Assembly (NCBI RefSeq): GCF_000383855.1
Contig: NZ_KB912877.1
Span: 2,995,579-3,059,578, forward strand
Direction of reading: 5' to 3'
DNA length: 64,000 nucleotides
Origin: Methylobacter marinus A45
GTDB taxonomy: Bacteria > Pseudomonadota > Gammaproteobacteria > Methylococcales > Methylomonadaceae
Shown here: positions 1 through 64,000 of the stretch, in pieces
Numbering within the stretch: position 1 is the first letter of the stretch
How the letters are laid out: every line of letters begins with the position of its first letter
Program-made: the position numbers and the translations under genes
Notes under the pieces: generated by a model
Told to the model about the DNA's origin: nothing
Seen by the model: the letters and a program-made list of their open reading frames with translations, nothing else
Database searches by the model: none

Positions 1-1
1 C

Positions 2-673
2 AGAACCCCGCTCGCGACGGCCATTTTATATGCCTCGCAGATGGCCAATCCGGCCTTGAATCATGACAAGCGGCAGCGGTTTTCCCGGAAAATCCTGGAG
101 CGCCTGCAGTATCTGGAAAGACAGGTTAACGATATGCTGATTTTCGCCAAGGACGGGCGCCTGGCGATGGAAAGCTTTTTCCTGTCAGGCTTGCTTGATC
201 ATCTTAGCGAAGCTTTAAAAGACTATGCCGGCCAATGCGGTATCACCTGGCGGATCATCAATGATGCCGAGGATGATGTCATGCTCGGCAACCAGGATGC
301 CCTGCGCGGCGCGCTGATGAATATACTGAACAATGCCGTCGATGCGATCGGCCGGGGCGGCGATATACAGATTCGCGTGAGTCAATTTGATGACAATGTC
401 CGGTTTGTTATCGAGGATGATGGCCCCGGCATGGCGCCGGAGTTATGCCAACGGATTTTTGAGCCTTTTTTCTCGACCAAGACCAGCGGCACCGGTTTGG
501 GCCTGGCTGTCGTTGATAGCGTGGTCAGGGCTCACGGCGGCCAATGTGAGTGCATCTCGACGCTCGGCAGGGGCACGGTCTTTGCCTTAACCTTGCCTTG
601 CCTCGGGCAGCAGTTTAATCCATTGCCGGGCGGTTTTTCCGGTAAGAATCACAATCAGAGAGATGTAGCATGA
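2..673 (+). CDS. flrB: Flagellar two-component sensor kinase FlrB/FleS, C-terminal part
   Basis: The gene enters from the left edge: the reading frame is open from base 2 and starts with RTPLATAILYA, the residues that follow the phospho-accepting His in the H box, so that His lies just outside the window. Visible here are the end of the dimerisation domain and a full HATPase domain: N box (MNILNNAVDAIG), G1 (DDGPGMAPE), F box (IFEPFFSTK) and G2 (GTGLGLAVV). The stop overlaps the start of the next gene (ATGA), a sigma-54 response regulator, so the two form a kinase-regulator pair. In polar-flagellate gammaproteobacteria FlrB phosphorylates FlrC to switch on class III flagellar genes. Assignment rests on this context; the sensory part is not visible. 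Confidence 0.85.
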   Translation, partial: RTPLATAILYASQMANPALNHDKRQRFSRKILERLQYLERQVNDMLIFAKDGRLAMESFFLSGLLDHLSEALKDYAGQCGITWRIINDAEDDVMLGNQDALRGALMNILNNAVDAIGRGGDIQIRVSQFDDNVRFVIEDDGPGMAPELCQRIFEPFFSTKTSGTGLGLAVVDSVVRAHGGQCECISTLGRGTVFALTLPCLGQQFNPLPGGFSGKNHNQRDVA

Positions 674-2058
674 AACAGTACGATGTGCTTATCGTTGAGG
701 ATGATCTGGCGCTGTGCGAAGCGCTCTGCGACACGCTGGAAATAGAAGGGTATCGGGTCAGCGCCGCCGGCAATGGCACGGAAGCGCTGGGCAAGCTGGA
801 ACGCGACCAGTTTAAGTTGGTCGTCAGCGATGTGCAGATGCCGGTTATGGATGGTTTTTTGCTGCTGAAAAACATGCGCAATAAGTATCCGGAAACGCCG
901 GTACTGTTGATGACGGCTTATGGTACGGTTCCTAAAGCCGTGGAGGCTTTGCAGGCGGGCGCCTGCGATTATTTGATCAAGCCTTTCGAGGCCGATGCGC
1001 TGGTCGGCAAGGTGGCCGATTTTATAGGTGCAAGTGCCGATGAAGTGAATGCGGTAAGCCATGACAGAGTGGTTCAGGACCATGGCATGAAAAAGCTCTA
1101 CGCCCTGACCGCCAAGGTTGCCAGAACCGATGTGACGGTGCTGTTGCAGGGCGAAAGCGGTACCGGCAAGGAAGTCATTGCCCGATATATTCATCAAAAT
1201 TCCACTTATCATCGAGGTCCTTTTATCGCGGTCAATTGTGCCGCCATCCCCGAAAACATGCTGGAAGCGATGCTGTTCGGTTATGAGAAAGGCGCTTTCA
1301 CGGGCGCCGTCCAGGCCATGCCCGGAAAATTCGAACAGGCGCAGGACGGCACCTTGTTGCTGGATGAAATTGCGGAAATGGATTTGAATCTGCAGGCGAA
1401 GCTGTTGCGGGTGCTGCAGGAGAAAGAGGTCGAGCGCCTGGGCAGCCATAAAAAGATCCGGCTGAACGTCAGAATTTTGGCGGCTACCAATCTGAAGCTC
1501 AAGGAACAGCTGGAACAGGGGCGTTTTCGGGAGGATTTGTATTACCGGCTCAATGTATTCCCCATCACGATTCCGCCTCTACGCGACAGACCGGGCGATA
1601 TTTTGCCGCTGGCCAGGGAGTTGGTGCGCCGGCATGGCCGGCAAGGCAAAAAATTGCCCGAATTTAACCATCAGGCCGTCGAAAAAATGCTCGGCTACGC
1701 TTGGCCGGGCAATGTCAGGGAACTCGACAATATTGTCCAGCGGGCGCTGATTTTACGCACAGACGATACGATTGCCGCAGAGGATCTGGTATTTGAGGAT
1801 ATCGGCTCAATGACGGAGAAAATGCCAGGTCATACCCCGGAACGTCTACTTAAAGTGATTGATCCTAAAGATCAAAATCAGGAATTTGCCGGTTTGGGGG
1901 AGGGCGTGCGCTCGGTCGAGGAAAACATTATTTTGCAGACCTTGCAGATGGAAAACGGCAGCCGTAAAACCACCGCCGAAAAGCTCGGAATCAGCCCCAG
2001 GACCCTCAGGTATAAAATGGCCAGAATGAAAGAATCAGGCATCATTATTCCATGCTAA
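670..2058 (+). CDS. flrC: Sigma-54-dependent flagellar response regulator FlrC/FleR
   Basis: A 462-residue NtrC-type activator. The N-terminal receiver has the acidic pair E10-D11-D12 and phospho-acceptor D54 (SDVQMP), with the conserved Lys in LIKPFEAD. The central AAA+ domain carries Walker A GESGTGKE, the sigma-54 contact loop GAFTGA and Walker B LLLDEIAEM. The C-terminus is a Fis-type helix-turn-helix (EKLGISPRTLRYKMARMKESG region). It overlaps flrB by 4 bases. In the family it activates basal-body, hook and export genes with RpoN; a GG-N10-GC promoter lies directly downstream, before fliE. The name FlrC follows from the flagellar neighbours; FleR is the Pseudomonas name. Confidence 0.93.
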   Translation: MKQYDVLIVEDDLALCEALCDTLEIEGYRVSAAGNGTEALGKLERDQFKLVVSDVQMPVMDGFLLLKNMRNKYPETPVLLMTAYGTVPKAVEALQAGACDYLIKPFEADALVGKVADFIGASADEVNAVSHDRVVQDHGMKKLYALTAKVARTDVTVLLQGESGTGKEVIARYIHQNSTYHRGPFIAVNCAAIPENMLEAMLFGYEKGAFTGAVQAMPGKFEQAQDGTLLLDEIAEMDLNLQAKLLRVLQEKEVERLGSHKKIRLNVRILAATNLKLKEQLEQGRFREDLYYRLNVFPITIPPLRDRPGDILPLARELVRRHGRQGKKLPEFNHQAVEKMLGYAWPGNVRELDNIVQRALILRTDDTIAAEDLVFEDIGSMTEKMPGHTPERLLKVIDPKDQNQEFAGLGEGVRSVEENIILQTLQMENGSRKTTAEKLGISPRTLRYKMARMKESGIIIPC

Positions 2059-2063
2059 ACTAA

Positions 2064-2079
2064 TGGCATTAATTATGCA
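2064..2079 (+). promoter_or_regulatory. Sigma-54 (-24/-12) promoter for fliE
   Basis: TGGCATTAATTATGCA keeps the invariant GG and GC with 10 bases between them and resembles the consensus TGGCAC-N5-TTGC. It lies 39 bp upstream of the fliE start and just after flrC, which encodes the likely activator. Inferred from sequence only. Confidence 0.75.
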
Positions 2080-2117
2080 TGAAGCATCTGGTAGATGAAA
2101 ATTAAGAGGGAAAATCC

Positions 2118-2432
2118 ATGAGTGAGATGAATGTAAACCAGGTGCTGGCCCAGATGCGCGCCATGTCGCTTGAGGCCGGCTCTAAAGCGCGGGAAGCCGA
2201 CGCCGGCACTAGCGATTTCGCCGCCTTGTTGAAACAGTCCATCGATTCTGTCAACGACACCCAGCAAATGGCCGGCAAAATGGCGGAAGCGTTTGAGACA
2301 GGCGATGCCAATGTCAGTCTGGCCGAGGTGATGGTGGCATCCCAAAAGGCGAGCGTTTCATTCCAGGCCATGCTGCAAGTCAGAAATAAACTGGTTGAAG
2401 CCTATCAAGATGTCATGAACATGCCGATGTAG
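2118..2432 (+). CDS. fliE: Flagellar hook-basal body protein FliE
   Basis: A 104-residue protein of normal FliE length. The C-terminal half (SLAEVMVASQKASVSFQAML, then VRNKLVEAYQDVMNMPM) is the conserved FliE signature. FliE joins the MS ring (FliF) to the proximal rod and is exported by the flagellar type III system, hence no Sec signal. It is the first gene of fliEFGHIJK, follows the sigma-54 promoter at 2064, and is preceded by a good ribosome binding site (AGAGGGAAAA at about 2105-2114). Confidence 0.95.
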   Translation: MSEMNVNQVLAQMRAMSLEAGSKAREADAGTSDFAALLKQSIDSVNDTQQMAGKMAEAFETGDANVSLAEVMVASQKASVSFQAMLQVRNKLVEAYQDVMNMPM

Positions 2433-2453
2433 ATCAGGGATTGTTACTAGCAC

Positions 2454-4178
2454 ATGAGTGAACAAAACGGCAAGGACCTGGTTGAGGCCGGAAGCGGGCA
2501 AGCGTTGGCGGCCAAGAGCGAGGTTCATCCCGCGCTTAGAGGGCTGTCCGAACTGACCATGCCCCGTCAAATCGGCTTGATGCTCGGGTTGGCGCTCAGT
2601 GTCGCCATCGCGGTTGCCGTTGTGCTATGGTCGCAGGAGCCTTCCTATGGCCTGCTGTTTGCCGAAATCGGCGACAAGGATGCCGCCGACATTCTTGAAG
2701 TCCTCGATACGCAAGGCGTCAAATATAAAGTCGACACTCGTTCCGGCGCGATCATGGTGCCGGCCGACGAAGTGCGTGAGCTGAAGCTTAAACTGGCCGC
2801 TCAGGGATTACCCCGCAGTAAAAGCCTGGGTTATGACCTGCTGGACAAGGATCAGGGCTTCGGTACCAGTAAAAATGTTGAAATGATGCGCTTCCGGCGG
2901 GCTCTGGAAGGCGAGATCGCGCAGACCATCATGGCGATCCAGAATGTGAAATCGGCCCGGGTGCTGTTAGCCTTGCCCCAGCAGTCGGTGTTTGTGCGGG
3001 AGCGCAAGAAGCCCAGCGCCTCGGTCCTGGTGCACTTATATCAGGGCCGGTCACTGGATAAGGGGCAAGTCGAATCGATAATTCATTTGGTCGCCTCCAG
3101 TGTTCCTCAACTGGAAGCCGAGCAGGTCACCGTGGTCGATCAAAGAGGACAGTTGCTCAATAGCAGGGATTCGGCATCGGAGGTTTATCTGACCTCCAGG
3201 CAGTTTGAATACAAGAAAAATATTGAAGAGCACCTGATGGAGCGCATCAGCAATATTTTATCGCCCCTGGTCGGCCGGGACGGCATGCGCACGCAGATTT
3301 CAGCCGATATAGATTTTACCGAGACGGACAGAACGCAGGAAATGTTCAATCCCGACTTGCCGGCCTTAAGAAGCGAGCAGACATCCGAAGAGCAAAGTAC
3401 TTTGTCCGCCGTGCAAGGCATTCCCGGCGCCTTGTCCAACCAGCCCACGCCCGCCGGTATCGCGCCGGAAACGGCAGCCGGGCAGAATTCTGCCGCGAAC
3501 CCGGCAAAAGCATCCGGTTCAGCGACAAAAACCGCCACCCGAAATTTCGAACTCGATAAAACCATCACGCATACGCGTCTGGCCACCGGCATATTGCGCC
3601 GTTTGTCCGTCGCCGTCGTTGTCGACGACCGGCATATAACCCAGGCGGACGGGACGATAAAAACCCAGCCTTACGCCCAGGAAGATATCAATCGCTTCAG
3701 CGACCTGGTCAGGCAGGCTGTCGGTTTCGACAACAGCCGCGGCGATCAGGTGACTGTCACCAATGTCGCATTCAGGGGGGCGGAGGAAATGGAGGCCTTG
3801 CCCGAGGCCCCGGTTTGGGAACGGGCCTGGTTTCTCGACCTGATAAAACAGGTGGCGGCGGTATTGGCGCTGGTATTGCTGTTTTTGGGTGTATTAAGGC
3901 CCACTTTCCGCAGTCTGGTCGGGCGCGAGGCCGAAGAGAAAAAAGCCGATGCGGCGACAGAAGCGGAGAGCGGAGCGGCTAATGACAACAAAGACGGCGT
4001 GCCTGTGGCGGTGCCGGCCGAGCAATACGCGGCTCCGCAGCCGATGGAAATGGACGACCTGCTGCTCTTGTCGGCCCCTCAGAGCTACGAGAAACGTCTG
4101 GAATATGTGCAAAGGCTGGTCGATGAAGATCCGAAACTAGTCGCGCAAGTCATTAAATCATGGGTTAGAGATGGCTAA
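2454..4178 (+). CDS. fliF: Flagellar MS-ring protein FliF
   Basis: A 574-residue protein. One membrane helix lies near residues 43-62 (GLMLGLALSVAIAVAVVLW). It is followed by the ring-building motifs with a periplasmic domain including MMRFRRALEGEIAQTI and ARVLLALPQQSVF, a low-complexity Ala/Pro/Thr linker around 325-365, and a second helix near 458-478 (VAAVLALVLLFLGVL). The C-terminal cytoplasmic tail holds the FliG-binding segment (YEKRLEYVQRLVDEDPKLVA). FliF forms the inner-membrane ring on which the motor and export gate assemble. The end overlaps fliG by 8 bases. Start chosen at ATG 2454; its ribosome binding site is weak. Confidence 0.96.
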   Translation: MSEQNGKDLVEAGSGQALAAKSEVHPALRGLSELTMPRQIGLMLGLALSVAIAVAVVLWSQEPSYGLLFAEIGDKDAADILEVLDTQGVKYKVDTRSGAIMVPADEVRELKLKLAAQGLPRSKSLGYDLLDKDQGFGTSKNVEMMRFRRALEGEIAQTIMAIQNVKSARVLLALPQQSVFVRERKKPSASVLVHLYQGRSLDKGQVESIIHLVASSVPQLEAEQVTVVDQRGQLLNSRDSASEVYLTSRQFEYKKNIEEHLMERISNILSPLVGRDGMRTQISADIDFTETDRTQEMFNPDLPALRSEQTSEEQSTLSAVQGIPGALSNQPTPAGIAPETAAGQNSAANPAKASGSATKTATRNFELDKTITHTRLATGILRRLSVAVVVDDRHITQADGTIKTQPYAQEDINRFSDLVRQAVGFDNSRGDQVTVTNVAFRGAEEMEALPEAPVWERAWFLDLIKQVAAVLALVLLFLGVLRPTFRSLVGREAEEKKADAATEAESGAANDNKDGVPVAVPAEQYAAPQPMEMDDLLLLSAPQSYEKRLEYVQRLVDEDPKLVAQVIKSWVRDG

Positions 4179-5175
4179 CGATATAGATTTGACGCGGACC
4201 GAGCGTGGCGCATTGTTATTATTTGCGCTGGGTCAGGAAAGAGCCACGGCCGTGTTGAGGCATATGGGGCCGAGGGAGGTGCAGCTCATAGGTTCGACGA
4301 TGGCGACTTTGGGCAGCATTTCGCCGGAAATGGTCGATGTGGTGCTGGAGGAGTTTATTGTCGCGGTGAGAAACCAGACGGCACTGGGCATTGATTCGGA
4401 GGAATATATTCGCAATGTATTGACCAATGCCTTGGGCGCCGACAAAGCCAGCAGCATTATCGACCGGATTTTGCTCGGCGGCAGGAGCAAGGGCATCGAG
4501 CAATTGAAATGGATGGATACGCGCGCCATCGCCGATTTGGTGCGTTCCGAGCATCCGCAGATCGTCGCGATCATTTTATCCTTGCTGGACAGTGACCAGG
4601 CGGCCGATATCATGATGTTCCTGCCTGAAAACATGCGCTCCGATCTGCTGATGAGAATTGCTTCCATAGAAGGGGTGCAGCCATCCGCGTTGCGGGAACT
4701 GGATGACATTATGGAAAAGCAGTTGACGGGCGGCGAGAATATCAAATCCTCATCCATCGGCGGCATTAACACGGCCGCCAATATTTTAAATCTTATGGAA
4801 GGGGCGGTCAGTGATGTGCTGCTGGAGGAAATAGCCGAAAGCAAGGCCGAACTGGCGCAAAAAATACAAGATAAGATGTTTGTCTTTGAAGATCTGCTTT
4901 CGTTGGATAACCGGGGGATGGAAAAACTGTTGCGGGAAGTTTCAACCGATCAGTTGCTGCTGGCGTTGCGCGGCGTCAGCGACGGGCTTAAGAATAAAAT
5001 ATTCGGCAGTATGTCCAGGCGGGCGGCTGAGATGCTGCGGGATGACCTGGAGGCCGCACCGCCTACCAAATTGAGTGAAGTGGAGATGGCGCAGAAGGAT
5101 GTTCTGGCGATTGCCAGAAAGCTGGCTGATTCGGGCGAGATTAATTTTGGCGGCGGCGGCGATGTGCTCATCTAA
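4171..5175 (+). CDS. fliG: Flagellar motor switch protein FliG
   Basis: A 334-residue protein with the three FliG domains: N-terminal FliF-binding region, middle domain with the EHPQ motif (VRSEHPQIVAIILSLL) and C-terminal torque domain (KMFVFEDLLSLDNRGMEKLL) with the charged residues that meet the stator. FliG, with FliM and FliN elsewhere in the genome, sets rotation direction. Overlaps fliF at its start and fliH at its end, as expected for translational coupling in this operon. Confidence 0.97.
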   Translation: MANDIDLTRTERGALLLFALGQERATAVLRHMGPREVQLIGSTMATLGSISPEMVDVVLEEFIVAVRNQTALGIDSEEYIRNVLTNALGADKASSIIDRILLGGRSKGIEQLKWMDTRAIADLVRSEHPQIVAIILSLLDSDQAADIMMFLPENMRSDLLMRIASIEGVQPSALRELDDIMEKQLTGGENIKSSSIGGINTAANILNLMEGAVSDVLLEEIAESKAELAQKIQDKMFVFEDLLSLDNRGMEKLLREVSTDQLLLALRGVSDGLKNKIFGSMSRRAAEMLRDDLEAAPPTKLSEVEMAQKDVLAIARKLADSGEINFGGGGDVLI

Positions 5176-5977
5176 ATCAAACGGCTTTTCCTCCTCCGAA
5201 CTGGCGCTGCTGAAATTATGGGACGTGCCCGATGTGTCTGGTGCCGAGACGGTGGCAATATCGGAGCCCGTCGATATCGATGAAGAGCCGACGCCGGTTT
5301 TGACGGTTGAGGAAATTGAATTGATGCAAAAGCAGGCCTATGACGAGGCATTTGCTCAAGGCAATAAGGAAGGGTTCCGGCAGGGCTTCGAAGACGGCGC
5401 GAAAAAAGGCTACGAGGAAAATGCGCACTTGCTGCGTGAACAGGGGGCCATGTTTGCCAGTCTTCTTGAATCCCTGAGCGAGCCGTTCAAAGCGCTCGAT
5501 GAAGAAGTTGAAAAAGAGCTGGTCAGGCTCGCTATAAGCATCGCCACGCAAATTATCCGACGCGAAATCAAAATGGACGCGGGGCAAGTGGTTGCCGCGG
5601 TCAAGGAGGCGGTCAGGGTGCTGCCATTGGCCTCGCAAAAAATCAGCTTGCATCTGCATCCGGACGATGCCGAGTTGGTGCGTTCCGCATTGTCGCTGGA
5701 TGAGATGTCGCCGCCTTGGCGCATTATCGAGGATCCGCTGATTACGCGCGGCGGCTGTAAAGTCGATACCGAGGTTTCGCATATTGACGCCACGATAGAA
5801 AACCGTTTGGCTGCCGTGATAGCGAATTTGTTCGGCGGTGAACGCGCGCAAGACTGCAGGGAGGCGGAGAGGGTCCCTGCTAGGGCGCAGGGAGCAGACG
5901 CCGGCGACGGCATGGATGAAGGCGGTGGAGCACCAAAAGCAGACGCTTTAGGCGAAGCGGAGGCTAAAAATCCGTGA
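5162..5977 (+). CDS. fliH: Flagellar export ATPase regulator FliH
   Basis: About 271 residues from ATG 5162, which overlaps the last 14 bases of fliG. The open frame extends upstream inside fliG, but that part (rich in W, R and M) is a shadow. The protein has an acidic N-terminus, a Gly-periodic helix (EAFAQGNKEGFRQGFEDGAK) that matches the GxxxG repeats of FliH, and a C-terminal FliH/HrpE domain (LVRLAISIATQIIRREI, LHLHPDDAELV, ITRGGCKVDTEVSHIDATI). FliH dimers hold the FliI ATPase and link it to FliN. The last 50 residues are a low-complexity Ala/Gly/Glu tail that looks dispensable. GTGA overlap with fliI. Confidence 0.92.
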   Translation: MCSSKSNGFSSSELALLKLWDVPDVSGAETVAISEPVDIDEEPTPVLTVEEIELMQKQAYDEAFAQGNKEGFRQGFEDGAKKGYEENAHLLREQGAMFASLLESLSEPFKALDEEVEKELVRLAISIATQIIRREIKMDAGQVVAAVKEAVRVLPLASQKISLHLHPDDAELVRSALSLDEMSPPWRIIEDPLITRGGCKVDTEVSHIDATIENRLAAVIANLFGGERAQDCREAERVPARAQGADAGDGMDEGGGAPKADALGEAEAKNP

Positions 5978-7329
5978 TTCCTGACGTCGATCGGTCTCGA
6001 ATCTGGCTGGCTCGGTTGAAACCTTATGCCGAAAGATTGCAGGAAGCGCCTGAGCTGATTGTTGAGGGCAAGCTGTCGCGCATGGTCGGGTTGACGCTGG
6101 AGGCGATTGGATGCCGGGCCGCCATCGGCTCCCGCTGCCAGATCGAAACCAAAAGCGGCAGGATTATTGAAGCCGAAGTGGTCGGTTTTGCCGGTGCGCG
6201 GGTGTTTTTGATGGCGACCGGAGAGCTGCATGGGCTCGAGCCTGATTGCCGCGTGATTCCGATGGGCAAGGGCAGTCTGGCCAAGGTGGGGTTCGGTTTG
6301 CTCGGGCGGGTTCTGGATGGTTCCTGCAGGCCGCTCGACGGCAAGGGTCCGCTTAAAGCCGATGAGCAGATTTCGCTGACCGGAACGCCGATTAATCCGT
6401 TATCGAGAAAGCCGATTCGCGAGCCGCTCGATGTCGGCGTCAGGGCGATCAATTCAATGCTGTGCGTGGGGCGTGGGCAGCGCATGGGCTTGTTTGCCGG
6501 GACCGGCGTCGGCAAGAGTATTCTGCTGGGCATGATGACCAAGTTTACGACCGCCGATATCGTGGTCGTCGGTCTGATCGGCGAGCGAGGTCGAGAAGTT
6601 AACGAGTTTGTGCAGAAAATCCTGGGCGAGAACGGTCTGAAAAGAGCCGTTGTCGTCGCGACGCCGGCGGATGACCCGCCGTTGATGCGTGTGCATGGGG
6701 CGCTTCTGGCTACCAGTATTGCCGAATATTTCCGCGATCAGGGGCTGGATGTGCTGCTGCTGATGGACTCATTGACGCGGTTTGCGCAGGCTCACCGGGA
6801 AATCGCCCTGGCGATAGGCGAGCCGCCCGCTACCAAGGGCTATCCTCCATCCATCTTCGCCAAACTGCCGCATCTGGCGGAACGGGCCGGTAATGCCGAT
6901 GAAGGCGGCGGGTCCATAACGGCATTCTATACGGTATTGGCCGAGGGCGATGACACGAATGACCCTATCGCCGATTCGGCCCGCGGCGTCCTGGACGGGC
7001 ATATTGTCCTGTCCAGAAACCTGGCGGAAGCCGGGCATTTTCCGGCGATCGATATCGAAGCCTCGGTTAGCCGTGTCATGCCCGATATTGTTGATGAGGC
7101 GCATCTGCAGATGGCGCGAGAAGTGCGCAGACTCTATTCTCTTTATCAACAAAACCGCGACTTGATCAGTGTCGGCGCTTATCAGCGCGGCGCTGATCCT
7201 AGAATCGATAAAGCCATCGAGAAAAATGCCGCGATTTTGGCGTTCCTGCAGCAAGACATGAATGAGCCTGTCGACATGAGCCGGAGTCTCAGCGATTTGC
7301 AAATTTTACTGGGCATCAAAAATGAGTGA
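5974..7329 (+). CDS. fliI: Flagellum-specific ATPase FliI
   Basis: A 451-residue F1-beta-like ATPase starting at GTG 5974 (GTGA overlap with fliH). Walker A is GLFAGTGVGKS near residues 170-180 and Walker B is LDVLLLMDSLTRFA. The segment ATKGYPPSIFAKLPHLAERAG is the family signature. With FliH and FliJ it delivers rod, hook and filament subunits to the export gate. Length is normal. Confidence 0.97.
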   Translation: MIPDVDRSRIWLARLKPYAERLQEAPELIVEGKLSRMVGLTLEAIGCRAAIGSRCQIETKSGRIIEAEVVGFAGARVFLMATGELHGLEPDCRVIPMGKGSLAKVGFGLLGRVLDGSCRPLDGKGPLKADEQISLTGTPINPLSRKPIREPLDVGVRAINSMLCVGRGQRMGLFAGTGVGKSILLGMMTKFTTADIVVVGLIGERGREVNEFVQKILGENGLKRAVVVATPADDPPLMRVHGALLATSIAEYFRDQGLDVLLLMDSLTRFAQAHREIALAIGEPPATKGYPPSIFAKLPHLAERAGNADEGGGSITAFYTVLAEGDDTNDPIADSARGVLDGHIVLSRNLAEAGHFPAIDIEASVSRVMPDIVDEAHLQMAREVRRLYSLYQQNRDLISVGAYQRGADPRIDKAIEKNAAILAFLQQDMNEPVDMSRSLSDLQILLGIKNE

Positions 7330-7338
7330 GGCGCATAA

Positions 7339-7797
7339 GTGAAAAGGTCACAGCGTATTCAAACGATCGTCGAGATTAAGGCGTCCCAGGAAAAAAATTC
7401 CCTGGAAGTCTTAGGAGCGGTGCAGCGGAAAAAGGCCGAATTGCAGGCGCAGCTGGATAATTTGAAGCAGTACCGGCAGGAATACCAGGAGCGGTTTGAC
7501 CGGCTCGGCGGAGGCGGCGTCAAGGTTGCGCAATTGTTGGAATTTAGGTCGTTTATTGAAAAGCTGGATAAGGCCATAGCGGGGCAGGAACAGGCGATGC
7601 GGGCCATGGATGCCGACCTGGCGGCCAAAAGAAAGGTTTGGGAAAGCGCGCATCAGCAAACCAATAGCCTGCGCAAGGTTTGTGATTCCGCTTTGCAGAC
7701 TGAGACCAGGCAGGCCGGCAAACTTGAGCAGGCCGCGCAGGACGAGTGGGCATCGAGATTTTTCCAAAGCAGTTCGGGTGGCGCGAAAAATGCTTAA
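7339..7797 (+). CDS. fliJ: Flagellar export chaperone FliJ
   Basis: A 152-residue, almost wholly coiled-coil protein starting at GTG 7339, 9 bp after fliI. Heptad-rich sequence (KKAELQAQLDNLKQYRQEYQ) and position after fliI identify FliJ, which sits in the FliI hexamer like the gamma subunit of F1. FliJ is poorly conserved, so the call leans on context and shape. Confidence 0.85.
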   Translation: MKRSQRIQTIVEIKASQEKNSLEVLGAVQRKKAELQAQLDNLKQYRQEYQERFDRLGGGGVKVAQLLEFRSFIEKLDKAIAGQEQAMRAMDADLAAKRKVWESAHQQTNSLRKVCDSALQTETRQAGKLEQAAQDEWASRFFQSSSGGAKNA

Positions 7798-7826
7798 TAG
7801 GCCTTCAGGATTTTAGGAGAATTGAT

Positions 7827-9206
7827 ATGAATGTAGACAGCGCGAGATTTCCCTCTTTGCCGGTTCAGGGGAGCGCTAAAGAAGCGTCGCCGTCTTTAGC
7901 GGCGGATGGCGCGATGCCCGAAGGCTTTGCAGACACCTTGATGGCGCGGATTGAAATGCTGATCGAATCCAAAGGCTACAGTTTGCCTAAGTCCCCGCAG
8001 GAGGCTGGCGGGCTCGAAAATATCAATGCGCGCCTTACCGGCTTGCCGCTCGATAAGGCTGATGCGCAAGAGCTTGCCGCTTTATTCGGCAAGGACTTGC
8101 CGGCGGCCTCGGAAATAAATGCCAGTGAGGATCTTGAAGCCGTGCTGGTTACTTTAAAGGATATACTAAAGTATGTTGCCAAAGGCGAGGCTGCGCAGGG
8201 CATGGTGGCGCCCGAGTTGGAGGATGGCGAGTTGGAGAGGGCGCAGATCGACGATAAAATTGAAACGGTCATGGGACATGCGGGTCAAAATGCGGCTGTT
8301 ATCGTGATGGTTCCCGAACAGACGGCTGCTCACAGGCATACGGAGCCAGCCAGCGACGATCAATTTAACGATCAGGTTGGTGATGTCCGGGGAAGTGACG
8401 CGTTATTGACGGCTGTCGACGCTTCGCCTGTTGCCATGCTGTCCGCACCGGAAACCACCGGCAATGAGCTGGCACGCGCGGCAGCCAGTCAAGAGAAGAC
8501 GATTCCCGGTTTGACAAAGGCGATGCCTGAAGCAGGTCAGCCGCAGGCTTCGGGCGAGGATGCAGTGTCCGCTGATTTTGGCCAACAGGAAGAGGTTCTG
8601 GGGCAGACTCTCCTGCGGGAGCCGGGCAGCGAATTAAGTTCTCCTGGCAAAGAGGGTAAAGCGGAAAAGTCGATGCAAAGCGAGGGGCAGCTTCCTGTAG
8701 TAGATGGAGAGAAAACCCTGCCTCGGGTTACGGCGGATCTTAAGCAGGTAATGGATAATAAAATCGATATGCCGGCCATTACCAAGCCCATCGCGCATCC
8801 GGATTGGCATCAGGAGCTCGGGGAGCGGATCATCTGGATGAGCAATAAGGCAATAACGGCAGCGGAAATCAAGCTGAATCCTCAGCAATTAGGGCCGGTT
8901 TCTGTCCGGGTCGATGTTAATCAGGATCAGGCGTCGGTCGCTTTTACCGCTCAGAATGCGGTGGTAAGGGAGGCGCTTGAAGCCGCTATTCCCAAGTTAA
9001 GAGACATGATGAGCGCACAGCAGCTCAATCTGGCCGATGTCAATGTCGCACAGAATTTTTCCTCTGGCCAGGAGCAATCTCATCGTTTCGCTCAAACAGC
9101 CGATGCCAGGACACATGGCTCCGTACCCATTGCGGCTGATGCGGCGGAGGAGCTCGCCAGCGGTCGGGCGGCTGTCAGCAATGGTTTGCTCAGCCTCTAT
9201 GCCTAG
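7827..9206 (+). CDS. fliK: Flagellar hook-length control protein FliK
   Basis: 459 residues from ATG 7827, chosen because TAGGAGA lies 6 bases upstream; the frame is open further upstream inside fliJ but lacks a signal. The long middle part is low-complexity (Ala, Glu, Gly, Gln), as in FliK rulers. The C-terminal Flg_hook domain is clear: WHQELGERIIWMSNKAIT, ITAAEIKLNPQQLGPVSVRV and VREALEAAIPKLRDMM. FliK measures hook length and switches export from hook to filament subunits. It ends the flagellar run; fliL and fliM are not downstream here. Confidence 0.9.
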   Translation: MNVDSARFPSLPVQGSAKEASPSLAADGAMPEGFADTLMARIEMLIESKGYSLPKSPQEAGGLENINARLTGLPLDKADAQELAALFGKDLPAASEINASEDLEAVLVTLKDILKYVAKGEAAQGMVAPELEDGELERAQIDDKIETVMGHAGQNAAVIVMVPEQTAAHRHTEPASDDQFNDQVGDVRGSDALLTAVDASPVAMLSAPETTGNELARAAASQEKTIPGLTKAMPEAGQPQASGEDAVSADFGQQEEVLGQTLLREPGSELSSPGKEGKAEKSMQSEGQLPVVDGEKTLPRVTADLKQVMDNKIDMPAITKPIAHPDWHQELGERIIWMSNKAITAAEIKLNPQQLGPVSVRVDVNQDQASVAFTAQNAVVREALEAAIPKLRDMMSAQQLNLADVNVAQNFSSGQEQSHRFAQTADARTHGSVPIAADAAEELASGRAAVSNGLLSLYA

Positions 9207-9226
9207 TACTCAGTCAATTTAATTAT

Positions 9227-9346
9227 GATGGGTAAATTGTAGGTGCGAATGATGGGTAAATTGTAGGTGCGAATTCATTTATGCCCTATGGGTACTGGTG
9301 GCTTGAGGGTATTCGCACTCTATGACTGCCCTACAAATTTTACTCG
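9227..9346. repeat. MITE/REP-like element with tandem 24-bp direct repeat
   Basis: Two perfect tandem 24-bp units (9227-9250 and 9251-9274; core GGTAAATTGTAGGTGCGAAT) are followed at 9311-9343 by an interrupted inverted copy (ATTCGCAC, then CCTACAAATTTTAC). The arrangement looks like a decayed miniature inverted-repeat element placed in the gap between fliK and rpsF. No coding content. Confidence 0.6.
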
Positions 9347-9419
9347 TTAAAACTAAGGCTGATTAAGTAATGGCGGATGGTCGAATATTGTTTTCGCAAA
9401 GCAGTTTTGGCATGCAGGC

Positions 9420-9448
9420 TTTCCAATATAAGAAAAAGCCCCTATAAT
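9420..9448 (+). promoter_or_regulatory. Sigma-70 promoter of the rpsF operon
   Basis: A perfect -10 box TATAAT at 9443-9448 sits 17 bp after TTTCCA (9420-9425, 4 of 6 matches to TTGACA). Transcription from here would give a leader of about 80 nt before rpsF. Confidence 0.65.
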
Positions 9449-9454
9449 AGTCGG

Positions 9455-9537
9455 TTCTTTGGGGCATTCAGCCTCTCCTTGCTTTACCATCCTTGAGCTA
9501 AACGGGGGTGGAAGGCTTAAAACCGAAAGGAAAAATT
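9455..9537 (+). promoter_or_regulatory. Possible S6:S18 autoregulatory mRNA leader
   Basis: The leader between the TATAAT box and rpsF is G/C-rich (CTTTGGGGC, AACGGGGGTGG, GGCTTAAAACCG) and could fold. Proteobacterial rpsF operons often carry a leader bound by the S6:S18 complex. I see position and folding potential only, not a proven match to that motif. Confidence 0.3.
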
Positions 9538-9990
9538 ATGCGGCATTATGAAATTGTCTTTTTAGTCCATCCCGACCAAAGTTCTCAGGTTCCGGCGATG
9601 ATTGATCGTTACAGATCAACTATCGAAACGGCATCCGGTAAAATCCATCGTTTGGAAGACTGGGGGCGCAGACACCTGGCTTATCCTATTAACAAAATTC
9701 ATAAAGCACATTATGTGTTAATGAATGTCGAGTGCGATCAAGCTACACTGGAAGAACTGGAAAGCGGCTTCCGGTTCAACGACGCTATCTTGCGTAGCAT
9801 GACTTTATTGCAAAAAGAAGCGATTACCGAACCTTCTCCGATCGCCACAGCGACAGCCGAGGAAAATAAAGCGGCTGAATCCAGAGCCAAAGATGCGGCG
9901 GCCAAAGAAGCGGCGGCAGACACCGGTGCGGAAGATAGCCTGGACGATGCCGATGAGAGCTTCGATATTGACGAAGCCGCTTCTGAATAA
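9538..9990 (+). CDS. rpsF: 30S ribosomal protein S6
   Basis: 150 residues from ATG 9538, chosen because the protein then begins [15 protein letters not shown], the standard S6 N-terminus; an in-frame GTG 30 bases upstream is rejected. The ferredoxin-like S6 core ends near residue 100. The remaining 50 residues form an Ala/Asp/Glu-rich acidic tail, longer than in most S6 proteins but of the kind seen where RimK adds glutamates. First gene of the S6-S18-DUF2232-L9 operon. Confidence 0.96.
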
Positions 9991-10019
9991 AACTTTTAAC
10001 ACTTGGATACGAGATTACT

Positions 10020-10247
10020 ATGGCACGCAACGTAAGACGCAAAAAATTCTGCAGATTCAGCGCGGAAGGCGGTACACAGATTGATTATAAGGATCTGGAT
10101 CTATTAAGCGATTATATTACCGAAACCGGCAAGATTGTTCCTAGCCGTATTACAGGTACCAGCGCTAAATATCAAAGACAGTTAGGCGTGGCAATCAAAC
10201 GTGCGCGTTTTATTGCCTTACTGCCATTCTGCGACGCTCACAAATAA
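10020..10247 (+). CDS. rpsR: 30S ribosomal protein S18
   Basis: 75 residues, full length. The basic N-terminus [13 protein letters not shown] and the segment [17 protein letters not shown] are diagnostic. S18 pairs with S6 on the platform of the small subunit. Lies 29 bp after rpsF. There is no priB between them, unlike in enterobacteria. Confidence 0.97.
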
Positions 10248-10270
10248 TCACTACCAGGCCGGGGTAATCA

Positions 10271-11164
10271 GTGAGATTTCTAGCAGCTTATATTATGCGA
10301 GGCCGGCTGCAAGCCATGATAGTGGCTTCCAGTCTCGCATTGTTGTCACTGATCATACCTCCGGTAAGTATAGTAAGTTCAGCCTCTGTTGCGCTCGTTA
10401 CGTTAAGGCGGGGTGCTTTTGAAGGCTTATATGTTTTAGTCTGCTCAAGTGCGGCGGCCTCACTATTAGGCCTCTTCCTGCTAGGCAGCTACCAGTTTGC
10501 CTTGCTTTATAGCATGATGCTGTGGCTGCCTGTCTGGTTGATTTCGATTATATTGAGAGAAGGCCGCCATTTATCCCTGGCGGTTGAATTCGCGGTGCTG
10601 CTGGGCATGCTTGGGGTTGTTGGCTTTTACCTCTATGAGGCAGAGCCCGCCGTCATGTGGAAAGAGGTTCTTTCGCAGATGGTGCCGCCCAATGCGCCTG
10701 TTGACGAAATTCAGCGCACTTTGGATGTTCTGTCTCATTATATGACCGGCGTGGTGGCGGCAGGAACCGTATTCGGTTTGCTGTTTGGCCTGTTCCTGGG
10801 GCGATGGTGGCAGTCGGTGCTTTATAACCCCGGCGGTTTCAAGCAAGAGTTTTTGTCGTTGAACACGAAGCCCCGGCTGGCAATAGGCAGTGTCGCTGTC
10901 GTGGTCGTTGCGTGGGCCAGTTCCGGAGTGCTCTCCGAAGTTGCCTGGAATATGACCATCTTGCTGTTTGTGTTATACACCTGTATCGGAACGGCCGTAA
11001 TGCATGCGGTTTTTGCTTCGATGAAACTCGGCCGCTATATGGTGCCGATGTTTTATCTGACATTGTTTTTGATACCCCATGCCATGTTGCCTGTAGCTTT
11101 GGTGGGTTTAATTGATGCATGGCTGAACTTGCGAAACAAAATTTCAAATCAAACTAACGCCTGA
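10271..11164 (+). CDS. DUF2232 family multispanning membrane protein
   Basis: 297 residues from GTG 10271, 23 bp after rpsR. Hydrophobic segments are spread over the whole length (for example LLSLIIPPVSIVSSASVALV, LLGLFLLGSYQFALLYSMML, GTVFGLLFGLFLGRWW, and several near the C-terminus), giving about seven or eight helices. The family is commonly found between rpsR and rplI in gammaproteobacteria and is distantly like YybS. Its function is unknown; the constant linkage to ribosomal genes may be only historical. Confidence 0.8.
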   Translation: MRFLAAYIMRGRLQAMIVASSLALLSLIIPPVSIVSSASVALVTLRRGAFEGLYVLVCSSAAASLLGLFLLGSYQFALLYSMMLWLPVWLISIILREGRHLSLAVEFAVLLGMLGVVGFYLYEAEPAVMWKEVLSQMVPPNAPVDEIQRTLDVLSHYMTGVVAAGTVFGLLFGLFLGRWWQSVLYNPGGFKQEFLSLNTKPRLAIGSVAVVVVAWASSGVLSEVAWNMTILLFVLYTCIGTAVMHAVFASMKLGRYMVPMFYLTLFLIPHAMLPVALVGLIDAWLNLRNKISNQTNA

Positions 11165-11210
11165 CGGCGCAAAAATAATTAGCTAAAACCGAAAGGTGAG
11201 GTATTAAAAG

Positions 11211-11660
11211 ATGGAAGTTATTCTTCTTGAAAAGATAGCAAACTTGGGTAACCTGGGTGATAAGGTCACGATTAAACCAGGCTATGGCAGAAACTATCTG
11301 GTTCCACAAGGCAAGGCTGTTGTTGCAACGGCTAAAAAAATTGCTGAATTCGAGGCGCGTCGCGCGGAGCTTGAAAAAATTGCCGCCGAGAAACTGAGCG
11401 CCGCTCAAGCACGTGCGAATGCATTGAGCAAACTCGAAGTTGTCATCACGCATAAAGCAGGAGATGAAGGCAAGCTGTTCGGTTCTATCGGTACGCACAA
11501 TATCGCTGATGCGATCACAGCGGCAGGTGTTGCCATTGAAAAGCACGAAGTACGTATGCCGACAGGCGCGATTCGTCAGGTTGGCGAATACGATATCGAC
11601 ATCAACCTGCATACGGATGTTGTCGTAACGATACCTGTCAAGGTTGCGGCTGAAGCATAA
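11211..11660 (+). CDS. rplI: 50S ribosomal protein L9
   Basis: 149 residues, normal length. N-terminal rRNA-binding domain with [19 protein letters not shown] and [13 protein letters not shown], a long connecting helix (residues 45-75), and a C-terminal domain ([19 protein letters not shown]). L9 bridges neighbouring ribosomes and supports reading-frame maintenance. Preceded by AAAGGTGAGG as ribosome binding site. Last gene of the S6 operon. Confidence 0.97.
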
Positions 11661-11741
11661 TAGTTAAAGGCAAAAGGGACAAGGCAACAGGTAAAGCGAC
11701 GGCTTTTCAATCTTGTGCCTTGAACCTTGTGTCTTCTTAAC

Positions 11742-13016
11742 ATGCGTGCTTTTTATTCCGCCCTTTTTTATCTGCTTATCCCCTTCATACTGTGCCGCCT
11801 GCTCTGGCGGAGCATCAAAGCGCCGGCTTACCGCTGTCGATGGCGCGAAAGACTAGCCTACTATACTAAACCCTATGCGCCAGGCGTCATCTGGTTTCAT
11901 GCCGTTTCAGTCGGTGAGGCCGAGGCATTGTTTCCACTGATCCGTCAGATACAGAACCTACATCCTGATGCGCGGCTGTTAATCACGACTACGACACCTA
12001 CCGGGTCCGCACGCGTTAAGGCGGTACTGCAGGAATCCGTTGAGCATGTTTATTTGCCGTACGACACGCCCGGCGCCGTCAGCCGTTTTATGCGCTGTTT
12101 TAAACCGGTTATCGCCGTTATCGTGGAAACGGAAATCTGGCCCAATCTGTTCGCCTGCTGCGGCGGAAACGGTATTCCTCTTTATTTGATCAATGCCCGA
12201 TTGTCGGAAAAATCGGCGCGCGGGTATCAAAAAATCCCCTCACTGGTGCGTCCGGCCTTGGCGCAGGTTAAATTGATCGCCGCGCAAACACAGGATGATG
12301 CGGACAGATTCATCGCGATTGGCGCCGAAAAACAGCGAGTGACTGTCGCAGGAAATATCAAGTTTGATGTTGAAATTGGCGATGAAACGATAGGGCGGGG
12401 GCGGCAGTTAAAACAGGATTTGTTCAAGCGCCGGTACATCTGGTTAATAGCCAGTACACATAAGGATGAGGAAGCGATATTTCTCGATAGTTACAAACAG
12501 ATAAAGCCGCAAATTCCTGAGTTGCTACTGGTCCTGGTGCCGAGGCATCCAGAACGGTTCGGCGAGGTCAGGAAGTTGTGCGAACAGCAACGATTGGCCG
12601 TAGTGACGCGCACATCCGGTGATGACTGTCGCCAGGATACGGATGTTTATCTGGCCGATACGATGGGCGAATTGAAAATGCTGTACGCTGCCGCCGATGT
12701 CGTGTTTGTCGGCGGCAGCATGGTGCCGGTGGGTGGCCATAATATGCTGGAGCCTGCCGCGATCGGCGTGCCGGCTTTGTTCGGTCCTTTTATAGCCAAT
12801 TTCAAGGAGATTGCCGGAGGGATGCTGGCGCATGATGCGGCCATACAATGTCAAGATAAGGATGAGATTGTCAAAACCGTTTATCAACTATACAAGGATG
12901 CCGCTTACGGCGCATCGCTCGTGGCAAAGGCCAAGGCCTTTGTTCGCCGGAATCAGGGGGCGAAAGCCAGACTGTCTAAAATGCTCGATCAGGCCATCGC
13001 TCAAATAGTGCGGTAG
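11742..13016 (+). CDS. waaA: 3-deoxy-D-manno-octulosonic acid (Kdo) transferase
   Basis: 424 residues from ATG 11742; a TTG five codons earlier is less likely. It has an N-terminal membrane anchor (FYLLIPFILCRLLW) followed by a two-domain GT-B glycosyltransferase (GVIWFHAVSVGEAEA, VVFVGGSMVPVGGHNMLEPA, GVPALFGPF). The enzyme moves Kdo from CMP-Kdo to lipid IVA in lipopolysaccharide core synthesis at the inner membrane. Whether it adds one or two Kdo units cannot be read from the sequence. It converges on comF. Confidence 0.93.
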   Translation: MRAFYSALFYLLIPFILCRLLWRSIKAPAYRCRWRERLAYYTKPYAPGVIWFHAVSVGEAEALFPLIRQIQNLHPDARLLITTTTPTGSARVKAVLQESVEHVYLPYDTPGAVSRFMRCFKPVIAVIVETEIWPNLFACCGGNGIPLYLINARLSEKSARGYQKIPSLVRPALAQVKLIAAQTQDDADRFIAIGAEKQRVTVAGNIKFDVEIGDETIGRGRQLKQDLFKRRYIWLIASTHKDEEAIFLDSYKQIKPQIPELLLVLVPRHPERFGEVRKLCEQQRLAVVTRTSGDDCRQDTDVYLADTMGELKMLYAAADVVFVGGSMVPVGGHNMLEPAAIGVPALFGPFIANFKEIAGGMLAHDAAIQCQDKDEIVKTVYQLYKDAAYGASLVAKAKAFVRRNQGAKARLSKMLDQAIAQIVR

Positions 13017-13039
13017 CTTGAGATAACGCATATCAAGCT
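13015..13039. terminator. Hairpin between convergent waaA and comF
   Basis: AGCTTGA (13015-13021) pairs with TCAAGCT (13033-13039) across an 11-base loop and includes both stop codons. It has no T run on the waaA side, so its use as a two-way terminator is only plausible. Confidence 0.35.
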
Positions 13040-13734
13040 CTGGCGCACGCCCAGACATCAACCCGGCCGACTCCGGCTTTTTTCAACAAGGTGGCGAGTT
13101 CATTGACGGTTGAGCCGGTCGTCATGACATCATCGATAATGGCGATATGACCCTCTTGAATCGGTTTCACCAGTGAAAAGGCGTTTTTCAGATTCTTACG
13201 CCGCTGTTTGGCCGGCAGGTCGGTTTGATGCGGTGTATTGCGATGCCTCCGGCATGACTCAAGATCGAGAGGCAACTGTAATTCACGGGCGACGGTTCTG
13301 GCGATTTCCAGCGACTGGTTGAATCCCCGCTGGCGGTAACGGGCTTTATGCAGCGGCACGGGCATAATGCGATCCGGCATTTCCGCCGTTGTCTTGACAT
13401 GCTCGGCCAGTAATTGGCCGAGCAGGCGCGCATTCTTGTATTGGGCATGGAATTTCAGCAATGTTATCAAGTGCCGCATGGCGCCTTGATGCGTGAATGG
13501 CGCATAAGTCCGGTCATAGGCGGGAGTCTGGTTTTGGCAGCGGCCGCATGGCATCTCAGTCTCTATTTCGAAAGATTCGCCGCAGCGGTAACAGCACGGA
13601 TTGTTTCTGAGTAAATGGATATAGCAGGCATAGCAGAGGTCGCGCGAGGCAAATCCTGTGTTTCCGCACAAGATGCAGGTAGGCGGAAGCAGGTAATCCT
13701 GTATAATATCGATCCAGTTGTAACCTATTTTCAT
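13033..13734 (-). CDS. ComF family phosphoribosyltransferase-like protein
   Basis: 233 residues. The N-terminus has paired Cys motifs (CILCGN, CYACY, CYRCGE, CGRCQ) that make a zinc finger, and the C-terminal half is a phosphoribosyltransferase fold with the PRPP loop IAIIDDVMTTGSTVNEL. ComF proteins take part in uptake of transforming DNA in competent bacteria; in proteobacteria next to bio genes this homologue is often called GntX. Divergent from bioB with a short shared promoter gap. Confidence 0.88.
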   Translation of the reverse strand: MKIGYNWIDIIQDYLLPPTCILCGNTGFASRDLCYACYIHLLRNNPCCYRCGESFEIETEMPCGRCQNQTPAYDRTYAPFTHQGAMRHLITLLKFHAQYKNARLLGQLLAEHVKTTAEMPDRIMPVPLHKARYRQRGFNQSLEIARTVARELQLPLDLESCRRHRNTPHQTDLPAKQRRKNLKNAFSLVKPIQEGHIAIIDDVMTTGSTVNELATLLKKAGVGRVDVWACARA

Positions 13735-13750
13735 TTGGACAGGTTGACAA
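13718..13750 (+). promoter_or_regulatory. Candidate BirA operator overlapping the bioB promoter
   Basis: TTGTAACC (13718-13725) and GGTTGACAA (13742-13750) are inverted half-sites 16 bases apart, close to the gammaproteobacterial BirA operator TTGTAAACC-N15-GGTTTACAA. The right half contains TTGACA (13744-13749), a fitting -35 box for bioB with CTTAAT 18 bases on. The left half has a one-base deletion. It overlaps the comF start, so it could regulate both genes. Confidence 0.5.
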
Positions 13751-13802
13751 GTAGCATGGTTGTCTTCCTTAATAATAAATACCGTAGCCGGAGATTAACA
13801 GA

Positions 13803-14798
13803 ATGTCTGCAAACCCTGCAATAAACCCGATTCAGCAGTCGAGCTCTATCCGCCATGACTGGCGGCTGGATGAGGTTCAGGCGCTTTATGCGTTGCCGTT
13901 CAATGATTTGGTTTTTAAAGCGCAAGCCATTCATAGAGAGCATTTCGATCCAAACGAAATTCAGGTGAGCAGTTTGCTAAGCATCAAGACCGGCTCCTGT
14001 TCGGAAGATTGCGGTTATTGCCCGCAGAGCGCGCGCTACGATTCAGATTTGACGCCCGAGGCGCTGATGCCGGTCGACGCCGTTTTGAAAGCCGCCCGGC
14101 AAGCCAGAGACCAGGGTGCCTCGCGTTTTTGCATGGGCGCGGCCTGGCGTCAGCCGAAAGACCGGGACATCGAGCGCGTCGTCGAAATGGTGCAAGGCGT
14201 TAAGGCGCTGGGCATGGAAACCTGCGTCACACTGGGCATGCTGACCGATGAACAGACGGCGCGGCTGAAGGAGGGCGGACTCGATTACTACAACCACAAT
14301 CTGGATACCTCGGAAGATTATTATTCGGAAGTCATCACGACACGCACTTATCAGGACCGGCTGGATACCCTGGCGCGCGTCAGGGATGCCGGCATCAACG
14401 TCTGTTGCGGCGGCATCGTCGGCATGGGTGAAAGCGATGTCGACCGCTCCAAACTGTTGATCGAGCTGGCCAATTTGCCCAAGCATCCCGAAAGCGTACC
14501 GATCAACATGCTGGTGCAGGTCGAGGGAACGCCGCTGATGGGCACCGAGGCGCTGGATCCGCTTGTGTTCATCAGAACCATCGCCGTGGCGCGCATCATG
14601 ATGCCCGGGTCGCGCGTGCGGCTGTCAGCAGGCCGCAACAACATGAGCGATGAAATGCAAGCCTTGTGTTTCCTGGCCGGCGCCAATTCGATCTTTTACG
14701 GCGACAAATTACTGACGACCGACAATCCGATGACTAATCATGATCTCCGGCTGTTCGAGCGTCTGGGCCTGCGTTCTGGCGGTTCCAGCTACGCATAA
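13803..14798 (+). CDS. bioB: Biotin synthase
   Basis: 331 residues. The radical-SAM cluster motif is [10 protein letters not shown] (C-x3-C-x2-C), and [12 protein letters not shown] and [12 protein letters not shown] are typical BioB segments. The enzyme inserts sulfur into dethiobiotin to form biotin using a 4Fe-4S and a sacrificial 2Fe-2S cluster. First gene of bioBFHCD; the stop touches the bioF start (TAATG). Confidence 0.97.
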
Positions 14799-15958
14799 TG
14801 ACAGGCGCATCGTTGACCTTGGTCGGCGGCCTCGAAGCCATCGCCGCGCAGGGATTGTACCGTTCGCGGCGTATCGCCGAATCGCCTCAAGGCATCCATC
14901 TACAGATCGACGGCAGGAAGGTGTTGAATTTCTGCAGCAACGACTACCTGGGATTGGCCAACCATCCGGCTGTCGTTCAGGCGTTTAAAGCGGGCGCCGA
15001 CCGTTATGGCATCGGCAGCGGCTCGGCGCATCTGATCTGTGGGCACAGCGCCGCGCATCATGCCCTGGAGGAAGAACTGGCGGCTTTTACCGGCCGCGAC
15101 CGGGCATTGCTGTTTTCGACCGGTTATATGGCGAACATGGGCGTTATCTCGGCCTTGGCCGGCCGCGGTGATACGGTGATTGAAGACCGATTGAACCATG
15201 CCTCCTTGATTGATGGCGGCCTTTTGTCCGGCGCCCGGTTCAAACGCTATGCCCATGCCGATACCCGACATCTGATCAGCCATCTCGAAACCGCGACGGG
15301 GCGCAAACTGATCGTAACGGACGGCGTCTTCAGCATGGACGGCGATTTCGCGCCGTTGCAGGCGTTGTCGGCAGCAGCCAAACGCCATGAAGCCTGGCTG
15401 ATGGTCGACGATGCGCATGGCTTGGGCGTGATCGGCGCGCAGGGTCGGGGCATTATCGATCACCATGGCCTGGGTCAGGACGATGTGCCGATACTGATGG
15501 GCACGCTGGGCAAGGCCTTCGGTACGTTCGGCGCCTTTGTGGCCGGTTCCGAGACCTTGATTGAAATGCTGATCCAGAAAGCCCGTACTTATATCTATAC
15601 CACGGCGTTACCGGCCGCCGTGGCCGAAGCGACCCGGGCCAGCTTAAAAATCGTCTTAGCTGAAAACTGGCGCCGGGATAAGCTGAAAATGCTGTCCGAG
15701 CGCTTCAGGCAGGGCGCGCAACAGCTCGGTTTGCAGTTGCTGCCGTCGTCCTCGGCCATTCAGCCCATTATGATCGGGGACAGTCAACGCGCGATAGATA
15801 TCAGTAATGCCTTGCTCAACGAAGGCTTGCTGGTCAGCGCGATACGCCCGCCTACCGTGCCGCAAGGCAGTGCCAGACTGCGCGTAACCATGTCAGCGCA
15901 ACATGAAACACAGCATGTCGACCGCCTGCTAACAGCGCTTGATCAACTGCATTTATGA
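14798..15958 (+). CDS. bioF: 8-amino-7-oxononanoate synthase
   Basis: 386 residues, PLP-dependent alpha-oxoamine synthase. The PLP lysine lies in [14 protein letters not shown], and [16 protein letters not shown] holds the conserved Asp and His. It condenses pimeloyl-ACP with alanine. Overlaps bioB by one base and bioH by four (ATGA). Confidence 0.96.
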
Positions 15959-16725
15959 CAAGACTCCATTGCGAAACCTTCGGTCAGGGCCAGCCGGTTG
16001 TCCTGGTGCATGGCTGGGCCATGCATTCCGGCGTCTGGCGCGATTTTGCCAAGGCTTTGGCTCGGCATTGTCAGGTTACCTGCATCGATTTGCCGGGGCA
16101 TGGGCGCAGTGAAAAAATCACGCCGTTTGCACTGGAACAAATCAGCGCGGCATTAGTGGAATCGTTGCCCGACCGGCCTTGCTGCTGGCTGGGCTGGTCC
16201 TTGGGCGCTACGGTTGTGCTTGATGTTGCCGAGCGCTTCCCTGAGCGCGTTGATTCGCTGGTATTGCTGGCGGGTAATCCGCTATTCGTGCAAGCGGAAA
16301 CCTGGCCGGGCATGGAGGCTTATCAGCTGGATGCATTCATCGATGGCTTAAAGGCCAACTGTCAGGCAACTTTATCACGTTTTCTGGCGCTACAGGTGAA
16401 GGGCTTGGTGGACTGTAAAACAGTATTGAAAGATCTGAAAGAAGCCGTATCCGAGTATGATGTGCCGGATCGGCAGACATTGCTGGATGGCCTGAATATC
16501 TTGAAACAGTCGGATTTGCGCCCGTCCTTGTCCAGACTGAAGTGCCCGGTATCGGTCATATTGGGCGGCAGGGATAAATTGATTCCCGTTTCTGTCGGGC
16601 AACAGCTGCCGCAGTTGAATGCCGGTTGCGAAGTCAACATTCTCGATCAGGCCGGGCACGTGCCGTTTTTATCGCATCAGCAAGAAGTTCTGGCGGTTAT
16701 CGCCCGTTTTCTGGAGCAGAGATGA
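15955..16725 (+). CDS. bioH: Pimeloyl-ACP methyl ester esterase
   Basis: 256 residues, alpha/beta hydrolase. [10 protein letters not shown] marks the oxyanion region, the nucleophile Ser is in GWSLGA, the Asp in [10 protein letters not shown] and the His in [10 protein letters not shown]. BioH removes the methyl group from pimeloyl-ACP methyl ester and so closes the BioC-BioH route to pimelate. Its position directly before bioC supports this over a generic esterase. Confidence 0.94.
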
Positions 16726-17516
16726 GCGCTGATTTCGTGTTAGAAAAAAACAAAATCAGACAATCTTTTTCAGCGGCCTGTGCGTCCTACGATGCTGTCG
16801 CCGAATTACAGCGCACAGTTGGCAGGGACTTGCTTGGTCGTATCGAAACGGACAGGCTGGCCGGTACTGTGCTGGATATCGGTTGCGGCACCGGTTTTCT
16901 AACCGCGGAGTTATTATCATGGCCGGGCGCTAAACATATGCTGGCGCTGGACCTCGCGCTGCCTATGCTGCAAATCACGCGCGGGAAGCTGGCCGATGCC
17001 GGCAATGTCTGGTATTTATGTGCCGACGCGGAAGCGTTACCGGTTGCGGATCATGCCGTTGATCATGTGTTCTCGAATCTGGCTCTGCAATGGTGTGAGG
17101 ATCTGGAGCTTGTTTTCAATGACATCAGGCGCATTCTAAAGCCCGGGTGTCAGCTGATTTTTTCGACATTTGGGCCGCGTACTTTGCGGGAACTGAAAAG
17201 CGCCTGGGCGGAAGTTGACGATTATAGCCATGTTAACGAGTTTTTCAGCCAAGAACAGCACGGTTGTTTTCTTGAACGAGCCGGCTTTCATCGGATAAGG
17301 ACGGAAAGTCAACTGCATAGGCCGACTTATGACTCCGTCCAGGACTTGATGAAGGAACTGAAGCATATCGGCGCGCATAACGTGACTGCGGGGCGAAACA
17401 GAAGGATCACGACCAAAGCGCAGATGCAGGGCATGATTGCGGCTTATGAAGCGTTTAGAAACGGCGGACGGATTCCTGCCTCCTTCGAGGTTATCATGAT
17501 TACCGCACGGGCATAA
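16722..17516 (+). CDS. bioC: Malonyl-ACP O-methyltransferase
   Basis: 264 residues from ATG 16722 (ATGA overlap with bioH); the open frame extends back into bioH without support. Class I methyltransferase with SAM loop LDIGCGTGFLTAELL, then ADAEALPVADHAVDHVFSNLAL region and the late motif LKPGCQLIFSTFGP. It methylates malonyl-ACP so that fatty acid synthesis can build pimelate. Confidence 0.95.
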   Translation: MSADFVLEKNKIRQSFSAACASYDAVAELQRTVGRDLLGRIETDRLAGTVLDIGCGTGFLTAELLSWPGAKHMLALDLALPMLQITRGKLADAGNVWYLCADAEALPVADHAVDHVFSNLALQWCEDLELVFNDIRRILKPGCQLIFSTFGPRTLRELKSAWAEVDDYSHVNEFFSQEQHGCFLERAGFHRIRTESQLHRPTYDSVQDLMKELKHIGAHNVTAGRNRRITTKAQMQGMIAAYEAFRNGGRIPASFEVIMITARA

Positions 17517-17520
17517 TCGC

Positions 17521-18195
17521 ATGAAAAAAGGCTATTTCATTACCGGCACCGATACTAATGTCGGAAAAACCTGGACGACTATTGCGCTGATGCGCTACTT
17601 CAAAAAGCAGGGCCAATCCGTGGTCGGCATGAAACCGGTCGCATCGGGCTGTCTGTTAACTAACCGCATCCTGAAGAATGAAGACGCGCTGTTGATTCAG
17701 GAGAATGCTTCATTGCCCGTTGATTATGAGCTGATCAATCCCTATGCCTATGAAGCCCCTGTTTCGCCCCATATCGCCGGCGCCGATAATCCGGTGCAAC
17801 TGGATAAAATCGTTGGCAGCTTTAATCGCCTCAAAAAATTGGCCGATATCGTTCTGGTTGAGGGGGCGGGCGGCTGGCTGTCGCCAATTAATGCCACGGA
17901 GGATGTCTCCGATCTGGCAAAAGCACTGAACCTGCCAGTTATTATCGTGGTGGCTATCAAGCTGGGCTGCATTAATCAGGCGAAATTAACCGATCGGGCC
18001 GTCCGCTGGTCAAATCTTTCTTGTGTGGGCTGGATCGCTACATGCACCGATCCTGATCTGTTGAACCGGGAGGAAACCATTCTAGCTGTCAAAGCTGCTC
18101 TGGATGCGCCTTTGTTAGGCGTATTGCCGTATTCTGCCCGGGCTGATTTTGATGAGCTGTCAGCGAATATATCGGGTGATCTGAATAAAAATTGA
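17521..18195 (+). CDS. bioD: Dethiobiotin synthetase
   Basis: 224 residues with the P-loop variant GTDTNVGKTW near residue 8 and the segments VGMKPVASGC and VEGAGGWLSPI. It closes the ureido ring of dethiobiotin using ATP and CO2. Last gene of the biotin operon; bioA, the aminotransferase between BioF and BioD, is not in this cluster and must lie elsewhere if the pathway is complete. Confidence 0.96.
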   Translation: MKKGYFITGTDTNVGKTWTTIALMRYFKKQGQSVVGMKPVASGCLLTNRILKNEDALLIQENASLPVDYELINPYAYEAPVSPHIAGADNPVQLDKIVGSFNRLKKLADIVLVEGAGGWLSPINATEDVSDLAKALNLPVIIVVAIKLGCINQAKLTDRAVRWSNLSCVGWIATCTDPDLLNREETILAVKAALDAPLLGVLPYSARADFDELSANISGDLNKN

Positions 18196-18272
18196 TCTAG
18201 GTCAACATTTGGACAGGTGTAAAAACTATAATTTTTGTGCGGTTATTATAAAAATTATTGAGGAGAACGTAT

Positions 18273-18671
18273 ATGGCTTTAATTACTTGGACTGCTAGTC
18301 AATTTGGTACTAATGTAGGATTCGCCGATGACGAACACAAAACGTTATTTGATAAGCTGAATAAGTTGTATGATCTGGCAACCGGCGGGGCAGAACGTTC
18401 TGCTGTAGGAAATCAGTTGGATGACCTGATTTCTTATGTTGTCGAGCATTTCGCACATGAAGAGAGGGAAATGCAGGCAAAAGATTTTAATGGTTATACG
18501 GCTCACAAAGCCGAGCATGACGCTTTAGTCAGCATTTGCGCCGGGCTGCAAACAAAATTTCATGCCGGCGAGGCAGATGTTACGGAGGAAGTCGGTCAAA
18601 TGGTGAAAGGATGGCTGGATCATCATATTCCTACATTCGATATGGCTTATGCTGATGCATTGAATAGTTAA
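18273..18671 (+). CDS. Bacteriohemerythrin
   Basis: 132 residues from ATG 18273, behind AGGAG; four extra upstream codons are not needed. All seven di-iron ligands of hemerythrin can be placed: H22, H59 and E63 (HFAHE), H78 and H82 (HKAEH), H118 and D123 (HIPTFD). Single-domain bacteriohemerythrins bind O2 reversibly. In Methylococcus one is reported to carry O2 to the membrane methane monooxygenase, so an O2 store or carrier role is likely here. It is monocistronic, with its own promoter gap and a strong terminator. Confidence 0.93.
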   Translation: MALITWTASQFGTNVGFADDEHKTLFDKLNKLYDLATGGAERSAVGNQLDDLISYVVEHFAHEEREMQAKDFNGYTAHKAEHDALVSICAGLQTKFHAGEADVTEEVGQMVKGWLDHHIPTFDMAYADALNS

Positions 18672-18691
18672 GCAATAATTCAATAATCAAA

Positions 18692-18728
18692 AAAAAGGCT
18701 TGTGAAACACGGCTTCACAAGCCTTTTT
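18692..18728 (+). terminator. Rho-independent terminator after bacteriohemerythrin
   Basis: AAGGCTTGTGAA pairs with TTCACAAGCCTT around a 7-base loop (ACACGGC), followed by a T run. The flanking A run and T run lengthen the stem to 15 bp and could let it work in both directions. Confidence 0.92.
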
Positions 18729-18922
18729 TATGTCAACAGTAAAAAGTTATGAGATACATCTTGTTGCATGCTCTAATAATTAATTGCTTCAACAAAATAA
18801 TATAAAGCTCAGTTTAATCGAATTATATTTTAAGTTTTGTGGCTCTTGTATCTGTTTTTTTAAAGAAAAGCAGCTAAAATTCATATAGAAAATCTTTCGC
18901 ATGAATATTTGAGAGTTAATGC

Positions 18923-19657
18923 ATGATTATTTGCCGGAAATTGATTACTTGCAGTGAGGGACCAAAAGACACTTCTGAATTCCCCGAGCGTAATGTTTTT
19001 TTGCCATCAGACTCGAATATCTTTCATTTTGCCGATCACGAATTACCTGAGCAAACTTTAAAAAATCTTGTTTTTCATATTGCCAGAAAACCAAGGCAAT
19101 TAATCGCTCATATTCAGCGAATTTATTATTGTTACTCCGCCGATTTATCGGAACAGCTTTTTGCTGCGCTGGTTGATTTTCTGGTCATTTTAGACCGGCG
19201 CGGTGCAAAAATCAGCCGGCGTATGATAAAGGGTGCAAGATCCAAGCTCTCTCGGGAACAATATAGGTTGCTGCAGGCGTTTATGGTTAATGAAATGGAT
19301 GTCGCCTTGCTGGCAGGAAACCAATATTCTATTTTTACAAGGGGATTGATTGGCACTCAAAACTTAGTGCGACTGGTTGATGCTTCAGAAGAACAAACGT
19401 ATGACCCGCTGGATTTGGCTCGTGATTATATTGAATACAGTCAGCTTACTGAAGCAAAAGACGTGCTGGAAAAGGCTATTATTAGCGAACCGCACAGGCT
19501 GGAATTGCATCAGGGCTTGTTGGAACTTTATAAATCAACGCACGACGTTTCAGGATTGAAAAAAATGGTTGAGCTTTTCGCCACCTTGGATATAGCCATG
19601 CCCGATGGCTGGAATGAATTAATGGCGATTTTTATGAGCGGGAACAATGAACGATAA
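18923..19657 (+). CDS. FimV/TPR-like protein, first gene of a GTPase-roadblock cluster
   Basis: 244 residues, soluble. The C-terminal third (DLARDYIEYSQLTEAKDVLE and onward to LELHQGLLELYKSTHD) reads as tetratricopeptide helices and resembles the C-terminal domain of FimV, a polar hub protein for type IV pili and signalling. The N-terminal 150 residues are helical and I recognise no family. No signal peptide or membrane helix is present, unlike full FimV. It overlaps the next gene by 11 bases. The block 18923-24589 is visibly AT-richer than the genes before it. Confidence 0.7.
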   Translation: MIICRKLITCSEGPKDTSEFPERNVFLPSDSNIFHFADHELPEQTLKNLVFHIARKPRQLIAHIQRIYYCYSADLSEQLFAALVDFLVILDRRGAKISRRMIKGARSKLSREQYRLLQAFMVNEMDVALLAGNQYSIFTRGLIGTQNLVRLVDASEEQTYDPLDLARDYIEYSQLTEAKDVLEKAIISEPHRLELHQGLLELYKSTHDVSGLKKMVELFATLDIAMPDGWNELMAIFMSGNNER

Positions 19658-20792
19658 ACGCAAAAGCCCTTTAAAAGTTGTGCTTCATGGCATGGATGGG
19701 CGCACTTATAAAACAATGGTGATGTATCTTCAAGGGCCTTGTAAAGGCGCGGCCATTGTTGTTGAAGATATAGATGCCGAAGTCGATATGATTGATGCCG
19801 ACTCCGTCAATGCCAAAACGTTACTTGAGCAGAAGCAGGCTGAAAACTCGGTCAGGCCAATTATTGTCTTATCCTTAAAAGAACAGAAGCTGGAAAATGT
19901 ATTATATGTAAAAAAACCGGTAAGGACAGCGGAGATGCTGGATGCCTTGGCTAAAGCCGAGGCGATGTTGACTGCACGACAAAAGTCGAGCGGTAATGTT
20001 CGGGCAGACAGGAAGTTATTTATTAATACGGATGAGCGGAAAAAAACATCCAAGCATCAAACAGCGATGCATCTTGATGAAGGGAATTTCAATGCATTTA
20101 TGGGCTCTATCCCTGGTCTGGACGTAAATGATCCGAAACAATTTCCTAATGCTTTTTATAATCCCAAAGAGTATTTCCAGGGATATTTTCAGTCCGCATG
20201 CCTTATTGCCCAGACAAAAAAGCAGGTATTGCATCTCAACTCAGGTTGGAAGTTGCTGATTATTTTTCCTCATAATCATGAAGTCTGGCTTGATGCGGAC
20301 GACAAACAGTTGAGATCGTTTGCCGGACTGCCGATTAATAACCTGTCAGGTGAGGGGATGTCGCTTACTCCAGCGAGTGCGCATGTGTTATCTGCCGAGA
20401 ACGCGCCGGAGAAATTCCATAATCTAGACGCCTTCCTGTGGAAGCTGGCTGTATGGACGTCAAGGGGGCGTTATCCTGTAGCCCTTGATATTCATAAACC
20501 GGTTTTTTTAAAACATTGGCCGAACTTCACCCGCCTTATTGTCACCCCTCATGCATTAAGAATTTCAGCATTGCTTATAGCTGGACCAAGAACTTTGCCT
20601 GATATCGCTGAAATTTTGAAAATCAAGCCCCAATATGTATTTGCTTTCATCAGTGCCGCGTATGCACTTGGCCTGATTAAACAAGCTAAACGGCAAGCCG
20701 ATGAAATCATTCAGCCTCCAGTCAGCAAAAATAATGAGCGACAAGGGTTATTTACTCGAATTATCAGCAAGTTACGTGGACATAAAACATAA
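19647..20792 (+). CDS. Receiver-like / winged-helix protein of unknown function
   Basis: 381 residues, soluble. Residues 1-115 have the alternation of a response-regulator fold, ending in ENVLYVKKPVRTAEMLDAL, which matches the K-P of receiver beta-5; I cannot place a clear phospho-acceptor Asp, so it may be a pseudo-receiver. The middle part is unrecognised. Residues about 290-350 (LRISALLIAGPRTLPDIAEIL and following) look like a winged helix. It overlaps the FimV-like gene and precedes the GTPase gene by 21 bp, so they are probably co-transcribed. Confidence 0.6.
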   Translation: MNDKRKSPLKVVLHGMDGRTYKTMVMYLQGPCKGAAIVVEDIDAEVDMIDADSVNAKTLLEQKQAENSVRPIIVLSLKEQKLENVLYVKKPVRTAEMLDALAKAEAMLTARQKSSGNVRADRKLFINTDERKKTSKHQTAMHLDEGNFNAFMGSIPGLDVNDPKQFPNAFYNPKEYFQGYFQSACLIAQTKKQVLHLNSGWKLLIIFPHNHEVWLDADDKQLRSFAGLPINNLSGEGMSLTPASAHVLSAENAPEKFHNLDAFLWKLAVWTSRGRYPVALDIHKPVFLKHWPNFTRLIVTPHALRISALLIAGPRTLPDIAEILKIKPQYVFAFISAAYALGLIKQAKRQADEIIQPPVSKNNERQGLFTRIISKLRGHKT

Positions 20793-20813
20793 AGTTGGGA
20801 ACAATATAACAAT

Positions 20814-21350
20814 ATGAGCCAATACAAAATTATTTTTACCGGTCCCGTTGGCGCAGGTAAAACAACAGCTATCGAATCAATAAGCGATGTGCCCCCGGTT
20901 AAAACGGATGCGGCTGCCAGTGACATGACAAAGAACAGGAAATCATCGACCACTGTAGCCATGGACTATGGGATTATGAATCTTGCAGGTGGTGAGAAAA
21001 TTCATCTTTACGGTACACCTGGCCAGGAACGCTTTGACTTTATGTGGGATATTCTGACCACGGGCGGTATAGGCCTGATTTTGCTGCTCGATAATACCCG
21101 AACGGATCCGTTCCAGGATATGAAGTTTTTTCTGGATTCGTTTCAAGAGTTTATAAAAAAAACCAATGTGGCCATTGGTGTAACTCAGATGGATTTAAGT
21201 GCTAAGCCGGCTATCAATGATTATCATATTCAATTGCAGGGCATGGGGCTTAAGCCGCCGGTATTTTCCGTCGACGCCCGGGTTAAAAATGATGTGTCTC
21301 TTTTAGTGCAGTCATTGCTGTATTCCTTGGATCCTGAACTCGAGGAATAG
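20814..21350 (+). CDS. Small Ras-like GTPase (MglA/COG2229 type)
   Basis: 178 residues. P-loop GPVGAGKTTAIESIS at 10-24, switch II YGTPGQERFDFMWD, and a G4-type segment GVTQMDLS. The TPGQ version of DTAGQ is typical of bacterial MglA-like GTPases. Such GTPases set cell polarity or surface motility with a roadblock protein (MglB) as activating partner, and two roadblock-type genes follow directly. No membrane anchor or lipidation motif is visible. Confidence 0.85.
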   Translation: MSQYKIIFTGPVGAGKTTAIESISDVPPVKTDAAASDMTKNRKSSTTVAMDYGIMNLAGGEKIHLYGTPGQERFDFMWDILTTGGIGLILLLDNTRTDPFQDMKFFLDSFQEFIKKTNVAIGVTQMDLSAKPAINDYHIQLQGMGLKPPVFSVDARVKNDVSLLVQSLLYSLDPELEE

Positions 21351-21353
21351 CAC

Positions 21354-21992
21354 ATGAGCAACTATGTCTTAACAGAGGGGGTGTATTTATACCCAACCCC
21401 GGCCGGTACTTATTACGCCGTCTGTTCTGTTAATAGGGACAAGCCTCGGCAGTTTTTAAGAGCATTACTTGCGCAGCAGCAAACCCCAGAACTCAACCTG
21501 TCGAATCTACAAAATTTAATGGACCAACAGGAAGAAGCAAAATGCCTGGAGTTATTGCATCATTGCCAAAAATTGGGCTGGGTTCAGGGGCTTGATGCAG
21601 CGCTGAATTATCCGCACGATGCCTTGGAAGATATTTTGCCTGAGCTATTAAGCAGAATTTCAGAAAATGGCAAGGTTCTTTTGGCTGATAGCCAAGGCTT
21701 CTATCTGGCTAGTCATGGGTTTCCGCATGAAGTTGCTGAGGAGTTATCGGCATTAAGCGCGGAAATTGCAATTATTCATGAACGCCGATCAGGATTATTG
21801 ATGAATAATATGGGACTGGCTAGTAACGCTTGGGCTGTTATTGATGCGCGCGGTAATAGTCAGCTCGGGTTTTGGCCGTTATTTATTGGCAATAACCGCT
21901 TTGTTATTGCAATTTCGGGCATTCCCCACTTTAACCATCCAGAATTCGTTTCTCTGGTTTGGGCATTAAGTCTGCGTTATGCCACTAAATAA
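21354..21992 (+). CDS. Roadblock-like two-domain protein
   Basis: 212 residues, 3 bp after the GTPase gene. The N-terminal 95 residues are unrecognised (starts YVLTEGVYLYPTPAGTYYAV, followed by a helical part). The C-terminal half (ISENGKVLLADSQGFYLASHG onward, then GNNRFVIAISG) has the alternating pattern and ligand-loop sequence of a roadblock/LC7 domain. It may be a GTPase partner or an adaptor. Assignment to roadblock/LC7 is by pattern and by the stronger roadblock gene downstream. Confidence 0.6.
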   Translation: MSNYVLTEGVYLYPTPAGTYYAVCSVNRDKPRQFLRALLAQQQTPELNLSNLQNLMDQQEEAKCLELLHHCQKLGWVQGLDAALNYPHDALEDILPELLSRISENGKVLLADSQGFYLASHGFPHEVAEELSALSAEIAIIHERRSGLLMNNMGLASNAWAVIDARGNSQLGFWPLFIGNNRFVIAISGIPHFNHPEFVSLVWALSLRYATK

Positions 21993-22049
21993 CGCTTTAT
22001 TAAAATTTGACCGTTCTAAACATAATTATTAAATAAAGGAGAGCAAAAT

Positions 22050-22412
22050 ATGCGCGCAGATATGCTGGCTTCAGTGTTAACAGAGCTTAATGGTACTTCG
22101 GCAGATATTGAAGCGTCAGGTGTAATATCAACGGATGGTTTAATGATGGCCTCTGTGTTGCCCGCCGGATTGGACGAAGACCGGGTTGGCGCCATGAGTG
22201 CCGCAATGCTGTCGTTAGGTGACCGCACCGCTCAAGAATTGACAAGGGGGACTCTGGAACAAGTTCTAATTAAGGGAGCTAAGGGCTATGTCCTGATGGT
22301 TTATGCCGGTAATGAATCCGTATTAACTGTTCTGGCAAAGCCGAATGCTAAATTAGGCTTGATTTTTCTTGACGTAAAGCGGGCCGCAAGCAGTATTGCG
22401 GAATTATTGTAG
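22050..22412 (+). CDS. Roadblock/LC7 domain protein (MglB-like)
   Basis: 120 residues, single domain: NGTSADIEASGVISTDGLMM at 14-33, SAAMLSLGDRTAQEL and YVLMVYAGNESVLTVLAKP are the typical LC7 strands and helices. Roadblock proteins dimerise and act on small GTPases, and the MglB type is a GTPase-activating protein. Its own ribosome binding site (AAAGGAGAG) and 57-bp gap from the previous gene allow stronger translation than its partners. Confidence 0.82.
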   Translation: MRADMLASVLTELNGTSADIEASGVISTDGLMMASVLPAGLDEDRVGAMSAAMLSLGDRTAQELTRGTLEQVLIKGAKGYVLMVYAGNESVLTVLAKPNAKLGLIFLDVKRAASSIAELL

Positions 22413-22575
22413 GTGCTTTGCGCAGTCAGGAATTACGGTCTTTTATAGAGCCCCAGTGTTCTTGTTCCAGGAAAATAACCATAGGATTTATATTATAAAA
22501 AATAAATAGTTATTGAAATATTATTAATTTAATACGAAATAATAGATTCAATATACTCAGCAACTGAGAAAGCTA

Positions 22576-23133
22576 ATGCCACAAAACTTTAACGAATTGA
22601 TCGATTATGCCAAGGCATTTTCCGGTTTAACGCCTGAGCTTGAGTTGTGTCTAAAAGATATTGGGCCAGAAATCACGCCGCATCTGAAAGCCGTCACTGA
22701 TTCTTTTTATGATCAATTAGCGGCGATACCTGCAACGGCAAAATATCTGGAAGGCCGTCTTGAGACCTTGAAAATAGCTCATTTAAGATGGATGACAGGG
22801 CTATTTGCCGCTAATGTCGATGCTGAATTCGCTCAACATATGTTTCAAGTCGGTGATATTCACGTCAAAGTCAATCTGCCTGTTGAGTTTATGGCGGGTG
22901 CCATGACCCTGATCAATAATGAACTCATCCGTATCATTGTCGAAATATTTGGTCATGATCCTGAAAAATGCTCAAAAGCCCTGCAGGCGATCAGTTCCGT
23001 CACCGGGCTTACCCTGATGATAATGCAGCAGTCCTATCAAGAGTCGACGATTGCCGATGAACTGGAGAAATTCCTCTGTATTTCCGGCATGAGTAGAACG
23101 CTATTTGCCAATCTTGCCAAGGCCTATAAATAA
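22576..23133 (+). CDS. Protoglobin / globin-coupled-sensor heme domain protein
   Basis: 185 residues and nothing beyond the globin fold. IAHLRWMTGLFAANVDAEF and VGDIHVKVNLPVEFMAGAM are globin-coupled-sensor segments; H96 in IHVKVNLP is the expected proximal heme ligand. Family members bind O2, CO or NO. Because no output domain is attached, the signal would have to pass by protein contact, perhaps to the neighbouring GTPase-roadblock proteins, or the protein may simply bind gas. A terminator follows directly. Confidence 0.85.
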   Translation: MPQNFNELIDYAKAFSGLTPELELCLKDIGPEITPHLKAVTDSFYDQLAAIPATAKYLEGRLETLKIAHLRWMTGLFAANVDAEFAQHMFQVGDIHVKVNLPVEFMAGAMTLINNELIRIIVEIFGHDPEKCSKALQAISSVTGLTLMIMQQSYQESTIADELEKFLCISGMSRTLFANLAKAYK

Positions 23134-23150
23134 TCAGAAATTAACCTCAT

Positions 23151-23198
23151 AAAATCAATGCCCTGATGATACTCATTAACGACAGGGCGTTGATTTTT
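23151..23198 (+). terminator. Terminator after the protoglobin gene
   Basis: AAAATCAATGCCCTG (23151-23165) pairs with CAGGGCGTTGATTTT (23183-23197) with a single G-U pair, followed by T. The A-rich and T-rich flanks make it usable from both sides. Confidence 0.88.
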
Positions 23199-23347
23199 AC
23201 TGGCCGCGATGAAGGGCGGCACGCTTGATATGAAAATAAGAAACAGTAACGGCCCCATTATCCTGCGTGTTGATTTAAGCTGGCTGACTACAACATATAA
23301 AAACTGGTGCTCAGTTAAACTGAAACGTAACCAGATGGAGAAACACA

Positions 23348-23824
23348 ATGCTTGATGATATGAAACCAGAAGACATAACCGGTGATTATCAGGAGGTTAC
23401 TCTGAATTTATACGACGGTGCGAAGCGCAAGGTGTTATATACCCAAATTGAAACGCCTTATCCTGACGGCAAGCTGATCGTATCGACGACGGACCCGGAG
23501 GGCGTCATTACGCATGTCAATCAGGCTTTTATTGAAATGTCCGGCTATACCGAAGATGAACTGATCAATGCCCCTCATTCGATTCTAAGGCATCCGGATA
23601 TGCCGCCGGCGGCTTTCAAGGATTTATGGGATACGGTGCAAAGAGGGGATAAATGGCAGGGGTTTGTTAAAAACTTGCGCAAGGATGGCGGTTATTACTG
23701 GGTCAAGGCCACCGTTATTCCCAATGTAAGAAAAGGCAAAGTAGTCGGATATACCTCTGTGCGCCGAAAACCCTCCCGGACGAAAGTGGAAGAATGCATC
23801 AGGCTTTATCCAACCTTGTTTTAA
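23348..23824 (+). CDS. Aer-like single PAS domain protein
   Basis: 158 residues. PAS core from about 42: IVSTTDPEGVITHVNQAFIE, YTEDELINAPHSILRHPDMP, FVKNLRKDGGYYWVKATVIP. This is the Aer/PAS subtype that usually binds FAD and senses redox state or oxygen. There is no HAMP, kinase or methyl-accepting domain, so it is an isolated sensor or adaptor module. The next gene follows after 18 bp, so the two are likely co-transcribed. Confidence 0.82.
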   Translation: MLDDMKPEDITGDYQEVTLNLYDGAKRKVLYTQIETPYPDGKLIVSTTDPEGVITHVNQAFIEMSGYTEDELINAPHSILRHPDMPPAAFKDLWDTVQRGDKWQGFVKNLRKDGGYYWVKATVIPNVRKGKVVGYTSVRRKPSRTKVEECIRLYPTLF

Positions 23825-23842
23825 TCTATACGGAGCCTAATC

Positions 23843-24589
23843 ATGCCAAACATGTTTACAGTCAGTCCAGATTTTCCCCCCGATCATATTTCCGGCTGGT
23901 ATATCTTTAATACCTGGCTTCAAAAACAGACCGGGGAAGCGATTCATTTGGAAATGTATAACAATTTCCCTACGCAAAGAGCCGCCATCGACCAGGACAA
24001 AATTGATTTGATTTATGCGAATCCATTTGATGCCGCCATGCTGGTGCGCGAAAAAGGCTTTTCACCATTAGTGAGGCCGGTCGGTGTGACTGATGAAGCT
24101 ATTATTGCTGTCCAGGCTCAAAATGCAGTGGAAGATGTGGCTCATTTGTCGCCGGGTATTCGGGTAGCCGTCACAGAAGATCCTGATGTCCGTTTAATGG
24201 GCATGATCATGTTGGAACCCGGGGACTTGGATAACAGTAATGTGCAGGCAATTGTCTGCGATAGCTATATTCTCATTGCAAAACAACTGCTGCGCGGAGA
24301 TGCCGATGTCGGTATTTTTCTGGCCGAAGCTTATGATAATTTATCGAATATCATCAAAAGCCAGCTGAAAGTGCTGGTCCGCAGCCAGATTAGCGTCGTT
24401 CATCATTCGTTGATGATCGGTCCGAGACTGGCGGATAAAAAAGAAGTCTTTCAAAAATTGCTGGTCGACATGAATAATGATGAGAAAGGGCAAGGGGTGT
24501 TGAAAAGTCTGGGTTTTGATGCCTGGATTCGCGTGGACGATGAAGAAATGGAATTTATGATTGATTTGATGGATACTTTGAATACATAG
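23843..24589 (+). CDS. PhnD-like periplasmic-binding-protein fold without signal peptide
   Basis: 248 residues. FPTQRAAIDQDKIDLIYANP, FDAAMLVREKGFSPLVRP and the later LGFDAWIRV match the PhnD/phosphate-phosphonate binding family. The protein starts MPNMFTVSPDFPPDH with no signal peptide or lipobox, and no ABC permease or ATPase gene is near. It is therefore probably a cytoplasmic ligand-binding sensor, in an operon with a PAS protein, rather than a transport component. The ligand is unknown. Confidence 0.7.
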   Translation: MPNMFTVSPDFPPDHISGWYIFNTWLQKQTGEAIHLEMYNNFPTQRAAIDQDKIDLIYANPFDAAMLVREKGFSPLVRPVGVTDEAIIAVQAQNAVEDVAHLSPGIRVAVTEDPDVRLMGMIMLEPGDLDNSNVQAIVCDSYILIAKQLLRGDADVGIFLAEAYDNLSNIIKSQLKVLVRSQISVVHHSLMIGPRLADKKEVFQKLLVDMNNDEKGQGVLKSLGFDAWIRVDDEEMEFMIDLMDTLNT

Positions 24590-24760
24590 ATGCACAATGC
24601 CGGCTTCATTAGTAAAATACTTGTCATAACATCGCCCGGACAGTAAAGTCCGCGGCCGTCAATTTATAACATTATCATTTATCTTGCTTTCGAGCTTTAG
24701 GCACTAGCATTGAGCCGATGGGTCGAATGGGTAATTCTGCTTAATTCTTAAGGTTAATCT

Positions 24761-25525
24761 ATGTGTATTTCTCTTGCCGTGCTTGAAAAAGTGGTCCGTG
24801 AAGCCGGAACTATCGCTCTGACGCATTTCAAAAATCTGAAGGATCTGGAAGTCAGTAGAAAAAGCCCGCGCGATTTTGTGACCGAGGCTGATGTCGCTGT
24901 AGAGGCTTTTTTAAAAGAGGCTCTGGCTAGAGAGTACCCGCAATTCGGTTTTTGGGGTGAGGAAAGTGGTAAAACCGAAAATCAGTCCAGCCGCTGGGTG
25001 GTCGATCCGATAGACGGCACACATTCATTTTCGCGCGGTCAGTATTTTTGGGCGCTCAGCGTGGCACTGGAAATCGATGGGGAATTAGTGGCCGGTGCGG
25101 TGTATGCCCCGGCACTCGGTGATTATTACTGCGCCGAGAAAGGTAAAGGAGCATGGAAAAACGGTCAGCCTATCACGGTTTCATCGGAAACTGATCTTGG
25201 TTCTGCAATGGTGTGTACAGGTTTTGCCTGTTTGCGCAATTATCTGGAACAGAACAATCTTGAACGTTTCTGCCGTATCGCGCGGGTTACGACAGGGCAG
25301 CGCCGTTTTGGTTGTGCGGCGATGGACGTATGCCTGGTCGCCGACGGTCAGATCGATGCGTTCTGGGAACAGGAATTGAACCTGTATGATATTGCTGCAG
25401 GCGCTTTAATTGCCAAAGAGGCTGGCGCGACCGTGACCGACTTTCAGGGTAACGCGGGCGTTTTTCCGAAGCAGATTTTAGTCACAAACGGGAAGATTCT
25501 CGATCAAATCCTCCCGCTTATGTAA
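24761..25525 (+). CDS. Inositol monophosphatase family phosphatase
   Basis: 254 residues. Metal-binding motifs are FWGEESGKT, WVVDPIDGTHSFSRG and the C-terminal NLYDIAAGALIAKEAG, in the order of the Mg-dependent IMPase superfamily. Members hydrolyse inositol phosphates, PAP, histidinol phosphate or fructose 1,6-bisphosphate. In this setting of sugar-phosphate genes a sugar phosphate is possible, but the sequence alone does not decide. It converges on rpe. Confidence 0.85.
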   Translation: MCISLAVLEKVVREAGTIALTHFKNLKDLEVSRKSPRDFVTEADVAVEAFLKEALAREYPQFGFWGEESGKTENQSSRWVVDPIDGTHSFSRGQYFWALSVALEIDGELVAGAVYAPALGDYYCAEKGKGAWKNGQPITVSSETDLGSAMVCTGFACLRNYLEQNNLERFCRIARVTTGQRRFGCAAMDVCLVADGQIDAFWEQELNLYDIAAGALIAKEAGATVTDFQGNAGVFPKQILVTNGKILDQILPLM

Positions 25526-25537
25526 GGCCTTAAGCGG
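25514..25537. terminator. Bidirectional hairpin between IMPase gene and rpe
   Basis: CCGCTTA (25514-25520) pairs with TAAGCGG (25531-25537) and includes the stop of the + strand gene. It is short and has no long T run. Confidence 0.45.
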
Positions 25538-26209
25538 TTATTCCGCTTTAGCTATTTCAGCACGCATCGCGTCGATCACGGCTTTATAGTCAGGCTGGCC
25601 GAATATCGCCGAGCCCGCTACGAAGGTGTCGGCGCCGGCCGCTTTGATGTCGCGGATGTTGTCGACTTTAACGCCGCCGTCGATTTCCAGTCGTATATCC
25701 AGTCCACTGTCATCGATGCGTTTTCTGACTTCACGCAGCTTAGGCAGTGCGGACGGGATAAAAGACTGACCGCCAAAACCCGGATTGACCGACATCAATA
25801 AAATCATGTCGATTTTATCCATCACATAATCCAGATAATGCAACGGTGTGGACGGGTTGAATACCAGACCGGCTTTGCAACCGCAGTCATGGATCAATTG
25901 CAGGGTTCTGTCGACGTGAACCGATGCTTCCGGATGAAAAGTGATATAGCTGGCACCCGCCTTGGCGAAATCGGGAATAATGCGGTCCACGGGCTCGATC
26001 ATTAAATGTACGTCGATGGGTGCGGTAACGCCGTGTTTTCTTAAGGCCTCACAGACCAACGGACCGATAGTCAGGTTAGGTACAAAATGATTGTCCATGA
26101 CATCAAAATGCACGACATCGGCGCCGGCTTTTAGAACATTGTCGACTTCTTCGCCCAGTTTGGCGAAATTCGCCGATAGAATGGAAGGTGCAATCCAGTT
26201 TTCATTCAT
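25538..26209 (-). CDS. rpe: Ribulose-phosphate 3-epimerase
   Basis: 223 residues, TIM barrel. [31 protein letters not shown] and [14 protein letters not shown] hold the metal and catalytic residues. It interconverts ribulose 5-phosphate and xylulose 5-phosphate. In the RuMP cycle it helps regenerate the formaldehyde acceptor together with RpiA, transketolase and transaldolase, all encoded in this window. rpiA lies 128 bp upstream on the same strand. Confidence 0.97.
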
Positions 26210-26337
26210 TTTTTTACCCTCTTAATATTGTTTGAATAATTATTTTTTTGATGGAGGCCGCCTGAAGCTTGGAGCGGCCGTGTACTATGGTCTAATGGCG
26301 GGAGAAAGGCTCAAATGGTAGCCTTCCGGCATGATTT

Positions 26338-26991
26338 TTATAAAGTAACGACTTCGTTGCCTTTGCCGACCAATACGATATCGGCACCTCTCAATGCGAA
26401 CAAGCCGACGGTCACAACGCCCGGAATATTGTTAATGGTTTTTTCCAGCTCGATAGGATCGGTAATATTCAGGTTGCGGATATCAATGATTTCATTGCCG
26501 TTATCGGTAATAAAGTTTTCTCTCCAAACCGGCTGGCCGCCCAGCTTGACCATTTCACGTGCGACAAAGCTGCGAGCCATCGGAATGACTTCAATAGGCA
26601 GCGGGAACGCGCCCAATACATCCACGCATTTGGATTCATCGGCAATGCAGACAAATTTTTCGCTGGCTTCGGCGATGATTTTTTCCCTGGTCAAAGCACC
26701 GCCGCCGCCCTTGATCAGTTTTTTGTCGGGATTGACTTCATCCGCCCCGTCTATATAGATTTTAAGATCGTTAACGGCATTCAGGTCCAGAACCGGAATG
26801 CCGACTTTTTTCAAACGCTCGGTAGTGCCAATGGAACTGGAGACAGCGCCTTCGATATCGGCTTTATAGTCAGCCAGCATTTCGATAAAGAAATTAACCG
26901 TTGAGCCGGTGCCGACCCCGATAATGGGAATATCTTTAACATATTGCAGGGCGGCTTCGGCAACTTTTTTTTTCAGTTCGTTTTGAGTCAT
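26338..26991 (-). CDS. rpiA: Ribose-5-phosphate isomerase A
   Basis: 217 residues. [17 protein letters not shown] is the phosphate-binding loop, and [20 protein letters not shown] the active-site segment. It makes ribose 5-phosphate and ribulose 5-phosphate, the latter being the RuMP formaldehyde acceptor. Same strand as rpe, separated by 128 bp. Confidence 0.97.
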
Positions 26992-27257
26992 AGGTCGTTT
27001 TAATGTTAAGGGTTAATGGTGTCGCGTTAAGGCGATTCGTATTTAAAGCAATAACCATAAGAGTGGCTATTGAAAAAGCAATGGCAGGAAATTATATAAA
27101 AAATAACACCGATTGAGTAATGCTAAGTAAAAGGATAATAAACATTTATAAATGATTATGGGTCTTAAAGCCGATATCCCGGTTATTATGAAAACCGATA
27201 GCGCTTTATAATCACAAGCTTTATTCAGAATTTTCATAACTATTTTAGGAGGAAAAC

Positions 27258-27821
27258 ATGGCAGCAACCCCTTCAAACATGATGCCCTTGGGCACTATCG
27301 CTCCCGATTTCGATTTGTTCAATCCCGTCACGGGTTCTCACAACAGTTTGCAAGAATTAAAAGGTAAAAAAGGCACGGTAGTGATGTTTATCTGTAATCA
27401 TTGTCCTTATGTGCTGCATGTGAAAGATCAGTTGATCGATATTGCCAGGCATTATGCGGCGTTGGGCATCAGCACTATCGCCATCAGTGCCAATGATATA
27501 GCAAATTACCCGCAGGACGCGCCGGACAAGATGAAGGAAATGATGGATGCCTGGGGGCACCCTTTCGCGGCATACCTGTATGATGAAAGCCAGGACACCG
27601 CCAAGGCCTATCAGGCGGCTTGTACCCCTGATATTTATGTGTTTGATCAAAACCTGGCCTGCGTTTATCGCGGCCGCCTGGATGGCGCGACGCCAAAAAA
27701 CGATGTGCCGCTGACTGGCGAGGATCTGCGCAATGCGCTGGACAATCTGCTGGCCAATAAACCTATCAATACCGAGCAGATTCCCAGCATCGGCTGCAAT
27801 ATCAAATGGAAGGAAGCATAG
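27258..27821 (+). CDS. Thioredoxin-fold (AhpC/TSA-like) protein
   Basis: 187 residues, cytoplasmic, behind a strong ribosome binding site (TAGGAGGA). The redox motif C46-N-H-C49-P sits after VVMFICNHCP. AACTPDIYVFDQN has the cis-Pro region and ACVYRGRLDGATP is typical of the thioredoxin-family proteins often annotated as peroxiredoxin-like. It probably reduces a disulfide or peroxide; the substrate is unknown. Divergent from rpiA. Confidence 0.85.
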   Translation: MAATPSNMMPLGTIAPDFDLFNPVTGSHNSLQELKGKKGTVVMFICNHCPYVLHVKDQLIDIARHYAALGISTIAISANDIANYPQDAPDKMKEMMDAWGHPFAAYLYDESQDTAKAYQAACTPDIYVFDQNLACVYRGRLDGATPKNDVPLTGEDLRNALDNLLANKPINTEQIPSIGCNIKWKEA

Positions 27822-27834
27822 CGCCCGGCGACTG

Positions 27835-27863
27835 GCTACAGGACCCGAATAGGATCCTGTAGC
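27835..27863. terminator. Bidirectional terminator between thioredoxin-fold gene and eda
   Basis: GCTACAGGA (27835-27843) pairs with TCCTGTAGC (27855-27863), extendable by CC/GG. It lies between two convergent genes. Confidence 0.7.
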
Positions 27864-27875
27864 GGTTGACTGGTG

Positions 27876-28505
27876 TTATTTTTTTAGCGCGGCCGCTTCT
27901 GTGGCGCGGCGTTTGATTTCGTCCCAGTCTTCCTTGTCCACGAGATCGGCAGGCGCCATCCACGAGCCGCCGACACAGGCGACATTGCTCAACGCCAGAT
28001 AATCGGCCGCGTTTTTTGGGCTGATGCCGCCAGTCGGGCAGAAGGTGACCTGCGGCAGCGGACCACCGATCGATTTCAGCATCGGGATGCCGCCGGCGGC
28101 TTCAGCCGGGAAAAATTTCATTTCCGTGATGCCTTTTTCCATCAGACGCATGACTTCGCTAGGGCTGATGACGCCAGGCAGGATAGGCACACCCGACTGA
28201 AGCGCGGCATCAATCAGGCTTTCGGTCACGCCGGGGCTGACCAGAAACTCAGAGCCGGCATCGATGGCCTGCTTTAATGTTTCCAGGTTGATAACGGTGC
28301 CGGCACCGACGATGGCCCCCGGCACCTCGGCTTTGATTCTTCTGATCGCATCCAGGGCAATCGGTGTGCGCAGGGTAATTTCCAGCACTTTCAATCCGCC
28401 TTCAACCAGTGCATGCGCCAGCGGCACGGCATGTTCCAGTTTGTTGATAACCATCACCGGCACGACCGGGGACGTGTTCATAATGTCTTTAATGGATGCA
28501 GTCAT
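27876..28505 (-). CDS. eda: KDPG aldolase
   Basis: 209 residues, class I aldolase. E in LEITLRTPIALDAI and the Schiff-base Lys in TEMKFFPAEAAGG are visible, with phosphate site CPTGGISPKN. It splits 2-keto-3-deoxy-6-phosphogluconate into pyruvate and glyceraldehyde 3-phosphate. It lies 97 bp after edd and closes the zwf-pgl-edd-eda series. Confidence 0.97.
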   Translation of the reverse strand: MTASIKDIMNTSPVVPVMVINKLEHAVPLAHALVEGGLKVLEITLRTPIALDAIRRIKAEVPGAIVGAGTVINLETLKQAIDAGSEFLVSPGVTESLIDAALQSGVPILPGVISPSEVMRLMEKGITEMKFFPAEAAGGIPMLKSIGGPLPQVTFCPTGGISPKNAADYLALSNVACVGGSWMAPADLVDKEDWDEIKRRATEAAALKK

Positions 28506-28602
28506 TAATAAATTCCAATTTATAAACTAAAAGATAGCCATTCTGGCTGGAGAAATAATAGACCCGGCCCGGAAAAATCCGGACCGGTGCAATCAGTACC
28601 GA

Positions 28603-30423
28603 TTAATCTTCAACCCATAGGTTGGATGCCCCGGTTTCAGATGACGATGCGCCGCGGCGGAAAGCGCCGAACAGCTCGCGTCCCATGCCGCAGTGATGGT
28701 TCGTGGCCGTATTGACGGCCGGTGTGCGGGCATTGAATTCGGCTTCATCCACCCGGACATTGATTTCGCCGGTTTGTGTGTTCAAATAAATGATGTCGCC
28801 GTCGCGCACTTTGGCCAGCGGGCCGCCGTCGGCGCATTCAGGGCACATGTGTATCGCGGACGGTACCTTGCCGGAAGCGCCGGACATGCGGCCGTCGGTC
28901 ACTAGCGCGACTTTGAAGCCCTTATCCTGGAGTACGCCCAATGGCGGCGTCAGTTTGTGCAGCTCGGGCATGCCATTCGATTTGGGCCCCTGGAAACGGA
29001 TGACCGCGATGAAGTCTTTTTCCAGTTCGCCGCGTTTAAACGCCGCCATCATATCGTCCTGATCATCAAATACGACCGCGGGTGCCTCAACGATCTGATG
29101 CTCTTCCGCCACGGCGGAAATTTTGGAAACGCCGCGGCCCAGGTTGCCGTGCATCACATGCAGGCCGCCGCTGGTCGCGAACGGCTTGGCAACGGTGCTA
29201 AGCACTTCCGTATCCAGCGATGCCTCGGGACAAGGCTCCCAAGTCAATTTGCCGTCAAGCAAGCGAGGTTCCTGCGTGTAATTTTTCATGCCATGCTCGT
29301 CGGCGACGGTTAGAAGGTCTTCGTGCAGCAGACCGTTCCGCAACAGCTCGGCAATCAGGACGCCCATGCCGCCGGCGGCCTGGAAGTGGTTGACGTCGGC
29401 CTGGCCGTTCGGATAAATGCGGGTCAGCAGCGGGATGATGCGGGACAGTTTGTCAAAGTCATCCCAGTTGATGATGATGCCGGCGGCGCGCGCGATGGCA
29501 ATCAGGTGAATCGTATGATTGGTGGAACCGCCCGTGGCCAGCAGCCCAATGATGGCGTTCACAATCGCTTTTTCAGTGATCATATGCGCGATCGGACGGA
29601 AATCGTTGCCTTGGGAAGTGAATTTCAGAACCTGCCTGGCGGCGGCTTTAGTCAATTCATCGCGCAATGGCGTGTAAGGGTTGATGAATGAGCTGCCCGG
29701 CAGGTGCAGGCCCATGATCTCAACCATCATCTGGTTGCTGTTGGCCGTGCCGTAGAAGGTACAGGTGCCGGCACTGTGGTAAGACTGCGATTCCGATTCC
29801 AGCAGTTCCTTGCGGCCGACTTTGCCTTCCGCGTACAGCTGGCGGATGCGAACCTTTTCTTTGTTAGGCAGGCCGCTGGGCATCGGCCCCGCCGGCACGA
29901 ATACCGCCGGCAGATGGCCGAAACTCAGGGCGCCGATCAGAAGACCCGGTACGATCTTATCGCAAACGCCCAGATACAGGGCGCCGTCGAACATGTTGTG
30001 GCTCAAGCCGATTGCGGTCGCCATGGCGATCACGTCGCGGCTGAACAGCGACAGCTCCATGCCGGGCTGACCCTGCGTGATGCCGTCGCACATGGCCGGC
30101 ACGCCGCCGGCAAACTGGGCGACGCCGCCCGCTTCCTTGATGGCTTGTTTAATCAGCGCTGGCGCGTCTTTAAACGGCTCATGGGCGGAGAGCATGTCAT
30201 TATAAGAAGAGATAATCGCAATATTGGCTTTCTCGCTGCCGGCCAAGTCGGTCTTCTCGCCGGACGCACAGGCGGCAAAGCCGTGCGCCAGGTTGCCGCA
30301 GGCCAGTTTCGCGCGGTGCGGACCTTTTTCAACCGCGGCGTCGACGCGCGCCAGATAGGCGTCACGTGTTGCACGGCTGCGTTCAATAATTTCTTCAGTA
30401 ACTTTTTCTAATATAGGGTGCAT
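28603..30423 (-). CDS. edd: 6-phosphogluconate dehydratase
   Basis: 606 residues, IlvD/Edd family with normal length. Motifs include [33 protein letters not shown] and [20 protein letters not shown]; Cys residues that bind the 4Fe-4S cluster are present. It makes KDPG from 6-phosphogluconate. With hexose phosphates coming from the RuMP cycle, this gives the Entner-Doudoroff cleavage branch found in type I methanotrophs. Confidence 0.97.
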
Positions 30424-30478
30424 AATATTCTCTTCCTACGACTGCTTGTGATGACGGCTTAACATTAGTCAATATACC

Positions 30479-31189
30479 TCAAGGTGCCCAATACAGTTCA
30501 ACCGGCACTTTATTCTGCCGTAGCACAGCGCGTACTGGCATGTCTTCTACTGGGCCTTCGGTCATGGCTCGACGGAATACGGCGAGCTTTTCCACGCCGG
30601 TCAACAAAATGATCAAGCGCTCTGACTGTAGCAGGCCGTTCAGCGTCAAGGTTAAACGTTCGGTATTAGGGCCGGTAACATCGCTCTGCTTGGCCATGAT
30701 GGCGGCGGTGAGTTGCTGATTGTTTTCTGCCAGGGCATCAGTCAGGCCGTCCGCATGCGGGAATAAGGAGGCGGTATGGCCATCATTGCCCATGCCCAGT
30801 ATGGATATCGCGAACGGTTTCGGTAGCGCCTGATACAGCGCTTCTGTTTCGGCGCAGCCTTCAGCGGCGCTCGCTGCCGCGTTTTTCATGCCGACGAATG
30901 AAGCCCTGGCTGCGTTATTAGTCAGGAGCGAGCAATCAATGAGGGCTTCATTGCTGGCGCTGTGCTCTTTGTTTACCCAGCGTTCGTCGACCAGGGCAAC
31001 ATTGATGTTGTCCCAGTCCAGGTCGGACAGGGATAACGCTTCGTACAATGGCGCCGGGGTGCTGCCTCCGGATACCATGAAGGTTGTCGCGCCTCTGTCG
31101 CTCAGGGCTTTTGCCAGATGGGTCCGGCAATCGCTTGCCAACGCCGCGAATAAACTGGCGCGGTCTTCAAACAAAAATTCTTTAACCAT
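30479..31189 (-). CDS. pgl: 6-phosphogluconolactonase
   Basis: 236 residues from ATG 31189. The frame stays open 77 codons further upstream, but that part overlaps zwf and has no family similarity. ATTFMVSGGSTPAPLYEAL, VALVDERWVNKEHSASNEAL and ILGMGNDGHTASLFPHA are the DevB/Pgl signatures. It hydrolyses the lactone made by Zwf. 64 bp separate it from zwf and 55 bp from edd. Confidence 0.95.
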   Translation of the reverse strand: MVKEFLFEDRASLFAALASDCRTHLAKALSDRGATTFMVSGGSTPAPLYEALSLSDLDWDNINVALVDERWVNKEHSASNEALIDCSLLTNNAARASFVGMKNAAASAAEGCAETEALYQALPKPFAISILGMGNDGHTASLFPHADGLTDALAENNQQLTAAIMAKQSDVTGPNTERLTLTLNGLLQSERLIILLTGVEKLAVFRRAMTEGPVEDMPVRAVLRQNKVPVELYWAP

Positions 31190-31253
31190 GGCTGTGCTCT
31201 TTAATTCTATTTTTTGTAGCCCTCTCCATGGCGGAAAGGGCGTGAAATATTTA

Positions 31254-32732
31254 TTATTTATAACATGGATCTTCCCAGGCCCTGCCGTCCCGGGCAAGCA
31301 GTTCATCCGCTTCGGCCGGTCCCCAGGTGCCTGCGGGGTAAGGCTTAGGGGCTGTATCAATATGCGCCCAGGCATCTTGTATCGAATCAATCCATGTCCA
31401 GGCCTGTTCGATTTCTTCACGGCTCAGGAACAATGTCGGATTGCCGCGCATGGCTTCGAGCACCAGTTTTTCATAGCCTCCGAAAAGACTGCTCTTTTTG
31501 AAGGATTCATCAAAACTTAAATCCAGCTTGGTCTTGTGCAGCTTAATGTGTTCATCAATCCCCGGGATTTTGTTCAGCATCACGATATCGATGCCTTCAT
31601 TCGGCTGAAGGTGAATAATGAGCTTGTTGGGGGGCAGGACGTCGTAACTGTCTGTAAAAATATTGTGCGGCAAGCGTTTAAAGTAAATGACAATCTCGGT
31701 GCGCTTGCCAGCCATGCGTTTGCCCGTGCGCAGGTAAAAAGGCACATCCGCCCAGCGCCAGTTATCGATATCGACGCGCAAGGCGACAAAGCTTTCCGTC
31801 GTGCTGTCCTTATTGGCGCCTTCTTCTTCCAGATAACCGGGTACTGCTGTGCCTTTGATAACGCCGGATGCGTATTGTCCACGCACCGTTTTTTCTTCAA
31901 CGTTGTCAATGGTAATGGGACGCAGTGCTTCAAGCACTTTGATCTTCTCTCTGTGTATGTTCTGGGCCTCCAGGTTGACCGGCGGATCCATGGCAACAAA
32001 AGTCAAAATCTGCAACAGGTGGTTCTGCAGCATGTCGCGTAACTGTCCGGTTTTATCAAAGTAATCCCAGCGGCCTTCAATGCCGACCTCTTCACCGACC
32101 GTAATCTGAATATGGTCGATGGTGTTATGGTCCCAGTTAGAGGTGAAAATGGAGTTGGCGAAGCGCAGTGCCAATAAGTTGAGTACCGTTTCCTTGCCTA
32201 AATAATGATCGATACGGAACACTTGCTCCTCGCTGAAAACCTCAGCGACGGCATCGTTGATTTCCTTGGAGGAATTAAGATCGTGACCGATAGGCTTTTC
32301 CATCACCATGCGTGATTCTTTGTTTAAAACCCCCGATTGGTCGAGGCCCTGGCAAATGTTTTTAAATAAAAACGGTGCGACGGCAAAATAATTGACCATA
32401 ACCCTGGTGCTTGGATCGAGGACGTCATGTAACTGTTTGTACTGGTCCAGTTGCGTCAAGTCTATTTGCAGGTACGAAAGCCTCGCGGAGAAGGTTTTCC
32501 ATACGCTGGCATCGATTTCTTCATTCAGAAAATCCTGCAGGCTTTTGTAGGCAATGTCGATATAGGCGGCGCTGTCCTGGGCAATTCTGTCGATACCTAT
32601 GATCCGGGTGTCGGGCTCAATTAAATTGGCTTTTTCAAGTCGGTATAAAGAAATGAGCAGTTTGCGGCGGGATAAATCTCCCATGGCCCCATAAATGACT
32701 AAATCGCAGGGTTTAAATGTTGTCGTTTGCAT
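31254..32732 (-). CDS. zwf: Glucose-6-phosphate 1-dehydrogenase
   Basis: 492 residues, normal length. Coenzyme motif YGAMGDLSRRKLL near the N-terminus, active-site RIDHYLGKE, then the beta+alpha domain. It oxidises glucose 6-phosphate and feeds both the Entner-Doudoroff route and the dissimilatory RuMP cycle. Probable first gene of zwf-pgl-edd-eda. The coenzyme, NADP or NAD, cannot be read with certainty. Confidence 0.97.
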   Translation of the reverse strand: MQTTTFKPCDLVIYGAMGDLSRRKLLISLYRLEKANLIEPDTRIIGIDRIAQDSAAYIDIAYKSLQDFLNEEIDASVWKTFSARLSYLQIDLTQLDQYKQLHDVLDPSTRVMVNYFAVAPFLFKNICQGLDQSGVLNKESRMVMEKPIGHDLNSSKEINDAVAEVFSEEQVFRIDHYLGKETVLNLLALRFANSIFTSNWDHNTIDHIQITVGEEVGIEGRWDYFDKTGQLRDMLQNHLLQILTFVAMDPPVNLEAQNIHREKIKVLEALRPITIDNVEEKTVRGQYASGVIKGTAVPGYLEEEGANKDSTTESFVALRVDIDNWRWADVPFYLRTGKRMAGKRTEIVIYFKRLPHNIFTDSYDVLPPNKLIIHLQPNEGIDIVMLNKIPGIDEHIKLHKTKLDLSFDESFKKSSLFGGYEKLVLEAMRGNPTLFLSREEIEQAWTWIDSIQDAWAHIDTAPKPYPAGTWGPAEADELLARDGRAWEDPCYK

Positions 32733-33138
32733 TTTTGTTTTGTTAAAAAATTAAGATGAAGTTTAATGAATGTCAGTTGTATTTAGGAAAATCAGGCTGA
32801 ACACGAAATAGTTGTGTCCGCGGGTGAAAAAACAAATAGAGTGCGCTTTCGAGAGTCATCCCGAAATGAGTTGGAAAAAACTGAAAAGCAGTATTAACCC
32901 TGGTGTTTTGGCCAGTAAGCGGATCGCTATTGCTTGTCCGTCGGGCAATGAGGGAAAACAGTTGTTTCATACGTTCTTTGACAAGCAAATGGTCAGTTAT
33001 GGTTCCTGGGAATAGTTGATATATCAATGTTTTTCAACTCTTTGCTGTTTCTTGGCGTTTCGATCGTTAAATAATAGCGGGTGGTTCCATGCCGGTGACT
33101 GGAGAATCCATGCTTCAGGCTGCGGATCAACTTGAATA
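32733..33138. other. Intergenic region upstream of zwf
   Basis: 406 bp between zwf and the PfkB gene, both on the - strand. It must hold the zwf promoter. A 67-codon open frame on the + strand (TTG start at 32812, no ribosome binding site) is not convincing. I see no repeat or structured RNA. Confidence 0.5.
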
Positions 33139-34050
33139 TTATACATGAATGTCTCGATGCTGCTCGAGCCATGTGCGATGTTCTTCCTTTGATGGAATGC
33201 CCAGGCGAGCACCTGTTCTGGTGCAGCAAAGGGCTCCGGCGGCACTGGCATAGCGTAAGACATCGAGCCACTCCAGGCCTAAAGCGACAGCGGCGGCGAA
33301 GGCGCCATGAAAGGCATCGCCCGCGCCAGTGGTATCGACCGCGGCAACCGGAAAAGCCTGCAGAACGCCGCGCTCTTTGCCGCGTTGCCAGAGCAGTCCT
33401 TTTTCGCCTAGCGTGATGACGGCGGTAGGCGCGGTCTCCGCCAGGCGCATCAGGGCCGTTTCTTCGTTGCCGGCAAACTGGCGGGCGAATTTTTCCGAAC
33501 AGACCAAATAATCGACCTGATCCATTAAGGCTAAAGTCCCTTCATGTAAAGAGCCCGCATCCAGTACAGTAGGAATGTTATCCCGCTGTGCGCGCTTCGC
33601 CAATGCCAGAGACAGATGGGGTTCGTGGCCATCGAACAGCACGACTTTGGGTTTGACTGAAGAGAAATCTACAGCGTCTGCCGGCAAGGCCCGGGTATCG
33701 CCTTTGTAATTGATCAAGGCTCTGTCCCCGTCCGGTTTGACCAATATTGTCGACAGCGGCGTAGGGGATGAGCCTCGTACGATAAGTCGGGTATTGACGC
33801 CGTATTCTACGAATTCCTCATTATGCTTGTCGCCATAAAGATCCAGGCCCAGATAGCCGGCGAAAGCGGCGTTAAGGCCCAGTCGCGAGACCATGACGGC
33901 GGCATTAGCGGCAGGCCCGCCTCCGCAGCTGATAAAACCGTCCGCAAAAAGTTTTTCATCCTTGGCGGGATGATGCGAAACCGAGAAAACCAGATCATAA
34001 GATGCATGACCGATGCAAAGTACATCCACTCTCATTAGATCAGCCGCCAT
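33139..34050 (-). CDS. PfkB family carbohydrate kinase
   Basis: 303 residues. GGGPAANAAVMVSRLG is the first PfkB signature and VDTTGAGDAFHGAFAAAV the second, with catalytic Asp in GAGD. The family includes ribokinase, fructokinase and other sugar kinases; the substrate is not readable. It lies between zwf and the dha genes, so a sugar or sugar-phosphate role in carbon metabolism is likely. An alternative start is M6 (MRVDVLCIGHASYD). Confidence 0.85.
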   Translation of the reverse strand: MAADLMRVDVLCIGHASYDLVFSVSHHPAKDEKLFADGFISCGGGPAANAAVMVSRLGLNAAFAGYLGLDLYGDKHNEEFVEYGVNTRLIVRGSSPTPLSTILVKPDGDRALINYKGDTRALPADAVDFSSVKPKVVLFDGHEPHLSLALAKRAQRDNIPTVLDAGSLHEGTLALMDQVDYLVCSEKFARQFAGNEETALMRLAETAPTAVITLGEKGLLWQRGKERGVLQAFPVAAVDTTGAGDAFHGAFAAAVALGLEWLDVLRYASAAGALCCTRTGARLGIPSKEEHRTWLEQHRDIHV

Positions 34051-34345
34051 GAAAGATTAAAATGATTTGAGCTCAAAGGTGAGGCCCTCAAGTAAATCGG
34101 CAAGGGTAAGGGTAAATTTTCGAAGATTATCATCATGGTGTATTTACTGGCAAGCCGGACTCGGCGGAGCGATGGAGTTTTCGGGTCTTAATTCGATTGA
34201 TGGAAAGTATTCAGCCGGCAAAATCCACGACTGCTTAAGACGGAATGATCGGATTCCGTTTGTCATTGTCAGGTTGGCTGACTGGACAGCATCATAAATT
34301 GCGCGCTATTCTCCTGTTTTTCAATATTCTGGATTGGAAACCATT

Positions 34346-34993
34346 ATGCAACTTACTCCTCAATTATTGCCGGGCCTGATTCAGGCTATCGCCGATGTAA
34401 TCGAAAACAATGCCGAAGAGATAACCATTCTGGACCAGGCTATTGGCGACGGCGATCATGTGATTAATTTGCAGCGCGGCATTCAGGCCTTGATGGTGCA
34501 AAGCGCTGAAGTAAGTCAATTGGATTGGGATGCTGCCTGGCAGAAAATCGGTATGACATTGATGTCGACGGTAGGCGGTGCATCGGGTTCGCTATATGGC
34601 ACCTTGTTTATTGCTATGAGCAAAGCGGCCCGCGAGCGGTTTCTGGATTTGTCCGGTTTTGCCGAGGTTTATGCCCAGGGCGTGGAAGCCGTCAAGCAGA
34701 GAGGAAAGGCGGATGTTGGTGAAAAAACCATGCTCGATGTTCTGGTTCCTGTAGCGGACAGCTTGCGACAATCATCGGCGGAGGGTGCCGAGTTGACTGT
34801 CGCGTTAACCAGGCTGGCAGAGGTGGCGGTCGCGGGTATGGAATCCACCCGCGATATGCTGGCCACCAAGGGTCGCGCTTCCTTTTTGGAAGAGCGGAGC
34901 AGGGGGCATATTGATGCTGGCGCTAAAACCGCTCAGTTAATGATTTGCGCGATAGTCGCTGTGCTGATCGAGCGCTTAACATCCCCAGCGTAA
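34346..34993 (+). CDS. dhaL: Dihydroxyacetone kinase, nucleotide-binding subunit DhaL
   Basis: 215 residues from ATG 34346. ILDQAIGDGDHVINLQRGIQ holds the Asp residues that bind Mg-ATP/ADP, and KADVGEKTMLDVLVP is the second DhaL signature. It is one half of dihydroxyacetone kinase. The partner DhaK is encoded on the opposite strand and the two 3' ends overlap by 18 bp. No DhaM is visible, so whether it uses ATP directly or a PTS phosphodonor is open. Confidence 0.92.
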   Translation: MQLTPQLLPGLIQAIADVIENNAEEITILDQAIGDGDHVINLQRGIQALMVQSAEVSQLDWDAAWQKIGMTLMSTVGGASGSLYGTLFIAMSKAARERFLDLSGFAEVYAQGVEAVKQRGKADVGEKTMLDVLVPVADSLRQSSAEGAELTVALTRLAEVAVAGMESTRDMLATKGRASFLEERSRGHIDAGAKTAQLMICAIVAVLIERLTSPA

Positions 34994-35965
34994 AGCCGCG
35001 GTATGAACCGGCGCATCCCATAACCGAATCAATTCCTCATCAAACAGCGTCAGCGTAACCGAGGCACCGGCCATGTCGAGTGATGTGGTGTAATTGCCGA
35101 CCAAGGAACGGCAAATATTGATGCCGCGTTTTGCAAAGAAGTTGGCGGCCAGATCGTAAATCAGATGCAATTCCATTAACGGCGTTGCGCCAAAGCCGTT
35201 GACATGCAGCAATGCCGATTGGCCTTTTTTCGGATTCAGTTCTTCATCAATGGCTTGGGCGAGATGCTCGACAATTTCCATAGCGCTGGCTAATGCCATT
35301 GTCTCGCGGCCGCGTTCTCCGTGTATGCCGACGCCCATTTCCATTTCATTGTCGTCGATAGTAAATGTAGGGTGGCCAAGGGCCGGCACCGTGCAACTGC
35401 TCAGGGCCACGCCCATGGATGCCGTCGCCAGGTTGACGCGCTCGCCGAGCGCTTTGCACGTCGCCAAGTCGGCGCCGTTTTCCGCCGCGGCGCCGACGAT
35501 TTTTTCCACGATTAAGGTGCCCGCGACACCACGTCGCCCGGTACTGTGGGTTTTGGGCAGCGATACGTCATCGTTTATCAAAACCGTTTCGTTCGGGCAG
35601 TCCAGCATTTCCGCCGCGATTTCGAAATTCATGACGTCCCCAGCGTAATTCTTGACGATAAACAGGATGCCGCCGCCATTTTCGACTGCCTGGGCGGCGG
35701 CCAGCATTTGGTCAGGGGTGGGCGAGGTGAATATCTGGCCGGGACAAGCCGCATCCAGCATGCCACGACCGACAAAACCGGTATGCAAAGGTTCATGGCC
35801 TGAGCCGCCGCCGGAAATCAAGGCCACTTTGCCGGAAACAGTCGGGGTGGCGCGCCTGATAAAATGCGGCTGAAGATTGAGCTGGATAATATCCGCATGG
35901 GCTTTGGCGAAGCCGCGAAGACTTTCGTCGAGCAATGTGTCAATACTGTTAATGAATTTTTTCAT
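34976..35965 (-). CDS. dhaK: Dihydroxyacetone kinase, substrate-binding subunit DhaK
   Basis: 329 residues. ISGGGSGHEPLHTGFVG is the substrate pocket, and GVGIHGERGRE holds the His that forms the covalent hemiaminal with dihydroxyacetone. With DhaL it would make dihydroxyacetone phosphate. Tail-to-tail arrangement with dhaL is unusual, since dhaK and dhaL normally lie on one strand. Confidence 0.95.
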   Translation of the reverse strand: MKKFINSIDTLLDESLRGFAKAHADIIQLNLQPHFIRRATPTVSGKVALISGGGSGHEPLHTGFVGRGMLDAACPGQIFTSPTPDQMLAAAQAVENGGGILFIVKNYAGDVMNFEIAAEMLDCPNETVLINDDVSLPKTHSTGRRGVAGTLIVEKIVGAAAENGADLATCKALGERVNLATASMGVALSSCTVPALGHPTFTIDDNEMEMGVGIHGERGRETMALASAMEIVEHLAQAIDEELNPKKGQSALLHVNGFGATPLMELHLIYDLAANFFAKRGINICRSLVGNYTTSLDMAGASVTLTLFDEELIRLWDAPVHTAALRWGC

Positions 35966-36066
35966 GGCGGCGACTCCTGTATTTTATAGTTATGTTTTCA
36001 TGGTAGCGTGTGTCGGAAATGCGATCAATCGACTTGTGAAAGTCACATTCCCGGCTATATCGACAA

Positions 36067-36900
36067 TCAGGAACAATCCCGCAATGCCTCGGTCACGGCC
36101 CGGATATCGGGCATCACCCAGGTTGGCTGGTAATTCGATTTTTTTACATCTTCTTCGGTGGATATGCCTGATAAAACCAGAAGGCTACGTATCCCGGTAC
36201 GAACGGCGCCCAGAATATCCGTCTCCAGCCGGTCGCCAATCGCTACCGTTTCCGAAGGTTTTACACCCAGCAAGGCGAGGGCTTGCTGATATATGATCGG
36301 TTCCGGTTTGCCGATTATGGTTGGCGATATGCCGGTGGCGACTTGCAGGGCGGCCAGGATGGCGCCGTTGCCATGGGTGACGCCGTGCTCTGTCGGCAAT
36401 GTCGTGTCACCATTGGTGCCTATAAAGTCCGCTCCCGCCCGAATATTCAATGTTGCTGTCGCCAGCTTGTCCCAGGTCAGCGTCTGATCCTTGCCGCAGA
36501 CGACAATATGAGCGCCCAGGTTTTCTTGCGTGTCGGTATTTACCTCATACAATCCTGTAAGCATGAAGCCCTGGTCTAAAAGAGGTTGTCTTAAGCCATC
36601 CTCGCCGACAATAAATATTCGGGTGTTCTCGGGGGGATTACGTTCAGCGAGATACAATGCAGTTGCCGTGGCTGAAGTCAGAATATTGCTACGGTCCACT
36701 GTTGTTATCCCCATGCGTGCGAGTTTCGCGACATATTGCTCCGGAGTCAGGCTGGCGTTATTGGTGGCCAGAATGAATCGGATTTGATTGTCATGCAAGG
36801 CTTGAAAAAAGTCCTGTAATCCAGGTTGGGCTTGTTCACCATGCCATAAGACGCCATCCATATCGATGATGAATGCGCGAATATTAGTAAAGGATTCCAT
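36067..36900 (-). CDS. HAD superfamily (NagD/PGP-like) phosphatase
   Basis: 277 residues from ATG 36900, which gives the usual short lead before FIIDMDGVLWHGEQ (nucleophile D-x-D); 16 upstream codons are not needed. FILATNNASLTPEQYVAKL and IGKPEPIIYQQALALLG with IGDRLETDILGAVRTGIRS complete the HAD motifs of the NagD cap class. Members hydrolyse phosphoglycolate, glycerol phosphate, or nucleotides; substrate unknown. Confidence 0.88.
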   Translation of the reverse strand: MESFTNIRAFIIDMDGVLWHGEQAQPGLQDFFQALHDNQIRFILATNNASLTPEQYVAKLARMGITTVDRSNILTSATATALYLAERNPPENTRIFIVGEDGLRQPLLDQGFMLTGLYEVNTDTQENLGAHIVVCGKDQTLTWDKLATATLNIRAGADFIGTNGDTTLPTEHGVTHGNGAILAALQVATGISPTIIGKPEPIIYQQALALLGVKPSETVAIGDRLETDILGAVRTGIRSLLVLSGISTEEDVKKSNYQPTWVMPDIRAVTEALRDCS

Positions 36901-37342
36901 CAAAAAGGTCTCTCGGATAATTAAATTATGTTGGATTGGGTTTTGCAATCTTGAAGAAAATAGTCTACCGTTTCGCCGTGAGACATGGCGGGTTTAATTT
37001 GATGAAGGCGAGCCCGGTTGTTCCTGTCTCCACCTGTTGACTCAAGTCATCGATTAACCTCGTAAGCTGTCTGCCTGGATATGCAATACGACTAACTTTA
37101 ACCCGGATTACATTTTAATGCTGTTTTGACTCATTATTCAAAGGCTTATGCGCTGGCCTTGTCTGGTTTGCTGACATGAAAATATATTCTAAAAGGCATC
37201 GGTCCTAGCTCGTCAGGGCTTATCACAATAGCTGACATAATAAAGTCATTCCATATATATAACGCATAATGGCATGTCTGAAATTGACCGTATGAACAGG
37301 CTCGACCAGTTCTCATCCTTGCGCTGACGTCGGGATTGGGCA
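36901..37342. other. Intergenic region before the RuMP genes
   Basis: About 440 bp without a convincing gene. It separates the - strand phosphatase gene from hps and holds A/T-rich stretches and probably both promoters. A 65-codon open frame on the - strand (37146-37343) looks random. Confidence 0.5.
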
Positions 37343-37372
37343 TTGACAGCCGTCCCCTTTCTAATTTACAGT
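37343..37372 (+). promoter_or_regulatory. Sigma-70-like promoter of hps-hpi
   Basis: TTGACA (37343-37348) is a perfect -35 box; TACAGT (37367-37372, 4 of 6) follows after 18 bp. The resulting leader would be about 50 nt. Ribosome binding site CGGAG lies before hps. Confidence 0.5.
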
Positions 37373-37428
37373 TAGCATCGCATTAAATTATGTAACCAAC
37401 TATAAATAAAACATATCGGAGCACGATC

Positions 37429-38076
37429 ATGGCAAAACCATTAATTCAAATGGCATTAGATTCACTGGATTTCAACGCAACAGTTGCGCTTGCAGAACAA
37501 GTAGCGCCTCATGTTGATATTTTTGAAATCGGAACACCATGCATTAAGCATAACGGCATCAATCTGGTTAAAGAATTAAGAAACAGATTTCCAGATAAAC
37601 TGCTTTTAGTTGACCTGAAAACAATGGATGCTGGTGAGTATGAAGCAACACCTTTCTATGCGGCAGGTGCTGATATTTGTACTGTTTTAGGCGTATCAGG
37701 TCTTGCGACTTGCGCTGGCGTTATCAAAGCAGCGAACGCACACGGTGCGGAAGCACAAATCGACTTGATTAATGTTGAAGATAAAATAGCATGCGCGCGC
37801 GCTACTGCTGAAATGGGTGCTCATATTATGGGTATTCATACAGGTCTTGATGCACAGGCTGCAGGCCACACACCATTTAGCGACTTGAACGATATTGCTA
37901 GATTAGGCTTAAACGTCAGAATCTCAGTTGCTGGCGGTATTAAACAATCTACTGTTCAAGATGTTGTAAAATCTGGCGCAAATATTATTGTTGTCGGTGC
38001 AGCGATCTATGGTGCTCCTTCCCCTGCTGAAGCGGCTCGTGAAATCCGTCAATTGGTTAATGCTGTAAGGGTATAA
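37429..38076 (+). CDS. hxlA: 3-hexulose-6-phosphate synthase
   Basis: 215 residues, OMP-decarboxylase-type barrel. It starts MAKPLIQMALDSLDFNAT and has the active-site strand LLVDLKTMDAGEYEA plus IDLINVEDK. It joins formaldehyde to ribulose 5-phosphate, the key fixing step of the RuMP pathway. Forms an operon with the isomerase gene 2 bp downstream. The pair is AT-richer at third positions than flanking genes, as is common for strongly expressed genes here. Confidence 0.97.
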   Translation: MAKPLIQMALDSLDFNATVALAEQVAPHVDIFEIGTPCIKHNGINLVKELRNRFPDKLLLVDLKTMDAGEYEATPFYAAGADICTVLGVSGLATCAGVIKAANAHGAEAQIDLINVEDKIACARATAEMGAHIMGIHTGLDAQAAGHTPFSDLNDIARLGLNVRISVAGGIKQSTVQDVVKSGANIIVVGAAIYGAPSPAEAAREIRQLVNAVRV

Positions 38077-38078
38077 GT

Positions 38079-38612
38079 ATGCATCAGCAACTTATCATAG
38101 AAAAAATTTCTGGTATTCTGGCGGCTACAGATAATTCATATGATGAAAAGCTGACTGGAATGCTCGATAAAGCATCCCGCATCTTTGTTTCAGGCGCAGG
38201 TCGATCAGGTTTGATCGGCCGGTTCTTCGCCATGAGATTGATGCATAGTGGTTATGATGTGAGTGTCGTTGGTGAGATCGTCACACCGAGCATTAAAAAA
38301 GGTGACCTGCTGATCATTATCTCAGGCTCCGGAGAAACTGAACAATTGGTGGCCTTCACCAAACGCGCTAAAGATATAGGCGCTGAAATTGTTTTAATCT
38401 CGGCGAAAAGCGACTCAACTATTGGTGATATGGCAGATGCGGTATTCCAAATCGGTAACCCTGAACAATATGGTAAAGTTGTCGGTATGCCGATGGGAAC
38501 AGTGTTTGAACTGTCCACATTATTCTTTTTGGAGGCCCTGATTTCGCATGTGATACATGAAAAAGGAATTCCTGAAGAAGAAATGCGGTCTAGACACGCT
38601 AACTTAGAGTAG
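38079..38612 (+). CDS. hxlB: 6-phospho-3-hexuloisomerase
   Basis: 177 residues, SIS domain. VSGAGRSGLIGRFFAMRLMH, IISGSGETEQLVAFTKRAK and VGMPMGTVFELSTLFFLEAL are the family signatures. It turns hexulose 6-phosphate into fructose 6-phosphate. Two bases after hxlA and before a strong terminator, so a two-gene operon. Confidence 0.97.
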   Translation: MHQQLIIEKISGILAATDNSYDEKLTGMLDKASRIFVSGAGRSGLIGRFFAMRLMHSGYDVSVVGEIVTPSIKKGDLLIIISGSGETEQLVAFTKRAKDIGAEIVLISAKSDSTIGDMADAVFQIGNPEQYGKVVGMPMGTVFELSTLFFLEALISHVIHEKGIPEEEMRSRHANLE

Positions 38613-38619
38613 CACCAAA

Positions 38620-38648
38620 AAAACGAGTGGCTTACAGTCACTCGTTTT
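38620..38648 (+). terminator. Terminator after hxlAB
   Basis: AAAACGAGTG (38620-38629) pairs with CACTCGTTTT (38639-38648) over a 9-base loop, with T's closing the stem. Confidence 0.85.
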
Positions 38649-38851
38649 AACCGTATCAGATGTCAGGTATCGAAATTATTTCGTGACAAAGTTGATAGGG
38701 CTGATTAATTCATCATTTATACTCAACGCAGATCAAAATTCGGATACTTTGCCTTCTTTATCATAACCGCGAAATAAACGGTAAGAGGATGCATAATGAT
38801 TCGGGCTTTGGTCTGTAAACATTATAAAAATTTATCTCTAAGGAGAAGATT

Positions 38852-40846
38852 ATGACTTCGCGCCGAGAATTAGCGAACGCCATACGCGCTTTGAGCATGG
38901 ATGCCGTACAGAAAGCAAACTCTGGTCACCCAGGCGCCCCTATGGGCATGGCGGACATTGCTGAAGTTTTGTGGAATGACTTCATGCGTCATAACCCCAA
39001 CAATCCAAAATGGTCAAATCGCGACCGTTTTGTTCTTTCCAACGGCCATGGTTCGATGCTGATTTATTCACTGCTGCATCTGACCGGGTATGATCTGTCT
39101 ATCGAAGATCTGAAAAATTTCCGTCAACTTCATTCTAAAACAGCAGGCCATCCAGAATATGGCTATGCGCCGGGTGTTGAAACCACTACCGGTCCATTAG
39201 GCCAAGGTATTACAAATGCCGTTGGCATGGCGATTGCCGAAAAAGCATTGGCGGCTGAATTCAACAGACCCGATCATACAATCGTCGACCATCACACATA
39301 TGTGTTCATGGGTGACGGCTGCTTAATGGAAGGTATCTCACATGAGGCGTGTTCCCTGGCAGGCACCTTGGGCTTGGGTAATCTGATTGCATTCTGGGAC
39401 GATAATGGCATTTCCATTGACGGCCACGTTGAAGGCTGGTTTACCGACAATACGCCAATGCGTTTTGAAGCGTACGGCTGGCATGTAATTCCTGATGTTG
39501 ATGGTCATGATTCTCACGCTGTTCTAAAAGCGATCGAGATGGCTAAAGCGATGACCGACAAACCTACGTTGATCTGCTGCAAGACAACCATCGGTTTCGG
39601 CTCTCCTAATAAAAAAGGCAGCCATGCCTGCCACGGTGCGCCTTTGGGCCAAGATGAAATCAATCTGACCAAAGCTGCTTTAGGTTGGGATCATGATGCG
39701 TTTGAAGTGCCTGCCGATATTTATGCCGGCTGGGACGCCAAAGCGAAAGGCGCTAAAGCGGAACAGGAATGGAATGAGAAATTTGCCGCTTATAAAGCCG
39801 CTCATCCTGAATTAGCCGCTGAATATGAGCGCCGCATGGCCGGTGACTTGCCGGAAAACTGGGCTGCGGAAGCAGACAAGTTTATCAGTGCTGTCAATGA
39901 TGAAGCTAAAACTACGGCTACTCGCCTTTCTTCATTGGCTTCCATTGAAGGTTATGCAAAAGTATTGCCTGAAATTTTTGGTGGTTCAGCCGATTTAGGT
40001 TGCTCTAACATGACCGAATGGTCCGGTTACAAACCGATGCGTGCGGATAAGCCGCATGCTAACTATGTTAACTACGGTGTACGTGAGTTCGGTATGTCGG
40101 CCATAATGAATGGCTTGGCACTGCATGGCGGGGTTATTCCATTCGGTGCGACTTTCCTGATGTTCTCCGAATATGCGCGAAATGCGTTGCGTATGGCTTC
40201 ATTAATGAAGATCCGTTCGATCTTTGTTTACACCCATGACTCCATCGGTTTGGGTGAAGACGGTCCAACGCATCAGCCGATTGAGCAAACCGCAACGTTG
40301 CGTCTGATTCCAAATATGAATGTATGGCGTCCATGCGATGCGGTAGAAACCGCCGTATCATGGAGATCTGCTATTGAACGTAAAGACGGACCATCCGTTC
40401 TGGTATTTTCACGTCAAAACCTGCCACATGTACCTCGGAGTCAAGACCAAATTACCGCAATTTCTCGCGGCGGCTATATTCTGAAAGACAGCGATGGACA
40501 ACCCGAAGCTATCATCATCGCTACTGGTTCTGAAGTTGAACTGGCATTGAAAGCTGCGGAAGAGTTGGCAGCTAATGGTCGGAAAATTCGTGTTGTCTCT
40601 ATGCCTTCTACTAATATTTTCGACGCTCAAGATGCCGCTTACCGTGAGTCGGTATTGCCATCTGCCGTGACCAAGCGTGTGGCCGTGGAAGCGGGCGTGA
40701 CCGATGTTTGGTGGAAATACGTAGGATCCAACGGCAAGGTCGTGGGTCTTGATCGTTTCGGTGAATCAGCGCCAGCAGGCGTACTCTTTAAAGAGTTCGG
40801 TTTCACCGTTGAAAACGTAGTCAAACACGTAGAAGCAGTACTTTAA
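38852..40846 (+). CDS. tkt: Transketolase
   Basis: 664 residues, full length. [17 protein letters not shown], thiamine diphosphate motif [19 protein letters not shown] to [10 protein letters not shown], and pyrimidine-domain [19 protein letters not shown] are all present. It moves two-carbon units in regeneration of ribulose 5-phosphate for the RuMP cycle. Strong ribosome binding site (AAGGAGA) 6 bases before ATG. Confidence 0.97.
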
Positions 40847-40875
40847 TCTATAAATAATATATATTATTTGGCGAG

Positions 40876-40921
40876 GAAACTCCTTGAACTGGATGGTATC
40901 AGCATCCAGTCCTGGAGTTTC
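40876..40921 (+). terminator. Long hairpin after tkt without U-tract
   Basis: GAAACTCC (40876-40883) pairs with GGAGTTTC (40914-40921), and ACTGGATG with CATCCAGT inside it. The stem is long but no T run follows, and the next gene starts 33 bp on. It may protect the tkt mRNA end or lower read-through rather than terminate fully. Confidence 0.5.
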
Positions 40922-40953
40922 TAACCGCTTATTACGACTCATAGGGGAACAAC

Positions 40954-41655
40954 GTGAAAATGAATAATTTGACGACAGGTGTATTAGCAGCATTGCTGCT
41001 AGCCAGTCCCATAGCGGGAGCAGAAACGGAGTATCCAGCAGCTGATTTCCAGCCGAAGGTTCTTTACAAGGATGCAGAGTACAAACATGCTGAGTCTGCT
41101 TCGGCCGAAAAATCCAAGTCAGCTACCGCGGAAACAGCTCAACCTGATGAAAGATATCCCGCGGCAACTTTTAAACCGGAAGTTGTTTATCAGGATACTG
41201 AATACAAACATACTCAATCCGCTCCTGTTGCTCCAACATCAAAATCAAAACCAGCTGCTCCAAAATCGGTTTCTACCGAAGAATCAAAATCAACTGGTGC
41301 GGTAGCTACTACAGAAAAGAAAGAAGAGAAATCAATGACAAATTACTTACTTGGTTTAGGTGCTTTTGCTGTGGCGGGACTATTTTTCTTCGGCAGAAAA
41401 CCTAAAGCGCCTGCTGAAAAAACGTATCCTGTCTATACCAGAGATACAACAAGCGGACTTACTGGAGTTGAAAAATATTTGAAGGAACAGGAAGCGGCTT
41501 CGGCAACCGGCGTTACCAAATACCTGGAAAGACAGACTGAATCAGAAGAAGTTGCAGAGGCTGCCGCTCCAGCAACCGGAGTGGCTAAGTATCTGGATAA
41601 AAAGGAAGAAGAATCAGCCACCGGAGTAGAGAAGTATCTGCGCAACCTGGGTTAA
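40954..41655 (+). CDS. Membrane-anchored protein with TGVxKYL repeats, unknown function
   Basis: 233 residues from GTG 40954, which lies 6 bases after AGGGG; an ATG two codons later is the alternative. Seen in order: signal peptide 1-23 (cut after AGA); two 26-residue repeats at 26-51 and 68-93 sharing YPAAxFxPxVxYxDxEYKH; Lys/Ser/Ala linker; one membrane helix at 129-147; then a tail with four TGVxKYL motifs at 170-176, 185-191, 208-214 and 223-229. Topology should be periplasmic repeats and a cytoplasmic motif tail. I recognise no family. Placed between tkt and tal, it could be a multivalent scaffold or docking protein; that is inference. Confidence 0.85.
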   Translation: MKMNNLTTGVLAALLLASPIAGAETEYPAADFQPKVLYKDAEYKHAESASAEKSKSATAETAQPDERYPAATFKPEVVYQDTEYKHTQSAPVAPTSKSKPAAPKSVSTEESKSTGAVATTEKKEEKSMTNYLLGLGAFAVAGLFFFGRKPKAPAEKTYPVYTRDTTSGLTGVEKYLKEQEAASATGVTKYLERQTESEEVAEAAAPATGVAKYLDKKEEESATGVEKYLRNLG

Positions 41656-42159
41656 CACATACCTGAAAATCCGGGGCATATTCCATCCGCTGCCCCGAAT
41701 CCAAGAGAAATAGGCCCCCTACTTATGCTGAACCTTTATATTAAAGGTGTACATTAGAAACGCAACTGCGCAAAGGGCTCCGGGTGAATGACTGCCCCCG
41801 TATATGCGAGGGCAGTAGCCTTTTTCTTGACGTGAAGCGGGAAATAAAATACAAAGCAATCGAATGACTTAGAGCGGTCATTAACCGATCTGATTTCGAA
41901 TTAGTAGCTTTAAAAATAAAAAACAGATTTGAAAATTTTTTCCCACAATTCGGTCTGAAGTCGGGTGGATTCTAGAGGTCCGATAAAAATTGCGACTCTT
42001 CTATGCGTCTCCTCCTCGGATTAAGGTAATATATACGCCCGGATTTACTTCAATGATGAGTTCTCCGCTCACGGTCTAATTGCTGCTATCTTACTTAATA
42101 TTTGAATATAGTAAGTGCGCCTGCGGATTTTTTTAATTTGAAAACGAAAGGTACCATTT
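41656..42159. other. Long leader/intergenic region before tal
   Basis: 504 bp without a gene. It holds a GGGGCA/TGCCCC hairpin just after the TGVxKYL gene (about 41671-41695), the terminator at 41791, then an AT-rich stretch that probably contains the tal promoter. No riboswitch consensus was matched. Confidence 0.5.
41791..41826 (+). terminator. Terminator or attenuator upstream of tal
   Basis: ACTGCCC (41791-41797) pairs with GGGCAGT (41810-41816), outer GGCT/AGCC can add to it, and TTTTT follows at about 41821-41825. About 330 bp before tal. Confidence 0.7.
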
Positions 42160-43146
42160 ATGGCAAAGAATTTACTTGAACAATTGAGGGAAATGACCGT
42201 GGTTGTAGCCGATACCGGCGATATCCAGGCTATTGAAACTTTCAAACCACGCGATGCCACGACTAACCCCTCACTGATCACGGCGGCCGCGCAAATGCCG
42301 CAATATCAAGGTATTGTCGATGATACATTGAAAGGCGCCAGGGCAACATTAGGTAAGAGCGCGTCGGCAGCAGAGGTGGCAAACCTTGCTTTCGAACGTC
42401 TGGCGGTTTCTTTTGGGCATAAAATACTCGAAGTTATTCCAGGTCGTGTTTCTACAGAAGTTGATGCGCGTCTTTCTTATGATACCGAGGCCAGCATTGC
42501 TGTCGGCCGTGAATTGATTAAGATGTATGAAGAGCAAGGCGTTTCCCGCGAGCGAGTGCTGATTAAAATTGCTTCCACCTGGGAAGGGATTCAGGCTGCG
42601 GCGGTTCTGGAAAAAGAAGGTATTCACTGTAACCTGACTTTACTGTTTGGCATGCATCAGGCGATTGCTTGCGCCGAGAATGGCATTACGCTGATTTCTC
42701 CGTTTGTGGGCCGTATTCTTGATTGGTACAAGAAGGACACCGGCCGCGATTCTTATGCGCCTGCTGAAGATCCAGGCGTATTATCAGTTACCGATGTATA
42801 TAACTACTATAAAAAATTCGGTTATAAAACCGAAGTTATGGGCGCAAGTTTCCGCAACATTGGAGAAATCACAGAATTGGCGGGCTGCGACCTGCTGACG
42901 ATTGCTCCGGCTTTATTAGGCGAATTGCAGGCTACCGAAGGTGAATTAGTGCGCAAGCTGGATCCACAAAAAGCAGCTAATGCCCCTATTGAAAAAATCA
43001 CTATGGATAAAGCCACTTTCGATCGCATGCATGCTGAAAACCGTATGGCTTCCGAAAAATTGTCTGAGGGTATCGAAGGCTTTACCAAAGCATTGGAAAC
43101 ACTTGAGAAACTGCTTGAAGACAGACTGGCGGTGCTTGAAGGCTAG
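42160..43146 (+). CDS. tal: Transaldolase
   Basis: 328 residues, TalB-type. [15 protein letters not shown] is the first signature and [16 protein letters not shown] holds the Schiff-base Lys. It moves dihydroxyacetone units between fructose 6-phosphate and erythrose 4-phosphate. Together with tkt, rpe and rpiA in this window it completes the RuMP rearrangement phase by the transaldolase route. Confidence 0.96.
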
Positions 43147-43233
43147 AAAACATCCGGGCTATTCCTCTGGGGAAATTTTATTTAAAATGACCAACAGTCG
43201 GATGACGACAGTTTGATTGTCCGGAAAATTTTT

Positions 43234-43265
43234 CATCGTTCCCATGCCAATGCATGGGAACGATG
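43234..43265. repeat. REP-like palindrome CGTTCCCATGC / GCATGGGAACG
   Basis: CATCGTTCCCATGC (43234-43247) and its reverse complement (43252-43265) surround a 4-base loop. This resembles the CGTTCCCACGC-type palindrome scattered through many gammaproteobacterial genomes. It could also end the tal transcript. The following 250 bp to 43514 hold no visible gene. Confidence 0.6.
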
Positions 43266-43514
43266 GATGATATCGATCCGACAAGTCCATAATCCAAAAT
43301 TAAAAGTAATAAATGTCTTGACAATTAGGCTCAGGCACATTTTTACTGCTGATAAAGATCAATAATAAGCTTGGTTCCGTCCTCGGGCCAGCGTTGCAAT
43401 GATTCTTAAGGCTGTGAGTAGTTCTGCACGCTGAACCATCAATCAATTTAAGCCTGGCTTCCGGTGGACTCATATTTCCTGCTTATTTTCCACTGCCTTA
43501 AATATGCTGCCAGC

Positions 43515-43739
43515 TTAAGTGCCGAATTCACTTAATTCCCTGGCACTTCTGTTATAAGAAGAGGGTGAGAATAAAGGTTGTATGCTTTGCTCAAGCATGG
43601 CTTTAACTTCTTTATTACATTTCCCGCAGTCTTTACCGACACCGAAACATTTGACCAACTGCCTGCGACTGCACATACCCATAGCGATAGCGGCCTGAAT
43701 TTGCGAGTCGGTTACAGCTTTACAAACGCAAATATACAT
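43515..43739 (-). CDS. Bacterioferritin-associated ferredoxin-like (Bfd) protein
   Basis: 74 residues. MYICVCKAV and VGKDCGKCNKEV give the four Cys (C-x-C and C-x2-C) of the 2Fe-2S BFD domain. Bfd reduces bacterioferritin iron, but here the gene is 30 bp after rnfH on the same strand, so it may belong to the rnf operon and serve electron or iron supply to nitrogenase. Confidence 0.85.
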   Translation of the reverse strand: MYICVCKAVTDSQIQAAIAMGMCSRRQLVKCFGVGKDCGKCNKEVKAMLEQSIQPLFSPSSYNRSARELSEFGT

Positions 43740-43769
43740 AGTCGGTCGTTTATGGTGATATCAGCATCG

Positions 43770-44048
43770 TCACGATTGTGCCGAAGGTTCGATTCTGCGG
43801 CGCTTAACCTGCTTAGGGTCCGCAGTGATCTGACGATAGATTTCCACGCGGTCGCCTTCTTGCACGGTGACATCCAGTTTGGCTATCTTGCCGAAAATGC
43901 CGACTTTTTGCATGGACAGGTCGATTTCAGGATACTGGGTTAATATGCCGGAAAGGCGGATAATTTCTTCTATGGTACTGTTCTCAGGGACTTCCAGACG
44001 CATCCATAACTGTTTATCAGCCTGTGCGTAACAAACACCTACATTCAT
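43770..44048 (-). CDS. rnfH: RnfH family ubiquitin-like protein
   Basis: 92 residues. MNVGVCYAQADKQLWMRLEV and GDRVEIYRQITADPKQVKRR are the UPF0125/RnfH signatures. RnfH is the small final gene of many diazotroph rnf operons; its role is unclear. ATGA overlap with rnfE. Confidence 0.88.
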   Translation of the reverse strand: MNVGVCYAQADKQLWMRLEVPENSTIEEIIRLSGILTQYPEIDLSMQKVGIFGKIAKLDVTVQEGDRVEIYRQITADPKQVKRRRIEPSAQS

Positions 44049-44746
44049 GCTATTTCCTCCGGTATCGCTTGCTCGGGTAGTAAATCTACCTGAGGCTTGT
44101 TGGCGGCGCGCTTCCGGTCCAGCAATCGTTTACCGGCAATAATAAACGCCAGCATGATGAATCCGCCCGGTGGCAGCGCCATCAACAGAAAGCCTTTATA
44201 GTCAGGAATCAGGGTCAATTCGATGAACTTGAATCCATCGCCAAGCAGCAGTGAGGCATTGGCGAATAATGTTCCGGTCGAGGCGATTTCCCTGGCTGCT
44301 CCTAATACGACCAGGGCCATGGTGAAACCTAATCCCATCATCAAACCATCCCATAAAGAAGGCGAAACAGGCTGTCTGGAGGCAAATGATTCGGCACGCC
44401 CCAGGATGGCACAGTTAGTGACGATAAGCGGGATAAACAGACCTAATACTTTATGTAATTCGTGCAGCCAGGCATTCATGACCATATCCACAACGGTAAC
44501 TATCGCGGCAATCAACAATACGAAAATCGGAATACGGACTTCCGAAGGGATGAGTTGCCTGGAAAGCGAAACTATGCCGTTAGTGCTGATCAGTACTGCC
44601 AGAGTGGCCAGCCCCATGCCCAAGCCGTTGGTCGCCGTTACGGTCACAGCCAGCAAAGGGCACAGTGCCAGATATTGGCTAAATACGATATTATTGTCCC
44701 AAATGCCGTCCCGCATTATTTTTCGATAGCTATCAGAGATAAACAT
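44045..44746 (-). CDS. rnfE: Rnf electron transport complex subunit E
   Basis: 233 residues with six membrane helices (for example LLAVTVTATNGLGMGLATLA and LGLFIPLIVTNCAILGRAESFA). The LIVTNCA segment holds a conserved Cys shared by RnfA and RnfE (NqrD/E type) that binds an Fe-S cluster in the membrane. Part of the ion-driven complex that reduces ferredoxin or flavodoxin for nitrogenase. Confidence 0.95.
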   Translation of the reverse strand: MFISDSYRKIMRDGIWDNNIVFSQYLALCPLLAVTVTATNGLGMGLATLAVLISTNGIVSLSRQLIPSEVRIPIFVLLIAAIVTVVDMVMNAWLHELHKVLGLFIPLIVTNCAILGRAESFASRQPVSPSLWDGLMMGLGFTMALVVLGAAREIASTGTLFANASLLLGDGFKFIELTLIPDYKGFLLMALPPGGFIMLAFIIAGKRLLDRKRAANKPQVDLLPEQAIPEEIA

Positions 44747-44757
44747 ATTACCGCCTT

Positions 44758-45456
44758 CTATTTTGAGTCGATTAATTCGTTACGGTGCCGGTTAAAAAAC
44801 TGCAGGCCGCGATGGACTGCTTTTACGACCGCGCGCGGCGTAATGGTAGCGCCGCTAAACTGATCGAAAACGCCGCCGTCTTTTTTGACTGCCCACTGGA
44901 CATCGGTCAAGTTAAGCAGGGAGCGGCCATCAAAATCCATTATCCAGTTTGACTTGGCTGTCTCAATCTTATCGCCCAAGCCGGGTGTTTCGGCATGACT
45001 GATAATGCGTACGCCTAAAATTTCCCCCTCGCGGCTTACGCCCATGACCATGTTAATTGCTCCCGAATAACCATCAGGCGCGGCAAGTTTGAAACAGACT
45101 GCGCTGACTTGTCCGGCTTTCCTGGCGATATAGACGATGGTTTCATTAGCGCCCAAGTTGTCCTCCCTGGATGGGATAGTCAACGTATCCTTTAACAGAT
45201 CATTATCATGCAATGCCGCGGGCATTACTTCTTCCAGCGATTTTTTTAAATCTTCGTCCAGTCGTTGTTGAATGGCATCCTGAGTGCCTAAATTGGTGAT
45301 GCCGAGCAAAAAGCTGGCAATCAGGGCAAATCCCGCCAAAATGCCTGTTTGAAAAGTCAGCCTGGATCTCAAGCGTTCCAGATTTGACAGTTCCAGCCAG
45401 TGTTTCGGGTTTTCCTTTTCCATCGCCCCTTTGGATTCGGCAGAGTCGAGCTTCAT
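44758..45456 (-). CDS. rnfG: Rnf electron transport complex subunit G
   Basis: 232 residues: one N-terminal membrane helix (FQTGILAGFALIASFLLGIT) and a periplasmic FMN domain. The flavinylation motif is DQFSGATITPRAVVKAV, where Thr carries covalent FMN. Residues 1-30 before the helix are longer than in many homologues; the shorter start M12 is possible. Overlaps rnfD by 4 bases. Confidence 0.94.
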   Translation of the reverse strand: MKLDSAESKGAMEKENPKHWLELSNLERLRSRLTFQTGILAGFALIASFLLGITNLGTQDAIQQRLDEDLKKSLEEVMPAALHDNDLLKDTLTIPSREDNLGANETIVYIARKAGQVSAVCFKLAAPDGYSGAINMVMGVSREGEILGVRIISHAETPGLGDKIETAKSNWIMDFDGRSLLNLTDVQWAVKKDGGVFDQFSGATITPRAVVKAVHRGLQFFNRHRNELIDSK

Positions 45457-46553
45457 GACTTACGCTCCTGTTCAACAGTTTTAGGCTCCAAGGGTTTTCC
45501 GTTACGATAGCGGCCGTATATTCTCGGCTTAATGTAATGGTCTATCAGCGGTGTCGCCGCGTTCATCAGCAGCACGGCAAAACCGGCGCCTTCAGGGTAC
45601 GCGCCCCAGGTGCGGATAACAAAAATCAGCAGCCCGCAGCCCATGCCGAAAACGAGCTGGCCGGCCGGCGTGTTAGGTGACGTGACATAATCGGTAGCGA
45701 TAAAAAACGCGACGCACATCAGAGCCCCCGAGTTCAAGTGCACTAAAGGAGTAAGGTAATGATGGCTATCCATCAGATGAAAGAAACCCGACAATACCGT
45801 GACGGTTAATAATAACGAGACGGGGATGTGCCATTTGATTACGCCTTGCCGGATCAGCCAGAGTCCACCCAGGCCAAGCAACAGTGCCGAGGTTTCGCCC
45901 AGGCTGCCGCGAGTCCAGCCTAAAAAATCAAAAAATAAGGAATAATCCGCCAATATATCGGGCAATAAATGCTTTTGTGAAAATTCGGTTTTAACGAATC
46001 CCAGCGTGGTTGCGCCGGTGATGGCATCGATAGGCGCCATAGTATCCAGGCCGGAAAAAGTAATTGACCAGCTTTCGCTGAAATTGGGAGCGTGCGATGA
46101 ATTGATCGGCGCCACGTTTGCCCAGGTCGTCATTTCAATCGGAAAAGAAATCAACAACGCGACCCTGGCCAGCATGGCCGGATTGAACAGGTTTTGTCCC
46201 AGGCCGCCATAAACCTGCTTACCTAGAATAATCGCAACTCCGGAACCGGCAACACCTATCCACCAAGGTGCCCAGGGCGGCAGCGTCATGGCCACCAGCC
46301 AGCCGGTCAACAGTGCGGAACCATCCAGAATGGCGGATATGGCGACCTTGCCCGCCAGGCGCAGACAGAACGCCTCAAACAGTATGGCGGACAGGATGGT
46401 AATAATAAACAGGTTCACGGCGGGCCAGCCAAAATAGAAAAGTCCCAATGCAGTCGCCGGCGTTATGGCCAATATCACCTGCCACATAATGCGCTGGACC
46501 GTGACGTTGGTCCCGGTATGAGCACCGCTGCTAAGCTTTTTAGTTGCAATCAT
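45453..46553 (-). CDS. rnfD: Rnf electron transport complex subunit D
   Basis: 366 residues with about nine membrane helices. The covalent-FMN motif is DAITGATTLGFVK, and NLFNPAMLARVALLISFP is the family signature. Overlaps rnfC by 4 bases. RnfD forms the ion-translocating core with RnfA, E and G. Confidence 0.96.
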   Translation of the reverse strand: MIATKKLSSGAHTGTNVTVQRIMWQVILAITPATALGLFYFGWPAVNLFIITILSAILFEAFCLRLAGKVAISAILDGSALLTGWLVAMTLPPWAPWWIGVAGSGVAIILGKQVYGGLGQNLFNPAMLARVALLISFPIEMTTWANVAPINSSHAPNFSESWSITFSGLDTMAPIDAITGATTLGFVKTEFSQKHLLPDILADYSLFFDFLGWTRGSLGETSALLLGLGGLWLIRQGVIKWHIPVSLLLTVTVLSGFFHLMDSHHYLTPLVHLNSGALMCVAFFIATDYVTSPNTPAGQLVFGMGCGLLIFVIRTWGAYPEGAGFAVLLMNAATPLIDHYIKPRIYGRYRNGKPLEPKTVEQERKS

Positions 46554-48037
46554 GCTAATGTCCCTTGTTCATTTTTTAAGCGTTCTCTTTCCGCCTTGGC
46601 CGCCAAGCGCGCTTCTTCCTCTTCCTCCTGCTGCTTTTTGATGCGGGCTATGCGGGCATTACGGTCATCGATCAACCGCTTGGTCTGTTCTGATTTGTGT
46701 TGGGCTTGCTGTCTGGCGACCAGTTCGCCAGTGGCATACTTGAAATAATGCACCAAAGGAATGTTGGACGGGCAGACATAAGAACAGGAGCCGCAACTGA
46801 TACAGTCTTTAAGGCCAATGTCGACGGCGGCATCCAATTGATTGTTACGGATACGGTTAGCCATGTCTAACGGCAGTAGTCCGGCGGGACAGGCGCTGAC
46901 GCATTGGGCACAACGGATGCAAGGCTGCTGGGCCGTGGATCTGATCTCCTTCCGGGTCAACGCCAGAATACCGCTGGATGCTTTGACGATCGGCAAATTG
47001 CTATGCGGCAGGGCATCGCCCATCATGGGGCCGCCCATGACGATCCGCTGTGTGGCATCCTGGTCGACGCCGCAGAAAGCAAACAATTCGCTAATCAATG
47101 TACCGATAGGCACCTCGATATTCATAGGCAATGCCACGGCACCGCCGGCAACCGTGACAACACGGTTGATCAACGGCTGATTGAGGCGGATTGCTTTATG
47201 CACCGAATAAGCCGTGCCGACATTATGCATGATCACGCCCACATCGGCGGACCGCCCGCCGGCCGGCACTTCATTGCCGGTGAGATAGCGAATCAGTTGC
47301 CTGTCCCAACCCATGGGATAGCGGGTCGGCACCTGTTCCACTTTAATAAACGGATAGGGAAGGCTGGCATCCTGCATGGCTTGATAGGCCGCGGGCTTGT
47401 TGTCCTCGATGCCGACAATCGCCTGTCCGGTCTCCATGCCGTGCAGCATCAGCCGTATGCCATCGATAATCTCTACGGCCCGCTCCTGCATCAGACGGTC
47501 ATCGCAGGTTAAATAAGGTTCGCATTCGCCGCCGTTAATCAGCAGCGTGTGTATCTTGTTTTTGCGTCCCAGATTCAATTTGACCGCCGAAGGAAAGGCT
47601 GCTCCGCCCAGGCCCACGATGCCGGCGGCGCCGACGAGCAGGCTGATTTCCTCGGGATCGAGTTGAAATGGATCACCGGCCAGAGGCTGTTCGAGCCATT
47701 TGTCCTCGCCGTCCGTTTCCAGTACGACGGTGCGTATCGGCAATGCGGAAGGATGCGGGGCCGGGTAATCATTGATATCGACAATCATGCCCGAACTTGA
47801 GGCATGCACCGGTGCGGAAATCATGCCCTGACTGTGAGCCAGTAGTTGACCTTTCAACACCCGGTCGCCAACCCTGACTACCGGTTCCGCCGCTTTGCCG
47901 ACATGCTGTTGCAGTGGAATATACAGTTTCTTGGGCAGCGGAAAATCAACCGCGATAGGCTGGCCGGACGTGGAGGCTTTATGTTCTTCGGCATGAACGC
48001 CACCGCGGATGCGACGCTTTTTGAATAGTTTCAGCAT
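46550..48037 (-). CDS. rnfC: Rnf electron transport complex subunit C
   Basis: 495 residues. NADH/FMN-binding region with VGLGGAAFPSAVKLN and INGGECEPYLTCDDRL, then two 4Fe-4S motifs CIRCAQCVSACPAGLLP and CISCGSCSYVCPSNIPL. The C-terminus is a charged Glu/Lys/Arg coiled coil (KKQQEEEEEARLAAKAERER) that is shorter than in Escherichia coli RsxC. Peripheral entry point for electrons. Confidence 0.96.
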   Translation of the reverse strand: MLKLFKKRRIRGGVHAEEHKASTSGQPIAVDFPLPKKLYIPLQQHVGKAAEPVVRVGDRVLKGQLLAHSQGMISAPVHASSSGMIVDINDYPAPHPSALPIRTVVLETDGEDKWLEQPLAGDPFQLDPEEISLLVGAAGIVGLGGAAFPSAVKLNLGRKNKIHTLLINGGECEPYLTCDDRLMQERAVEIIDGIRLMLHGMETGQAIVGIEDNKPAAYQAMQDASLPYPFIKVEQVPTRYPMGWDRQLIRYLTGNEVPAGGRSADVGVIMHNVGTAYSVHKAIRLNQPLINRVVTVAGGAVALPMNIEVPIGTLISELFAFCGVDQDATQRIVMGGPMMGDALPHSNLPIVKASSGILALTRKEIRSTAQQPCIRCAQCVSACPAGLLPLDMANRIRNNQLDAAVDIGLKDCISCGSCSYVCPSNIPLVHYFKYATGELVARQQAQHKSEQTKRLIDDRNARIARIKKQQEEEEEARLAAKAERERLKNEQGTLA

Positions 48038-48582
48038 GTGGCGACCTCTTCGGAAACGGACGGTTTAGGCCAGCGCCAGTTGCGCAAGGTGACCTCGACC
48101 GGATGCATTTGCAGGCATTCGGTCGGACAGACGGCCACGCATTTCTTGCAGCCGATACAGGCATCGGCCACCACGGCATGTATCTGTTTCGGCGCGCCGA
48201 CGATCGCATCGGTCGGACACACCTTGAAGCAGCGCGTACAACCGGTGCAGGTGTCTTCACTGACCCGGGCGACCAGCAGTTCAGGGTCTTTTACATCGCT
48301 CAGGTCGATTTCCACGCCCAGCAATTTTGCCAGTTGTTCGGCCAATGAACTGCCTCCGGGCGGGCACAAGGTAGGGGACGCTTCGCCGGCGGCCAAAGCC
48401 TCCGCGGCCGGTCTGCAGCCAGGATAACCGCATTGCCCGCATTGTGAACCGGGCATCAATGCTTCCAGTTCATCGACGATCGGATTGCTTTCAACTTTCA
48501 GATACTTGGCGGCGATACCCAGCATTAAACCCAAAATAAGTCCTAACGTAGTCAAACTTACAACGGCAGTTAAGATAAACAT
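48031..48582 (-). CDS. rnfB: Rnf electron transport complex subunit B
   Basis: 183 residues. N-terminal membrane anchor, the 4Fe-4S domain CGQCGYPGCRPAAEALAAGE, and two ferredoxin motifs CTGCTRCFKVCPTDAI and CIGCKKCVAVCPTECL. It passes electrons between RnfC and the soluble ferredoxins. Overlaps rnfC by 7 bases. Confidence 0.96.
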   Translation of the reverse strand: MFILTAVVSLTTLGLILGLMLGIAAKYLKVESNPIVDELEALMPGSQCGQCGYPGCRPAAEALAAGEASPTLCPPGGSSLAEQLAKLLGVEIDLSDVKDPELLVARVSEDTCTGCTRCFKVCPTDAIVGAPKQIHAVVADACIGCKKCVAVCPTECLQMHPVEVTLRNWRWPKPSVSEEVATC

Positions 48583-48600
48583 GATTTCCCCTTAAATAGA

Positions 48601-49182
48601 CTATTTAGTGTACAGTCCAGCGAAACCCATGAACGCCAGTGATAAAATCCCAGCCGTAATGAAAGCGATCGGCGAGCCGGCAAACAAGACCGGCACGCTC
48701 ATCAAGGCCAATCGCTCGCGCAGGCCCGCGAACAATACCATGACCAGCGTAAAACCGACGGCGGACCCGAAACCGAAAGTCATGCTTTGCATGAACCCGT
48801 ATTGCGCCTGCACATTCAGCAAAGCCACGCCCAGGACCGCGCAATTCGTGGTGATCAACGGCAGGAAAATCCCCAGGATCTGATACAGAACCGGGCTGGT
48901 TTTATGGACCACCATCTCAGTGAACTGAACGACGGCGGCGATCACCAGAATGAAGGCCAAGATGCGCAGAAACTGAATATTGAACGGTGCCAGAATGAAA
49001 TGCTCGATCAGCCAGCTGGCGATGGCCGCCAATGTCAAGACAAAGGTGGTCGCCAGTCCCATGCCCAGGGCCGTATCCAGCTTGTTGGACACGCCCATGA
49101 ACGGACAAAGCCCCAGGAATTTGACCAGCACCACGTTATTGACCAGCGCTGTACCTAATAAAAGTAACAAATATTCGCTCAC
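48601..49182 (-). CDS. rnfA: Rnf electron transport complex subunit A
   Basis: 193 residues, six membrane helices, with [20 protein letters not shown] and [18 protein letters not shown] as family signatures. First gene of rnfABCDGEH, with a sigma-54 promoter ending about 30 bp upstream and NifA sites behind it, so it belongs to the nitrogen-fixation set (Rnf1 type) and not to the housekeeping rsx type. Confidence 0.96.
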
Positions 49183-49215
49183 TGTTTTTTCCAGGCTGTT
49201 TTTTTACTCACCTAC

Positions 49216-49231
49216 AGCATCAAACATGCCA
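49216..49231 (-). promoter_or_regulatory. Sigma-54 promoter for the rnf operon
   Basis: Read on the - strand it is TGGCATGTTTGATGCT: GG and GC with 10 bases between. It sits 34 bp before the rnfA ATG. Confidence 0.75.
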
Positions 49232-49284
49232 AATTGATAAAAATGCCGATTCAATAAGACCTATGGCCAAAACAAGTGCGTCAA

Positions 49285-49301
49285 TGCACTAATATGGTGC
49301 A
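49285..49301. promoter_or_regulatory. NtrC-type binding site
   Basis: TGCACTAATATGGTGCA is one mismatch from the NtrC consensus TGCACC-N5-GGTGCA. About 145 bp before the nifL -24 box, a normal enhancer distance. Confidence 0.65.
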
Positions 49302-49308
49302 AAAATAC

Positions 49309-49324
49309 TGTCGCAATTAAGACA
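49309..49324. promoter_or_regulatory. NifA upstream activator sequence 1
   Basis: TGT-CGCAATTAAG-ACA fits TGT-N10-ACA exactly. About 80-90 bp from the rnf -24 box. Confidence 0.7.
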
Positions 49325-49348
49325 TAGCGACATAGACAGGAATCCCTG

Positions 49349-49364
49349 TGTCGTAAACCTTACA
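49349..49364. promoter_or_regulatory. NifA upstream activator sequence 2
   Basis: TGT-CGTAAACCTT-ACA fits TGT-N10-ACA exactly and starts 40 bp after site 1, so both face the same side of the helix. About 80-90 bp before the nifL -24 box. Confidence 0.7.
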
Positions 49365-49442
49365 TAATTTAGGGTTGAAAATAAGGCTGCAAGGGAGATT
49401 TCGCATCCCGGATTCTGCCTATTTTTATTTCCTTACAAAATT

Positions 49443-49458
49443 TGGCTTTATTTTTGCT
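49443..49458 (+). promoter_or_regulatory. Sigma-54 promoter for nifLA
   Basis: TGGCTTTATTTTTGCT: GG-N10-GC with TTGCT at -12. It ends 37 bp before the nifL start. Confidence 0.75.
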
Positions 49459-49495
49459 TGAGTATCGGCAGAATTCTTAATTTACGATATGACGT

Positions 49496-51097
49496 ATGAA
49501 AAAGACCTCGTTGCAATACCTGTGGACTCATAGCAATAAAGGCAAGTGCATCAATGCAGAACTTGAAGCCATTATGCTGGGAAATGACATTGATAACAGG
49601 GGGCCGTGCGGGCTGTTTATCGAAACGGTCGAGCAGGCGCCCATCGCTATTTCCATTACCGACAAAAAAGCCCGGATCCTCTATGTGAATGAAGAATTCA
49701 CCCGGGTCACCGGCTACACGCCGGTGGATGTTCTGGGCGAAAATGAATCCCTGCTATCGGACAAATCCACGCCGCGGCATGTTTATTATGATTTGTGGCA
49801 TACCATCAGCAGCAAGAAGATATGGCACGGCCGGCTGATCAACCGGCATAAACAGGGGCATCGTTATCTCGCCGACCTGACTATCACACCCATGCTGAAC
49901 AGTGAAAAGGAAATCACGCACTATATCGGCATGCACCGGAATGTAACCAACGACTACGAGTTCGAGAAAAAAGTCACCAACCAAAAACTGCTGATTGAAT
50001 CCGTGATCAATTCATCGCCGATCGCCATGGTCGTGCTCGATGAACATGACCGGGTCATTCTGGATAATCAGCTGTATAAGGCGCTGGTCAGCGATCTGGA
50101 CAAAGGCGAGCCGGGGCTTTATTTCCTGGAGCTGTTGCGCAATGAGATGGGCGACATGTGGGAGCAGCTGCAACTTGCTGAACAAGGCTTCAATAACCGG
50201 GAGTTCCGGGTGGAAACCCGGGGCCATCAGGGCGTGCGCTGGTTTTCCTGCGCCGGCAACTGGTTCGTGGAAAAAGAAGTCAATGCCGATGCTTTTTTTG
50301 AAGACAATTCAAAACGCTATCTGATACTGACCCTGACCGATATAACCAAACAACGCCGGCAAATGGAGGAACTGCATATCCAGACCCTGAAAACCATGAT
50401 GGTCGAGGATGAGCGGGTACGCGGTATCAGGGAGACATTGCTGGGCGCCATGCACCAGATCCAGATGCCGATGAACCAGATCCGAGCCGCGGAGCAGATC
50501 TTTCGGCATAAGGGCGATGCCCAGCATCAAGGGCTGCTGCAGATTTTGCAGCAAATACAGAAATCGGGCGAAGAAGCGGTTGCGACCATGCAAAAATGCA
50601 TCCCCGAGATCTATCAAACGGCCATTATTCCGGTCAATCTTAACAAAATCCTGCATGAGATGATGCTGCTTAGCGAGCAACGTTTCATGAGCCATGACAT
50701 CGAAGTGCATTGGCATCCCATGCAGGCGCTGCCGACGATCCTGGGCTCGGAAAATCGCCTGCGCATCTTGTTCAAGCAACTCATCGATAATGCGATCGAA
50801 GCCATGAGCGAATCCGGTTCCGGGGAGTCGCGGCTTAAAATCACTACCGATTCCGATGCCGACCTGGTCTACGTCTGCATAGAAGATAGCGGCCCGGGCA
50901 TTCCCCCCGATAAGCGCTCCAAAGTATTCGAACCTTTTTATACCACGCGACCCATGGGCGGTAACCAAGCCGGTATGGGATTGGTCATGGTCAAGGAAAT
51001 CATCAACCAGCATCAGGGATTGATCGAAATAGACCCGAATTATCATCAGGGTTGCCGCTTTATCATCAGTTTCCCCATGCGCAGAGTGTCGGAATAG
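49496..51097 (+). CDS. nifL: Nitrogen fixation regulatory protein NifL
   Basis: 533 residues. First PAS domain at about 42-145 (APIAISITDKKARILYVNEE, YTPVDVLGENESLLSDKSTP) would hold FAD as redox sensor; a second PAS follows (SSPIAMVVLDEHDRVILDN). The C-terminal part resembles a histidine kinase, with AMHQIQMPMNQIRAA at the H region, N box LIDNAIEAMSE and EDSGPGIPPDKRSKVFEPFY. NifL holds NifA inactive under oxygen or excess nitrogen by direct binding. Immediately followed by nifA (12 bp). A later start, M27, is possible. Confidence 0.95.
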   Translation: MKKTSLQYLWTHSNKGKCINAELEAIMLGNDIDNRGPCGLFIETVEQAPIAISITDKKARILYVNEEFTRVTGYTPVDVLGENESLLSDKSTPRHVYYDLWHTISSKKIWHGRLINRHKQGHRYLADLTITPMLNSEKEITHYIGMHRNVTNDYEFEKKVTNQKLLIESVINSSPIAMVVLDEHDRVILDNQLYKALVSDLDKGEPGLYFLELLRNEMGDMWEQLQLAEQGFNNREFRVETRGHQGVRWFSCAGNWFVEKEVNADAFFEDNSKRYLILTLTDITKQRRQMEELHIQTLKTMMVEDERVRGIRETLLGAMHQIQMPMNQIRAAEQIFRHKGDAQHQGLLQILQQIQKSGEEAVATMQKCIPEIYQTAIIPVNLNKILHEMMLLSEQRFMSHDIEVHWHPMQALPTILGSENRLRILFKQLIDNAIEAMSESGSGESRLKITTDSDADLVYVCIEDSGPGIPPDKRSKVFEPFYTTRPMGGNQAGMGLVMVKEIINQHQGLIEIDPNYHQGCRFIISFPMRRVSE

Positions 51098-51109
51098 CGA
51101 GTAAGTATA

Positions 51110-52651
51110 ATGATTGAGCGTACCGAATTAATAGAAGCCGAACTGGACACCTTATACTTGATCAGTCAGGTCTTGAACAGCACTCAAGACTTGCACGCCA
51201 AACTGCAAGGCGTGCTGGAAATTCTGCATAAAAGATCCGGCATGCGTTCAGGCATGATTGCATTGCGGGAAACCGAAAATAATGCCATGGTCGTCACGGC
51301 CCTGCACAGCGACGGCCCCGTCAAACCGGCCCAACCGGTCAGATACCAGCCGGGCGAGGGACTGGTCGGCACCATACTCGATGCCGGCAGCACCATCGTG
51401 GTCGAAAAAGTAGCCGAGGAACCGCGCTTTTTGGGCAGGCTGGGGCTGTACGATCCCGAGTTGCCGTTCATAGGCTCACCCATTTATGTGGAAAAAAGCG
51501 AGCTGGTCGGGGTACTGGCGGCGCAGCCCACCAACAGCCTGTTCCTGGGTGAGCGGGCCCGTTTTATGGAAATGGTCGCCAATCTGATCGCGCAAAGCGT
51601 CAAGATGCTTCGGGCCATGGAGCGCAAGCAGCGTGATCTGCTCAGCGAGCGGGATCATCTGAAACAGGCCCTGATCAAGAACTACAGCTTTGAAAATATC
51701 GTTGGCCATTCGCCGCCGATGCTGAAAGTGTTCGACTTGATTCGCCAGGTCGCCAAATGGAATACCACTGTCCTGATCCGCGGCGAATCGGGCACCGGTA
51801 AGGAAGTCGTCGCCAATGCCATCCATTTCAACTCGGGCTGCGCCAGCGGACCGTTCCTGAAGCTCAATTGCGCGGCCCTGCCGGATACCCTGTTGGAATC
51901 CGAATTGTTCGGCCATGAAAAAGGCGCCTTCAGCGGCGCCCTGACGCAACGCAAAGGGCGCTTCGAACTGGCCGACAACGGCACCCTGTTTCTGGACGAG
52001 ATCGGCGAGATATCGGCCTCGTTCCAGGCCAAGCTGCTGCGCGTGCTGCAGGAAGGCGAATTCGAACGCGTGGGCGGCACCAAGACCATCAACGTCAACG
52101 TGCGCATCATCGCCGCGACCAACCGCAATCTGGAAGAACTGGTCACCGAGGGCAAATTCCGGGAAGACTTGTATTACAGGCTGAATGTCATGCCCATCCA
52201 CATGCCGGCCCTGCGCGACAGAACCGAAGACATCCCGCAACTGGCCGAGTTTTTGCTGGGCAGGATATCAGCCCAGCAGGGCGGGCGTTACCTGGAAATC
52301 AAGGACAGCGCTATCCGCATCCTGATGAAGCACAACTGGCCCGGCAATGTGCGGGAACTGGCCAACCGGCTCGAGCGGGCCGCAATCATGAGTCCCAACG
52401 GCGTGATCGACAGGGACGTCATGGTCAACACCGGGCTAGAGGATGAAATCGGTCACCAGGCCGTGCTTAAACCCCAAAAAGCCCTGCCAGTCGATGTCAA
52501 CGATGAAACGCTCGATGACCGTGAGCGGGTGATCGCCGCGCTGGAGCAAAGCGGTTGGGTGCAGGCCAAGGCCGCAAGGCTGCTCAACATGACGCCGCGC
52601 CAGATCGCCTATCGCATCCAGGTGCTGGATATCACCATGAAGCAAATTTAA
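51110..52651 (+). CDS. nifA: nif-specific sigma-54 activator NifA
   Basis: 513 residues: GAF domain at about 20-165, AAA+ domain with Walker A GESGTGKEVVANAI and Walker B GTLFLDEIGEI, and Fis-type helix-turn-helix AARLLNMTPRQIAYRIQ near the C-terminus. The sigma-54 loop reads GAFSGA, a Ser variant of GAFTGA. The linker before the DNA-binding domain has no Cys pair, which fits the NifL-controlled class rather than the oxygen-sensitive rhizobial class. It should bind the TGT-N10-ACA sites at 49309, 49349 and 54088. Confidence 0.96.
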   Translation: MIERTELIEAELDTLYLISQVLNSTQDLHAKLQGVLEILHKRSGMRSGMIALRETENNAMVVTALHSDGPVKPAQPVRYQPGEGLVGTILDAGSTIVVEKVAEEPRFLGRLGLYDPELPFIGSPIYVEKSELVGVLAAQPTNSLFLGERARFMEMVANLIAQSVKMLRAMERKQRDLLSERDHLKQALIKNYSFENIVGHSPPMLKVFDLIRQVAKWNTTVLIRGESGTGKEVVANAIHFNSGCASGPFLKLNCAALPDTLLESELFGHEKGAFSGALTQRKGRFELADNGTLFLDEIGEISASFQAKLLRVLQEGEFERVGGTKTINVNVRIIAATNRNLEELVTEGKFREDLYYRLNVMPIHMPALRDRTEDIPQLAEFLLGRISAQQGGRYLEIKDSAIRILMKHNWPGNVRELANRLERAAIMSPNGVIDRDVMVNTGLEDEIGHQAVLKPQKALPVDVNDETLDDRERVIAALEQSGWVQAKAARLLNMTPRQIAYRIQVLDITMKQI

Positions 52652-52710
52652 CCGAGGTCGGCTGGGTTGATAAACCCGGCATTCGAGGACTGCCTGCAAG
52701 GAAAAAAACA

Positions 52711-52971
52711 ATGACTATTTTATACGTGCAACACGATTATGCCGTCTTCGGCTTCGGCGAGACCCGGCAAGAAGCCATTGCCATGGCCGCGCAATGGCTA
52801 ACAGACGCCACAGGCAAACAAGGCTGCTCGATAGAGTATGCCGAAAGCCTATTGGTGACTTCACCCAAGCCTGGGCAAATGACACTCTACGAAACAGACG
52901 AAACCATCCCCGCCGAAGCCGAAAACTGGGGTGGCGAGGAATTGCTGGAATGGTATTACGATGTGGCTTGA
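52711..52971 (+). CDS. Small protein of unknown function downstream of nifA
   Basis: 86 residues from ATG 52711, after CAAGGAAAA; the frame is open further back inside nifA but without a signal. Acidic, soluble, starts MTILYVQHDYAVFGFGETRQ and ends GGEELLEWYYDVA. I recognise no family. It is 59 bp after nifA on the same strand, so it is probably in the nifLA transcript. Confidence 0.65.
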   Translation: MTILYVQHDYAVFGFGETRQEAIAMAAQWLTDATGKQGCSIEYAESLLVTSPKPGQMTLYETDETIPAEAENWGGEELLEWYYDVA

Positions 52972-53073
52972 AGTTGGATGACGAACGGGATCACTGCGAC
53001 CATTTTGCGGTCTGATTTTTATTCTCAGCTCTTATGAAAACGGTATCAAAAACCTGAAGGCAACGGAGATAGC

Positions 53074-53136
53074 ATGATGACAATGACCGCTATGCCGACG
53101 GCGCGCTTCGGTCACGGCCGCCAGACTCATCGGTGA
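53074..53136 (+). CDS. 20-codon leader peptide coupled to the CheR-like gene
   Basis: ATG 53074 lies 5 bases after GGAG and opens a 20-residue frame (MMTMTAMPTARF...) whose TGA overlaps the GTG start of the next gene as GTGA. The next gene lacks its own ribosome binding site, so the short frame may load ribosomes for it. Confidence 0.45.
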   Translation: MMTMTAMPTARFGHGRQTHR

Positions 53137-53957
53137 CCGAGCCGGAGGCGCGATGGCTGGACTTTCTGCAATGGGCCTTGCCGCGCCTGGGACTGCGCTG
53201 GCCGGGATTCCGGAAAGTGCGGCGCCAGGTGATCAAGCGCGTGGCGTGCCGTATCGCAACATTGCAATTGACTGATCTGGAAGGCTACCGCCGCTATCTC
53301 ACGACTCACGAGCAGGAATGGCAGATACTGGACACGTTCTGTCGGATCACGATCTCGCGTTTTTACCGCGATCGCCAGATGTTCGATGTGCTCGCCCGGG
53401 AAGGCTTGCCGGAACTGGTCCGTCTATGTCGACATCGCAATGGGCTCCGGCTCTATGGCTGGAGCGCAGGCTGCGGCGCTGGCGAGGAAGCCTACACGCT
53501 GGCCTTGATCTGGGCGTTGCAAATCGCGCCGCGGGTTCCGGATATCTCGTTTTCACTGACCGCCACGGACGCCGATCCGGCCCAGATCGCGCGAGCCCGG
53601 CGCGGGTGCTACCCGGCCAGCAGTCTCAGGGAATTGCCTTCGATTTGGCGCGAGCTCGCCTTTACCGAGGATCAGGGGCAGTATTGCATCAAGCCGGAAT
53701 ACCGCCGACCGGTAAGCTGGAAGGTGCAGGACCTGCGTAAAGCCATGCCGACCGGACCCTTCGACCTCATTCTCTGCCGAAATCTGGCGTTTACCTACTT
53801 CTCGGCCGACCGGCAGCAGGAAATCCTGCATCATCTCGATGCCTGCCTGGCGACGGACGGGCTGCTCGTGATCGGCGTGCATGAATCGCTGCCCGAGTGG
53901 CCTCCGGGCTGGAGTGCCTGGCGGCCGGGACTGCCCATCTACCGTAGAAGCCGGTAG
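53133..53957 (+). CDS. CheR-like SAM-dependent methyltransferase
   Basis: 274 residues from GTG 53133. N-terminal all-helical CheR-type domain ending DTFCRITISRFYRDRQMFDV (the counterpart of the NETxFFR motif), then a Rossmann domain with YGWSAGCGAGEEAYTLAL (the CheR WSAGCSxGEE loop) and FDLILCRNLAFTYF. CheR methylates glutamates on chemoreceptors, but no receptor or other che gene is near and the pentapeptide-binding beta-subdomain looks present only in altered form. The target is unknown. GC-richer than its neighbours. Confidence 0.82.
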   Translation: MTEPEARWLDFLQWALPRLGLRWPGFRKVRRQVIKRVACRIATLQLTDLEGYRRYLTTHEQEWQILDTFCRITISRFYRDRQMFDVLAREGLPELVRLCRHRNGLRLYGWSAGCGAGEEAYTLALIWALQIAPRVPDISFSLTATDADPAQIARARRGCYPASSLRELPSIWRELAFTEDQGQYCIKPEYRRPVSWKVQDLRKAMPTGPFDLILCRNLAFTYFSADRQQEILHHLDACLATDGLLVIGVHESLPEWPPGWSAWRPGLPIYRRSR

Positions 53958-54087
53958 GGAGGGCGGCATCCTGTGCTGGGCCGCGGCACTCGACAGCGCG
54001 AGCAAGCAGGCGAAATTGCCCCGGCTATTACCAAAGATTGCGTGATTGATTCATTGTCCGATTGATTACAAAACTCGCCTATATACC

Positions 54088-54103
54088 TGTTGTGTTTGCG
54101 ACA
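54088..54103 (+). promoter_or_regulatory. NifA upstream activator sequence for nifB
   Basis: TGT-TGTGTTTGCG-ACA fits TGT-N10-ACA exactly and lies about 60 bp before the nifB -24 box. Confidence 0.72.
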
Positions 54104-54154
54104 TCGTCCGCATAAAACTAACTAAATGCATTAAAAATCAATAACATAATATAT

Positions 54155-54170
54155 TGGCACGGCCTATGCA
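54155..54170 (+). promoter_or_regulatory. Sigma-54 promoter for nifB
   Basis: TGGCACGGCCTATGCA matches TGGCAC-N5-TTGCA except one base at -12. It ends 38 bp before the nifB ATG. Confidence 0.85.
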
Positions 54171-54208
54171 TTTACTTTATGCAAACATAACTTACGAGGT
54201 CAAATATT

Positions 54209-55699
54209 ATGGAATTGCCAGTACTCAATGATGCACCCAAAGCAGCAGGCGGATGTTCAGCAGGTTCCTGTGGTTCAACCGATGATCAAATGGATCAACT
54301 GCCCGATTCAATTCGGGAGAAGGTCCAGAACCATCCCTGCTATTCGGAAGACGCCCACCATTATTTCGCCAGAATGCACGTGGCTGTGGCGCCCGCCTGT
54401 AACATTCAATGTCACTATTGCAACCGTAAATACGATTGCGCCAATGAATCGCGTCCCGGCGTGGTTTCGGAACTGTTGACGCCCGATCAGGCCGTTAAAA
54501 AGACCATGGCCGTGGCCGCCACCATTCCGCAAATGACGGTATTGGGCATTGCCGGCCCCGGCGATCCGCTCGCGAATCCGGAACGTACGTTCGAAACCTT
54601 CCGCCGGCTGAGCGAGGAAGCGCCCGATATTAAATTGTGCGTATCCACTAACGGCCTGGCTCTGCCCGATGCCGTGGAAGAGTTGTCCAAACACAATATC
54701 GATCATGTCACGATTACCATCAATACGGTCGACCCTGAAATCGGTGCGAAAATCTATCCCTGGATCTTCTGGAATAACCGCCGCATTAAAGGCGTAAAAG
54801 CCGCGAAAATCCTGATCGAACAGCAACAGAAAGGCCTGGAAATGCTGATTGCCAAAGGCATTCTGGTTAAAGTCAACTCGGTCATGATCCCGGGCGTCAA
54901 CGACAAGCATCTGGCTGAAGTCAGTAAAGTCGTCAAATCCAAAGGCGCGTTTTTGCACAACGTCATGCCGCTGATCGCCGAAGCCGAGCATGGCACGTTC
55001 TACGGCGTGATGGGGCAGCGCGGTCCTACGCCCGATGAATTGCAAGACCTGCAGGATGCCTGCTCCGGCGACATGAACATGATGCGCCACTGCCGTCAAT
55101 GCCGCGCCGATGCCGTAGGCTTGCTCGGCGAGGATCGCGGCGATGAATTCACGCTGGACAAGATCGAGGACATGAAAATCGATTACCAGGCGGCGATGGA
55201 AAAACGCAAGGTCATCCATGAAGCCATTCAGGCCGAGATGGACAGCAAGCGCCTGGAGAAAGCGGCCAAGGTCGAGCAGTTCAAGCAAGAACCCAAGCTT
55301 GATACGCGCCCGGTATTGATGGCGGTTGCGACCAGCGGACAGGGCGTGATCAACATGCACTTCGGCCATGCCAAGGAATTTCTGATTTATGAAGCCTCGC
55401 CGGACGGCGTGCGCTTTATCAGTCATCGCAAAGCCGATCAATATTGCGGCGGCGATACCACCTGCGGCGAAACCGAATCGACCCTGATGCGCACGATCCG
55501 GTCGCTGGAGGGCTGTGAAGCGGTGCTGTGTTCGAAGGTCGGCTATGAACCTTGGGAACAGCTGGAAGCGGCCGGTATCCAGCCGAACGGCGAGCATCCC
55601 ATGGAACCGATCGAGGAAGCCGTCATGGCCGTTTACAAGGAAATGGCCGCGGCGGGCAAGCTGGATGCCAAGCCTGAAGCCGCCAGAGCAAGTGCATAA
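54209..55699 (+). CDS. nifB: Nitrogenase cofactor biosynthesis protein NifB
   Basis: 496 residues, two-domain form. Radical-SAM motif C64-x3-C68-x2-C71 (CNIQCHYCNRKYDC) followed by GIAGPGDPLANPERTFE; C-terminal NifX-like domain at about 365-480 (VLMAVATSGQGVINMHFGHA, SKVGYEPWEQLEAAGIQP). It fuses two 4Fe-4S clusters around an inserted carbide to make NifB-co, the core of FeMo-co. First gene of an operon through nifQ. A 491-codon antisense frame is a shadow of its codon pattern. Confidence 0.97.
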   Translation: MELPVLNDAPKAAGGCSAGSCGSTDDQMDQLPDSIREKVQNHPCYSEDAHHYFARMHVAVAPACNIQCHYCNRKYDCANESRPGVVSELLTPDQAVKKTMAVAATIPQMTVLGIAGPGDPLANPERTFETFRRLSEEAPDIKLCVSTNGLALPDAVEELSKHNIDHVTITINTVDPEIGAKIYPWIFWNNRRIKGVKAAKILIEQQQKGLEMLIAKGILVKVNSVMIPGVNDKHLAEVSKVVKSKGAFLHNVMPLIAEAEHGTFYGVMGQRGPTPDELQDLQDACSGDMNMMRHCRQCRADAVGLLGEDRGDEFTLDKIEDMKIDYQAAMEKRKVIHEAIQAEMDSKRLEKAAKVEQFKQEPKLDTRPVLMAVATSGQGVINMHFGHAKEFLIYEASPDGVRFISHRKADQYCGGDTTCGETESTLMRTIRSLEGCEAVLCSKVGYEPWEQLEAAGIQPNGEHPMEPIEEAVMAVYKEMAAAGKLDAKPEAARASA

Positions 55700-55715
55700 A
55701 AGCTGCACAGTAACA

Positions 55716-55745
55716 CAGGGTGGCAGCGCGCTTGCGCCCACCCTG
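55716..55745 (+). terminator. Hairpin after nifB containing a sigma-54-like motif
   Basis: CAGGGTGG (55716-55723) pairs with CCACCCTG (55738-55745). No T run follows. The loop and stem also contain TGGCAGCGCGCTTGCG (55721-55736), a very good match to TGGCAC-N5-TTGC. It may trim read-through from nifB and restart transcription for the ferredoxin operon; either role is inference. Confidence 0.45.
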
Positions 55746-55761
55746 ATCATTGGAATATTTA

Positions 55762-55790
55762 GGCATGCATGCCTGCAAGGCATGCATGCC
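55762..55790. repeat. Doubled palindrome GGCATGCATGCC
   Basis: The 12-bp palindrome occurs at 55762-55773 and again at 55779-55790, separated by TGCAA. Each copy is self-complementary and the two can also pair with each other. It lies 23 bp before the next start codon. Confidence 0.7.
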
Positions 55791-55812
55791 CCGCGATTCT
55801 TAGGAGCCTGAT

Positions 55813-56091
55813 ATGGCGGTAAAAATTATTGAATCCTGCGTTAACTGCTATGCCTGCGAGCCGGTTTGCCCCAGCCAGGCGATCTATGAAGCCAAACCGC
55901 ATTTTCGGGTCAACAGCAAAAAATGCACCGAATGCGAAGGCGACTATCCGGTTTATCAATGCGCCAGCATTTGCCCGATAGAAGGGGCCATACTCAATTC
56001 GCTGGGCGAGGCGATCAATCCGCCCGGATCCCTGACCGGCATTCCGCCGGAAAAAATGGCCGAAGCGATGGCCGAGCTGCAAGCCCACTAA
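55813..56091 (+). CDS. fdxN: nif-associated 2[4Fe-4S] ferredoxin (FdxN-type)
   Basis: 92 residues. First cluster CVNCYACEPVCP (C-x2-C-x2-C-x3-CP); second CTECEGDYPVYQCASICP (C-x2-C-x8-C-x3-C), the spacing typical of the ferredoxin beside nifB. Ribosome binding site TAGGAG. Such ferredoxins carry electrons from Rnf to nitrogenase or serve NifB. Confidence 0.93.
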   Translation: MAVKIIESCVNCYACEPVCPSQAIYEAKPHFRVNSKKCTECEGDYPVYQCASICPIEGAILNSLGEAINPPGSLTGIPPEKMAEAMAELQAH

Positions 56092-56107
56092 ACACAGGAC
56101 GACAGCC

Positions 56108-56536
56108 GTGGCTACGGTCTATTTCTACGAAAAACCCGGTTGCATCAACAATACCCGGCAAAAGAAACTGCTGACGGCGGCAGGCCATCAGGTGATTGCG
56201 TGCAATTTACTGACCGAGCCCTGGCTGAAGGAACGCTTGCGTGCCTTCTTTGGCAATGAACCCGTGCATCAGTGGTTTAACTACAGCGCCCCGGCTATCA
56301 AACATGGCGAGATTGATCCGCTTGCCATCAGCGAAGAGATGGCCTTGACGCGGATGCTGGAAGAGCCATTACTGATTCGTCGCCCCCTGCTCCAGGTCGG
56401 CGACGAAAGAATGGTCGGCTTTGACCAGCAGAAAATAGACAGCTGGATCGGCTTGCGCGAGATCAACATCGACAGCGACCTGGAAAGCTGCCGGCGAAAA
56501 GCAGTCGAAAGCTCAACAGCCAAGTTGCAACCATGA
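56108..56536 (+). CDS. ArsC-like nitrogenase-associated protein (NifO-type)
   Basis: 142 residues from GTG 56108. Thioredoxin-like ArsC/Spx fold: VYFYEKPGCINNTRQKKLL with the redox Cys at 12, and LIRRPLLQVGDERMVGFDQQ near the C-terminus. Nif clusters often carry this protein (NifO), which in Azotobacter affects molybdenum use or nitrate-molybdenum balance. It overlaps the next gene by 4 bases (ATGA). Confidence 0.8.
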   Translation: MATVYFYEKPGCINNTRQKKLLTAAGHQVIACNLLTEPWLKERLRAFFGNEPVHQWFNYSAPAIKHGEIDPLAISEEMALTRMLEEPLLIRRPLLQVGDERMVGFDQQKIDSWIGLREINIDSDLESCRRKAVESSTAKLQP

Positions 56537-57816
56537 GCAAAGTTCCGCAGCTGATCAAGGATGGACAGGTCCAGGCGGTGGCCTTATCGGAGCGGGTGCA
56601 CTGGATAGGCGCGCTCGACCCGACCCTGCGTACCTTCGACATCATCCTCAAAACGGCCAATGGCACCAGCTATAACGCCTATGCGGTGCGGGGCAGCGAA
56701 GGTGTTGCCATTATCGACACCGTTAAGGAAAATTTTGCCGGGGATTTCTTTGCCCGGCTGGAAACCGTGGCGCGCTATGACGAAATCAAAGTCATCGTCC
56801 TGAATCATCTGGAGCCCGACCATACCGGCGCCTTGCCCGAACTCATGCGGCGGGCGCCCCAGGCGCAGCTTTATATCTCGCAGAAAGCCCAATCCATGCT
56901 CAAGGCCCTGCTGAAGCAGGACGAATTTGAATTCACGCCCGTGATGACCGGCGACCAGGTGACCTTGGGCGACCGGTCGCTTGAATTTTTCCATACGCCG
57001 TATCTGCATTGGCCCGATACGCAATGCACCTATCTGCCGGAGGAACGCATCCTGTTCTCGGGCGATGTCTTCGGCTGCCACTTTTGCGACCTGCGCCTGT
57101 TCAATGACGAAGTCGGCGATTTCCGTTTTTCCTTTGAATATTACTACGCCCACATCATGCGGCCGTTCAAGGAGCATGTAAACCGTGCCCTGGATCTGAT
57201 CGAGCCCTTGCTGCCCATCAGCCAGATCGCCCCGGCGCACGGCCCGCTGCTGCGCGATCAACCGCAACGCTATGTGCATCGCTATCGCGAACTGTCGCGG
57301 GCGGTCCAGCAAAGCGAAACCGGCGAAGGCCCCAAAACCCTGCTGATTTTTTACATCAGCTCGTACGGCAATACCCGGCGCATGGCTGAGGCCATCTATG
57401 AAGGCGCCATGACCGTCAACAACGTGCGCGTGTCCCTGTTTGACCTGGAAGGCGGTGAAATAGCCCCTTTCGTCGATTTGATCGAGGGCGCGGACGGCCT
57501 GTTGTTCGGCACGCCGACCATCAACGGCGATGCCGTCAAGCCGGTTTGGGATTTATTGTCGTCCCTGGCCGTCGTCAATCTCAAAACCAAACTGGGCGGC
57601 GTGTTCGGGTCTTACGGCTGGAGCGGCGAGGCGGTGAAAATGGTTGAGGATCGCTTGCGCGGTCTCAAATTGCGCGTCCCCATTCCGGGGCTGCGCGTTA
57701 AATTAATTCCGACCGAGGAAGAAATCCGGAACTGCCGCGAATTTGGTCTGGAATTGGCTCGGGAACTGACGGGGGTGCGGCAATCCAGAGTGATTGACAT
57801 GGCTGATCTGGCGTAG
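56533..57816 (+). CDS. A-type flavodiiron protein
   Basis: 427 residues. N-terminal metallo-beta-lactamase domain with di-iron ligands HLEPDH, H in YLHWPDT, D in LFSGDVFG and H in APAHGPLL; C-terminal flavodoxin domain from about 270 (LIFYISSYGNTRRMAEAI). A-type proteins reduce O2 to water or NO to N2O using reduced ferredoxin or rubredoxin. In a nif operon the likely job is oxygen removal close to nitrogenase, as proposed for FprA of Rhodobacter. The stop codon lies in a long inverted repeat. Confidence 0.93.
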   Translation: MSKVPQLIKDGQVQAVALSERVHWIGALDPTLRTFDIILKTANGTSYNAYAVRGSEGVAIIDTVKENFAGDFFARLETVARYDEIKVIVLNHLEPDHTGALPELMRRAPQAQLYISQKAQSMLKALLKQDEFEFTPVMTGDQVTLGDRSLEFFHTPYLHWPDTQCTYLPEERILFSGDVFGCHFCDLRLFNDEVGDFRFSFEYYYAHIMRPFKEHVNRALDLIEPLLPISQIAPAHGPLLRDQPQRYVHRYRELSRAVQQSETGEGPKTLLIFYISSYGNTRRMAEAIYEGAMTVNNVRVSLFDLEGGEIAPFVDLIEGADGLLFGTPTINGDAVKPVWDLLSSLAVVNLKTKLGGVFGSYGWSGEAVKMVEDRLRGLKLRVPIPGLRVKLIPTEEEIRNCREFGLELARELTGVRQSRVIDMADLA

Positions 57817-57871
57817 GGTACGCATCGCGTACCTTTTATGGTTTGGCAATGGTACGCGATGCGTACCCTAC
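57813..57871. repeat. Perfect 21-bp inverted repeat overlapping a stop codon
   Basis: GTAGGGTACGCATCGCGTACC (57813-57833 written in parts: GTAGGGTACGC then ATCGCGTACC) is repeated inverted at 57851-57871 around a 17-base loop. Its first TAG ends the flavodiiron gene, and AATTTTTTA follows the right arm, so the element also forms a terminator-like structure. Looks like an inserted REP/MITE unit. Confidence 0.85.
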
Positions 57872-57890
57872 AATTTTTTAACCACATTAA

Positions 57891-58190
<300 letters not shown>

Positions 58191-58243
58191 ACGGATCCGT
58201 CCGTAAATCGTGATAATCAACTCAATTTTTAAGGAAACGTGTT

Positions 58244-58594
58244 ATGGCCATAGTTACTTTTTCAAGCCCTGAATACCGGGACAAAACCGTCTATGCTGTC
58301 GCTGGCAGCCATACCCAAACCGTGCTGAAACTGGCGCGGGAAAACAAAATTCCGATCAATTTTGAATGCGAAGACGGCGAATGCGGCACTTGTCTGGTTA
58401 AAGTCAGCAGTATCGATAAAAAACTCGAGCGCATGGGCGGCCCTTTAACGGAAAAGGAAAAAACCGTATTAAGGCAATCCGGCAAAATCACCAAGGAAGA
58501 GCTGGAGCAGATGATCGTCGATGACCTGCCATCGCCCTGGCGTCTGGCCTGTCAGATGATCGTTCGCGATGAAGACATTCTGGTCGAATATTGA
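58244..58594 (+). CDS. Shethna protein FeSII homologue (nitrogenase-protecting 2Fe-2S ferredoxin)
   Basis: 116 residues. From memory it closely follows the Azotobacter FeSII protein: MAIVTFSSPEYRDKTVYAVAG, FECEDGECGTCLVKV and WRLACQMIVRDEDILVEY. Cluster ligands are C42, C47, C50 and C103, and the insert of about 50 residues between them (LTEKEKTVLRQSGKITKEEL) is the part that sets FeSII apart from short ferredoxins. FeSII, when oxidised, locks nitrogenase in an inactive protected complex. The stop overlaps nifQ by one base. Confidence 0.85.
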   Translation: MAIVTFSSPEYRDKTVYAVAGSHTQTVLKLARENKIPINFECEDGECGTCLVKVSSIDKKLERMGGPLTEKEKTVLRQSGKITKEELEQMIVDDLPSPWRLACQMIVRDEDILVEY

Positions 58595-59172
58595 TGATGG
58601 CTGCCATGCCCCGGCTCCAGGATGACAGGGAAAGGTTGTATTCCCGGTTGAAATCGCAAGCGATAGCGACGCCCAACCACGAATGGCTGGCCTGCATCGT
58701 GGCCAGCTGGTGTGCCGGTGCAAGCGCCTTGCCCGACTATCTGGGCCTTGAGCCCTTGCAGTTTAACGAACTGGTCGGCCACTTTTTTCCGGGTTGCGAC
58801 GTGCCCGAACAGGCGCCTTCGGGCATACGGCCGGATTTCAGCCGCATGCTGGAACGGGACGATCTGGTCAATCTGCTTAAGCAATACAGTCAGGCCTACA
58901 CCTTTGAAAACAACTGTATCATTTCCATTATCGTGGCCGGGTGCCTGGGCAGCGATCACTTGTGGCAGGATTTGGGGTTATGGAGCCGCGGCCAGTTGAG
59001 CGACATGCTGGGCTACAATTTTCCCGGGCTGGCCGCCAAAAACGACAAGGACATGAAATGGAAAAAATTCCTGTATAAACAGCTCTGCGAGGCGGAAGGC
59101 CTGTACCTTTGCCGCGCGCCGTCCTGTGATGTCTGTGCCGATTATGCCAAGTGCTACGGTCCTGAAGACTGA
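58594..59172 (+). CDS. nifQ: Molybdenum-trafficking protein NifQ
   Basis: 192 residues from ATG 58594 (TGATG junction with the FeSII gene). The C-terminal motif CRAPSCDVCADYAKC (C-x4-C-x2-C-x5-C) is diagnostic; NNCIISIIVAGCLGSDHLWQ and LGLWSRGQLSDMLGYNFP are typical. NifQ carries a Mo-Fe-S cluster and gives Mo to FeMo-co assembly on NifEN. Last recognisable nif gene of the operon. Confidence 0.94.
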   Translation: MMAAMPRLQDDRERLYSRLKSQAIATPNHEWLACIVASWCAGASALPDYLGLEPLQFNELVGHFFPGCDVPEQAPSGIRPDFSRMLERDDLVNLLKQYSQAYTFENNCIISIIVAGCLGSDHLWQDLGLWSRGQLSDMLGYNFPGLAAKNDKDMKWKKFLYKQLCEAEGLYLCRAPSCDVCADYAKCYGPED

Positions 59173-59215
59173 GCAATCGATTCGCCTGAATATTTCACTA
59201 CGAAGGATTGCAGGG

Positions 59216-59278
59216 ACAGGAAATGATCCCGTCATTTCTCTGCATTCACCCCATCCATGGGGATTATGCAGGAGGTAG
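59216..59278. repeat. 63-bp repeat, left copy (inverted partner at 62594-62656)
   Basis: This segment, ACAGGAAATGATCCCGTCAT through GCAGGAGGTAG, is identical over 63 bases to the reverse complement of 62594-62656. It lies 44 bp after nifQ. Confidence 0.95.
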
Positions 59279-59580
59279 GTAGAAAACTGCTCCTGCTCAC
59301 GCTAAGTACCTACATCCCTATGTAGGCAACGCAGGAGCAGCGTAGCGGTGTGCCGAGGACGCGAAGGCTTTGAAATATGCTTTCGCTTGCTGCCGTAAAG
59401 GAGACTGCCGATAGAAAGCGCTCCCGCACGCTATCCCTACCGGCCTCGCGCCAAAAATAGACTTTCAACAAACACCGTCTTTATCGTAGACTTTTGCCTG
59501 TTGGAGATAACCTCTTACAGCAGGCGGCCTGCCTGCTAAACCGATCAATAACCCGTTCTGACCTTTTGGAGCGATAAATA
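59279..59580. other. Repeat-derived intergenic region
   Basis: About 300 bp without a gene. The first 60 bases are more distant relatives of the repeat family near 62571-62703 (ACTGCTCCTGC, CTACATCCC, GCAACGCAGGAGCAG) with local inverted copies. The rest is unremarkable up to the ribosome binding site of the 60-codon gene. Confidence 0.6.
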
Positions 59581-59763
59581 GTGGACAGAGAGAATTTACA
59601 GACAAAATTAGCGGAATTGCTGCCGATGATCGAGTCTTTCCGGTTCGACGAACAATATGACAACGAAGAGCTTTACACCACGCTCAACATCTTGGAAGCC
59701 GATATCCGGTCGGTATTGAAAATACTGGCCAATCCCAAGCCCAACCCCTTCATGGTGATCTAA
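59581..59763 (+). CDS. Small helical protein of unknown function
   Basis: 60 residues from GTG 59581, 9 bases after GGAG. Acidic and helical (LQTKLAELLPMIESFRF, LYTTLNILEADIRSVLKIL). I recognise no family. It follows nifQ after 408 bp and a repeat, so it may not be in the nif operon. A hairpin right after it supports a real transcript. Confidence 0.5.
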   Translation: MDRENLQTKLAELLPMIESFRFDEQYDNEELYTTLNILEADIRSVLKILANPKPNPFMVI

Positions 59764-59772
59764 CGCGCCGCC

Positions 59773-59802
59773 GCGTAACGCGCCTTTTCCGGTGCGTTAC
59801 GC
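59773..59802 (+). terminator. Hairpin GCGTAACGCGCC / GGTGCGTTACGC
   Basis: 12-bp stem (59773-59784 with 59791-59802, one G-U) and a TTTTCC loop. The GCGTAACGC core resembles a common REP unit. It can end the 60-codon gene and the convergent aspartate kinase gene. Confidence 0.6.
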
Positions 59803-59836
59803 CCATCCGCCGATAGCCGCAACGGCGGCAATGGCA

Positions 59837-61279
59837 CTATGAGGCAAGACAGATGGCCCGACCATGATCATGGACCTCAACCAGGCAGCTATGCAGACTT
59901 TTAATCGCCTGTTCATAATCATCGACATTGATAATAAACTGCATATCGACTTGGCGCATGGATTGATGCATGGCCAACACACTGATATTGTGGCTGGCTA
60001 AAGCCCCCACTGTTTTGGCCAGAATGCCAGGCACTTGCATATCGCTGCCGATTGCCGAAACGATGGCCACTTTCTGCTGGTCGATTTCCGAGTCAGGAAA
60101 TGCCTCTTCAAGCACCCGTCGAATCCGTTCTATCGTTTTCAGGTTCGTGGACAGATAATGCGTAATGGTGTTGGCATTAATGTCCTTGGCAATGATACTG
60201 GCGTTGAAGCGGCGTATCGCGGTCAGGATTTCGCGATCGTATCGATCAATATTACCCGCCATGTCCTGATCGAAAATTTCCAGGGCATAAGCGCTTTTGC
60301 AACCAGCGATAATTTCCACGCACGGGGTATCGCTGACGTAGTCACCGGTAATCAATGTGCCGCTGTGGTCCGGTTCAAACGTATTTTTGACGCGCAAAGG
60401 AATATTGTTCCGGCGAAGCCCCTTGGCAGCCTTGGGGTGTATCGCCTCCATTCCCAGGTTAGCCAACTGGTCCGCGACATCATAGTTAGTGCGGCCAATG
60501 GGAACCGTGTTTTCTTCACCTACCACCCGCGGGTCGGCACTGCTCAGGTGAAACTCCTTGTGTATGACGGCTTCCTGGGCCTGGGTCAATACCGCAATCC
60601 GGCTGAATGTCATTTCGCTGTAGCCCCGGTCGAAACTGGACATCAAACCCTCCTCACTGTGCGCATAGCCGGTGACGATGGGCAGTTGGGTATCGAAATC
60701 AAGCCCTTCAAAAGCCAACTGAATATGATCGTCCAAAGCAAAATGCCGCGTGGATCTCCAACCCGTTAAATCAATGAAACAAGCATTAACCCCGTCACAT
60801 TTTAACAGCTGCGCCATGTTCCAGGCGCTATGCGCTTCGCCGATACTGGCAAGCATTTCCCGGACTGTAGCCAGGTGAGAATCCAGGGCAAAATGGCCAT
60901 GCTGGCAGAGACGATGCAGGTCCGTTAAACAGCGTTCGGCATCATCGAGTCGTTCGCCGATAAAGGCATCAGCTTGCGCCAGCAGGTCGCCGTTTTCAAA
61001 GAGAGCGGCATTAATGCCTTGCATTTTTGCTCTTAAAGTCTGCAGCGCTTGACGCCAGCCATCATCGTCATCATTGTTGGCGAACAAGGAAAAAACGCCG
61101 GGTTGCCCTGTTTTTTTATGCTCCAGCAGGTCGTTGGTGACCCCGGCATAGGCCGAAACAACAAAGATGCGCTGATAAGGCTGGGCGCTTCGTGTGGGTT
61201 TGAAAATAATGTTGTCGCGTACCGCGGCATAATTGCTCATGGAGGTGCCGCCAATTTTTTCTACACTATGAAAATTCAT
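59837..61279 (-). CDS. Aspartate kinase, ectoine-pathway type (Ask_ect)
   Basis: 480 residues from ATG 61279; 41 open upstream codons are rejected for lack of similarity. It begins MNFHSVEKIGGTSMSNYAAV, the start known for the divergent aspartokinase encoded with ectABC; FDRGYSEMTFSRIAVL and HKEFHLSSADPRVV are kinase-domain segments, and two ACT domains follow (SIIAKDINANTITHYLS, VAIVSAIGSDMQVPGILAKT). It would make aspartyl phosphate for ectoine. No ectA, ectB or ectC is in this window, so the gene is orphaned here. Confidence 0.82.
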   Translation of the reverse strand: MNFHSVEKIGGTSMSNYAAVRDNIIFKPTRSAQPYQRIFVVSAYAGVTNDLLEHKKTGQPGVFSLFANNDDDDGWRQALQTLRAKMQGINAALFENGDLLAQADAFIGERLDDAERCLTDLHRLCQHGHFALDSHLATVREMLASIGEAHSAWNMAQLLKCDGVNACFIDLTGWRSTRHFALDDHIQLAFEGLDFDTQLPIVTGYAHSEEGLMSSFDRGYSEMTFSRIAVLTQAQEAVIHKEFHLSSADPRVVGEENTVPIGRTNYDVADQLANLGMEAIHPKAAKGLRRNNIPLRVKNTFEPDHSGTLITGDYVSDTPCVEIIAGCKSAYALEIFDQDMAGNIDRYDREILTAIRRFNASIIAKDINANTITHYLSTNLKTIERIRRVLEEAFPDSEIDQQKVAIVSAIGSDMQVPGILAKTVGALASHNISVLAMHQSMRQVDMQFIINVDDYEQAIKSLHSCLVEVHDHGRAICLAS

Positions 61280-61946
61280 GTTGCTGTTCTCTTGGTTCCT
61301 TTTGTGCGGGTTACTGATAATCGTGTTCGGAAAGGGCTTTACTGTAGTGGCGCAAAACGCTGGCGAAACCCATGGTGGCCAGGGGGGCGCGCAAAAACTC
61401 ACCCGTCCGGTGGCTCGGCTGTCGCGGCTTTAAAGCGTCTGTAGAAAAATAAGGAAGCTAAAAAACCACAGGTAATCCAACCTGTCATTAGTTAGTTGGC
61501 GGCAAGCCCGGCGTTACGGGTATAACCGGTGCCGCCGATAATTATAGGAATGATGTTGCCTGTTGCCATCGTGGATAAGGCTGCCAGCCTGGGTTTGATA
61601 CGGGCGCCGGCGGGGTGAGGGTTTTGCGCGATATCGCGGTTTTGCCTGACGGACAATAAGTCCGGCACAGCAGATACAAATAAAGAGCGGACAAAGAAAA
61701 TAATCATAATTGCAATCTGGGTGAAACCCACGCCCACTAAGGGTTGTAGGCGTACGCAGCGGAGTCTGTAGTTCCTTGTTTAAAATATTTTATTTATCAA
61801 TATGTTACAGTACAAGCTTGGCTGTTTCAAATTTTAAGGGGCAATTAAGGCCGCATTCGGTCGGAATTTAAAGTGCTTACCACCCACTTCATGGGGGTCA
61901 AAAATGCCGCCGTGCAAGGTTCCGATCAGTGCTTTGCGACCGCTTC
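61280..61946. other. Gene-poor region upstream of the aspartate kinase gene
   Basis: 667 bp without a convincing gene. Weak open frames exist on the - strand: 81 codons at 61492-61737 (GTG start) and 29 codons at 61399-61488 (a hydrophobic stretch, then YRRFK). Neither has similarity I recognise. They may be remains of a decayed small membrane protein gene. The part nearest 61280 should hold the kinase promoter. Confidence 0.45.
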
Positions 61947-62384
61947 CTATAGCCGCAACGGCGCGACCTGGCCGGTCAGACGGTAATTACGGTAATCATC
62001 CAGCACCATCGCATGATCGAAAGCCAGTTCGGCGGGAAGGTTGTCGAATGTAAAAATCCCGCAGTTTTTGGCATCGTCCGCCGCCACGGGCGTGCCGTGC
62101 GCTTCGGCGACATAACAGGCCGTCACGGTATGATTGCGTGGATCGCGCTTGGGATTGGAATAGAGACCTAACAAAGCCGTCAGCCGGATATCGAGGCTGA
62201 TTTCCTCCTTCGCCTCGCGTATGGCGGCATGCTCCATGGTTTCGCCGACATCGACAAACCCGCCCGGCACGGCCCAGCCATAAGGCGGATTGGCACGCTC
62301 AATCAAAACAAACGGCCGTCCGGGCAGATCGATCAGTTCAATCAAGGTATCGGCGGCAAGCAACGGCGTAACGGGTTTGTACAT
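61947..62384 (-). CDS. Nudix hydrolase
   Basis: 145 residues from ATG 62384, behind AGGAG; a TTG five codons earlier is rejected. The Nudix box is GGFVDVGETMEHAAIREAKEEI (shown to its key residues G, E, R, E-E), preceded by FVLIERANPPYGWAVPGG. Family members cleave nucleoside diphosphates linked to another group; the PYGWAVPGGFVD form is close to ADP-ribose or dNTP-type enzymes. Substrate not decided. Confidence 0.85.
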   Translation of the reverse strand: MYKPVTPLLAADTLIELIDLPGRPFVLIERANPPYGWAVPGGFVDVGETMEHAAIREAKEEISLDIRLTALLGLYSNPKRDPRNHTVTACYVAEAHGTPVAADDAKNCGIFTFDNLPAELAFDHAMVLDDYRNYRLTGQVAPLRL

Positions 62385-62570
62385 AATGGCTCCTGACAAT
62401 AAACGATAGTGGATAACGGCCGGCTTGACCGGGCCAATTGGAGAAATGTTGAGTATAAAGCATTCGTAACAAGGGATTAATTTTTGGAGTCGGGGCAGGG
62501 GGATGGCGCTTTATACTAATCTGGATATTTCATAAAACCACAGACGACCCCCGGGACAGATATTTGCTCC

Positions 62571-62703
62571 TCGGCAACTGCTCATGCGTTGCTCTACCTC
62601 CTGCATAATCCCCATGGATGGGGTGAATGCAGAGAAATGACGGGATCATTTCCTGTCCATGCAGTCGTCGGCAACTGCTCCTGCGTTGCTCTACCTCCTG
62701 CAT
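62571..62703. repeat. Repeat cluster: right 63-bp copy and 36-bp direct repeats
   Basis: 62594-62656 is the exact inverted partner of 59216-59278. In addition, TCGGCAACTGCTC...CTGCAT (36 bp) occurs at 62571-62606 and again at 62668-62703 with one mismatch, and CCATGCAGTCGT occurs at 62657 and about 62702. The region to 62821 contains no gene. Confidence 0.85.
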
Positions 62704-62821
62704 CCATGCAGTCGTGCTCACGTCCCTTACCTACATCCCTGCAACGCCGAAGAGGGACGGCAAGACAAGTCAGTTGCGGGCGTTATAAAATTCACGTTCC
62801 TTAGGTTGACTTATTTGAATT

Positions 62822-63853
62822 CTAAGTCGCATTTGATGTTTGAGCATTCTGGCGCTTAAAATCTTCTTGTCGGTTCGCTATTTTTTGAATAGCGGAAATG
62901 TAAGAATCAAACCTCTCCAGATCATTATCGTTGTTAAATGATATATGCTCACCGTCAATGACCCAAGCCCCTTTTCTTTCGGATAATAAGTCTATTATGT
63001 TCTCGAATTCATCGATGATTTTATCTTCCAATGGCAATAATGTATCTAGATCCTTCTTTGCCATTTCCATGCCTTGATTAAAGTTCGATAACATTTTGCT
63101 CTTTGTACGTTCGCTAATATTCAAAGCAGCTATTTTTTCATCGAGGTTTCCATAAAGAATATCTGTTTGTTCTTTAAATCTTTTGACATTCTCTCTGGCT
63201 TTCCGGATTTTAACTCTACTTTCAGCAAATGTTTTATCTGCTTTTAAGCGATTCATATCCAATAAGCTATCCCATCCAATGGCTTTCGCCTCGAGCAAAT
63301 AGTCATTCCTCTGTGACACGAATTGATTCAAGAATTCCTTAACGAATCTTTCCATTTCGCCAAACTCGCCATGTGCTTTGGGTATTGTATTTATTGGTTT
63401 TTCTATAACTTTAGGCACATTTTGTGAGTCAATCGAGGCGTTAACAAATTCCAAATATTGATTTTGTATTTCTGAATGCGCCCGCATTGCTTCAGAACTA
63501 TGTTTTAAAAAACCGAAAAAACAACTTAATTCCAGGCAAACAAATATGGCTATGAATGAAAAGCCTTTTATTACGGCTCCTCGCTTTCTGATGATGAGCG
63601 CATAGAAAATACCCCATATAATCAATCCATTCACAATGCCATAACTAACCAAGTATCCTAAATTCTCCGGAGATACAATGTTATCCAGGTATTCAAAACT
63701 AGCCGTTGGAGTCTTTGCATAGATAAACCCATAGCCAATTATTCCTGCACAAACAAGAGCAAGACAAACAAGAGCGAATGCTATTTTCCAGATAGCATAT
63801 ATTTTTTTCCAGATACTATTATCCGGTTGCTGCAAGGTTTCTATTTTTTCCAT
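62822..63853 (-). CDS. Membrane protein with long coiled coil, unknown function
   Basis: 343 residues. Three hydrophobic helices at about 22-47 (AFALVCLALVCAGIIGYGFI), 66-87 (GYLVSYGIVNGLIIWGIFYA) and 96-115 (GFSFIAIFVCLELSCFFGFL), then 220 residues of charged, mostly coiled-coil sequence with no Cys motifs. Strong AT bias compared with the nif genes suggests a separate origin. I recognise no family. Ribosome binding site AAGGAGA on the - strand before ATG 63853. Confidence 0.75.
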   Translation of the reverse strand: MEKIETLQQPDNSIWKKIYAIWKIAFALVCLALVCAGIIGYGFIYAKTPTASFEYLDNIVSPENLGYLVSYGIVNGLIIWGIFYALIIRKRGAVIKGFSFIAIFVCLELSCFFGFLKHSSEAMRAHSEIQNQYLEFVNASIDSQNVPKVIEKPINTIPKAHGEFGEMERFVKEFLNQFVSQRNDYLLEAKAIGWDSLLDMNRLKADKTFAESRVKIRKARENVKRFKEQTDILYGNLDEKIAALNISERTKSKMLSNFNQGMEMAKKDLDTLLPLEDKIIDEFENIIDLLSERKGAWVIDGEHISFNNDNDLERFDSYISAIQKIANRQEDFKRQNAQTSNAT

Positions 63854-63866
63854 AGGATTCTCCTTA

Positions 63867-64000
63867 TTATTGCAAACCTAACGAATGTGATATGTAAACG
63901 GCCGCGCAAAAGCGCAACTCCTTCACGGCTTTGTTGATAGAATTAACCGGCTTGTTCAACACCAGCCCATAAACAGGAATTGCCCCCCCCTTATAGACGA
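63867..64000 (-). CDS. Possible C-terminal end of an upstream gene, cut by window edge
   Basis: An open frame of 44 codons enters from the right edge and stops 14 bases before the next start (KPVNSINKAVKELRF near its end). A run of eight G/C bases at 63983-63990 makes the frame uncertain. No family recognised. Confidence 0.25.
   Translation of the reverse strand, partial: VYKGGAIPVYGLVLNKPVNSINKAVKELRFCAAVYISHSLGLQ

Follow-up and report, generated by a model that had tools for sequence, protein, structure and literature searches.

The window (the whole stretch of DNA analysed, 64,000 nucleotides long) carries a cluster of RuMP genes on the plus strand. Upstream of a gene for a 233-aa protein (40954..41655) we found hps (37429..38076, TIGR03128), hpi for 6-phospho-3-hexuloisomerase (38079..38612, TIGR03127) and tkt for transketolase (38852..40846, TIGR00232), while tal for transaldolase (42160..43146, TIGR00874) follows downstream. 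All four enzyme genes were named from NCBIfam matches above cut-off, and these matches confirmed the position between tkt and tal that an earlier note on this DNA had given to the 233-aa protein, referred to below as the anchor. The 505 bases between the anchor gene and tal held no reading frame with the motif described below, and no RNA element of Rfam was found at gathering scores in positions 36900-43400.

The anchor gene is an open reading frame with a GTG start, supported by the orthologue alignment and by 80 named loci. Its product (all features on the plus strand) begins with an apparent signal peptide (residues 1-23, 40954..41022) that ends in AGA; it was assigned by eye from the sequence, and the N-termini of orthologues are similar. 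Two periplasmic repeats follow, both recognised in the sequence and in the orthologue alignment: YPAADFQPKVLYKD (residues 27-40, 41032..41073) and YPAATFKPEVVYQD (residues 68-81, 41155..41196), with the consensus YPAADFxPKVxYxD. The earlier note had described two repeats of 26 residues; their number stood, but the length did not, the conserved core having about 18 residues in orthologues. In the orthologue alignment the periplasmic part was conserved.

The protein has a single hydrophobic helix, assigned as transmembrane (residues 129-146, 41338..41391) from hydropathy and from the AlphaFold helix; the top 19-residue stretch, at residue 128, has a hydropathy of 1.64. A signal peptide and one membrane helix had been claimed, and both are borne out, the former by reading. 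The sequence GRKPK comes directly after the helix and, by the positive-inside rule, suggests that the tail is cytoplasmic. The disorder that the earlier note had ascribed to this tail recurs in low-confidence AlphaFold models with short helices at the motifs; its cytoplasmic side is what the basic residues make likely.

The tail carries four motifs read from the sequence: TGVEKYL at residue 170 (41461..41481), TGVTKYL at residue 185 (41506..41526), TGVAKYL at residue 208 (41575..41595) and again TGVEKYL at residue 223 (41620..41640). The spacings of 15, 23 and 15 residues agree with the four near-identical TGVxKYL motifs, 15-23 apart, that had been noticed before. Shuffling the residues of the anchor 200,000 times yielded the motif seven times in total and at most once per shuffle, so chance does not account for the four copies. 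The anchor matched no Pfam or NCBIfam family above cut-off and no PDB sequence at E 1. Its closest named relatives are in Methylobacter sp. BlB1 (78% in the best segment) and M. luteus (74%), which makes a Methylobacter-like methanotroph the probable source of the window.

Motif proteins in relatives and selection on the motif

The anchor as a single-protein query gave no match against named genomes. With a 10-row alignment of anchors, 197 of 260 stretches in named genomes were confirmed, and we examined the best 80 of the 197. By their titles, 77 of these 80 loci belong to Methylococcales methanotrophs or methanotrophic symbionts, while three are titled only as a bacterium or gammaproteobacterium. 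Four motifs (loose pattern) were present in 79 of the 80 anchors and three in the remaining one; since the last motif itself served as one of two search patterns, the presence of motifs, not their number, was partly selected for. The earlier note had tied its reading to the conservation of the motifs in orthologues, and in the main lineages they are conserved. Conservation of the periplasmic repeats only, the other outcome it had named as adverse, was not seen in the main lineages but does describe four genomes of family f6 and genome G044. As a separate observation, both anchor-like copies near hps in G039 (L085, L087) were split over two frames, by a frameshift or a sequencing error.

The cluster order in relatives is hps-hpi-tkt-anchor-scaffold-tal, where the scaffold is a second, polyvalent motif protein. 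In several relatives a gene for 359 aa follows tal; the one copy scanned encodes a class II fructose-bisphosphate aldolase. The scaffold gene lies directly downstream of the anchor gene in 66 of the 80 loci; 2-5 bases separate the two genes in 65 of these, and in the remaining one they overlap. In Methylotuvimicrobium buryatense 5G (L173) and Methylomicrobium sp. wino1 (L178) it lies upstream of an hps-hpi-tkt block. Together, the 68 scaffolds range from 204 to 480 residues in length and carry 7-18 motifs each. Among the other 12 loci we saw no intact scaffold: the contig ends within about 250 bases of the anchor in eight, no scaffold was seen in L140, L168 and L215, and L213 holds broken pieces. 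In the polyvalent proteins of the relatives' loci, the motif spacing was exactly 20 residues in 93 of 277 intervals.

The N-terminal stretch of the scaffold resembles the membrane segment of the anchor in 33 of the 68 proteins (z > 3), with lower values, down to -0.7, in the others. This likeness suggests an origin of the scaffold from a duplicated membrane-plus-tail part of the anchor. A 15-residue stretch with hydropathy above 1.6 was found within the first 40 residues of 27 of the 68 scaffolds and in the rest of the protein in one of the 68.

Two loci deserve a separate description. M. buryatense 5G (L048, L173) has a tandem hps-hpi-tkt-scaffold arrangement with two identical scaffolds and three hps genes within about 11 kb. 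In the methane-oxidising endosymbiont of Gigantopelta aegis (L060:11992-13842, also L213), both the scaffold and an additional copy of hps are fragmented; the anchor is kept, with four loose-pattern motifs, beside hps-hpi-tkt and tal.

In the window's genome, clusters of the motif were found in only two proteins, the anchor and a protein of 255 aa not linked to the RuMP cluster (G000:C1:3128284-3129048, minus strand; L003:1009-1776), which has four motifs and a Cys-rich C-terminal domain. All other motif matches in this genome were single, four in one search and three weak ones in another. Matches to the 255-aa protein were found in 24 of 61 genomes, its own included, some of them covering only the shared motif or only the C-terminal domain, while a query across the class gave matches in two of 274 genomes (its own and G013). 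The protein and its orthologues (L265-L269) share the Cys-rich C-terminal pattern QCQxxTxKGTQC...CxQHxxExFxPF, and the domain is probably zinc-binding.

A second arrangement was observed in family f10, to which three of the six hps-bearing genomes of the class sample (next section) belong; only the tail part of the anchor profile matches there. The gene order in these three neighbourhoods is dhaL-dhaK-nagD-hps-motif-tal-hps-hpi, with no tkt alongside, and the motif protein, of 97-187 aa with 4-7 motifs, is without the periplasmic part. We found hps in 50 of 57 f10 genomes. In every interval examined (43 of 43) the motif protein is flanked by two hps copies; these are the three neighbourhoods and all 40 further f10 intervals in which one contig carries both hps genes. 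The motif copies in these 40 number 2-8 by the loose pattern and 1-6 by the strict pattern with K/R. A hydrophobic helix at the N-terminus is common to the f10 proteins (MSxKGFFASICGFFKGLFSS, from 22 aligned); its best 15-residue stretch has a hydropathy above 1.0 in 39 of 40 and above 1.6 in two of 40; beyond this helix no transmembrane anchor was seen in them.

Selection on the motif was assessed from differences between the anchor gene and three congeners. The 28 motif codons showed 41 synonymous and four nonsynonymous differences, compared to 32 and 56 in the tail linkers (Fisher p = 4e-10 for this contrast). The counts were 20 and 11 in the periplasmic repeats and 114 and 61 in the remainder of the anchor. 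The tail motifs of the anchor are thus under purifying selection. AlphaFold models of one member per family showed disorder with a short helix at every motif, at low mean pLDDT (61 and 62). Several copies of one selected short motif in a drifting disordered linker are a mark of a scaffold, and this is the pattern found here, the disorder being read from low-confidence models.

The full motif [T/S][G/S]Vx[K/R]Y[L/I] occurs 1112 times (313 + 686 + 113) in 187 distinct proteins of three kinds. We also counted sites in the 187 proteins with one deviating position, excluding those with two or more. Neither V nor T/S was the deviating position in any of them, and Y was in two, each time with F instead. 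The other positions varied more: G/S accounted for 133 such sites, of which the second scaffold supplied 130, K/R for 67, of which f10 supplied 51, and the last position for 22. Such strictness at V, T/S and Y fits the profile of a docking peptide rather than that of a general amphipathic helix. It bears on a very unlikely alternative, namely that the motifs are small amphipathic helices acting on lipid, either by binding it or by stacking or curving the intracytoplasmic membrane, and that their association with RuMP is only genomic. The spacing of V, Y and L, which would put them on one helix face, speaks for lipid binding, as does a membrane helix or a hydrophobic N-terminus in the anchor, in the 27 scaffolds and in the f10 proteins. 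Lipid binding, however, tolerates exchanges among hydrophobic residues, of the kind nearly missing at V and Y here, and it leaves unexplained the match with hps across the class sample.

Co-occurrence with hps

In 61 genomes (the window's own and 60 relatives) the anchor query matched 50 and hps was found in 49. Both were present in 47 genomes, neither in nine, the anchor only in three and hps only in two (Fisher p = 6e-7). When the motif itself was tallied, with G007 and G038 scored from the match table only, 44 genomes had motif and hps, two the motif without hps, five hps without a motif found, and ten neither. In the two with the motif only (G010, G032) the contig of the cluster ends there. 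The five with hps only are four of the five f6 genomes (G041, G047, G055, G058) and G057. Those four and G044 have the periplasmic and membrane parts only, with no motif. The fifth f6 genome, G052, owes its place among the motif-bearing genomes solely to a contig of 11 kb with a motif-bearing RuMP cluster (L072, G052:C1); the matches on this contig repeat the pattern seen in G038, and the contig may be a binning error. On inspection, G051 had a five-motif anchor adjoining hps. The anchor of G046 lies a long way from any hps.

Among 369 genomes of the class, hps was found in six, and the anchor profile (A1) matched the same six, with the best seven or fewer candidates per genome scored, so that weak relatives elsewhere may escape. 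The chance of such agreement is 3e-13 if genomes are independent; the six fall in three families and are therefore not six independent events, and the real weight is less than this figure suggests. A profile of the 20-residue repeat (A2), at E 0.001 per copy, matched three of the 369 and was too strict, missing the window's genome and three f10 genomes. At E 10 it gave 11 matches in the window's genome, eight of them in the two motif proteins and three weak singles. An A2 match in G262, lone and in a 48-aa frame, was taken as chance.

Association with one pathway is a further mark of a scaffold, and it was found here, with the four f6 genomes, G057 and the unlinked anchor of G046 as exceptions. 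Part of the co-occurrence may come from linkage or from transfer of the cluster, since neighbouring genes travel too; dhaL, dhaK and the NagD-like gene are also beside hps in f10. That hps occurs in four f6 genomes and in G057, where no motif was found, indicates that RuMP can do without the motif.

The periplasmic repeats also occur without the motif, which suggests that the two halves of the anchor may serve separate roles. In an alternative that we consider unlikely, the motif tail sequesters or regulates a RuMP enzyme: Hps (or Tkt) would be held at the membrane with reduced activity until the YPAADFxPKV repeats read a periplasmic signal and the enzyme is set free. Conservation of the periplasmic part would be expected of such a sensor, and its persistence with the helix in the motif-free f6 genomes and G044 suits separate sensing. 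The second scaffold, which bears as many as 18 copies and in M. buryatense is repeated along with hps-hpi-tkt, suits a structural role at an enzyme-like dose instead, and the f10 proteins seen have no periplasmic part.

Proposed docking model, candidate receptors and known systems

We propose, with a probability of about 0.58, that the anchor is the membrane anchor of a short-linear-motif scaffold which binds an enzyme of the RuMP cycle and clusters it at the inner membrane. Each motif unit would be a docking peptide on a flexible tail, formed by the predicted short helix capped by T/S, and would bind a groove on a cytoplasmic RuMP enzyme, most likely Hps and possibly Hpi, Tkt or Tal. The four sites of the anchor and the 7-18 sites of the scaffold in relatives could cross-link oligomeric enzymes into a cluster; in the window's genome the four sites of the unlinked 255-aa protein could take the place of the scaffold's. 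The cluster would lie along the inner membrane, opposite the methanol dehydrogenase of the periplasm, and the periplasmic repeats may position or sense something on that side. The membrane placement is suggested by the anchor helix with its basic residues and by the hydrophobic N-termini in part of the other scaffolds. The docking scaffold linked to RuMP that the earlier note had put forward gained strong comparative support from selection on the motif, recurrence of the motif in separate proteins of the cluster and the tracking of hps, the binding itself being presumed. Its tethering to the membrane is consistent with the anatomy of the protein as read from sequence, for a partner that is likewise presumed.

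Methanol dehydrogenase makes formaldehyde in the periplasm, and Hps, an oligomer, is the enzyme that traps it. These bacteria use formaldehyde as a carbon source and are also poisoned by it, and its channelling is a long-standing question. A more specific version of the docking model, which we hold tentatively and with more doubt than belief, is a formaldehyde metabolon. Here the anchor and its partner of up to 18 sites would condense Hps and its RuMP partners at the inner or intracytoplasmic membrane, with the repeats at the side of methanol dehydrogenase, so that formaldehyde would be trapped on entry; f10 would do likewise with a helix-tethered mini-scaffold.

The strict motif was found in none of 455 reading frames of Hps, Hpi, Tkt and Tal from Methylococcales (some genomes counted twice) and in none of 133 from f10, and no natural fusion of motif and enzyme was found among them. 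Looser matches occurred in eight Hps sequences, all at one stretch, VAPYV. The enzymes, if involved at all, would therefore be receptors. All four are candidates, with Hps the best of them by co-occurrence. Of the RuMP genes, hps, hpi and tal are found in both arrangements, for which reason we prefer Hps to Tkt. A rather unlikely alternative is that the motif binds a cytoplasmic protein outside RuMP, as an adaptor or self-assembly partner, and that the position in the cluster reflects co-regulation with C1 growth. The 255-aa motif protein, unlinked to RuMP in the window's genus, would fit this reading. Against it stand the neighbours shared by both families, as far as they could be named: hps, hpi, tal, dhaL, dhaK and the NagD-like gene.

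For Hps as the preferred receptor, and for Hpi, we looked for positions kept in motif-bearing rows and differing in f6 and G057, and found eight in Hps and 12 in Hpi. The scan used six motif-negative sequences from two lineages, one of them from the doubtful G052, while no Tal row was motif-negative. The cleanest position is E108 of Hps, present in all 155 motif-bearing rows and replaced by Q or W otherwise. Hpi gives as many lineage-specific residues as Hps, so the scan favours neither as receptor. Because the motif is short and strict in its definition, and the enzymes examined lack it, one peptide would be enough to test the idea.

The nearest likeness is EPYC1, the Rubisco linker of the algal pyrenoid, a disordered protein that binds and clusters an oligomeric carbon-fixing enzyme through several short helical motifs of nearly the same sequence. 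The anchor and scaffolds also appear disordered, with near-identical short helical motifs, and would cluster an enzyme in the same manner. Unlike EPYC1, they are bacterial, belong to a RuMP/formaldehyde pathway and, for the proteins scanned, have no family match; they include a membrane-anchored member with valence nearly fixed at four and, in most of the named relatives examined, a second polyvalent member. In carboxysomes, repeated elements of the scaffolds CsoS2 and CcmM recruit Rubisco during assembly. The present proteins differ in belonging to a cluster of RuMP enzyme genes, in motif and spacing, and in an anchor that would span the inner membrane. Encapsulation peptides and Hps-Phi fusions are other ways of bringing enzymes together, whereas the motif here sits on separate, mostly disordered proteins and not on enzymes. 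In several relatives the Hps match lies inside frames of about 395-486 aa, a length from which a fused Hps-Hpi enzyme probably co-exists there.

Homology to EPYC1 or CsoS2, judged from family and PDB searches, was not indicated: the motif and repeat proteins scanned matched no Pfam or NCBIfam family above cut-off, and a PDB sequence search with two of the proteins at E 1 gave no match. PF14960 (ATP_synth_reg), a mitochondrial family, matched three of seven proteins at E 0.0015, 0.019 and 0.2, with a best score of 18.4 against a cut-off of 25 bits; this and a sub-threshold Zein match to one scaffold were taken as chance. In the literature searched, which left aside preprints and most subscription journals, we found no description of the motif family, no match to the exact motif strings and no RuMP, hexulose or formaldehyde scaffold or metabolon. 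The motif-repeat family is real, conserved, linked to formaldehyde assimilation and apparently undescribed. Its members are best read as scaffolds, akin in kind to the Rubisco linkers and new in sequence and pathway.

We know of no scaffold of this kind outside Rubisco-based carbon fixation. If the docking model is true, this would be, to our knowledge, the first natural docking scaffold outside such fixation, in methane-oxidising gammaproteobacteria, and the motif could serve as a portable tag for synthetic methanol pathways. Hexulose phosphate synthase of Methylococcus capsulatus was reportedly found to be largely particulate (by Ferenci, Strom and Quayle in 1974), and a membrane-anchored scaffold may explain this old report of a membrane-associated enzyme.

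The periplasmic repeat, for its part, was found in only two proteins of the window's genome, the anchor and a secreted-looking protein of 87 aa; a third match, in an 8-aa frame, was taken as chance. The 87-aa protein (L002:1471-1734; G000:C1:1078641-1078889) consists of two YPAANFxPKV repeats only, and its gene adjoins ABC-transporter and flagellar genes (named by eye). Similar small proteins were seen in several relatives; for example, in G014 one of them lies beside a 15-motif scaffold (L081).
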